Assembly: GCA_022561145.1 (NCBI GenBank)
Contig: JADFRS010000013.1
Location: 5,846-41,225 of the forward strand
DNA length: 35,380 bases
DNA from: Gemmatimonadota bacterium
GTDB taxonomy: Bacteria; Gemmatimonadota; Gemmatimonadetes; Longimicrobiales; Gaopeijiaceae
Reading direction: 5' to 3'
This document shows, piece after piece, positions 1 through 35,380 of the stretch; positions within the stretch are counted from its first letter, which is position 1, and each line of letters opens with the position of its first letter. A model generated the notes under the pieces. That model did not search any database and had not been told where the DNA came from. It was given only the letters and a program-made list of their open reading frames with translations. The translations under genes and the position numbers were made by a program.

Positions 1-1262
1 GAGTAACCCATGGACGAAAAATCAATAGGCGCGAGGTATTTCCCCGGCCGGGAGAGTCTCAGCATCTCCATCGCGAGAAACGTCCCGTTGCCGCTGTCGG
101 TGGTGTACACGGTCTTCGGGCCGAGGATTTCCTGAAGCGATCCCAGGAGGTGGGCCGGCGTCACGAGGTCTCCTCCAATGTCAGAGAGCCAACCCGCTCG
201 GACGGCCGCATGGCCCTCCCGGATACGGTCCCGCAATCCATCGTCCCCGGACCACTCCACCCCCTCAAGCCGGGCAATCACGGCCTGGATGAAGTCGGAT
301 GCGTCGGCCACCACCGCTACCTCCGCATCGTAGTTCGCACCCAGCACGGTCGGGTCGATGTCCACGTGAATGAGGGGCCCCGGAATCTCGAACCCGTAGC
401 TGCCGGTGCCCACCTCACTGAATCGGCAACCTACGGCAAGAGTCAGGTCGCACTCGGCCGCAATCTCACGGACGAACCGTGGAGCCGAGCGTCCGAAGCC
501 GGGCCATAGGAAGAGCGGGTGGTCCTCGGGAAAGACGCCCTTTCCCTGGAATGTGGTGGAGACCGGCGCCTCCAGGCGCTCCGCCAGGGCTATGATGTGG
601 TCTCCGGCTCGGGCCGCTCCCGCCCCCACGTAGATGAGCGGGCGCCGCGCTCCTCGGAGCAACTCGACGGCGCGCTCGACAGACTCGGCTTTCAAGGCCG
701 GCGCGTGTTGGGGTGGCGGAGCTCCCCCTTCGGACCGCCACCCGGATCCGACTTTCTGCCTGAGCATGTAGAGGTTGGCCGGCACCTCCACGAAGACCGG
801 ACCCGGAGCCCCCGAGCGTGCGAGCCGACAGGCCTCCCGGATGGTGCTGTAGAGTTCGTCGCCCGTTTCGGGGCGGAACTGGCCCTTGGTGACCGGTGCG
901 ACCATCGCCGTCTGATCGACGTCGTGCAGCTGGAAGGCATGGCCGGTATCCTGCCTGATGCCGCAGCCCAGAACCAGCATGGGCACATTGTCCATGAAGG
1001 CCTCGGCAATCCCCGACATCGCGTGGGTGAGTCCCGCACCGGGAACGAGGTTCACGCAGGCGAGCTGGCCTGACGACCTCCAGACCCCATCCGCCATGAA
1101 GGACGCGCCCTGCTCGTCGGTAACCAGGATGGCCCTAACGGTCTCGGACTCGGCGAGCGCATCGTAGAGTTCGATGTTGTGCGTGCCCGGAATTCCGAAC
1201 GTAAGGGTGATCCCCTCATCCTCGAGCGCCTTTGTGACCATGGCTCCGCCGACGATTTTCAT
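1..1262 (-). CDS. Thiamine-diphosphate enzyme, acetolactate-synthase-like (3' end outside window)
   Basis: Reading leftwards from ATG at 1262 the frame stays open to the window edge (about 420 residues), so the C-terminal part is missing. The start MKIVGGAMVTKALEDEGI followed by FGIPGTHNIELYDAL is the PYR domain of the acetolactate synthase/benzoylformate decarboxylase superfamily. The cofactor-activating glutamate is in VTDEQGASFMADG, near residue 49. A central Rossmann-like domain (RPLIYVGAGAARAGDH, later LIHVDIDPTVLGANYDA) follows, then the beginning of the PP domain (VYTTDSGNGT). The GDG...N cofactor motif would lie beyond the edge. The ATG overlaps the stop of the upstream GMC gene in ATGA, so the two are translationally coupled. 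The substrate cannot be told; the link to a flavoprotein dehydrogenase suggests a catabolic decarboxylase or ligase rather than branched-chain amino-acid synthesis. Confidence 0.88.
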   Translation of the reverse strand, partial: MKIVGGAMVTKALEDEGITLTFGIPGTHNIELYDALAESETVRAILVTDEQGASFMADGVWRSSGQLACVNLVPGAGLTHAMSGIAEAFMDNVPMLVLGCGIRQDTGHAFQLHDVDQTAMVAPVTKGQFRPETGDELYSTIREACRLARSGAPGPVFVEVPANLYMLRQKVGSGWRSEGGAPPPQHAPALKAESVERAVELLRGARRPLIYVGAGAARAGDHIIALAERLEAPVSTTFQGKGVFPEDHPLFLWPGFGRSAPRFVREIAAECDLTLAVGCRFSEVGTGSYGFEIPGPLIHVDIDPTVLGANYDAEVAVVADASDFIQAVIARLEGVEWSGDDGLRDRIREGHAAVRAGWLSDIGGDLVTPAHLLGSLQEILGPKTVYTTDSGNGTFLAMEMLRLSRPGKYLAPIDFSSMGY

Positions 1263-2782
1263 CGCTCTTCTCCAAGGGATGCGGAGTTCGCCCCATGGTC
1301 GTTCATGATGCCTTCCGCCACCCGGTCGGCCAGCCCCATGATGGTCAGGTACGGGTTGATCTCCACCGAATCGGGGAAAAGACTCGCGTCGGCTACCCGG
1401 AGCCAAGGATGCCCGTGTACTCGCCCCCATGCGTCGGTCACCGACTGGCTCGCGTCGCCGCCCATGCCGCACCCGCCCATGGGGTGAGCGGCCGAGACGG
1501 ATACTCGTGCAGGCCGAAAAAATCGGGAGTGGATCCGCTCGTCCAGGCGGGAAATCTCGTCGCGCTCGATGAGCGGAGGATCCGCGGGTGGAGCATGGAC
1601 TCGTACCGCTCCCGCGCCGAAGAAGATGCGCGTGGCAGCGCGGGTGGCATCCACCATGCTCTCGACGACGGACGGCGTGAAGGTGTAGTGGACGGCAGGG
1701 CGGCCGCGGCGGTCCACTGTGATGCGATTGCGAGCCGTCACCTTATCGGTGGCGAGCACAAGGATCATCTGCAGCCGTGGGAAAGCCCGCATCAGCGTGC
1801 TGTGGGACGGGCCGAACCCGGTGAGGTTCTTCGCCGTGACGAACGGGAAGTACATGCAGGTCTCGAGCACCCAGCCCTCTTGTTCGGCCCGGTCCAAGTA
1901 GTAACTCTTGGGGTGGCCGACGTCGTTGGTGATCTCACGCTCATGCTCGGCGACCAGAATGAAGGCCGGATGGCACGTGAAGCCCTCTCCGAGCCGGGGC
2001 AGGCCCGCACCGAATCCCGACCGAAGTAACAAGGTGGACGACCCGACAGAGCCCGCTGCCAGCACCACCGTGGCCGCTTCTACGCGGTAGTCGCCGGGTT
2101 TCCACTCCGACGGCTCGCCCTTCTCGTCCGGTTGCGCCTCGCCAACGCGAACGACGACCGCCCGGTCCTCGATGCGCAGCGCCTCGGCACGCGTGACGAT
2201 CTCGACGCCTCCCTGCTCCGCCCGTGGCAACTGCACTCGGTTGGTGCCCTGCTTCGCCTGGTTCGGACAGCCGAGATTACAGAGGCTGGAGCCGAGGCAG
2301 CCCTTCACGTTGACCGGGAACTGGCGGGCCTCGTAGCCGGCCGCGCGGCAGCCTTCCACGAACAGCCTGTTGTTCTCGTTGATCTCTTCGTCCGGAAGCA
2401 GGTGCGCGTTGTTCTCTGCTGCGTATTTCTCGGATCGGGTCACGAGGTCCTTGTAGTCTAGTCCGGGGATCTCCCAGTGGCGGATGACGCGCTCCGGTGC
2501 CGTGAGTGACGTGCCCGTATACACCACGGTAGATCCCCCGTACGCGACGCCCATGGCCAACGTCATCGTGCCGTCTGCCGTGAGGAAGCCACCGCCGTCC
2601 TCATAGAGCGCCGACGCCATCTCCAACTCCTGCCCGGTGAACTCGTCGTCCCGGAAGCGCGGACCCTTCTCGACGAGCAACACCGATGCGCCCGCCTGAA
2701 CGAGTGGGATCAGCGCCTGCGCCACCGTCCCGCCCCCGGCGCCCGAACCCACGATCAACACATCGTATTGCGCGTGTTTCAC
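1259..2782 (-). CDS. GMC-family FAD-dependent oxidoreductase
   Basis: A 507-residue flavoprotein. I place the start at GTG 2782, which overlaps the upstream stop in GTGA and directly precedes the FAD-binding beta-alpha-beta motif YDVLIVGSGAGGGTVAQAL. An ATG-class start at 2902 would add 40 residues of unrelated sequence. A cysteine-rich stretch (CLGSSLCNLGCPNQAKQGT, about residue 165) is typical of the gluconate/long-chain alcohol dehydrogenase branch of GMC proteins. The C-terminal signature SAAHPMGGCGMGG carries the catalytic histidine, followed by VADASLFPDSVEINPYLTIM. GMC enzymes oxidise alcohols or sugars and pass electrons to oxygen, quinones or cytochromes. The small gene just upstream looks like its subunit-3 partner. 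No Tat signal is visible on the flavoprotein itself. The substrate is unknown. Confidence 0.9.
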   Translation of the reverse strand: MKHAQYDVLIVGSGAGGGTVAQALIPLVQAGASVLLVEKGPRFRDDEFTGQELEMASALYEDGGGFLTADGTMTLAMGVAYGGSTVVYTGTSLTAPERVIRHWEIPGLDYKDLVTRSEKYAAENNAHLLPDEEINENNRLFVEGCRAAGYEARQFPVNVKGCLGSSLCNLGCPNQAKQGTNRVQLPRAEQGGVEIVTRAEALRIEDRAVVVRVGEAQPDEKGEPSEWKPGDYRVEAATVVLAAGSVGSSTLLLRSGFGAGLPRLGEGFTCHPAFILVAEHEREITNDVGHPKSYYLDRAEQEGWVLETCMYFPFVTAKNLTGFGPSHSTLMRAFPRLQMILVLATDKVTARNRITVDRRGRPAVHYTFTPSVVESMVDATRAATRIFFGAGAVRVHAPPADPPLIERDEISRLDERIHSRFFRPARVSVSAAHPMGGCGMGGDASQSVTDAWGRVHGHPWLRVADASLFPDSVEINPYLTIMGLADRVAEGIMNDHGANSASLGEER

Positions 2783-3201
2783 GAATCGGCGCTTTCCTGC
2801 CTCACGGCCCGCCACCCGATCGACTTCGCGCTGTAGCCCATTCGAGCCTTTACGTCGTCTTGTCCGTAGTAGCCCATGAAGACGAGCGTGCGCAGGCCCC
2901 ACACGCCACGCCGGATGGCGAGAACGGGTGCATTCTCGAGGGAGGTGAGAAAGCGCAATTTGCGCGCATCGTCCAATGCCGTGAAGGGTCGAAGAAACCG
3001 TAATACCGCCAGCACGTTCACCACGCGAATGAACAACACGAGCTGCCTGGTTACGGCGTCCGGCCGACCCGAGAGCCCCTCGGTGATGATGGCCTCAGTG
3101 CGGCGCCAAACCTCTTCGTCCACCGTGCTCAACTCCGGCACAAAAGTCGCGGCCATAGCGCGGAAGAGGCGTCGCGTCGGCGCTAAAGCAAAGGTGGTCA
3201 C
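2779..3201 (-). CDS. Gluconate 2-dehydrogenase subunit 3-like small subunit
   Basis: A 140-residue protein starting with GTG at 3201. It is mostly helical: FRAMAATFVPELSTVDEEVWRRTEAI, then QLVLFIRVVNVLAVLRFLRPFTALDD, and a C-terminal LVFMGYYGQDDVKARMGYS. The helical build, the FMGYYGQ...R.GYS ending and its place immediately before a GMC flavoprotein match the small gamma/subunit-3 proteins that accompany membrane-linked gluconate and related dehydrogenases. It has no obvious signal peptide, unlike many subunit-3 proteins. Its stop overlaps the GMC start by four bases, implying coupled translation and a 1:1 complex. The family call is by pattern and context. The divergent isomerase gene begins only about 21 bases away, so the promoters must be very close or overlap coding sequence. 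Confidence 0.62.
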   Translation of the reverse strand: MTTFALAPTRRLFRAMAATFVPELSTVDEEVWRRTEAIITEGLSGRPDAVTRQLVLFIRVVNVLAVLRFLRPFTALDDARKLRFLTSLENAPVLAIRRGVWGLRTLVFMGYYGQDDVKARMGYSAKSIGWRAVRQESADS

Positions 3202-3222
3202 GGCGTTAGGCTGGCCCAGCTC

Positions 3223-4305
3223 TTGACGGCGATCGGGGAGCCTAACGTGCCCCGTCGGAGACCGTCCTGCAAGCCGTGCGTCCTTCGAGAGCGGCCCTTA
3301 CCTTCGGGCCAACCGGATCAAGCCGGACTCCTCATCGAGCAGGCCGTGGCCGAACGGCTCCTCGCGGAACGTGACGTACGGGACGAGCACCTCCAGGCGC
3401 GGTACCTCGACGACCCACGCTACGAGCTCACCGTACGACACGTCTTGTTCTTCTCGGAGCGCTGGCGCTCAACGGAGCACCGCGCCCAGGCCGCCCGTAA
3501 GGCCGATGAGGCGCTTCAGCGTCTCCAGGCGGGCGAGTCCTTCCCCTCCGTCGCCGCCGAGCTCTCGGAGGAGTCCGGAGCGGAGGGGCGGGAAGGCCTG
3601 TTGCCCCCTGGACGGGAAGGAGCCTGGGTTCCCGAGTTCTGGCGTGCAGCCGTTGCGCTGGAGGAAGGCGAGATCAGCCCAGTTGTGGAGACCGAGTACG
3701 GGTTCCACGTGCTGCGGTTGGAGACCAAGGAGTTGGTCCCGTTCGACCGCGTGTCCATGGCGTACGCGGCTGCCTCGAGGTGGGAAGACATTTCCGCCGC
3801 GACCGATCGGTGGCTCGAGGCCCTCTCCGGCGGAGTCGAGGTCGACGAGGCGGCAGTCCGAGGATGGCTCGATGACACCGTCGGCGATTCGGTTGCCTTG
3901 GGCCGCTGGGAGGGCGGGGAGCTCAGCGTCGTGGACCTGGAACACCACCTGCTCACACTGGACAGGAGGGCCTGGCAGGCGGCTCGCGACGACCTCGATC
4001 GGGCCACACAGGAGGTCGTGGCCGCCGGGGCTCGCCACCTGGCTTTGCGGGAAGCCCGAAGCATGGGAGCTCGCGCGCGCAAATACGGAAACTCCTGGAG
4101 CGGCAGGACCTTCAGGGAGGAAGCGACGGCGTGGGCCGCCGCGTTCGGGGTCCAGCCCGGCATGACCTCCAGCTTGGTCAAGGATGCCGCCATGGCTGGT
4201 TTTTCGTCGACCGACCAGAGCGCGCGGCTGGCTCGAAACGAGCTGGCATCCATCGCCCCCTTGCTACGAACCGCGTTCACTTTCCATGTGGAGAGCAACC
4301 GGTGA
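3223..4305 (+). CDS. Parvulin-type (PpiC/SurA-like) peptidyl-prolyl isomerase
   Basis: About 360 residues. The parvulin domain lies at about residues 70-165: YELTVRHVLFFSER at its start, AGESFPSVAAELSEESGAEGR in the middle and VVETEYGFHVLRLE at the end, where the histidine in GFHVL is the family hallmark. SurA-like helical segments flank it (LLIEQAVAERLLAERDV before, a long helical C-terminal half after). Such proteins normally work on outer-membrane or secreted proteins in the periplasm. Here, however, no signal peptide or lipobox is visible with the available starts (TTG 3223, GTG 3249; an in-frame stop at 3184-3186 closes the frame upstream). Either the true N-terminus is broken by an unseen frameshift or the protein is cytoplasmic. 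The start is uncertain. Confidence 0.75.
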   Translation: MTAIGEPNVPRRRPSCKPCVLRERPLPSGQPDQAGLLIEQAVAERLLAERDVRDEHLQARYLDDPRYELTVRHVLFFSERWRSTEHRAQAARKADEALQRLQAGESFPSVAAELSEESGAEGREGLLPPGREGAWVPEFWRAAVALEEGEISPVVETEYGFHVLRLETKELVPFDRVSMAYAAASRWEDISAATDRWLEALSGGVEVDEAAVRGWLDDTVGDSVALGRWEGGELSVVDLEHHLLTLDRRAWQAARDDLDRATQEVVAAGARHLALREARSMGARARKYGNSWSGRTFREEATAWAAAFGVQPGMTSSLVKDAAMAGFSSTDQSARLARNELASIAPLLRTAFTFHVESNR

Positions 4306-4365
4306 TTCGTCCCCGGCATCCAATAAGAAGGAAACACTGAGCCCGCTCTACCCGTACCAACGAGT

Positions 4366-5037
4366 ATGAATCAACAGACAAAAAGGCGTCTCGCGTTCGT
4401 GGCGGGGTTCGTCTTCTACTTCGCGGCGCTCTGGACCGTGTGGGACACGGCCTTCATCTATCCGCTCAAGATCTTCGTGGTCCTTCTGCACGAGATCAGC
4501 CATGCGGCTGTGGCTGTTGCGACCGGCGGCACGATCGAGCAGATCGTGTTGGATCCCAACCAGGGCGGCGCCTGCTACTGTCCGGGCGGCAACGCCTTCC
4601 TCACGCTCTCGGCCGGATACCTTGGAAGTCTGGCGTGGGGTGGACTCATGGTGACTGCGAGCCAGAGTTCTCGCATCTCTACTCGGTGGGTGATCGGTGC
4701 AATCGGCGTGTTTGTAATCGGCCTCACGATCGCCTATGTGCGTGGGCCCTTCGGCATCGGGTTCGGGATGGCCTTCGGTTCGGCCCTGTTGCTCAGCGCC
4801 AGGAAACTCGCCCAGGTCTGGAACCAGCGTCTGCTCTTGGTCCTCGGACTCACGAGTTGCTTGTACGCGATCTTGGACATCAAGAGTGACGTTCTGGACC
4901 GCCCGGAGCTTCGGTCCGATGCTGCGATGCTCGGCGAGTTGACCGGCATCCACGGTGTGGTCTGGGGATTCGTCTGGATTACGATCGCCGTGCTGGTCAG
5001 CGCCTGGCTCTTCCACCGGGCGTACAAGAAGGCCTGA
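4366..5037 (+). CDS. M50-like integral membrane zinc metalloprotease homologue
   Basis: A 223-residue polytopic membrane protein. The first transmembrane segment (FVAGFVFYFAALWTVW) is followed by VVLLHEISHAAVAVATGG at residues 38-55, whose HEISH (42-46) is the HExxH zinc motif set in a membrane helix as in M50B-like peptidases. Several hydrophobic helices follow (LSAGYLGSLAWGGLMV, WVIGAIGVFVIGLTIAYV, VWGFVWITIAVLVSAWLF). The second metal-binding region may lie in ILDIKSDVLDRPE near residue 165, a loop in which aspartates serve as ligands in M50B proteins. The role is unknown; site-2-protease relatives cleave membrane-bound regulators. The gene follows the isomerase gene by 60 bases on the same strand, and a strong terminator lies about 290 bases after the stop. 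Confidence 0.75.
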   Translation: MNQQTKRRLAFVAGFVFYFAALWTVWDTAFIYPLKIFVVLLHEISHAAVAVATGGTIEQIVLDPNQGGACYCPGGNAFLTLSAGYLGSLAWGGLMVTASQSSRISTRWVIGAIGVFVIGLTIAYVRGPFGIGFGMAFGSALLLSARKLAQVWNQRLLLVLGLTSCLYAILDIKSDVLDRPELRSDAAMLGELTGIHGVVWGFVWITIAVLVSAWLFHRAYKKA

Positions 5038-5199
5038 GATATTCTCCTTGATCGGCGGATCACCGGGTCATAGCTTGCGGTGGCCGCCTGGCGGCCTGGG
5101 CCCCAATCGGCACGCTCTGCAGCTACCGTTCGGGGACTGCGGGTCTGTGAGCCCGCCGGCGCTCCGCCCAAAGTTGAACTGAGCCAAGGAGGTGATCAA

Positions 5200-5262
5200 T
5201 TGTCTAGTCCAAGTATTCTGTGCAACCTGGCAAGGGCACGCGATCGCCGCTTCGGTTTCTAG
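5200..5262 (+). CDS. Possible 20-residue leader or small peptide
   Basis: TTG at 5200 opens a 20-codon frame, LSSPSILCNLARARDRRFGF by genetic code (first residue Met in the cell), ending in TAG. It is preceded by AAGGAGGTGATCA (5186-5198), a 13-base stretch complementary to the canonical 3' end of 16S rRNA, with GGAGG seven bases before the start. The peptide has no recognised homologue. A terminator follows 64 bases after its stop, so it could be a free-standing small gene, a leader peptide, or a ribosome-capturing element in the 3' UTR of the upstream gene. The support is the ribosome-binding site and the terminator only. Confidence 0.35.
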   Translation: MSSPSILCNLARARDRRFGF

Positions 5263-5326
5263 GCCGATCCGGCTTCGACTGTCCAAGTCGGCAGCGGTCA
5301 TCGCGCCGGGTTGCGGCAGAACTGAG

Positions 5327-5367
5327 AGAGGCGCCGTCGGGAGGGTCCGACGGCGCCTCTTTGTTTT
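5327..5367 (+). terminator. Strong rho-independent terminator
   Basis: A perfect 14-bp stem (5327-5340 with 5347-5360) closes a six-base loop and is followed by TTTGTTTT. The T-run is only on the plus-strand exit side, so it serves rightward transcription, from the M50-like gene or the small ORF at 5200. It also keeps that transcription from running into the convergent thioredoxin-like gene. Confidence 0.9.
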
Positions 5368-5397
5368 CCCTGGAGGCCTCCCGGCCACCAGCACCCG

Positions 5398-5976
5398 TCA
5401 TCCGAAGTAATCGGGAGCGTTCCCCGGCTTCCACTTGATGTTGCAACCGATACTGGGAAGCTGCTGGGCCGGTGCCTCGCGCCCGGCAAGCAGCGAGTCG
5501 GCCGCTGCGCGCAGGTCGTGTCCGGTCACCTCGACGACGTTCCCGGGACGACTGCTGTCGAACTGTCCCCGGTAGAAGAGCTGCCGGTCTCCGTCGAACA
5601 GGAAGAAGTCGGGCGTGCAGGCGGCTGTGTAGGCCTTGGCGACCGATTGATCCGCGTCGTAGAGATAGGGAAACGTGTACCCCACCTCTGCGACCTCACG
5701 GAACATCGCCTCGGGTGAGTCGGCGGGATAATGCTCGGCATCGTTCGAGCTTATCCCAACCACGCCAAGCCCCCTCGCCTGGTACTCACGGCCAAAATCT
5801 GCCAGCTGATCCCGTAGATGTTTCACGAACGGGCAGTGGTTACACATGAAGATCACAAGAAAACCGCGCTCCGTCGCTACGTCCTCCAGGGTCACCACAC
5901 GTCCGGATGTGTCCGGCAGGGCGAATGCCGGCGCACCCATCCCCAGCGGCGGCATCGTGGACGGGGTCTCGGCCAT
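5398..5976 (-). CDS. Thioredoxin-fold (redoxin/AhpC-TSA-like) protein
   Basis: A 192-residue protein starting with ATG at 5976. The N-terminal GMGAPAFALPDTSGRVVTLED is the usual opening of AhpC/TSA-redoxin domains. The active-site region is VIFMCNHCPFVKHLRDQL with a CNHC dithiol (Cys45, Cys48), and VVGISSNDAEHYPADS plus ACTPDFFLFDGDRQLFYRG carry the cis-proline region (TPDFFL) and the strand after it. The MCNHCPFVKH form marks a well-populated family of cytoplasmic thioredoxin-like proteins of unsettled substrate. No signal peptide is present. It probably reduces disulfides or peroxides. It sits next to a quinone-response-like locus, and the two could share a redox-stress theme, but that is inference. 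Confidence 0.88.
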   Translation of the reverse strand: MAETPSTMPPLGMGAPAFALPDTSGRVVTLEDVATERGFLVIFMCNHCPFVKHLRDQLADFGREYQARGLGVVGISSNDAEHYPADSPEAMFREVAEVGYTFPYLYDADQSVAKAYTAACTPDFFLFDGDRQLFYRGQFDSSRPGNVVEVTGHDLRAAADSLLAGREAPAQQLPSIGCNIKWKPGNAPDYFG

Positions 5977-6086
5977 AGGTCACTCTCTCGTCGGGGTGGG
6001 CGGGTCGCGAAATCTTCCTTCACACCCCGGCTCTCGGTGGACGTTCCGCGCGCCACCGTACATGCAAAGCTCGACGGATCGAGGCC

Positions 6087-6566
6087 TTAGGAGCCAACCG
6101 CGCGCCCCACATCGCACAGCACTGACAACAAGGACTCCAGCTCGACCAGCGAGGCCTCGAGTTGGGGCAGTTGGTCCCTCACCTCCTCAGACCTGGCCAC
6201 CACACGTATCTCCTGAATCGCCTTCGACAGTTGGCGCACCGACTCCGGCAGCGCCTCATCGGTCGCAATCGCTTTCAACTGATCGTCGCTCAAACCCGAC
6301 GTGCCGCCCGTGAGCCGGCCTCGCAAGGATCTCGTATCCAGGTCTGCGATGGTTCCCACGGGAGTGCCGAGGTCGGTGAGCGCCCTGATCAGCTTCAACC
6401 GCTCGATGTCGTCGGCACTGTAGAGCCTGAACCCCCCCGGTGTGCGAGAAGGACGCACCGCCCGGTTGCGAGCCTCCCACGACCTCAACGTCTCGGACGG
6501 GATGCCGGTCATCCGAGAAACCTGCCCGATTCGGAAGCGACCCTGTGGGCCCGTGCTACTCGTCAT
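6087..6566 (-). CDS. MerR-family transcriptional regulator
   Basis: About 159 residues from ATG 6566 (ATG 6572 would add two). The winged-helix DNA-binding domain is clear: FRIGQVSRMTGIPSETLRSWE, then the wing RTPGGFRLYSADDIERLKLI and the second helix pair. The W-E-x-R and TPGGFRLYS wording is closest to the CarH/LitR branch, but the cobalamin-binding domain is absent. Instead there is a helical tail (about 85-159), rich in Leu/Glu, probably the dimer-forming coiled coil plus a short sensor. It has no cysteine pair of the metal-sensing type, and its only cysteine is near the C-terminus (LCDVGRAVGS). It is transcribed away from the dioxygenase/esterase pair, about 90 bases apart, so it is the likely regulator of that operon. 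Confidence 0.87.
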   Translation of the reverse strand: MTSSTGPQGRFRIGQVSRMTGIPSETLRSWEARNRAVRPSRTPGGFRLYSADDIERLKLIRALTDLGTPVGTIADLDTRSLRGRLTGGTSGLSDDQLKAIATDEALPESVRQLSKAIQEIRVVARSEEVRDQLPQLEASLVELESLLSVLCDVGRAVGS

Positions 6567-6572
6567 GAGCAT

Positions 6573-6657
6573 TGAACTGTGGTCCAAAACCGGTGTAGGC
6601 AAGGCCACCTGTGATTTCATGATGCCGAATCGAGTCATGCGCATGGAAAGGGTGCCC
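6573..6657. promoter_or_regulatory. Divergent control region of the MerR gene and dioxygenase operon
   Basis: The 85-90 bases between the two divergent starts must hold both promoters. On the plus strand TTGAAC (6572-6577) and TAGGCA (6596-6601) are spaced by 18 bases, slightly long, as is common for MerR-controlled promoters. The -10 match is poor, so this is only a candidate. A Shine-Dalgarno-like GGAAAGG lies just before the ATG at 6658. Confidence 0.35.
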
Positions 6658-7727
6658 ATGGAGAATTTCATGACGTCGGGGTTCCACCACATCACGATGG
6701 TGGCGCGCGATGCCCAGCGGACCGTGGATTTCTACCGCGACCGGTTGGGCATTCCCATTGTAAAACGGACCGTGAACTTCGACGACCCGGACACTTACCA
6801 TCTGTACTTCGGACATGAGTCGGGAGCGCCCGGCACGATCCTCACGTTTTTCGAGTGGCCCACGCGGCCCGTGGCCGGTTGGGCGTCGGTGGAATCCATC
6901 ACCTGGCTCTCTCGGTCGAGACGGTCGAGGCCCAACTCATGTGGAAACGCTGGCTGAACGATGGTGGCACCCCAACCACCGGTCCGTATGACCGCGGGTG
7001 GTTCAGCAGCCTCTACTTTCGCGATCCCGATGGGCAGATCCTCGAGATCGCCACGGCCGGCCCAGGCTATTCCCTCGACGAGCCACCCGATGCGCTCGGT
7101 GAGCGGGAGATCGACCCGGCGGTTGAGCGCACCCACGGGCACCGCGACGAGGCCGCAATCGCCGCGCTAACGCACCCGGAGCCGGTCGACGCCATGACGG
7201 ACGCGATGACGCTTACGGGTATCCACCACATCTCCGGGATCACGGCCGACCTCGAGCGGGCCAACGAATTCTACTCGGCGGCACTCGGGCTCCGGCTGGT
7301 GAAACGCACGGTGAACCTGGACGACGGCTCGATGAGGCATCATTTCTGGGCGCATTACGACGGGCAGAACGTGGCAGCGCGGAGCTCGCTTACGCTTTTC
7401 GAATGGCCCGACGACGGAGGGCAGGCGCAGGGGGGGTACGGGCAGACCCACCACATCGCGTTCCGTGCGTCCAGCGAAGACGAACAACTCGCGTGGCGAG
7501 ACCACCTCATGTCACTCGGCCTCGACGTCACCACAGTGCAGGATCGCAAGTACTTTCAGAGCATCTACTTCCAGGCGCCCGACGGACTCCTGCTGGAGAT
7601 CGCCACGGACGGTCCGGGCTTCACCCTGGATGAGGACCCGGCCGATCTCGGCACCGACCTACAGCTTCCGGCCTGGCTCGAAGATCGGCGCGATGAGATC
7701 GCCGCCCGGCTCACGCCATTACGCTGA
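6658..7727 (+). CDS. MhqO-like ring-cleaving dioxygenase, VOC superfamily, with a one-base frameshift
   Basis: Two tandem double-VOC halves make about 355 residues. The first half opens with GFHHITMVARDAQRTVDFYR and TVNFDDPDTYHLYFG; the second repeats it with GIHHISGITADLERANEFYS and VKRTVNLDDGSMRHHFWAHY. Candidate metal ligands are the histidine of GFHHIT or GIHHIS, the one in QTHHIAF and the glutamate of LLLEIAT. This matches the hydroquinone/catechol dioxygenases MhqO, PcpA and LinE. The frame breaks after EWPTRP: sense resumes one base earlier as GRLGVGGIHHLAL. One C missing from the CCC at 6868-6870 would restore the whole protein, so a homopolymer sequencing error or a fresh mutation is likely. 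The esterase gene follows by eight bases. Confidence 0.85.
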
Positions 7728-7735
7728 CGAGAACC

Positions 7736-8380
7736 ATGCTCACCTACGAAGTTCTGATTCCAGATGACGTCCGGGACGGCGCGGATCTGCTCGTCCTCCT
7801 CCACGGGCGGGGAACGGACCGTCACGATCTGCTCCCGCTCGCGACTCACCTGCCATCGGGATCGATCGTGGTCACCCCTCAAGGGCCTCACCCTGGTGCA
7901 CCCTGGGGTTATGGGGCGGGTTGGGCGTGGTACCGCCATGTCGAAGGAAATCGGGTCGAGTCGGAGGGACTCCATGCCAGCCTGGCCGCGCTCGAGAGTT
8001 TTCTGGCCGAGCTTCCGGCTATCCTGCCCGTCGCACCCGGACCGCTGGTCCTTGGCGGGTTCTCGCAGGGCGGAACCACAGCATTGGCCTACGCCCTGAC
8101 CAGGCCTGGGACCGTCGCCTCGGTACTCGATCTCAGCGGCTTCCTGGTGAACGATACCGAAGTGCCAGTGACGTCGGACGCTCTCTCGGAGACGCGCATC
8201 TTCTGGGGCCACGGCACCCTGGACATGGTCGTCCACCATTCGCTGGCGGTCTCCGGGCGGGCCCTGCTCCGGTCGCTCGACGCCGATCTCACCGAGCGCG
8301 ACTACCCGATGGGGCACCAGATCTCGGCCGAGGAACTGTCAGATATCACAGCCTGGTTGTCCGGGGCCCCAAGGCGCTAG
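7736..8380 (+). CDS. MhqD-like phospholipase/carboxylesterase (alpha/beta hydrolase)
   Basis: A 214-residue alpha/beta hydrolase of the compact carboxylesterase type. LLVLLHGRGTDRHDLLPLA carries the oxyanion region (HGRG). The nucleophile is Ser110 in LGGFSQGG. The acid is probably Asp163 in WGHGTLDMVVH and the base His194 in YPMGHQIS. The usual family length is 200-220 residues. It begins eight bases after the dioxygenase stop and so belongs to the same operon. In Bacillus subtilis the mhqNOD operon pairs a like dioxygenase (MhqO) and hydrolase (MhqD) for protection against hydroquinones and quinones. The same pairing here suggests that function, though the hydrolase substrate is not known. 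Confidence 0.86.
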   Translation: MLTYEVLIPDDVRDGADLLVLLHGRGTDRHDLLPLATHLPSGSIVVTPQGPHPGAPWGYGAGWAWYRHVEGNRVESEGLHASLAALESFLAELPAILPVAPGPLVLGGFSQGGTTALAYALTRPGTVASVLDLSGFLVNDTEVPVTSDALSETRIFWGHGTLDMVVHHSLAVSGRALLRSLDADLTERDYPMGHQISAEELSDITAWLSGAPRR

Positions 8381-8478
8381 ACTCTAGATGGAATGTCCGC
8401 AGTGTCAGTCGGGTTAGGCGGGCGAAACTTACGGTCTCCCCAATCCGTCCATTTGGGGAACTGAATCGAGGAGTACGC

Positions 8479-8778
8479 ATGGGGCCGGAATTCTGGGTGG
8501 GGATCGCCGCAGTGTTCGTAAGCGGTGGAGCGCTTGGGGCGGGTGGCGCCCTCATGACGCAGTGGATGATCCGAAAGATCGGCAACGAACCCGATCGTTC
8601 CTTGAGATCCGAGGATCCGCGTGCGACCGAGTTGCTCAGGGCCGAGGTCGCCGACCTAAACGAGCAGCTGGCCTCGATCGATCAACGTTTGGACTTTACC
8701 GAGCAGTTACTGGAGGGCGCCATTCCGCTGTCGAAGCCGACTCCGAGAACGCTGCGGAATCGAACGGACGAGGACTAG
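8479..8778 (+). CDS. Small membrane-anchored coiled-coil protein
   Basis: A 99-residue protein starting at ATG 8479 behind GAGGAG. An N-terminal transmembrane segment (FWVGIAAVFVSGGALGAGGALMTQWMI, residues 5-31) is followed by a charged linker and a heptad-like helix (ELLRAEVADLNEQLASIDQRLDFTEQLLEG, about 55-84), then a short basic tail. This resembles in layout, not in sequence, small regulators such as PspB. No family is recognised. A hairpin (TCCCCAA/TTGGGGA, 8437-8459) lies in its leader and leaves the ribosome-binding site free. Its TAG stop sits in CTAG, which is also the stop of the convergent greA-like gene. Confidence 0.7.
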   Translation: MGPEFWVGIAAVFVSGGALGAGGALMTQWMIRKIGNEPDRSLRSEDPRATELLRAEVADLNEQLASIDQRLDFTEQLLEGAIPLSKPTPRTLRNRTDED

Positions 8779-9263
8779 CCCCCCCCCTTGCCGCCCAGTT
8801 GCTCGGGCAGGGTAAGGAGCTCGAGAATCTTGAACCGCCGCTCTCCGACAGGAAGCTGGATCACCACCTCCTCGTCCTTTCGCGCACCGAGGAGCCCCTT
8901 TCCGAAGGGCGACGCCATGGACACGTGGTCACCGTCGAGGCTCATGTAATCTCCGGCCACGATGGTCAACGAGAGTCTCTCGTCCAGCGCAAGATCTTGT
9001 ATCTCGACCTTTGACCCGAAACCGACACGGTCGCTGGGCATATCCGACACGTCGATCTTGGACAGCTCGGCCACGCGGCTGGTGAGATGCCCGAGGCGGG
9101 CCTGGACGAACTGCTGCCGCTCCAGGGCCGCCTTGTACTCCGAGTTCTCTCGGAGGTCCCCCAACTCCACTGCCTTTTGGATCCGACCGGGAAGCTCGAC
9201 GTTCAATTCATGGGTCAGGCCAGCGATCTCGTCTTCGAGCTTTGCGCGAATTTCTTCGATCAT
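8775..9263 (-). CDS. greA: Transcription elongation factor, GreA/GreB family
   Basis: A 162-residue protein of normal GreA length. The N-terminal coiled coil ends in ELGDLRENSEYKAALERQ (about residues 34-51), equivalent to the GDLxENxEY tip whose acidic residues reach the RNA polymerase active site and stimulate cleavage of backtracked RNA. The C-terminal FKBP-like domain is seen in RVGFGSKVEIQDL, SMASPFGKGLLGARKDEEVVIQLP and RFKILEL. GreA versus GreB cannot be settled by eye, and many genomes of this kind have several paralogues. The gene ends in a CTAG shared with the convergent gene, and the coding strand then runs into a C-rich tail (ccccccc on the plus strand). Confidence 0.92.
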   Translation of the reverse strand: MIEEIRAKLEDEIAGLTHELNVELPGRIQKAVELGDLRENSEYKAALERQQFVQARLGHLTSRVAELSKIDVSDMPSDRVGFGSKVEIQDLALDERLSLTIVAGDYMSLDGDHVSMASPFGKGLLGARKDEEVVIQLPVGERRFKILELLTLPEQLGGKGGG

Positions 9264-9473
9264 GGCGAAACCCTCGCGCTATAAGGTCTCCCGTACCAAT
9301 CGGCTGGACAGAACTACGTCCCGACCGAAGCCACCGGGAGGATCAGCGAAAGAAAAGAGCCACCACCTGAGGAAGGTCCGCAGGGGAGGCTGATACTGTT
9401 CAAAGATAGCGTGCCCCCCCGGGCTGTGGAAGTCCTTTGGGGCCACTTCAGACCTCAGACGGGCAAGCGGGCG

Positions 9474-10349
9474 CTATGTATAGCGCTCCAGGGGCCTCGT
9501 GAGGCAAGTGGGTCCACCCGACCCCGGCAGACAAATCTCGCCCGCCTCGAAGTTGTGAACTTCGACCCCGGCGGCAACGAGACGGCTCACGGTTTCGGGC
9601 GCGCCCGCCGCCATTACGCAAACCCGCGGCGCAACGGCCAGGACGTTGCAGGCGAGATCGTCGATCTCCGTCGGGTGCGCTTCGACCAACTCGACCTCCC
9701 TGGAGAGCAGGAGCTGTCGGAACGGCACAGGCATGAGCGATGAGTGAACCAGGGCGAGGTTTCCGTCCAGCGGGCTGAGCATCGACATCAAGTGAAACAC
9801 GTCGGACGGGCCCTTCCAGTGCGGCAAGGGTACAAGAACCATCTCCACCGCTTCAGGAAGCAACGCCCTGAATTGGCGAGCACCCTCGGCATTGGTGCGG
9901 TAACCGAGGCCCACGGCCACCGTTCGGTCATCCAGCCAGACCACGTCACCGCCCTCGAGGCGGCCGTTGCCTTCCACTCGACCGATTATGGGGATCCCCC
10001 ACCTCCGGTAAGCAGCCTCCTGCGCTTCGGGCTCACCGGCACGCGCGGGCTTTCCCATGTTGCACAAGACGACTCCGCGGTCGCTGACCACAGAGGCATC
10101 GCGGACGTACAGCGAATCCAGGCCCACGTCCCGCTCGAGCGGCAGGAACATGCAGTCGATCCTGAGCCCGTCGAGTACCGTGATGAAGCCGTCGTACTCC
10201 TGGACCGCGCGCTCATAGTCGGGCGGCCGTAGAAATCCGAGATCCTCCCACCCACGCTCAATGTTTGGGGGGTCGACAAATGCGTCGCGCGCGTGTTTCA
10301 CAACGACACGCCGCAGCGCGCCCACCTCGGATTGAAACGTCCTGGTCAT
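9474..10349 (-). CDS. Dimethylarginine dimethylaminohydrolase-like amidinohydrolase
   Basis: A 291-residue pentein-fold enzyme. SLYVRDASVVSDRGVVLCNMG and GNGRLEGGDVVWLDDRTVAVGLGYRTN are the substrate-binding strands typical of DDAH/arginine deiminase relatives. The catalytic histidine should be the one in DVFHLMSMLSPLDGN. The nucleophilic cysteine is Cys282 in GGPTCLTRPL, close to the C-terminus as in DDAH. These enzymes hydrolyse methylated arginines or arginine to citrulline, or in some branches transfer amidino groups. The length and late cysteine favour the DDAH side. No operon partner is evident: greA lies 210 bases downstream and the permease relic ends about 50 bases upstream. Confidence 0.85.
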   Translation of the reverse strand: MTRTFQSEVGALRRVVVKHARDAFVDPPNIERGWEDLGFLRPPDYERAVQEYDGFITVLDGLRIDCMFLPLERDVGLDSLYVRDASVVSDRGVVLCNMGKPARAGEPEAQEAAYRRWGIPIIGRVEGNGRLEGGDVVWLDDRTVAVGLGYRTNAEGARQFRALLPEAVEMVLVPLPHWKGPSDVFHLMSMLSPLDGNLALVHSSLMPVPFRQLLLSREVELVEAHPTEIDDLACNVLAVAPRVCVMAAGAPETVSRLVAAGVEVHNFEAGEICLPGSGGPTCLTRPLERYT

Positions 10350-10398
10350 GCGGGCAATGTTCGCTCCGGACGCCGGTGCCGCCAGGCGCGAACCCGCC

Positions 10399-11451
10399 TC
10401 ACTCCGATCGCAGGGCTGTCACCGGATCGACCCTGCTGGCCCTGCGGGCCGGCACGTATGCCGCGACCGCCGCGACAGTAAGGAGCACGAGCGGCACGCC
10501 GAGGAACGTCACCGGGTCGGTCGCACTCACGCCGTAAAGGAACCGCTCGACGGCACGGGTGATCGCGAACGCCATCACGAGGCCAATCGCGGTTCCCCAT
10601 ATCACGAGACGCATGCCGCCCCTGATGACGAGCCCGACAACGCTGTCGGGATCGGCGCCCAGCGACATCCGAATACCCACCTCGCGGGTGCGGCGCGAGA
10701 CGCTGTAGCTCACCAGGCCGTACAACCCGACCGCGGCCAGCAGCAACCCCAATCCACCCGAGACCGCCAGGAGCAGGGCCGCCATCCTGGCTGGGAAGAG
10801 CATGACGCCCAGATGCGCCTGCATGGTGGACTGGCTCATGATCACCAGGGGGGGGTCGAAGTCGTTGATCGTTCGCCTCAGGAGGGCGAGCGTCTCGGGC
10901 GCCGGGCCCCGTCCACGCGCGATGAGGGTGATCAGCGACAGGTAGTTCTGTTCCAGCGGATAATAGGCGAGCGGCCTGGGGGCCTCGCCCAGGGTGCGCA
11001 CCTTGGTGTCGCGCGCCACACCCACGATCTGGGTGTCCTTGCCCCTGGTGCGGACCATCTGCCCAACCGGGTCTTGTCCTGGCCAGAACCGGCGCGCCAT
11101 CGCTTCGCTGATGACCAGCACGGGTGCGCTCTCACCGGTATCGCTCGCCTCGATCCCACGACCCGACAGGATCGGGATCTCCATGAGGTCCAGGTAACCG
11201 GAGTTCGCCGCAACCGCGTCGATGCCCGGCAGGGCCGCCATGCGCTCGGTGAGTTGGCGTAGAGCCACCAGAGCCTGGGCGTCATCATAGCCGCTGGTCC
11301 GGGTCTCGATAGAGATCATCGCCGCTTCGGGGGCATGGAATCCCGGGTCGATCGACTGGGCCACGATGAGGCTCCGGAGAAACAGACTCGAGCCCACCAG
11401 CAAGACGAGCGACACGGCCACACGGCCGCGATCCTGTGGTGGTGGTCTCAC
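10399..11451 (-). pseudogene. C-terminal half of an ADOP (MacB/FtsX-like) permease
   Basis: This 350-codon frame begins abruptly inside a transmembrane helix of the mid-protein region (VAVSLVLLVGSSLFLRSL), continues through the second periplasmic MacB core (VLVISEAMARRFWPGQDPVG, IVGVARDTKVRTLGE) and ends with the second FtsX domain of three helices and the usual RRASRVDPVTALRSE. A complete ADOP protein is about 800 residues with two FtsX domains, so the first half is absent. A GTG at 11451 could start translation, but the frame before VAVSLVLL (RPPPQDRGR) is not permease-like. Together with the fragments at 11456-11753 this is best read as a decayed gene, though a half-size product remains possible. 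The intact paralogue is at 28192-30600. Confidence 0.75.
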
Positions 11452-11455
11452 AAGC

Positions 11456-11753
11456 CTACGCGCCGAACACGCCTAGTAGAAGAGCACCCATGCGCGGGGC
11501 GAACAACGTGAGGGCCAGATGCTCATCCATGGTCTTGGCCTCCGTGATGACCAGATTCTGTCCCCTCCCTCGTCCTTCCCCGCCCCACCGGCCCCCAACG
11601 CGCTGCCGCGGCACTGCATCCCGGCGCGACGAATGTCTCGTACTCCTCCATCAGGTCGCCAAGGAAGACCTCCCGGTGGCGCCGTGGTAGCAACCACAGC
11701 AGGGCCCGGAGCACGGCGAGGCCGGGCGCAGAGCCTTCAGGTCGCCCGGTCAT
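11456..11753 (-). pseudogene. Scrambled ADOP permease remnants: prefix domain plus a displaced C-terminal piece
   Basis: From ATG 11753 the frame gives AVLRALLWLLPRRHREVFLGDLMEEYET, the N-terminal prefix domain typical of PadR-linked ADOP permeases. Its sense is lost after about SAAAARW and it stops at 11523. In another frame, within about 11563-11456, the DNA reads NLVITEAKTMDEHLALTLF then APRMGALLLGVFGA and stops; this belongs near the start of the second FtsX domain, roughly 700 residues further on in a normal protein. Immediately after, a third frame resumes at an earlier point of the fold (11451 leftwards). At least two deletion or rearrangement joints are needed. The prefix ATG overlaps the PadR stop in ATGA, preserving the original operon structure. 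Confidence 0.7.
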
Positions 11754-12085
11754 CGACCCATCCCCTTGTCAGGCTCCAAACCCTCCCACATGGCAGTGAA
11801 TACGGCGTGGGCCCGCTTCAGCACCTCACGCCCGGCCGGCTCTAGCCGAAAGTAGCGACGCGAGCGGCCGCCGCGCGCCTTGGTGGGCTCACTCATGGCA
11901 GAGCTCACGTACCCCTTCTCCTCTAAGCGGTCGAGCGTAGGATAGATCGATCCGAGCGAGACCGGCCGTGCCGTGCGTTCCTCGATCTCGCGCCGCATCG
12001 TCACCCCATAGGCGGCATCTCCGAGGCGAAGGATCGAGAGCATCAGCAGGTGCTCCAGCTCTCCCAGCGTCTTTCGCTTGGTCAT
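11750..12085 (-). CDS. PadR-family transcriptional regulator
   Basis: A 111-residue winged-helix regulator. LGELEHLLMLSILRLGDAAYGVTMRREIEERT is the PadR N-terminal domain and VSLGSIYPTLDRLEEKGYVSSAMSE the recognition helix region, followed by the wing RGGRSRRYFRLEPAGREVLKRA. In Gemmatimonadota and Acidobacteriota such small PadR proteins are commonly encoded directly before ADOP permeases, as here (four-base overlap). With the permease decayed, the regulator may be an orphan. The gene itself looks intact and of normal length. It probably controls its own operon through the palindrome just upstream. Confidence 0.92.
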   Translation of the reverse strand: MTKRKTLGELEHLLMLSILRLGDAAYGVTMRREIEERTARPVSLGSIYPTLDRLEEKGYVSSAMSEPTKARGGRSRRYFRLEPAGREVLKRAHAVFTAMWEGLEPDKGMGR

Positions 12086-12094
12086 GACCCGCCT

Positions 12095-12119
12095 ATTAGT
12101 CTGGAATTCCAGGAGTAAT
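12095..12119 (-). promoter_or_regulatory. Palindromic candidate operator for the PadR regulator
   Basis: CTGGAATTCCAG at 12101-12112 is a perfect 12-bp palindrome, with ATTA and TAAT on its outer sides forming a longer imperfect dyad. It lies about 10 bases before the PadR start codon, where an autoregulatory site is expected. The assignment to PadR is inferred from position only. Confidence 0.5.
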
Positions 12120-12155
12120 CTAAAGAGGGCTTACGGATGTAGGTGCAGCAGGGTT

Positions 12156-13298
12156 TCAGACGGTGCCTCGTACGCCCCTTTTGAGGCGCCTGGCCGAGTC
12201 GAGAAGCATGAGCCAATACAACGCCGCGGCAGTGGGCAGTAGAAGTGCCCCGGCCGGGCCCTGCCCATGATTTCGAAGGACAGGCACGTACGCCACACCC
12301 AGGAAGGTCCAAGCCACCACGCCAGCCCAAGCCTCGGTCCAATCCGCTGTGAGCGCACCCCAAAACACAGCCGCCATGGGCACGACGTACAGCAGCGCGA
12401 TAACCATGAGCGACAACGCCAGACGCTTCCTCGAGTAGTCCAGCTGCGTGTATGCTGTTGCAGCCACGCTACGCCACACATCGACCACACCGAGAGGCCG
12501 GACGCTCCTGGATGCTGTCGTGAGCCCCCACCAGATCGCACCAGAGGGTTTGATCCGGGCTGCGAGGCCCCAGGCGGGGAGTGGATGGTCGTGGATCATC
12601 TCCAGGCCACCACAGTCTTGGAGCGCCTCCGTCCACACCAGCATGGAGCTTCCGGCCGCGCCCACCAGCGGCGAATCGCTTTGGCTCACAAGGCCGAGCG
12701 GATGTAGGGTCCGAAGCAAGAAAGCCGAGGCCGGCACCAGCCAGCGCCCGGCGGCACCCCGCCCCACCCGGATCACTTCGGTGGAGGTGAGATGTAGATG
12801 GTCCTTTTCGGCCCTTGCAACCAGCGCCCGCAGCACATCCGGCTCGTGCTCGACATCAGCCTCGGTGAACCACAGATAATCCGGCGAACCCTCGAGAGCA
12901 CGCCGCACTCCCTGCTCCATCGCCCAAACCCGGCGGGCCCACCCCGGCCTGACCGGCCCACCCTGCACCACGAGTAGCGGTGGGTCACGCTCCGGCTCGA
13001 GGGCGCGAGCGACGTCTCCCATACCGTCGCTGCTCTGGTCGTCGACCACCACGATCGACAGCGCACCCAGATAGTCCTGCCGGCGAAGCGAATTCAGGGA
13101 CGCTGAGATCACCGCGGCCTGATTCCGCGCCGGGATGATGGCCACAACGGACGGCTGGAGAACCGGTGATGGCTTGGAGTCGGATCCGCGCTCGGTGATC
13201 ACCAAGCCGTGATCGTCTCCCCAGAATCCATCCCTGAAGAGAATGAGGTACAGCCAGGCCGCGCCGACGAGAAAGGCACCTACGGTCAGCATGGTCAC
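12156..13298 (-). CDS. HpnB-like membrane glycosyltransferase with altered acidic motifs
   Basis: A 380-residue family-2 glycosyltransferase with one N-terminal transmembrane helix (start GTG 13298, or ATG 13292) and about three C-terminal ones. VVAIIPARNQAAVISASL and SIVVVDDQSSDGMGD form the nucleotide-sugar fold. The downstream blocks (LVPASAFLLRTLHPLG, WWGLTTASRSVRPLG, TAYTQLDYSRKRL) match the hopanoid-associated HpnB family as I know it. Two positions depart from that family: the DxD-type site reads TEAD (Glu146, Asp148) instead of TDAD, and the usual IDDC acidic block is LPAW at 240-243. The enzyme may therefore be inactive or have changed chemistry. No other hopanoid gene is nearby. It follows purE on the same strand after 57 bases. 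Confidence 0.7.
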   Translation of the reverse strand: MTMLTVGAFLVGAAWLYLILFRDGFWGDDHGLVITERGSDSKPSPVLQPSVVAIIPARNQAAVISASLNSLRRQDYLGALSIVVVDDQSSDGMGDVARALEPERDPPLLVVQGGPVRPGWARRVWAMEQGVRRALEGSPDYLWFTEADVEHEPDVLRALVARAEKDHLHLTSTEVIRVGRGAAGRWLVPASAFLLRTLHPLGLVSQSDSPLVGAAGSSMLVWTEALQDCGGLEMIHDHPLPAWGLAARIKPSGAIWWGLTTASRSVRPLGVVDVWRSVAATAYTQLDYSRKRLALSLMVIALLYVVPMAAVFWGALTADWTEAWAGVVAWTFLGVAYVPVLRNHGQGPAGALLLPTAAALYWLMLLDSARRLKRGVRGTV

Positions 13299-13355
13299 GA
13301 AACAAAGCTACCGACTTTGAGTGGCTGACGCCGCCGACAAATCTCTTGGGGAGGA

Positions 13356-13856
13356 CTACTTCTCGACGCGCGGATCCGGATCGTCGAGTACCGCCTGGGT
13401 TCGAGCCTGCCGGTACTCGCGTACTGCCTCGCGGATCTCGGGGTGTTTCGACCCCATGATCTCCGCCGCGAAGACGGCTGCGTTGATCGCACCGGCCTTG
13501 CCGATGGCCAGCGTGCCAACCGGAATGCCGGCCGGCATCTGTACGATGGAGAGCAGCGAATCGAGCCCCTGGAGCGTCGAGGTCATGGGCACACCCAGCA
13601 CCGGGAGCACTGTCTTGGCTGCAGCCATACCCGCGAGATGGGCGGCTCCACCGGCCGCCGTGATGATCACCTCGAGGCCGCGCTCTTCGGCGGTCGCCGC
13701 GTACTCGAAAAGAAGGTCGGGCGTACGGTGGCCCGAGATGATCCGGACCTCGTGTGGAATGCCGAGAGTCTCGAGCGTGTCGACGGCGTTGCGCATGGTC
13801 TCCCAGTCTGAACGAGACCCCATGAGCACGCCGACCAAGGGGGTCGGCTGGTCCAT
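13356..13856 (-). CDS. purE: N5-carboxyaminoimidazole ribonucleotide mutase
   Basis: A 166-residue class I PurE. Signature blocks are GVLMGSRSDWETM (residues 9-21), ISGHRTPDLLFEY with the catalytic histidine (His43), AAGGAAHLAGM near residue 67 and VGTLAIGKAGAINAA near residue 121. It converts N5-CAIR to CAIR in purine biosynthesis, in the cytoplasm. The expected partner purK is not adjacent: the downstream gene is a glycosyltransferase and the upstream gene a secreted peptidase, so purK must be elsewhere if present. Length and motifs are complete and the assignment is secure. Confidence 0.97.
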   Translation of the reverse strand: MDQPTPLVGVLMGSRSDWETMRNAVDTLETLGIPHEVRIISGHRTPDLLFEYAATAEERGLEVIITAAGGAAHLAGMAAAKTVLPVLGVPMTSTLQGLDSLLSIVQMPAGIPVGTLAIGKAGAINAAVFAAEIMGSKHPEIREAVREYRQARTQAVLDDPDPRVEK

Positions 13857-13914
13857 GCCCGAGGAGGTAGCACGCGGGCCCTGGTCGGGTCAAGGGGCGG
13901 GCAGCTGGCCCCGC

Positions 13915-15597
13915 CTAGTTCAAGATTACGGACGGCAACGCAATGGGTGCCATCACCTTGTAGATCGGCACCACCGGTGGGTCCTCCGGCCCACCTCGGC
14001 GACCGCCACGGCCCGGCGGGCCGCCACGGTTGCCAGACCGGCCACCGCGCGCGCCTGCCCCACGCCTACCCGGACCACCATCCCCCTGCCCGGCATTGGG
14101 CCGACCGATGGCCTCGAGCGCGGCCTTGGGCAGCCACGCGTCCATCGTGTTCCAGTATACGACGTTGTCCTCCGTCTCCGGCTCCAGCATGTGCGACACC
14201 AGGCGGCCCAGCATCTGGCCGGTGGGTACCACGAAAGTGCCCGCCGGGAAGTCCCGTTCGAACGTCACGACGTCGCCCAACTGGACCCGCGCCGCTCCGG
14301 CGTGGTTATAGGCCTGCTCGTACGTGACACCGGCAAGAGTGTACGCGGTCACTTCTACGGTCGTGGCCCGCTCGAGCACCTCCACGGTAATCCCTTGTCG
14401 CTGTAGCATTGCCACCGCGCCCACGGCGTCTCTGGGAAGCATGTACGCGTACGGCCTTGGCCGAGTCTTGGTGGCGATCGGCCGCTTCATGAGCGAGTCA
14501 CTCTGGACCGTGATTACCCGGGCATCATCACCCTCGCCGACCCGTACCTGATACTCCACCGTGTAATCCTCGGGCCCGTACTCCATCTCTACGACCACGT
14601 CGCCCCGTGCGCTCAGGCCCATCTCCAGGGTCTCGACGCGGGCGCGGTTCACCGTCTCGATCAACCGGTCCGCGTTGTCGCGGGCATACTCCAGCACGGC
14701 CTTGAATGCGAGAACGCCCGACGCGACACCGTCGGACAGCTCCTGCGACGTAGGCGATTCGAAGAGGATGCCCACCGAGTTGATGAAGCCGCCGTAATTT
14801 CGCCCGATGCGAGCTTGTGAGCCTCCGCCGTTCCAGCGCGTCTCCGTCCCCCGGCTGTAGTAGAAGGCCTGATAACCATCGGCCTCCAGCCGTGCGTTGA
14901 TGGCGGGGAAGATCTCCTGATCACACAGCAGCGTGATACGCTGGTCCAGCTCGGCATGGCTGGGGCACTGGTAGTTCAGGTTGTAGGGAAAAGCGCCACC
15001 GTTGTGGCTGTCTACGAATATGTGTGGACGCCAGCGCTGGATGACGTTCCGGGCATACGCCGTGAGCGCCGGCTGCTCGAGCTTGACCCAGTCCCGGTTC
15101 ATGTCGATGCCCCAGGCGTTTCCGCGCGTACTCCGGGGCGTAGCCTCGAAACCGTCGGGGTTGATCTGGGGAGCCACGAGGATCACCAAGTCGTCCAGCA
15201 GGGCGTTCGCTTCAGTCCCGGGCGTCGAAAGCTCCCTGATCAGAATCAGCAGGGACTCACGCAGGGTGCGCTCACCCCCGTGCACGTTCGCGTTCAGAGA
15301 AACCACCGGCCGTCCCAACACCGCGGCCTCCCAGGGTTGGCTGACCAGCGGACGGCTGAAGATCACGTAAGGGAGTTCCCTCCCCTCTCGGGACTCACCG
15401 TAGACCCCGAGCCTCATATCGGTGGTCGACGCCCGAACCTCGCGGAGGTAGGTCATCATGCTGTCATAGGCCGTGTAGACCGTGAACGCCGACGCCTCCG
15501 ACTGAGTCCTGAGATCCTGGGCGCCAAGTTGAGATGCGCCCAGGAGCGTACTGGCACCCAGCATGACGTGAAGGAAAAGGAAACGGAGTGATCTCAT
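13915..15597 (-). CDS. Secreted M14-family zinc carboxypeptidase
   Basis: A 560-residue protein from ATG 15597. The start is chosen because it opens a signal peptide (LRFLFLHVMLGASTLLGASQ, likely cut after GAQ at 25-27); the frame is open further upstream to 15786, but that extension looks non-coding. Zinc ligands are His106 and Glu109 in NVHGGERTLRES and His198 in VDSHNGG. Substrate-binding Asn/Arg lie in IDMNRDW, and the catalytic glutamate is probably Glu280 in VGILFES. The tail (about 510-545) is a Gly/Arg-rich low-complexity stretch, GRRGAGARGGRSGNRGG and similar, followed by PPVVPIYKVMAPIALPSVILN. It probably trims peptides in the periplasm or outside. The long linker plus hydrophobic end is unusual for M14 enzymes. 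Confidence 0.88.
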   Translation of the reverse strand: MRSLRFLFLHVMLGASTLLGASQLGAQDLRTQSEASAFTVYTAYDSMMTYLREVRASTTDMRLGVYGESREGRELPYVIFSRPLVSQPWEAAVLGRPVVSLNANVHGGERTLRESLLILIRELSTPGTEANALLDDLVILVAPQINPDGFEATPRSTRGNAWGIDMNRDWVKLEQPALTAYARNVIQRWRPHIFVDSHNGGAFPYNLNYQCPSHAELDQRITLLCDQEIFPAINARLEADGYQAFYYSRGTETRWNGGGSQARIGRNYGGFINSVGILFESPTSQELSDGVASGVLAFKAVLEYARDNADRLIETVNRARVETLEMGLSARGDVVVEMEYGPEDYTVEYQVRVGEGDDARVITVQSDSLMKRPIATKTRPRPYAYMLPRDAVGAVAMLQRQGITVEVLERATTVEVTAYTLAGVTYEQAYNHAGAARVQLGDVVTFERDFPAGTFVVPTGQMLGRLVSHMLEPETEDNVVYWNTMDAWLPKAALEAIGRPNAGQGDGGPGRRGAGARGGRSGNRGGPPGRGGRRGGPEDPPVVPIYKVMAPIALPSVILN

Positions 15598-15963
15598 CTC
15601 GGGACTCTCATTGTGTCGGGAAACGGCCTGAAGCCGTGACAGTATCCGGCCTCGAGGAGGTGGGCAAGGTCGCCGATCGGGGAGGGTGATGTTCTCGGAA
15701 ACCTCGCCATCGGGCGCCAGTAAATCCAACAAAACGAGTGTACGCGTCGTCCTCGAAAACATCCAGGATAACGCCAAGATCGACAACCCGAATGCCCGAC
15801 ACCCCTTTAACGGCGCGCAGATTCCCTATTTCGGTCGGGTCTCGATCGCCCGGCGCGTAGACGCAGTTCGAACCCTTACCAGAAGGAAACACTTGTTTTT
15901 TTCCCCGGAATAGTCGCATTTTCAGTGGATTCCCTAACCGATTGAATCGCGGGAGGATGAAGG
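15598..15963. other. Intergenic region between divergent peptidase and outer-membrane genes
   Basis: This 366-base divergent spacer should contain promoters for both neighbours. I see an eight-T tract (about 15896-15903) and AT-richer sequence before the plus-strand gene, but no convincing -35/-10 pair. Short frames on both strands here have no family features and I treat them as non-coding. Confidence 0.5.
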
Positions 15964-16980
15964 ATGGCTCGGAGAAGCATAATCGCCGGTTTGGTCGCTG
16001 CATTCGCACTGACTGCGGCATCGGCTGCGGCCCAAGATGACGACTACGTGTTCGACAGGAACCGCCCAGATGGTTTCGGCGCACCGGGCGTCACGGGGCA
16101 TTTCACGCTTGATGCCGGTGAGATTCTGTGGAACTTCACATACACCCGCGACGATTTGCTCGGCAACCGTACCGGCACCACCCCCCTCTTCCAACAGGAT
16201 GTGCTGGACCTCTTTACGGTGGCGCCCATCTCCATGCTCACCCAGACGCTGAATCTGGAGCTTCGGATGGGGATTAGGGACGGTCTCACACTGGCCGTTT
16301 CCGCGCCCTACATCTCTCGGCAGGACTTGAACGAGACCGAGACGGCGTTCTTCGGGAGCTTTACCAACGGCGTCGGTGACGTGAAGGTCCACACACTCTG
16401 GAACCTCCTTGATCTAGGCGCCCACATTCTCACCTTCGGGATGGGTGTTTCCATCCCAACGGGCGCGATCAACGAACGGGGTCAAACGGCTACAGGCTCG
16501 CGAGATCAACTCCCGTTCAATATGCAGACCGGCTCGGGGTCGTGGGACGTGATGCCCAGCCTGAGCTTCATGACCCAGAATGAGACCGGCACGTTTGGTG
16601 CGCAGGTCGGTGCGACCGTGCATGTGAACAGAAACGACCGGAACTACAGGTTCGGCGATCGCTTCGACATGACCAGCTGGGTGTCGTACAACGTGAACGA
16701 CTGGATCGCCTTGTCTGCGCGGGTCGTTTACGCGGAGTGGGGCTCGGTCACCCGCTCCGACCCAGATACGGACGGCCTCGAAGATCCCCGCGCCAATCCG
16801 TTCGCAACAGGGGGAGTCCGTACCCAGCTTCCGTTCGGCTTCACGCTGCACATTCGTGAAGGATTTCTAGAGGGGCACCGCCTCTCGGTCGAGTACTTCA
16901 CGCCCATCCACGAGGATTTGAACGGTCCTCAGCTGCAGGCTGACAACTTGGTCCTGCTGGGATGGCAGGTGGCGTTTTAG
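15964..16980 (+). CDS. Outer-membrane beta-barrel protein (phenol-degradation MetA-like transporter family)
   Basis: A 338-residue exported protein. ATG 15964 is seven bases after GGGAGG, preferred over the ATG at 15958, which is too close. The signal peptide (SIIAGLVAAFALTAASAAAQ) is followed by alternating hydrophobic strands: ILWNFTYTRDDL, LNLELRMGIRDGLTLAVSAPY, GVGDVKVHTLWNLL and HILTFGMGVSIPTGAI. The chain ends in LLGWQVAF, with the terminal aromatic residue that the barrel-assembly machinery recognises. The RMGIRDGLTLAVSAPY...GVGDV...GVSIPTGA pattern resembles the putative phenol-degradation pathway barrel family, named for one member and not proof of phenol use. The gene converges on tyrS with seven bases between stops. 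Confidence 0.75.
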   Translation: MARRSIIAGLVAAFALTAASAAAQDDDYVFDRNRPDGFGAPGVTGHFTLDAGEILWNFTYTRDDLLGNRTGTTPLFQQDVLDLFTVAPISMLTQTLNLELRMGIRDGLTLAVSAPYISRQDLNETETAFFGSFTNGVGDVKVHTLWNLLDLGAHILTFGMGVSIPTGAINERGQTATGSRDQLPFNMQTGSGSWDVMPSLSFMTQNETGTFGAQVGATVHVNRNDRNYRFGDRFDMTSWVSYNVNDWIALSARVVYAEWGSVTRSDPDTDGLEDPRANPFATGGVRTQLPFGFTLHIREGFLEGHRLSVEYFTPIHEDLNGPQLQADNLVLLGWQVAF

Positions 16981-16987
16981 GCCGGAT

Positions 16988-18262
16988 TCACACGACCTCG
17001 ACCACATGGTAGCGCTTCTTGCCCTTTCTTAGGATCAGATAGCGCCCCTCCACGGCATCATCGTTGGTCAGGCAAGCGTCGGGCTCACTGATACGCCGAT
17101 TGTTGGCATAGATGCCACCTCCCTCGATCGCGCGGCGTGCGTCACCCTTCGAAGTGGCCACTCCCGCTTCCACGAGAAAATCGACGACCGGCTTTCCTTC
17201 GCCTTCCAAGTCACTCTTTGAGACCTTGCTCGAGGGCACATTCGCGAAGATGTCCTCAATGTCGCCCGCCCCGAGCCCGGAGATGTCACCTCCAAAGAGC
17301 GCGCGCGTGGCCTGAACCGCCTTGTCCAAACCACTCTCGCCGTGGACTGCTCGCGTCACATTCTCGGCCAGGGCCCGCTGTGCCGCACGCTCCTGAGGAT
17401 TCGACTCGAGGGAGTCACCCAACTCGGCGATCTCCGTCCGCGAGAGCAGCGTGGAGAATTTCAGATAACGGATGACGTCATCGTCGCCGGTATTGATCCA
17501 GAACTGGTAAAACCGGTAGGGGGAGGTGCGCTCAGGGTCGAGCCAGACGGCGCCCGCCGCCGTCTTGCCGAACTTCTCTCCTCCGGGCCCCGTGATGAGG
17601 GGGAACGTGATGCCGTAGGCCCTTTGACCCCGCATCCGGCGGAGAAGGTCGATCCCGGCGGTTATGTTGCCCCACTGGTCGCTCCCGCCCATCTGGAGGG
17701 TGCAGCCGACCCTCTCATTCAACTCCACAAAGTCGTACGCCTGAAGAAGCATGTAGGCGAACTCTGTGAATGTGATTCCCGAGTCCTCCCCCTCCAGCCG
17801 GCGCCGAACCGACTCCTTGTTCATCATCGCCTTGACCGAGAAATGCTTTCCGACGTCCCTGAGGAAGTCCACCAGGGAAAGCTCACTCAGCCAGTCGAGG
17901 TTGTTCACCGTCATTGCGGCATTACTCGACGCATCGAAGTCGAGGAAGTGCTCGAGCTGCGCCCTGATCGCGGCCGAATTCTCGGCAGCGTCTTCCTTGG
18001 TGAGTAGCTGCCGCTCGTCGGCCTTTCCCGAAGGGTCGCCAATGAGACCGGTGCCGCCACCGGTCAAGATGATGGGCGTATGCCCCGCACGTTGGAGGTG
18101 GACGAGTCCCATGATCGGCATCAGGTTGCCCACGTGCAGGCTGCTGGCCGTCGGGTCGAAGCCGATGTATCCGCTGACTTTGCCGGCCGCGAGTGCGTCG
18201 GCCGTGCCTTCCGTCACGTCCTGGAGCATTTCTCTCCAGGTGAATTCTTCGATCAGGTCCAT
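16988..18262 (-). CDS. tyrS: Tyrosyl-tRNA synthetase
   Basis: A 424-residue class I synthetase that charges tRNA-Tyr. The HIGH-type motif reads HVGN (43-46) after GFDPTASSL, tyrosine-binding blocks are seen in YMLLQAYDFVEL and MGGSDQWGNITAG, and the KMSKS-type loop is KFGKT (230-234). The C-terminal part (about 355-424) is an S4 RNA-binding domain (DFLVEAGVATSKGDARRAIEGG). All parts are present and of normal length. It lies 105 bases after menE on the same strand. A weak hairpin sits between them, so co-transcription with the menaquinone operon is possible but unproven. No T-box leader was seen. Confidence 0.97.
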   Translation of the reverse strand: MDLIEEFTWREMLQDVTEGTADALAAGKVSGYIGFDPTASSLHVGNLMPIMGLVHLQRAGHTPIILTGGGTGLIGDPSGKADERQLLTKEDAAENSAAIRAQLEHFLDFDASSNAAMTVNNLDWLSELSLVDFLRDVGKHFSVKAMMNKESVRRRLEGEDSGITFTEFAYMLLQAYDFVELNERVGCTLQMGGSDQWGNITAGIDLLRRMRGQRAYGITFPLITGPGGEKFGKTAAGAVWLDPERTSPYRFYQFWINTGDDDVIRYLKFSTLLSRTEIAELGDSLESNPQERAAQRALAENVTRAVHGESGLDKAVQATRALFGGDISGLGAGDIEDIFANVPSSKVSKSDLEGEGKPVVDFLVEAGVATSKGDARRAIEGGGIYANNRRISEPDACLTNDDAVEGRYLILRKGKKRYHVVEVV

Positions 18263-18322
18263 GGAGCGGTCCGGGTTAACTGTTTGTCGCGGGCCGGTGC
18301 CGGAAAGGGGGCAAGGTGTCTT

Positions 18323-18340
18323 GGCGGGCGCGTTCCCGCC
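18323..18340 (-). terminator. Weak hairpin after menE
   Basis: GGCGGG and CCCGCC form a six-pair stem with a six-base loop about 30-45 bases after the menE stop. There is no T-run on the leftward exit side, so it may only attenuate transcription into tyrS. Confidence 0.25.
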
Positions 18341-18367
18341 ACCCCCAAATCCAGGGCGACTACGCGC

Positions 18368-19783
18368 CTACCGCTGACCGGCGAGAAGATTACGAACCGC
18401 AGGCCGGTCCACCTTGCCGTTCGGCCGTTGTGGCAGTTCCGCGGCACTGCGTATCACCCGCGGAATCTTGGGGGGCGAGAGCCATGCCTGGAGCTGTTTC
18501 TTCACGTCTCTTGCATCGGGTTGAGCCATCTGGTCAGGCACGATCAAAGCGGCCACCAGATCCCCCCACTCCGCGTCGTCGAGCCCGACAACGCAGGCAT
18601 CGGCGACCCCTGCAACCCTCCGGAGTGCCTCTTCGACCTCGATCGGATCCACGTTTACGCCGCCCGTGACGAGCCGGCCGGAGCACCGCCCCGTAATCCA
18701 CAGGTGGCCGTCTTCGTCAATTCGGCCCAAATCACCCGTAGCGTACCAGCCTTGCCCGTCCACCAGAGGCGAGGCGTCACCGATGTAGCCCACCGCTACG
18801 GTGGGCCCACGGACCTGGATCTCGCCCTCTGTGGTCAGGCGAACCTCGAGGCCACTGAGCGGACGGCCTACCGTGCCCGGCTTTTCGCGAACGAGCGCAG
18901 GTGATGCCGTCGCGACCTGCGACGTCGTCTCGGTCATACCGTACGTGAGCGCCAACGGGTAGCCCAGCTCCAAGGCCCGTGCGACCAACGAGGACGGGGC
19001 GTGGGCTCCTCCCACGAGAAGGCACTTCAAGGATGGCGGAGCGGGGCGGCCCTCGCGCGCGCCGAGAAGGCGGTCGAGCATGGTGGGCACGAGAGAGGCA
19101 TGTGTCACCGAACCCGCATCGACGAGGCCCGCAAATTCCTTCGCGTCGAATCGACCGCGGGTCACCAGCGTCGCACGATGACTGACGGACCGGAGTACCG
19201 TCGCAAGCCCTCCCACGTGCCCCAACGACAGAGACGCATACCAGCGTGCGCCCGGACCGCTGCGCAGAAGGTCTCGGCTGGCCTCGCTGACCCTGTCGAA
19301 CGCCTGGGATGAGAGGCACACCCCGCGAGGCCGCCCATCCGTACCCGAGGTCCAAAGAACGGCGAGTGGCTCGGGCAACGGTGTGTCGTCACCCCCGCGC
19401 TCGTCCATCGGTTTCGGCAGATCATCCAACGAGGTCACCCACACCGGATCGAGGCCTGCCGCGTCCCGTGCCTGACGGGTGGCGAGGATCATGTCCGGAC
19501 GGAGTGTGTCGAACGCGGCCTCGAACTCGGGTGGCCTCAGCCCGACGTTGAGGGGCGCCACGGTCGCACCGAGGCGGGAGGCGGCGAACAGAGCCTGCAC
19601 GGCCAGCGGGCCTGGATCGGCCACGAGAGCGAGCGTGGCCCGAGGCTCTGCGCCCAGCGGCGCCAACCTGCGAGCCATCCTGCTGGCCGCTGCGTCGAGC
19701 TCAGCGAATGTCCATGTTCTCCCGCCGTCTTCCAGACCCTCCGCATCGGGGCTATCGAGCGCGGCTTCCCGTAGGACATCCAT
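18368..19783 (-). CDS. menE: o-Succinylbenzoate-CoA ligase
   Basis: A 471-residue member of the ANL adenylating family. I start it at ATG 19783, 11 bases after the menA stop; a 26-codon longer frame overlaps menA and lacks homology. The P-loop is LWTSGTDGRPRGV (about 144-156, T-D where most have T-T). The A5 motif is YGMTETTSQV, followed by GWYATGDLGRIDEDGHLWITGR with the ribose-binding aspartate. PQRPNGKVDRPA carries the catalytic lysine near the C-terminus. It activates o-succinylbenzoate to its CoA thioester. The ligase could in isolation be another acyl-CoA synthetase, but its place as last gene of the men operon settles the role. Confidence 0.92.
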   Translation of the reverse strand: MDVLREAALDSPDAEGLEDGGRTWTFAELDAAASRMARRLAPLGAEPRATLALVADPGPLAVQALFAASRLGATVAPLNVGLRPPEFEAAFDTLRPDMILATRQARDAAGLDPVWVTSLDDLPKPMDERGGDDTPLPEPLAVLWTSGTDGRPRGVCLSSQAFDRVSEASRDLLRSGPGARWYASLSLGHVGGLATVLRSVSHRATLVTRGRFDAKEFAGLVDAGSVTHASLVPTMLDRLLGAREGRPAPPSLKCLLVGGAHAPSSLVARALELGYPLALTYGMTETTSQVATASPALVREKPGTVGRPLSGLEVRLTTEGEIQVRGPTVAVGYIGDASPLVDGQGWYATGDLGRIDEDGHLWITGRCSGRLVTGGVNVDPIEVEEALRRVAGVADACVVGLDDAEWGDLVAALIVPDQMAQPDARDVKKQLQAWLSPPKIPRVIRSAAELPQRPNGKVDRPAVRNLLAGQR

Positions 19784-19793
19784 CACGGGCTGC

Positions 19794-20708
19794 TCAGGCC
19801 CCCAACGCGAGTCCCAGCGCCAGAAGCGCGCCGTACGCGGCCACCAGGCGCGCCGTACCACCGAGAGCCGGGATCAGCTCGCTGGGCTCGTCGGTCGTCA
19901 TGATGCGAGACATCGGTGCAACCGCGTACACGCCGGAAGCGAGCGCCAGGAGCGACGTGCGAGGCCATCCGGCCAAAGCCACCCCGAGCAGCGGGACCAC
20001 GAAGGCTCCGGCAACGAGCGCGACGTACTGGACACGGCTACCCGTGCGGCCGATGCGGACCGCGAGCGTCCGCTTGCCCACAGCCGCGTCGCTTTCGATG
20101 TCACGGAGGTTGTTGGCCACCAGGATCGCCGTGTTGAGGGCTCCGACTCCGGCTCCTGCCAGAAGCAGGTCGGCCGGGAAGTCGAGCGCCTGCACCCAGT
20201 ACGTTCCGCCCACGGCCACCAGCCCAAAAAACGCGAACACGAAGACATCGCCAAGGCCATGATACGCGAGAGGGAACGGACCACCCGTATACGCCACGGC
20301 ACAGAGGAGTGAGGCGAGGCCGATTACGACGATCGGCCAACCTCCGATCCAGACCAGATAGACCCCTACGGCGAGGGCCAGCCCGAGCGTCACGAACATC
20401 CCGTTGCGCACCGCGGCGGGGTGGATGAGGCCGGCCTGCGTTACCCGCACGGGACCCACGCGCTCCGCTGTGTCACCGCCGCGCACGAAGTCGTAGTAGT
20501 CGTTGGCGAGGTTGGTGGTGATCTGGATGAGCAGGGCGCCCACCAGTGCGGCGATAGCGGGGAGGACCAGAAACACTCCCCGACCCGCGGCGAAGCCGGT
20601 GCCCACCAGCACAGGCGCCGCAGCCGCGCTCAGAGTCTTGGGCCGTATGGCCAAGATCCACGCTGAGAGCAGGCTCGGCTTTCCAAGGTCCGACGAACCC
20701 TCGCTCAT
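19794..20708 (-). CDS. menA: 1,4-Dihydroxy-2-naphthoate polyprenyltransferase
   Basis: A 304-residue membrane prenyltransferase of the UbiA superfamily with eight to nine hydrophobic helices. The first Asp-rich site is TTNLANDYYDFVRGGDTAER (near residues 65-84), followed by GPVRVTQAGLI, a MenA hallmark. The second is NNLRDIESDAAVGKRTLAVRIG (about 198-219). It transfers the isoprenoid tail to DHNA, giving demethylmenaquinone. The start ATG 20708 is five bases after the menB stop. It belongs to the operon menF-D-B-A-E. Confidence 0.95.
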   Translation of the reverse strand: MSEGSSDLGKPSLLSAWILAIRPKTLSAAAAPVLVGTGFAAGRGVFLVLPAIAALVGALLIQITTNLANDYYDFVRGGDTAERVGPVRVTQAGLIHPAAVRNGMFVTLGLALAVGVYLVWIGGWPIVVIGLASLLCAVAYTGGPFPLAYHGLGDVFVFAFFGLVAVGGTYWVQALDFPADLLLAGAGVGALNTAILVANNLRDIESDAAVGKRTLAVRIGRTGSRVQYVALVAGAFVVPLLGVALAGWPRTSLLALASGVYAVAPMSRIMTTDEPSELIPALGGTARLVAAYGALLALGLALGA

Positions 20709-20713
20709 AGGCC

Positions 20714-21550
20714 CTACGGAAGCCAGGGGTACTTCCGAAAGTTCGGTGGCCGCTTTTCGAGGAAGGCGTTCCTACCCTCTTGGCCCTGCTCCGTCATGTA
20801 GAAGAGCAGCGTGGCGTTGCCTGCCAGCTCCTGCAGGCCGGCTTGCCCGTCCACGTCGGCATTGAACGCCGCCTTCAGGCACCGGATGGCCAACGGACTC
20901 TTGTCCATGATCTCCTGCGCCCACTTCCAGCCCGCGGCTTCCAACTCGTCCACCGGCACAACCTTGTTCACCAATCCCATGTCGCGCGCTTCCACTGCGT
21001 CGTATTGGTGGCAGAGATACCAGATCTCCCGGGCCTTCTTCTGACCGACGATCCGGGCCAGGTAGGACGAGCCGAACCCACCATCGAAACTGCCGACAAT
21101 GGGTCCTGTCTGGCCGAACACAGCGTTGTCCGCCGCGATCGTCAGATCGCACACGACGTGCAGGACGTGACCACCTCCGATCGCGTAGCCGGCCACCAGA
21201 GCGATCACAGGCTTCGGCATGGATCGGATGTAGCGTTGCAGCTCTAGCACGTTCAGGCGTGGCACACCGTCTCCCCCGACGTACCCGGCATCGCCTCGCA
21301 CCCGTTGATCACCCCCGGAGCAAAAGGCGTACTTCCCGTCCTCCCCGGGCCCGTTTCCGGTGAACAGCACGACGCCGATGGACGTGTCCCCTCCCGCGTC
21401 ACGGAAAGCCTCCAGTAGTTCGAAAACCGTTTCGGGACGAAACGCGTTTCGGACCTCCGGCCGGTTGAAGGCGATTCGGGCGACTCCGTCGCACTTATGG
21501 TAGGTGATGTCCTCAAAGTCCTTCACCACCTGCCAATCAGGCTGCGTCAT
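20714..21550 (-). CDS. menB: 1,4-Dihydroxy-2-naphthoyl-CoA synthase
   Basis: A 278-residue crotonase-fold enzyme. [17 protein letters not shown] near residue 77 and [29 protein letters not shown] near residue 122 form the CoA-binding oxyanion region. [28 protein letters not shown] is the diagnostic MenB block, with the active-site aspartate in SFDGG. The end [11 protein letters not shown] is also typical of MenB. It closes the ring of OSB-CoA. The start ATG overlaps the menD stop in ATGA. Confidence 0.97.
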
Positions 21551-23337
21551 GCCAACACTCCCTTTCCTAGCTCGTCTTTCACTGCGGCCACCACGGCCGC
21601 CACGACGTCTTGGCGGCGCCTGTAGCTCTTCTCACGATCAAGTGGGACCTCCAGAATCGCGGGGCCTTCTGCGTTCATGGCGTCCTCCAAGGATTCTCTC
21701 AGATCCTGGCTGCTCGTCACACGCCAATATGGAATTCCGTACAGCTTGGCGACGCCACGGAAGTTGATCCCGTGCGGAGTCAGGAAGTACGACGTGAATT
21801 CCGGTTCGTGCTCGCGGATCGGTAACGTCTGAAAAATCCCACCTCCGTCATTGTGAATCACGACGAAGCTGACGTCGAGGCCGTACTTCGCCGCCGCGAG
21901 GAGCCCGTTCATATCGTGGTACATCGCGATGTCACCCAGCACCGCGACGGTCTTCCTACCTGTCCCGACCTGCACCCCGAGAGCGCTGGACACTATGCCG
22001 TCGATCCCACTCGCTCCTCGGTTTCCGTAGACGTGTACCATCTTCTCTGTCGGAGCGACGAACGCGTCCAGGTCCCTGACCGGCATGCTGTTGGATATGA
22101 ACAAGTTGGTATCGGGGGAAGCGCTCGCCATCGCCTCCGCGACGACCCCTCCCTCGAACAAACCCGCCGAAAGCGTCGCCTGGACCTCTGCTTGGGTGAT
22201 TTCTTCCACGCGAGCCCAGCCCTTTCGCCAGGAGTCCGAGGCGATCGTATTGCTGAGTCTGCCGCTCACGGCCTGAAAAAACTTCGCCGCGTCGGCCTCG
22301 ATGTACTCACTGGCCACCGAAAGATGGTCCTTCCAACGCCCACCCAGATCGATCACGATCTGGCGAGCTTCCGTGCTCTCCTCCAAGAGGCTGGCAAGCG
22401 ACGCCGACGTCGGTGTGGCTCCTACGCGCAGAATCAGGTCCGGCCGCATGCGCCTGCGTATCTCGGGGTCGCGTAGAAACAGGTCGTAGCCTCCGATCAC
22501 ACTCTTGCAAGCACCCCCGAAGCGCGCACCAGACAGGGGGTCGGCCAAGAGCGGGAACCCCGTCGCCGCAGCCAGACGCCCCGCCGCCAATCCGGCCTCA
22601 TCCGGCGTCGCATTCGCGCCCACCACAATGATCCCCCTGCGCCGACTCCGAAGCAATTTTGCGACATGCTCCACCGCATCGGCCGGCACCGACGGAGACC
22701 CCCGCAACACCCGCACGTAGGGATCCCTCTCCTGCCACCCACCGGGGTCACTCGTGACGGGACGCCCCGCAGGAGGATCCCCATCCGGCCCAGACACGGG
22801 CTCGAGAGGCTTGGCAAACGGGAAGTTCAGATGCACCGGACCCGCCGGCGGGCCGGCCGCCACACTCACAGCACGAGCGGCGAGCGTGCGGAGGTGCCGA
22901 AGCGCCGGCTCATCAGTGCTGGGTGGCGCCACCTCGTGGAATTCGCGCACCTGGGTTCCGAACAGCCTGACTTGGTCGATCGCCTGGTTGGCATCCGCCG
23001 TCCGGAGGCGATGGGGGCGGTCGGCGGTCAGCACGATGAGCGGCACCTCGGCATGAAAGGCCTCGATAACCGCGGGGTGCAGGTTCGCCGCCGCCGTGCC
23101 CGACGTCGTTATGACCGCGGCGGGCATCCCCGTGGCGCGTCCAATACCCAGCGCGAAAAAACCTGCGGACCGCTCGTCGAGGTGCACGAAACGCTCGAAA
23201 CGGTCGTCTCTGGCCACGGCCATGACAAGGGGCGTCGAGCGAGATCCGGGCGCGATGCAGACGTGGCGGACCCCGCAGGCCGCCAACTCCTGAACGAAGG
23301 CACGGGCCCAGGGTGTGTTGGCTTCGCCAGGGTTCAC
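21547..23337 (-). CDS. menD: SEPHCHC synthase (2-oxoglutarate decarboxylase)
   Basis: A 596-residue TPP enzyme. GTG 23337 is chosen as start because it overlaps the menF stop in GTGA and is followed by [31 protein letters not shown], the normal MenD beginning; the frame is open for 63 codons further upstream inside menF. The activating glutamate lies in [13 protein letters not shown]. The cofactor motif is [16 protein letters not shown] (GDIxMxHDxNG), followed by [15 protein letters not shown]. It adds a succinic-semialdehyde-TPP unit from 2-oxoglutarate to isochorismate. It is coupled by four-base overlaps to both menF and menB. Confidence 0.97.
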
Positions 23338-24719
23338 AGGCGAGCTCCGCTGGCCTCGAGGGCCCGCAGCACGGGCTCGAACTTGATGCCGGTCTCCTCC
23401 CACTCGAGTGCAGCGTCGGAGCCGGCAACGATCCCCGCTCCCGCGAACAGCCTCCACTGCCTTCCGCGCACAACCGCACAACGGAGAGCCGGTGCGAACA
23501 CGCCGTTGCCGGCGGCATCGAACCAACCGACCGGGCCGGCGTACCAGCCCCGCTCGAACGGCTCCTGGCGGCTCAGAAACTCCAAGGCCGCATCACGGGG
23601 TAGCCCACACACCGCTGGCGTCGGGTGGAGCGCCTCGAGAATGTCGAGCACCCCGATCCCCTCGGAGACCCGAGCTTTGATTTTCGATTCGAGATGTTGG
23701 ATCCTCGAGAGCGTTAGCACGTGAGGCTCCTCCTGAGCCTCCACGTCCTCCGCAAGGGACGTCAGGCGGGCCACCATATCATCGAGGGCGATCCCATGCT
23801 CCTCCCGATCCTTGCTGCTGGACAGCAGCCGTTCGGCAAGGGCTACCCGCTCTTCCTGGGTCGTTCCCACACCGATGGATCCGGCCACCGCTGTGGCTTG
23901 GAAGGCACCACGCTGCAACGTCGCGATGGTCTCTGGGGCCGCCCCGAGCATTACGGCGCCCGGCCGGGGCTCGAACAGGAATACGTGCGTGCCGCGGTTT
24001 CGGTCCCAGAGGTGCTCGAGTACGTCGACGGGCCGTGGGAGTCCTTGGGTTCTGAGGTCCAGCGTACGCGCCAGCACTACCTTCGATACAGACGCCTCGC
24101 CGATGGCGGCGAGACTCGCCGAAATAGCGACATCCCATACGGACCGATCCGAGTCACTGCGGTCGACATCGATGGCGTGCTCGGCGGTCGGTTCTTGGTC
24201 GGCTTCGTGGGCAAGCACCCGCCCGAACTGCTCGAGTCGCTCGCGAAGCTCTCGTTCGAGCTGGATCGGGTCCTCGCCGACTCCAGCCAACGCATTCGCT
24301 CGCAGAGTGACCGGGCCTTCCCCGCCCGAAGCCTCGAGCGACGGAAGGTGGAACAGCGCCGTCGGGAAGCCATCCCAGAAGCCGCCCTCTCGATGATCAC
24401 CGCGAAACGCGAACCCGCCATAGAGCCGTGGTCCGCCTTCTCCAGGGGAGCCGAGTCCGAGCAACTCGCTGGCACCCGAACGAACGGCTTGAAATCGGCC
24501 GTCCACGTCGGAAGTGGAGGGTGTGGCCACCACTTCGGCTGCGATCCCGCAGTGAGCGATCCAGTGTTCACCGCGCGCCCAGAACCCGCGCGCCTCTCCC
24601 TCGGCCGCCGTGAGGAAGACCGAAGGTGACACGTCCGGCCCGGGCGCCGACACGGAGACCACGCGGCTCAGCGCCGCGGAAAGCCCTACCTGCTCCATTG
24701 CGGGCGCGATGCCAGACAA
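23334..24719 (-). CDS. menF: Isochorismate synthase
   Basis: Up to 461 residues. The start is uncertain: TTG 24719 or ATG 24698, neither with a strong Shine-Dalgarno. The chorismate-utilising domain occupies the C-terminal 260 residues: VSKVVLARTLDL, FLFEPRPGAVMLGAAPETI, HPTPAVCGLPRDAALEFL, ERGWYAGPVGWFDAAGNGVFAPALRCA and LFAGAGIVAGSDAALEWEET with the metal-binding glutamates. The N-terminal 200 residues are more variable, as usual. Context with menD separates it from anthranilate or salicylate synthases. It is the first gene of the operon and commits chorismate to menaquinone. Confidence 0.94.
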   Translation of the reverse strand: MSGIAPAMEQVGLSAALSRVVSVSAPGPDVSPSVFLTAAEGEARGFWARGEHWIAHCGIAAEVVATPSTSDVDGRFQAVRSGASELLGLGSPGEGGPRLYGGFAFRGDHREGGFWDGFPTALFHLPSLEASGGEGPVTLRANALAGVGEDPIQLERELRERLEQFGRVLAHEADQEPTAEHAIDVDRSDSDRSVWDVAISASLAAIGEASVSKVVLARTLDLRTQGLPRPVDVLEHLWDRNRGTHVFLFEPRPGAVMLGAAPETIATLQRGAFQATAVAGSIGVGTTQEERVALAERLLSSSKDREEHGIALDDMVARLTSLAEDVEAQEEPHVLTLSRIQHLESKIKARVSEGIGVLDILEALHPTPAVCGLPRDAALEFLSRQEPFERGWYAGPVGWFDAAGNGVFAPALRCAVVRGRQWRLFAGAGIVAGSDAALEWEETGIKFEPVLRALEASGARL

Positions 24720-24809
24720 CTGCTCGTCACGTCGAAAGGGGACGCTCCCAGAGGTTGGTGCTGCGTGTCTACGATCTCACGATCGGGACGGGAGACGGTG
24801 AACGAAGAG

Positions 24810-24837
24810 AATATAGGGTGCTGCGGTGAACAACCAA
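24810..24837 (-). promoter_or_regulatory. Candidate sigma-70 promoter of the men operon
   Basis: Reading leftwards, TTGGTT (24837-24832), a 16-base spacer and TATATT (24815-24810) form a good -35/-10 pair about 90 bases before the menF start. The implied 5' UTR of about 85 bases contains no recognised riboswitch. Confidence 0.55.
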
Positions 24838-24856
24838 GCCGAGGACGACCTGACCG

Positions 24857-26110
24857 CTAGGGCGCGGTGACCTCCGAGCGCAGGGCGCCCACGAACACGG
24901 CTTGCTTTCCTGAAGGAAGCACCCACTCACGAGCTCCGAGGCGCGCGGCCGTCACATCGGTCCCTTCCAGCGCAACCAGGCGGATCCCTCCTGGTCCGGC
25001 CAGCTGAACGGTCGGAACGAAGGCCGTAGCCCCGAGAAGCAATACCACAAGCGCCAGGACTCGGGCTCGCCCCGCACGCGGCCGCTCCGCTGCGGGCGTG
25101 AGGATCCGCCGAACCCTCCTGCCCAGCGGCGTCCCGGGGTCACGAACCACGGAGAGTACATGTGTCGGAGGGGGAGACGTGAGCCACTCGGAAATTCGCG
25201 TGAGCGACCGCGCCAGCGCGATCGGCTCTCCAGTCTGCCGAACCGCCCAGTCATCGCAAAGGAACTCGGCCTCGGCCTCCATCTCCCGAATCGCCAGCCG
25301 GTTGAGCGGCTGTATGAAAAAAAAATCCGCGAGTAGGCGCGAGCCAATCGTCCATAGCGGATCCCGTCGCGTCATGTGCCCCAACTCGTGGGCGAGCACC
25401 ACGCGAAGCTCCGACCGCGTCAGACCACACTCGGCTCGAAGGGGCAGACAGATCTCTCTGGGCCCCACGACCGCCGGGCTCTCCAGCGCCGGAGACGCGG
25501 TGAGGCGCACTCTACCCCTGAGGCCCGAGGAAACGATGAGCTCATCGAGAATCTCACGCGCCTCACCCGAGTCGATGTCCACCTTTCCAGCCAGGGCGGC
25601 GCGCAGGCCGATCCTCGTTCGGGCGAGACGGAAAACCATGAGAACCGCACCTAGGCCCCAAACAGCCAGCAGGGTGAGGCGCCAGTCGAAGGCTCGGCCC
25701 TCGATGCCGGACGGCCCCGCCAACAAGGCGGCCAGCTCATCATCTGACACCCCGGCCAGGCGTCGGCGAACGACGACATCGAAAGCCCCGACCACGTCGA
25801 CCGGCCGGCTGGAAAGTCCCCTCTGCTCAACGCTGCGATACGCCCATATAGCGCGTGCTTCGGTGTAGGACGGCCCCCGTGCCTCCACCACCATCTGCAC
25901 CGACGCGGTCAGTACGCCCGCCACCAGGGCCGTCTTCCAAAGCGCTTCACGTCCCTCCGGTCCGCCCACGATCCCGAGGCGTACCGCCAACCAAGCGCCT
26001 CCGATCAGCACAGTACTGTGGATGACGTATGTGAGAAGCCACCCGACCGCTGGGGTAAGAATCCCGAACGTTGGGGTCAGCATCCCGAACGTTGAGAGGT
26101 CAGCTCCCAC
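24857..26110 (-). CDS. BlaR1/MecR1-like M56 membrane metallopeptidase
   Basis: Up to 417 residues from GTG 26110, which overlaps the blaI stop by 11 bases; the first segment could also begin at an internal ATG near 26083. N-terminal helices (VGWLLTYVIHSTVLIGGAWLAV, WKTALVAGVLTASVQMVV, WRLTLLAVWGLGAVLMVF) precede the peptidase domain, with the zinc motif HELGH at 241-245 (VVLAHELGHMTRRD) and a further ligand probably Glu in REMEAEAEFLCDDWAV. A last helix near residue 350 (VLALVVLLLGATAFVP) is followed by only about 55 periplasmic residues. There is no penicillin-binding sensor domain, so what it senses is unknown. It is expected to inactivate the BlaI-type repressor encoded just before it. Confidence 0.9.
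   Translation of the reverse strand: MGADLSTFGMLTPTFGILTPAVGWLLTYVIHSTVLIGGAWLAVRLGIVGGPEGREALWKTALVAGVLTASVQMVVEARGPSYTEARAIWAYRSVEQRGLSSRPVDVVGAFDVVVRRRLAGVSDDELAALLAGPSGIEGRAFDWRLTLLAVWGLGAVLMVFRLARTRIGLRAALAGKVDIDSGEAREILDELIVSSGLRGRVRLTASPALESPAVVGPREICLPLRAECGLTRSELRVVLAHELGHMTRRDPLWTIGSRLLADFFFIQPLNRLAIREMEAEAEFLCDDWAVRQTGEPIALARSLTRISEWLTSPPPTHVLSVVRDPGTPLGRRVRRILTPAAERPRAGRARVLALVVLLLGATAFVPTVQLAGPGGIRLVALEGTDVTAARLGAREWVLPSGKQAVFVGALRSEVTAP
26052..26093. repeat. Two tandem 21-bp repeats in the M56 gene start
   Basis: Copies at 26052-26072 and 26073-26093 agree at 19 of 21 bases and encode TFGILTP and TFGMLTP in the N-terminal segment of the M56 protein. Being a multiple of three, the duplication keeps the frame. 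It looks like a recent slippage product. Confidence 0.85.
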
Positions 26111-26483
26111 TGCGGTCAGCCTCGTCGATCATGTCCACCAGGCGCTCCAATTCGTCGCGGTCCACCTCGTGTGCTCGGACCAAGTGGCGTACCAGTGCCG
26201 AGGGGTCGCCCTCGAAGAGGCTCGCAGTCAGTTCGCGCACCTTGGAGTGGCGCACCTCCTTCTCGGTCACGAGCGCCCGATAAACGTACTGACGCCCCTC
26301 CTTCCGGTGAGACAACACACCCCTCTTCTCGAGCCTCGAGAGCAAAGTCGCAACGGTAGTGAGAGCGAGACCCCGGACTTCCGCCATGGCGGCGTGGACC
26401 TCCTGGGTGGTAGCCTCTCCGTACTCCCAGACTATGTGAAGAATGGCGAGCTGGAGCTCGGTCAGAGCATGGGTATCCGTCAA
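26100..26483 (-). CDS. BlaI/MecI/CopY-family transcriptional repressor
   Basis: A 127-residue winged-helix repressor. TTG 26483 is the best start, with GGGGAGAGG a few bases before it. LTELQLAILHIVWEYGEATTQEVHAAM and LALTTVATLLSRLEKRGVLSHRKEGRQYVYRALV form the DNA-binding domain. The helical tail (LVRHLVRAHEVDRDELERLVDMIDEAD) is the dimerisation and cleavage region. Such repressors are cut after signalling through an M56 partner, here the next gene in the operon. A BlaI-type operator overlaps the region just upstream, indicating autoregulation. Confidence 0.93.
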   Translation of the reverse strand: MTDTHALTELQLAILHIVWEYGEATTQEVHAAMAEVRGLALTTVATLLSRLEKRGVLSHRKEGRQYVYRALVTEKEVRHSKVRELTASLFEGDPSALVRHLVRAHEVDRDELERLVDMIDEADRSGS

Positions 26484-26505
26484 CGGCCTCTCCCCGTGGA
26501 GGAGT

Positions 26506-26521
26506 TACTACGACTGTATGA
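26506..26521. promoter_or_regulatory. Candidate BlaI-type operator
   Basis: TACTACGACTGTATGA contains half-sites TACG and TGTA two bases apart and agrees at 11 of 16 positions with the staphylococcal bla/mec operator as I recall it (TACTACATATGTAGTA). It lies 22 bases upstream of the blaI start, in the divergent region shared with the secreted propeller gene at 26649, so it may control both. Confidence 0.5.
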
Positions 26522-26648
26522 CGCGCGACCGCCGCCGCGGGGTTGCCCAAGGGCAGGAGCAATCCCTGGTCCGGATCATGCAGTATTCGCCATCTGGTCC
26601 CCGCAGCGTACTTTATGCGGGATCTTCATCGGTAGCGACGAGAATAGG

Positions 26649-27602
26649 ATGAGCCTAGTGGCTTCCAAGACAGCTTCGATTCCTTCTCGGTGCATGCGGA
26701 GAGCCGGACTCGCCGGGTGGATGGCCTGCGTAGCGGTTCCAGTGATCATGGCCCCCACCGCGGCCCAGGCACCCCCGGGCACAGACATCCTAATTGCAGA
26801 CCTCGGCACGTTCAACGGCGTCTACTACCTCGTCGGAGATCCCAAGAACGTCACGAAAAGGCCCGAGGCCTACGACAATCAACCGTTCTTCACGCCGGAC
26901 AGCCGCTCGATCCTATTCACGGCAAGCTACGAAGACGGTAACGACGGACAGACGGAGATCCACAGGTACTACCTCAGCGCAAACCGCATCGCCCGCATCA
27001 CGCGCACCGGCGAGAGCGAGTACTCGCCCACTCCGGTACCCGGCGATAGGGCCTTCTCCGCCATTCGCGTCGAAGCCGATTCGACTCAGCGACTCTGGCG
27101 CTTCACGATGGAGGGCATGGACCCGGAGGTCCTTTTGCCGAACGTCGCCCCCGTGGGGTATCACGCGTGGGCTGACCCGAACACACTGTTGCTGTTCGTT
27201 CTTGGCGAGCCATCCACTCTGCGTTTGGCCGACCTGCGCACGGAGCGTGTCGAGATCGTGGCCGAGAACGTGGGCCGTTCCATCCACAAGATTCCGACCA
27301 GGAATGCGTTCAGTTTCACGCAGCGTGTCTCGGACGACGAGACCTGGATCACAGAACTGGATCCGAACACCAAGAAGACGACCCCACTCGTCAGGACCCG
27401 TTCGGGGGGTGACTTCCACGCCTGGACGCCGGACGGTACGGTGCTCATGGCGGACGGTGGAAGCATCTACCAATGGAATCCCGACCTGGCAGCGGGCTGG
27501 CAACTCATCGCCGACCTCCGGGGCATGGGCCTAGAGTTCTCAAGACTGGCCGTGAGCCCGGACGGAACGAAGATCGCGGTGGTCGGTCGGGCCACAAACT
27601 AG
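26649..27602 (+). CDS. Secreted TolB-like beta-propeller protein
   Basis: 317 residues from ATG 26649; ATG 26694 would start nearer the signal peptide (MRRAGLAGWMACVAVPVIMA, cut after AAQA). A longer open frame runs upstream to 26022, but it crosses the oppositely oriented blaI gene and is not coding. Four to five blade repeats of the PD40 type are seen: QPFFTPDSRSILFTASYEDG, EYSPTPVPGDRAFSAIRVE, FHAWTPDGTVLMADGGSIYQW and RLAVSPDGTKIAVVGRATN. Proteins like this are periplasmic or secreted, and no catalytic peptidase or hydrolase part is attached. It is divergent from the BlaI/M56 pair and could be its target. Confidence 0.78.
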   Translation: MSLVASKTASIPSRCMRRAGLAGWMACVAVPVIMAPTAAQAPPGTDILIADLGTFNGVYYLVGDPKNVTKRPEAYDNQPFFTPDSRSILFTASYEDGNDGQTEIHRYYLSANRIARITRTGESEYSPTPVPGDRAFSAIRVEADSTQRLWRFTMEGMDPEVLLPNVAPVGYHAWADPNTLLLFVLGEPSTLRLADLRTERVEIVAENVGRSIHKIPTRNAFSFTQRVSDDETWITELDPNTKKTTPLVRTRSGGDFHAWTPDGTVLMADGGSIYQWNPDLAAGWQLIADLRGMGLEFSRLAVSPDGTKIAVVGRATN

Positions 27603-27882
27603 ACGTCTAACCGGTCATACGGCCACTTTGCGGCGACCGCCACCCTTTTGCACCCCCTCAGGAGCCGTGTGGTTGAGCCAGAATGATAGGCTGCTGATTT
27701 CGTGTTGGTTTCGTGACGCGAATCTGACCCTCGGCTGATACCCACTCCTTAGACTGGCTGCCAGAGCTTGCAGTGAGTCGGTTGAGCGGCCGTATCCGCC
27801 CCCGATGGAGCTCTCCGGTGAGGAGCCCCCGGAATGAAGGAGGCTCGAAGGCGAGGCGAGAGCCCGGTACGAGGAGGTCGTC
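27603..27882 (+). other. Leader region of the 43-residue membrane protein
   Basis: 280 bases without a credible gene. The last 80 bases before the ATG at 27883 are purine-rich and can fold (GGAGCTCTCC..GGTGAGGAGC and GGCTCG..CGAGAGCC pairings), ending in a clear GAGGAGG ribosome-binding site. I could not match it to any riboswitch class known to me, and no strong -35/-10 pair was found. Confidence 0.4.
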
Positions 27883-28014
27883 ATGGAGAATTACAAGAAC
27901 ATCAGGTCGAACACGATCACTCTGGTGAAGCTCATGCTGATCGTGATCTTCTACGTTGGAACCGTAGCGCTCCTTCTGAGTGAGGTGGCCACCGCCACCA
28001 TGGGGCGCGCGTAA
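27883..28014 (+). CDS. 43-residue single-pass membrane protein
   Basis: ATG 27883 lies seven bases after GAGGAGG and opens a 43-codon frame. A short polar, basic head (MENYKNIRSNTITLVK) is followed by a strongly hydrophobic helix (LMLIVIFYVGTVALLLSEVATA, about 17-38) and MGRA at the end. The transcript has its own strong terminator about 75 bases later. The strong ribosome-binding site, real transmembrane helix and terminator make this a convincing small gene despite its size. I know no family for it. Topology is probably N-in, since the positive residues precede the helix. Confidence 0.7.
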   Translation: MENYKNIRSNTITLVKLMLIVIFYVGTVALLLSEVATATMGRA

Positions 28015-28029
28015 CCGAGGTTCAGCCTG

Positions 28030-28056
28030 CGGGGGCGGCTCGGATCACCGCCCCCG
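28030..28056 (+). terminator. GC-rich hairpin after the small membrane protein gene
   Basis: CGGGGGCGG pairs perfectly with CCGCCCCCG across a nine-base loop, 15 bases after the stop. No T-run follows, so it may protect the mRNA end or assist the stronger terminator just downstream. Confidence 0.5.
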
Positions 28057-28088
28057 TTCGCGGCTGATCGTCGATTCCGCCGAAAATG

Positions 28089-28120
28089 GGGGTGCCCATC
28101 ATGGGCACCCCTTTCTTTTT
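28089..28120 (+). terminator. Strong rho-independent terminator
   Basis: GGGGTGCCCA (28089-28098) pairs perfectly with TGGGCACCCC (28102-28111) around a three-base loop, followed by TTTCTTTTT. It ends the short transcript of the 43-residue protein and insulates the ADOP permease gene starting 72 bases further on. Confidence 0.92.
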
Positions 28121-28191
28121 CTCCGAGAACCTCGATCCACAGAAGGCATGACCTTTCCCGTGACCTGGATGTATGAGAACGATCTAGAATC

Positions 28192-30600
28192 ATGGAAACG
28201 CTACTTCACGACGTTCGGTTCGCCTTGCGGGGCTTGGTGCGCAACCCGGGGTTCACCTCGGTTGCCGTCGCGTCGCTCGCCCTCGGAATTGGTGTCAACA
28301 GCGCCATGTTCGGCAGCGTGTACCAAGTGCTCATGCGCCCGTTGCCATTCTCCCATCCCTCACAGTTGGTCGAGATTCGGCTTGAACCCGAGCGTGCCGC
28401 CTCCAAGGCGACTCTGGCACGGCTGTGGACCAGGCTCGACCGGGTCGACGACGTGGCCGGGTGGGCGGGCTGGGCATTCACTCTGACCGGGACCGCCCAA
28501 GCCGAGCGCCTCTCCGGCGTGCGCGTCACGGCGAATCTGTTCACCGTCCTGGGCGTCGAGGCCGAGTACGGACGTACCGTCATGTTCGAGGATGGGGAGC
28601 CCGGGGCCGAGCGCGTCGTCACGCTCAGCCACGGTCTCTGGACACGTCTCTACGGTTCGGATCCGGACGCGGTCGGTCGCAGCATTACGCTGGACGGCGT
28701 GCAACACATCATCGTGGGTGTCATGCCGGAGGCCTTCGCTTTCCCCTCGATCAAGGCGGCGATCTGGGTGCCCGACCCGCTCGACACAGCGGACGACGCC
28801 GACTTCGATGCGCCCTATTTGCAACTCGTCGCCCGACTGGCGAGCGGTGCAACGGGGGCGCAAGCCCTCGTGGAGCTCAAGCGGGTGAGCGTGGAACTTC
28901 GGAGCGCATTCACCGGCTACTCACCGAGCTTCGGGAACAGGGCCACGGTCCGGCCCATCCGTGAAGCGCTGGTCGGCGAGACGCGCACGGCGCTGCTCGT
29001 GCTCTTCGGTGCCGTGGGCTTCGTCCTGCTCATCGTGTGCGCAAACGTCGCGAATCTGCTGCTCAGCCGGGCTGCCGTCCGCCGCAAGGAAATCGCTGTG
29101 CGCACGGCGCTCGGAGCGCCCCGGGGACGGGTCGTCCGGCAGTTGCTCACCGAGAGCGTGTGCCTCGCATCGGTCGGCGGCGGACTGGGTCTCCTGCTCG
29201 CCTTCTGGGGCACCGAACTCCTCGGCTCTGCCCTACCGGCGGATCTTCCCGGCATTCAGGATATCGGTGTCGGGCGTGAGGTGCTCGTCTTTACGCTGGT
29301 CGTATCGGTGCTGGCGGGTATCGTCTTCGGGCTGGCCCCGGCCCTTCAGTCGTCGGACGTGGTCGTTCGCGAGACGATGGGAATCAAACGAAAGGGCACC
29401 GGCTCGGAGAGCGGTGGAGCCAAGAACGTCCTGAGCATCATTCTGATCGCCGAGGTCGCGTTGGCGCTGATTCTGGTGACCGGCGCCGGGCTCATGGTCC
29501 AGAACTTCTGGCGCCTGAGTTGCATCGACCCCGGCTTCGACGCGACCGGAGTCCTCACCATGCGGCTTTCTCCGGCGGAGGCCCAATACGCGAGCCCTCG
29601 CGAGCTCAGCGAGTATTGGGATCGCATCCTGCGCGATGTGCGACTCACACGCGGGGTGGCGTTGGCGGCCGCAGTGGAGGTGCTGCCCCTCGAGGAAGCG
29701 CGGAGGGCCGTGGGCGGCCTCGAGATCGAACGGGGCCCTCCCCTCGAATCCGCGGCTTCGCCGGTGGAGTGGCACATAGTGACACCAGACTACTTCGAGG
29801 TGCTCGCGATCCCAGTAGGAACCGGGCGAGTGTTCACCGAGCGAGATGGGTCGAGCACCGAACGAGTGGCCGTGGTCAGCCGCAGCTTCGCCCGGCGTTT
29901 TTTCCAGGAGGAGGAGCCACTCGGCCGGCACATTCGGTCGAATTCAGACCCGATCGGAGCTTGGAGCACGATCGTCGGCGTCGTGGGCGACACTCATGAC
30001 CAATCTGCCGATGGCGAGCGTCACGACCGGGTCTACCGGCCCCTCACTCAGAACCCGGTGGCGAGCATGGCTCTCACCCTACGCACGATGGGCGATCCTC
30101 ATCTGCTCACGGCGAGACTCCGGGAGGTGATTCGGGCGGTGGATTCCGAAGTGCCGATCTCGTCCGTGCGAACCTTGGAGGAGTTGCTGGAGGACTCCGT
30201 GTCGCAACCACGGCTGCTTGCCCAGCTCCTCGCGGTCTTCGGGGCGCTGGCCGTGCTTCTTGGTGCAATTGGGATCTATGGAGTGACGTCGTTTGCCGTC
30301 AGCCACCGTCGTGCCGAAATCAGCGTTCGGCTCGCGGTCGGCGCGGAGACGGGCTCGGTTCTTTGGCAGGTCATGAGGGAGTCCCTCGAGTTGGTCGGCA
30401 TTGGCTTGCTCTTGGGCGTTGGCGGTGCCATCGCGCTGACACGCATTCTGGCTAGTCGGCTCTACCAACTCGACCCGACGAGCCCCCTGGCCCTCGGCGC
30501 TGTCGCCGTGGTCCTCTGTGTGGTCGGCGCGCTGGCCGCATACTTCCCCAGCCGGCGAGCGAGCCGCTCTGATCCGGCCGACGTGTTGCGCGGTGACTAG
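28192..30600 (+). CDS. ADOP-type ABC permease (MacB/FtsX-like), intact
   Basis: An 802-residue permease with the full duplicated plan: N-terminal DVRFALRGLVRNPGFTSVAVASLALGIGVNSAMF (first helix), a periplasmic MacB core (about 50-245), a first FtsX domain (TALLVLFGAVGFVLLIVCANVANLLLSR, then helices to about 400), a middle helix (ILIAEVALALILVTGAGLMV), a second periplasmic core and a second FtsX domain ending RRASRSDPADVLRGD. The N-terminal PadR-linked prefix domain is absent, so it is the short ADOP form, and no PadR or ATPase gene is adjacent. MacB-type relatives couple cytoplasmic ATP hydrolysis to export or lipoprotein/envelope work; the cargo here is unknown. The ATG has no clear Shine-Dalgarno. 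Confidence 0.93.
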   Translation: METLLHDVRFALRGLVRNPGFTSVAVASLALGIGVNSAMFGSVYQVLMRPLPFSHPSQLVEIRLEPERAASKATLARLWTRLDRVDDVAGWAGWAFTLTGTAQAERLSGVRVTANLFTVLGVEAEYGRTVMFEDGEPGAERVVTLSHGLWTRLYGSDPDAVGRSITLDGVQHIIVGVMPEAFAFPSIKAAIWVPDPLDTADDADFDAPYLQLVARLASGATGAQALVELKRVSVELRSAFTGYSPSFGNRATVRPIREALVGETRTALLVLFGAVGFVLLIVCANVANLLLSRAAVRRKEIAVRTALGAPRGRVVRQLLTESVCLASVGGGLGLLLAFWGTELLGSALPADLPGIQDIGVGREVLVFTLVVSVLAGIVFGLAPALQSSDVVVRETMGIKRKGTGSESGGAKNVLSIILIAEVALALILVTGAGLMVQNFWRLSCIDPGFDATGVLTMRLSPAEAQYASPRELSEYWDRILRDVRLTRGVALAAAVEVLPLEEARRAVGGLEIERGPPLESAASPVEWHIVTPDYFEVLAIPVGTGRVFTERDGSSTERVAVVSRSFARRFFQEEEPLGRHIRSNSDPIGAWSTIVGVVGDTHDQSADGERHDRVYRPLTQNPVASMALTLRTMGDPHLLTARLREVIRAVDSEVPISSVRTLEELLEDSVSQPRLLAQLLAVFGALAVLLGAIGIYGVTSFAVSHRRAEISVRLAVGAETGSVLWQVMRESLELVGIGLLLGVGGAIALTRILASRLYQLDPTSPLALGAVAVVLCVVGALAAYFPSRRASRSDPADVLRGD

Positions 30601-30618
30601 CTTTGTGGACCGCGTTGC

Positions 30619-31014
30619 TCAGAGGCACTTTCGGAGAAAGGGCTCGTCACCCCTCCGAAGCTGGCGCGGACCGATCGGCTCAGAGCCTTCGAGCAGCACG
30701 AAGAGCGTCATGCGATCCCCGTCGACCGTTCCCTGGTAGCGCGCCCGAATCGGCTCACGTCCCTCGATCGGGAGGGGTCCTCCCTCGTGAAAATAGACTC
30801 CCTCCGAACTGAAGCTCCCCCGACCGTCCACCACGAGGGTTGCATCCACCTCCCCGTGCGCACAGTCGAACTCGAACGTGGTAAGATCCGCCGACACCAC
30901 GACAGATGCCCCCTCCCCACCCCAACTGCCGAGGGGATCGGGCGCGACGGGGTCTGAACACGCCAGGAGGACACAACTCGAGGCGAGGGCCATCGCGTCC
31001 CTGAGTCCAGCCAC
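30619..31014 (-). CDS. Small secreted lipoprotein of unknown function
   Basis: Up to 131 residues (GTG 31014; ATG 30993 also possible). The N-terminus MALASSCVLLACSDPVAPD is a lipoprotein signal with lipobox LLAC, the cysteine being followed by SDP. The mature part has beta-strand character: GASVVVSADLTTFEFDC, GEVDATLVVDGRGSFSSEGVYF, RYQGTVDGDRMTLFVLLEG. The cysteines in FDCAHG and near the end (RKCL) could form a disulfide. No family is recognised. It converges on the permease gene with 18 bases between stops. Confidence 0.78.
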   Translation of the reverse strand: MAGLRDAMALASSCVLLACSDPVAPDPLGSWGGEGASVVVSADLTTFEFDCAHGEVDATLVVDGRGSFSSEGVYFHEGGPLPIEGREPIRARYQGTVDGDRMTLFVLLEGSEPIGPRQLRRGDEPFLRKCL

Positions 31015-31199
31015 GTTTTCCCATCCGGTCCGAGTGTCCTGAGCATTGAACGATCATGAGCCCTACTACGTGACAGCTCCATGCCCGAGAAAGGTGTTAT
31101 ACGCCTTGTGTACCCCCCACCGGGCACGGAGGTTGTGCCATCCGGCGCTTTGCTCGATCAGCCTCGCCGAGAATGCGCTCAGACCCGAGAGGACGCTTC

Positions 31200-31526
31200 A
31201 TGATCAGCCGCGTTTGGCATGGATGGACCACGCCCGAGAACGCCGACACTTACGAGAGCCTGCTACGCTCCGAGATCCTGCCCGGGATCGCGGTGAAGAA
31301 CATCCCGGGCTACCGGGGCGCGCACTTGTTCCGGCGGGCCCTCGAGACAGAGGTGGAATTCATCACGGTCATGTGGTTCGACTCGATCGAGAACGTGCGC
31401 GCGTTCGTGGGAGAGGACTACGAAATCGCGTACGTGCCGCCCGCCGCCCGCGAGGTGCTGGCCCGCTTCGACGCGCGGTCGCAGCATTATGATGTTCTCT
31501 TGGAGCCTGTGACGGAGGGCGGATAG
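31200..31526 (+). CDS. ABM-fold (antibiotic biosynthesis monooxygenase-like) protein
   Basis: A 108-residue protein from ATG 31200, with GAGAGGA just before it. MISRVWHGWTTPENADTYESLLRSEILPGI, GYRGAHLFRRALETEVEFITVMWFDSIENVRAFVGEDYE and VPPAAREVLARFDARSQHYDVL follow the ferredoxin-like dimeric alpha-beta barrel pattern. These small proteins act as cofactor-free monooxygenases, haem-degrading enzymes or sensors; function cannot be told. A longer frame from 31173 adds nine residues without support. Confidence 0.78.
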   Translation: MISRVWHGWTTPENADTYESLLRSEILPGIAVKNIPGYRGAHLFRRALETEVEFITVMWFDSIENVRAFVGEDYEIAYVPPAAREVLARFDARSQHYDVLLEPVTEGG

Positions 31527-31607
31527 TCCCAACGTGGGCAGGGCCCGTGGGCTGTTTGAAGGCGTTGCCGATTCCTACAAGCGACCCGACGATGCGGGAC
31601 GGCTTCC

Positions 31608-31949
31608 ATGGGCGATGACCATGGCCTCCTCGCGATGCTCGTGCACGAGCAGTTCCACTGGCTGGAGGAAGACCGTTCGGAGGCCATAGACGCGGCGATG
31701 GCCGAGTTTGGCACGATGTTTCCGGATGCGCCGTCCGGTGGCCCTCAGGGCGCGCGCGACCAAAGCAGCACATACCTGCACCTGGTCGTGTGCGACCTGG
31801 AGTATCAGGCGATGACGCTATTGGTCGGCCGCGAACGTGCGCGTGAGATCATGAGCGGTCAGACCCACTACATGTGGATCTACGACCAGGTGCTCAACAA
31901 CCCGGCGATCAGGCAGGTCAACGAACGCCACGGGTTCGTGGTGGACTGA
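31608..31949 (+). CDS. HExxH-containing protein, probably 5'-truncated
   Basis: A 113-residue frame beginning almost directly with LLAMLVHEQFHWLEED, where HEQFH fits the HExxH zinc motif, and continuing with QSSTYLHLVVCDLEYQAMTLLVGRERAREIMSGQTHYMWIYDQVLNNPAIRQVNERHG. A metalloenzyme starting this close to its metal motif is unusual. Upstream in the same frame there is a stop (31557-31559) and no leader with family features, so the N-terminal part may have been lost or shifted out of frame. The role is unknown. No Shine-Dalgarno was found before the ATG. Confidence 0.6.
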   Translation: MGDDHGLLAMLVHEQFHWLEEDRSEAIDAAMAEFGTMFPDAPSGGPQGARDQSSTYLHLVVCDLEYQAMTLLVGRERAREIMSGQTHYMWIYDQVLNNPAIRQVNERHGFVVD

Positions 31950-31979
31950 GGCGCTGAGCCGAGGCGGCCGTCCCGCCCG

Positions 31980-32945
31980 TCAGCGCTGTCGAGCACGCCA
32001 CCGCTCCACCGCGGGATGCAGAGGAATGGGGGCGTCGTCCAAACCACTCAGGTCGATCTGCCCGGCCATCGGATGGACTCGCTCAAGCTCGTTCAGCTCA
32101 TCCCGAAAGATGTCCAGGAGGTGGAACACGACCTCATCGTCCAGGTCTGCCCGTGCGACCACCCAGTTCATGAGCGACAGCGTCGGGAGCGGTCGATCCA
32201 CTCCTGGATACGCACCCGCCGGGATCTCGCCCATGGCGTAGTAGGGGTGCTCCACCCGCAACGAGTGCACCGAAGCCGAATCCAGCGCCACGAGCCGAAT
32301 TCCACCGGTGGTGGTCGCGTCGAGCACCGAAGAAGCCGGGTATCCGACCGAGATCAGCGCTGCGTCGATGGCTCGGTCCTTCAAGGCCATGGCCAACTCG
32401 GCAAACGAAAGAAAGCGCTCGTCCACATCGTCGTAGGTTATCCCCGCCGATGCGAGGATCTGGCGTGCCATCTGCTCGGTACCGCTCCCTGGTGGACCCA
32501 CGGCCACGCGCTTGCCGCGAAGGTCAGCCAGGCGCTCGATGCCGGACCTGGGCGTGACCATCAGGTGGCTGAGGTTGGGATAGAGCGGCGCCAAGATCCT
32601 GAGATCCTCGAACGCCTCCGGAAAGGTCTCACCACCGTGGTAGGCCTCCCAGATGGTCACAGGCAGAGCGAACGCGAGGTCCATTTGGCCGTTCTTTAGC
32701 CGATTGATGTTCTCGACCGACCCGCCCGTAACCTCGGCCGTGTATTGACGGAGTGGGTCTCGCGCGGAGAGTCTGCTCGCGAGCGCACCGCCGATGGGAT
32801 AGTAGATGCCCCCCGTACCGGCTGTGCCGAGGCTGAGGAACTCGACCCTCCCGGCGCCATCGCCGGCGCAGGCGCTCGCCAGCAAGGCCGCAGCCACCGT
32901 ACCCACCAGCAGTGCCTTTCGTCTGATCGAACGCGCCATATGCAT
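31980..32945 (-). CDS. TAXI-family TRAP-type solute-binding lipoprotein
   Basis: A 321-residue exported binding protein. The signal RRKALLVGTVAAALLASACAGDG ends in a lipobox (ASAC). The mature domain starts with FLSLGTAGTGGIYYPIGGALASRL, the TAXI hallmark block, then YTAEVTGGSVENINRLKNGQMDLAFA, LADLRGKRVAVGPPGSGTEQMARQIL and DAALISVGYPASSVLDA. TAXI proteins deliver organic acids or similar solutes to a fused DctQM-type membrane permease. No such permease gene is in this window, so the partner must be outside or unlinked. ATG 32945 or 32939 may start it. Confidence 0.93.
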   Translation of the reverse strand: MHMARSIRRKALLVGTVAAALLASACAGDGAGRVEFLSLGTAGTGGIYYPIGGALASRLSARDPLRQYTAEVTGGSVENINRLKNGQMDLAFALPVTIWEAYHGGETFPEAFEDLRILAPLYPNLSHLMVTPRSGIERLADLRGKRVAVGPPGSGTEQMARQILASAGITYDDVDERFLSFAELAMALKDRAIDAALISVGYPASSVLDATTTGGIRLVALDSASVHSLRVEHPYYAMGEIPAGAYPGVDRPLPTLSLMNWVVARADLDDEVVFHLLDIFRDELNELERVHPMAGQIDLSGLDDAPIPLHPAVERWRARQR

Positions 32946-33074
32946 CCCGCTCTCGTGGTCGAAGAACCTGGCCGCACAAGAGAAGCCGCTCGCGCCGCTG
33001 TGTACAGGGCGGTGCCTTGTCCGACGCCGGTGTCGCGGGCACCTTCAGCCCGTCCCACAACACCGGAGTCGCAT

Positions 33075-34094
33075 GTGGGCAAGGTGCTCAACGACAGCGC
33101 GGCGCACAGAGTGACCCTGCTTCTGCTCGTGGCGGGCTTGGCGTTCGCCCCACCGGTCGTCCATGCTCAGGATCAAAAGGGTGATGGAGTCACGGTGGAT
33201 CTCGAGGTCATCGACGGCGACTCGGGTCAGCCTGTCGAGAACGTCGTCGTGCGCATCCCGAAGCTGGGCACCTACGTGCTCACCGACTCACTCGGGCGAA
33301 CGCAGCTCGTCGACGTCGAAATCGGACGCTTTCGATTGGTCCTCACGCGAATGGGCTACGAAGCCAAGCAGGGTGAGTTCACGATCGATCGGTCCGGCTC
33401 GTTCCGTATCGCCCTGACCCCGGTGCTCGTACGTACCGACGCTGAGCCGGGCGAGATCATGGGCCGCGTGATCGATCCCGAAACGCGAGAGGGGATCGCC
33501 GGGGCAGAGGTGACGGTGGCGGGTGTGCTCCACCGTGCGACGGATGAGCAGGGATGGTTCACGGTCGAGCTCGTCCCTGCCGGAGCGCACGTAATCGAGG
33601 CCGAGTATCTGGGCCGGCAGACGCTGCGCGATTCGATCTTCGTGCGCGACGGTCAAACGCTCGAGGTCGAGCTCACACTACCCGTCGAAGCGATCGAGCT
33701 AGCGGGGATCACGGTCACGGCACACGCCCGCTTCCTCAGCCGCGCTGGATTCTTCAGACGCCAACGGGCGGCACCGGCGTTCAGGGGCCGCCAGTGGACC
33801 GCTGAGGAGCTGGCGGACCGCGACCCGTACTACCTTCAGCACGTACTCACCGAAGTCCCCGGTATTCGGCTGACGGCGCCGGGAGCGTTAAGGGGCACCA
33901 ACGTCGGCCTGGTAGGAAGTAGAAGATGCAGGCTCAAGGTCTTCGTGGATGACTTCGCGATGGACGACTGGTTCGACCTCGACGGTATCGACCCGCGAAG
34001 GGTCGCAGCCATGGAGCTCTATCACGGCTCCACCCTACCCAGCCGATATATCGGCGAGTGCGGGGTCATCCTCGTCTGGCTGAAGCGCCGGTAG
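33075..34094 (+). CDS. Exported carboxypeptidase-regulatory-like/TonB-plug-like protein without barrel
   Basis: 339 residues from GTG 33075 (CGGAG upstream); longer frames to 32745 overlap the divergent gene and are rejected. After a signal peptide (VTLLLLVAGLAFAPPVVHAQ) come two carboxypeptidase-regulatory-like domains (VDLEVIDGDSGQPVENVVVRIP; IMGRVIDPETREGIAGAEVTV). The C-terminal 110 residues resemble a TonB-receptor plug: FRGRQWTAEELADRDPYYLQHVLTEVPGIRL, CRLKVFVDDFAMDDWFDLDGIDPRRVAAMELYHG, ending CGVILVWLKRR. No beta-barrel follows. Such stand-alone plug-like proteins are frequent in Gemmatimonadota as far as I know. The role is uncertain, probably in the cell envelope. Confidence 0.8.
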   Translation: MGKVLNDSAAHRVTLLLLVAGLAFAPPVVHAQDQKGDGVTVDLEVIDGDSGQPVENVVVRIPKLGTYVLTDSLGRTQLVDVEIGRFRLVLTRMGYEAKQGEFTIDRSGSFRIALTPVLVRTDAEPGEIMGRVIDPETREGIAGAEVTVAGVLHRATDEQGWFTVELVPAGAHVIEAEYLGRQTLRDSIFVRDGQTLEVELTLPVEAIELAGITVTAHARFLSRAGFFRRQRAAPAFRGRQWTAEELADRDPYYLQHVLTEVPGIRLTAPGALRGTNVGLVGSRRCRLKVFVDDFAMDDWFDLDGIDPRRVAAMELYHGSTLPSRYIGECGVILVWLKRR

Positions 34095-34105
34095 TAGCTA
34101 CCCGC

Positions 34106-35380
34106 ATGACGCCTACGCCACAATCCCCCAAGACCCCGCCTCCGCCCTCCGCCTCGCAACTCGCCGGCGCGCTCGAGGATCTGGGCGTGACACACGCGGT
34201 CGGCCTGCCCGACACGTCGCTGGGCATGCTCTTTCGTCGGCTGGAGGACGGGATGGCGATCCGGACCGTTGGCGTAACCCGTGAGGGCGAGGCATTCGCC
34301 GTGGCGGCGGGGCTGTGGATGGGAGGGGCGACGCCGGTGGTTCTGGTGCAGAACACGGGACTGCTCGAGGCGGGGGATGCGTTGAGAGGCACCGCAGTGC
34401 GCATGGGGGTACCGCTGTTGTGCTTGGTCTCTTACCGCGGCTACGCCAAGATGACTGCGGCGGGTCTGCATCCTTTCACCGGCCCAGCCACCGTGGATGT
34501 CCTGACCCGGCCTGACCTCGACTCGGCTGCGCTCCTCACGGAGCCGACACTGACGGCGTGGGGCATCCCGAGCTTCACCTACGCCTCGACTGAAGACCTG
34601 CCACGCGTGGCCGAAGCCTGGGATCACGCCCACCGTGAAGGGCGCCCTGTCGCCCTCCTTCTGGCCGGGCGGCTGGCCGAAGCAGGGCGAGCGGTCGGTG
34701 CGTTTGAAGCGTCGGTGCGCGGCGAGTTGCCGCCGGTCACGCAGGCAGCGGCGTTCGACGAGATGGTGCGCCAGCATCCGAAGCGCAAGATGAGCGACCT
34801 GTTCAGCGCCGCGTATCGCAAGCGCACGCTCGCGGTGGCGACGTTGTGGGCGACCTGCGGGTTCATCCAGTACGGGCTGTCGACGTGGCTGCCGACGATC
34901 TACAAGAACTTCTATCACGCGCCGTTGCAGCTCGCGCTGAACCTCGCGGTGATCGGCTCGGTGATGGGCGTGCTCGGGTCGCTGGCGTCGGCGCTGCTCG
35001 TCGACAAGCTCGGCCGCAAGCCGGTGATCGTGTGGTCGTTCGTGCTGTGCGCGCTGTCGCTGGCGTTCGCGGGCTTCTATCACGCGTCGTCGGTGTATGT
35101 CGTGTCGATCTTCTGCTCGCTGTCGCTCGGGTTGATGGCGTCGGGGTTCATTACCGCGTACGTCTATACGCCGGAGCAGTATCCGACGAGCATCCGCGCG
35201 TCGGGCTGCGGGCTCGGCAGCGCATGGTTGAAGATCGCGTCGTTCGTCGCGCCGATGGTGGTGCCGCACGCGATCATCGGCGGCAACCTCGCGCCGGCGC
35301 GCTTGCGCGGTCTGCGCACGAAAGCCTGGCGCGAGCAGCTGCTGCGCGCGCTGGAATCGCTGCGCGGCGCGGACGGCCGC
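34106..35380 (+). CDS. ComD-like TPP decarboxylase alpha subunit joined in frame to foreign sequence
   Basis: ATG 34106 opens a frame that stays open for 425 codons to the window edge. Residues 1-185 are a TPP-binding PYR domain: LAGALEDLGVTHAVGLPDTSLG, TVGVTREGEAFAVAAGLWMGG, PVVLVQNTGLLEAGDALRGTAV. This matches the alpha subunit of sulfopyruvate/phosphonopyruvate decarboxylases (ComD), normally about 170-190 residues and followed by a beta-subunit gene (ComE). Here it instead runs on, from about GRLAEAGRAVGAFEASVRGE, into half an MFS transporter. A natural protein of this build is very unlikely. The ComD part is trusted, the fusion is not. It starts 11 bases after the plug-like gene. Confidence 0.7.
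   Translation, partial: MTPTPQSPKTPPPPSASQLAGALEDLGVTHAVGLPDTSLGMLFRRLEDGMAIRTVGVTREGEAFAVAAGLWMGGATPVVLVQNTGLLEAGDALRGTAVRMGVPLLCLVSYRGYAKMTAAGLHPFTGPATVDVLTRPDLDSAALLTEPTLTAWGIPSFTYASTEDLPRVAEAWDHAHREGRPVALLLAGRLAEAGRAVGAFEASVRGELPPVTQAAAFDEMVRQHPKRKMSDLFSAAYRKRTLAVATLWATCGFIQYGLSTWLPTIYKNFYHAPLQLALNLAVIGSVMGVLGSLASALLVDKLGRKPVIVWSFVLCALSLAFAGFYHASSVYVVSIFCSLSLGLMASGFITAYVYTPEQYPTSIRASGCGLGSAWLKIASFVAPMVVPHAIIGGNLAPARLRGLRTKAWREQLLRALESLRGADGR
34680..35285 (+). other. C-terminal half of an MFS transporter, Burkholderia-like, probably a chimeric join
   Basis: From about 34680 the frame encodes a TM6-TM7 loop (HPKRKMSDLFSAAYRKR), TM7 (VATLWATCGFIQYGLSTWLP), TM8-TM9 with a motif-A-like VDKLGRKPVIVW, and TM10-TM11 (YTPEQYPTSIRASGCGLG, IASFVAPMVVPHAI). 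The N-terminal six helices are missing. Codons turn to a run of gcg, tcg, ctg, cgc and atc unlike the neighbouring genes. After about 35285 the MFS sense ends and a third, basic segment (LRGLRTKAWREQLLRALESL) reaches the edge. Sequence and codon use look beta-proteobacterial. Confidence 0.7.

Follow-up and report, generated by a model that had tools for sequence, protein, structure and literature searches.

The window, that is the whole stretch of 35,380 nucleotides that was analysed, comprises bases 5846-41225 of contig C28 (41,225 bp), and its last base is at the same time the last base of this contig. The assembly is a fragmented MAG of 4.12 Mb in 252 contigs, with a completeness of 89% and a contamination of 3.5%. 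At the right end, ORF 34058-35380 runs through 441 codons as a single frame, which is still open at its 3′ side when the window ends. Pfam and NCBIfam searches with this ORF revealed TPP_enzyme_N / sulfopyruvate decarboxylase alpha and, after it, MFS_1 with its C-terminal half only. The following features were found along the frame, in this order:

34106 to 34665, + strand: ComD-like gene (sulfopyruvate/phosphonopyruvate decarboxylase alpha-type, TPP_enzyme_N), based on TIGR03845, PF02776, orthologues and composition
34666 to 35299, + strand: foreign 634 bp fragment of a Burkholderia cepacia complex MFS transporter gene, 95-97% nucleotide identity
34666 to 34674, + strand: joint 1, with the 9-base word CGGGCGGCT common to the contig and the Burkholderia gene; identity is at background just upstream
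35291 to 35299, + strand: joint 2, the last 9 bases GCGCCGGCG common to the contig and the Burkholderia gene, inside the palindrome GCGCCGGCGC
35300 to 35380, + strand: 81 bp tail of 77% GC and Burkholderia-like composition, open in the same frame and ending with the contig

Beyond joint 1 the foreign stretch therefore amounts to 715 bp in all, up to the contig terminus. The gene directly 5′ of comD (33102-34091, + strand) encodes a carboxypeptidase regulatory-like domain and a C-terminal part without assignment. Other genes in the window include a solute-binding protein resembling NMT1 (31980-32945, − strand; PF16868, E=1.5e-67), a type that accompanies TRAP-TAXI transporters, and a MacB/FtsX-type permease of 802 residues with two MacB_PCD matches (28192-30600, + strand). 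Near the left end, at about 500-1400 on the − strand, lies another TPP-dependent enzyme (TPP_enzyme_N and TPP_enzyme_M).

The ComD-like gene is native to the contig, and reading the sequence places its natural start at the ATG at 34106. Its last few codons and its stop codon are missing. The encoded part matches TIGR03845 with E=1.1e-20 and PF02776 with E=2.4e-9, and in this respect resembles ComD and the phosphonopyruvate decarboxylases among the TPP enzymes. It differs from these in that the 3′ end of the gene is cut by the joint and in that the TIGR03845 score of 74.1 lies below the curated cut-off of 147.95. Since the score thus falls short of the equivalog level, the gene is better described as a member of a related subfamily than as a proven ComD. 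Orthologues with 51-58% identity are present in six genomes of the same family, and a search of the plasmid collection with the comD part gave no match.

The comD genes of the relatives allowed us to see how the locus should continue. By protein alignment, comD of five relatives stops at about the codons of joint 1: their ends, with motifs such as RPVALVLTQAL before the stop codon, align with RPVALLLAGRL at the joint. In the sixth relative, masked bases disturb the comD end. Each of the six family relatives examined has a gene for a ComE-like beta subunit after comD, and in the five with a clear stop this gene starts within about 65 bp; for one of these subunits the family was assigned by a separate search. 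When searching the assembly of the contig itself for the comE orthologue, including as a possible true continuation on another contig, we did not find it. The sole ComE-like match there is a 36% paralogue on contig C243, beside a distant ComD paralogue. This second ComD/ComE-like pair (C243, 8586-9484, − strand) is adjacent and in the same orientation, and is 34-38% identical to comD/comE here. The regular position of comE behind comD in the relatives, together with the absence of the orthologue here, indicates that the contig breaks where comE should begin. The native continuation is lost, and foreign DNA stands in place of comE at the contig end.

The best Burkholderia matches to 34666-35299 are ungapped over all 634 bases. 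Comparing one genome per species, identity is 97.0% to B. lata, 96.1% to B. aenigmatica and about 95% to B. metallica, B. arboris and others. Across Burkholderia loci it ranges from 86 to 97%; in Cupriavidus and Ralstonia it is about 80% or less. In the plasmid collection, the fragment is 90-95% identical to Burkholderia records of megaplasmid size and to one small plasmid. None of the matches is exact, which makes a strain or species of the B. cepacia complex that has yet to be sampled the probable source.

In Burkholderia, the gene is an ordinary stand-alone MFS gene, and its frame is shared by the fragment. Its nearest NCBIfam subfamily is that of aromatic acid/H+ symport (TIGR00895), although it scores below the cut-off of this model. 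Only the interior of the gene is found here: the stop-to-stop frame has 476 residues, of which the fragment covers about 233-444. Both gene ends are missing, that is the N-terminal half and the last residues. Compared to B. lata, the substitutions at the three codon positions, counted in the frame of the window, number 4/1/14. This dominance of the third position suggests a gene under selection in Burkholderia and not a decaying insert.

The foreign character of this stretch is also seen in its composition. We scored it with a third-order Markov model, for which 40 other contigs of the assembly and flanking DNA from Burkholderia served as training sets. The comD part is host-like, with a score of −0.099 against a host mean of −0.079, and the MFS part, at +0.081, lies close to the Burkholderia mean of 0.075. 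The highest score among 713 host segments as long as the MFS part is 0.014, so that none comes up to it. The tail, at +0.170, scores higher than all 2900 host segments of its length and thus looks foreign too. As DNA, the tail has no convincing match in plasmids, phages, 12 and then 65 Burkholderia genomes or its own genome, nor did it match in 250 genomes of the Burkholderia family, a search run without a positive control. Searches with the tail as protein, and of viral contigs with a degenerate pattern of it, also gave no convincing match. Its best matches (about 80% over 55 bp) were rejected as a source and taken as chance in GC-rich DNA.

We also asked how much Burkholderia DNA the assembly contains. 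No segment scoring as high was found in the 40 further contigs sampled, so that the foreign stretch looks isolated and not part of a bulk contamination. The assembly lacks the remaining genes of the Burkholderia neighbourhood: besides the fragment, the Burkholderia flanking DNA gave only matches of 65-70% and a single one of 84% over 43 bp, for which distant homology and chance would account, and a wider Burkholderia contamination of the bin was rejected. The most Burkholderia-like composition in the sampled contigs is that of the first 634 bases of contig C20, at the contig start. This segment has no match in the plasmid collection and possibly is just unusual in composition.

Both joints are sharp. 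Outside 34666-35299, identity to Burkholderia drops on either side to the background level over just a few bases, and depending on the reference the first joint lies within 34666-34674 or up to about 34683. These results agree to a large extent with the first-pass annotation of this DNA, which had described one frame leading from a decarboxylase alpha subunit into the middle of an MFS transporter, and then into a segment that does not continue the transporter. The frame and its domains confirm this description. The transporter had been said to begin in its TM6-TM7 loop, and indeed the fragment starts at residue 233, just past the PESPRWL motif, in the central loop after TM6 (helices assigned from the motif and not from a topology prediction). 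A change in codon choice at the first joint was likewise recovered, as GC3 rises from 0.79 in the comD part to 0.92 in the MFS part. The two in-frame joints are both present, but the second is located at 35299 and not, as proposed, near 35285.

All the data taken together make it almost certain that the right end of the contig is a chimeric terminus, an artefact of DNA joining. The identity of the foreign fragment, both joints and the loss of the downstream gene could be demonstrated directly: Burkholderia MFS sequence of high identity lies beside a comD of the family type, and the foreign stretch lies at the end of the contig, its sharp joints falling within genes. In the most plausible course of events, the real sequence would stop in the last codons of the ComD-like gene, which should end there and be followed by the ComE-like gene. 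A 634-bp internal piece of a B. cepacia complex MFS gene would then have been joined on, in frame by chance (1 in 3), and a second short foreign piece, the tail, after it. For a frame that stays open through both joints, ordinary chance suffices.

As for the joining step, the 9-base words shared at both joints would suit the joining of separate molecules during library preparation or amplification, or a strand switch at short matches in these steps; an over-permissive merge of contig ends may have had the same result. Overlaps of 9 bases are too short for the usual k-mer misassembly. Amplification is known to yield chimeric molecules (PMC6436528), and Burkholderia is listed among the contaminants of DNA kits and reagents (PMC4228153). 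The Burkholderia DNA may have come from the same sample, the reagents or the sequencing run, and the sampled community is an equally possible source. The locus thus resembles the chimeric or contaminated contig ends of metagenome and amplified-genome assemblies, in which DNA of a contaminant genus sits at the terminus with short shared words at the joints, with the difference that here the joining step is deduced. In the literature, we found no paper on this contig itself.

Some observations speak against an artefact. The 715 bp of foreign DNA exceed one short read, and several reads or one long read must therefore have supported them. The shortness of the 9-base overlaps and the isolated position of the stretch among the contigs sampled count on the same side. 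The length of the foreign stretch, the contiguity of the DNA in the assembly and the open frame would also fit a recent genuine horizontal transfer, in which a Burkholderia transporter gene fragment was inserted at the comD end, with a contig break following shortly. However, the fragment is internal, with neither end of the gene, and the 715 bp past joint 1 contain no recognised gene of a mobile element. Further arguments against it are that the fragment is 95-97% identical to a distant lineage and has kept the composition and codon-position pattern of Burkholderia, and that a second, unrelated joint follows within 634 bp, both joints lying at the contig terminus. Moreover, the expected comE is missing, not displaced. 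That a gene fragment was transferred very recently is unlikely, and we give the horizontal transfer as a whole very little credence. Slighter still is the probability of its particular form, a very recent transfer into the host chromosome with an in-frame fusion to the decarboxylase subunit, in an otherwise unsampled strain.

The unbroken frame of 441 codons could also be read as a true ComD-MFS fusion protein, a coupled decarboxylase and transporter, but we consider this barely conceivable. Its MFS portion amounts to no more than half a transporter, without the N-terminal half and the original C-terminus, and ends in an unrelated tail. Intact comD orthologues stop at about the joint, and the Burkholderia MFS gene normally stands alone. 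We searched 39 genomes (its own and 38 relatives), 11 of which gave a match, and none of the inspected comD loci of relatives is fused. The same fusion in related genomes, the result that would have spoken for a real protein, was thus absent from the relatives inspected. We conclude, in line with the view already taken from the sequence, that an artefact or contamination is likelier than a new protein, given the close Burkholderia source, the sharp joints at a contig terminus, the loss of comE and the unfused relatives.

The consequence for a chimeric terminus is one of data hygiene only. The contig should lose its last 715 bases, and the predicted ComD-MFS product has no place as a fusion in protein databases. 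When composition is checked together with the expected gene order, a contig that is clean elsewhere can be recognised as foreign at its end.
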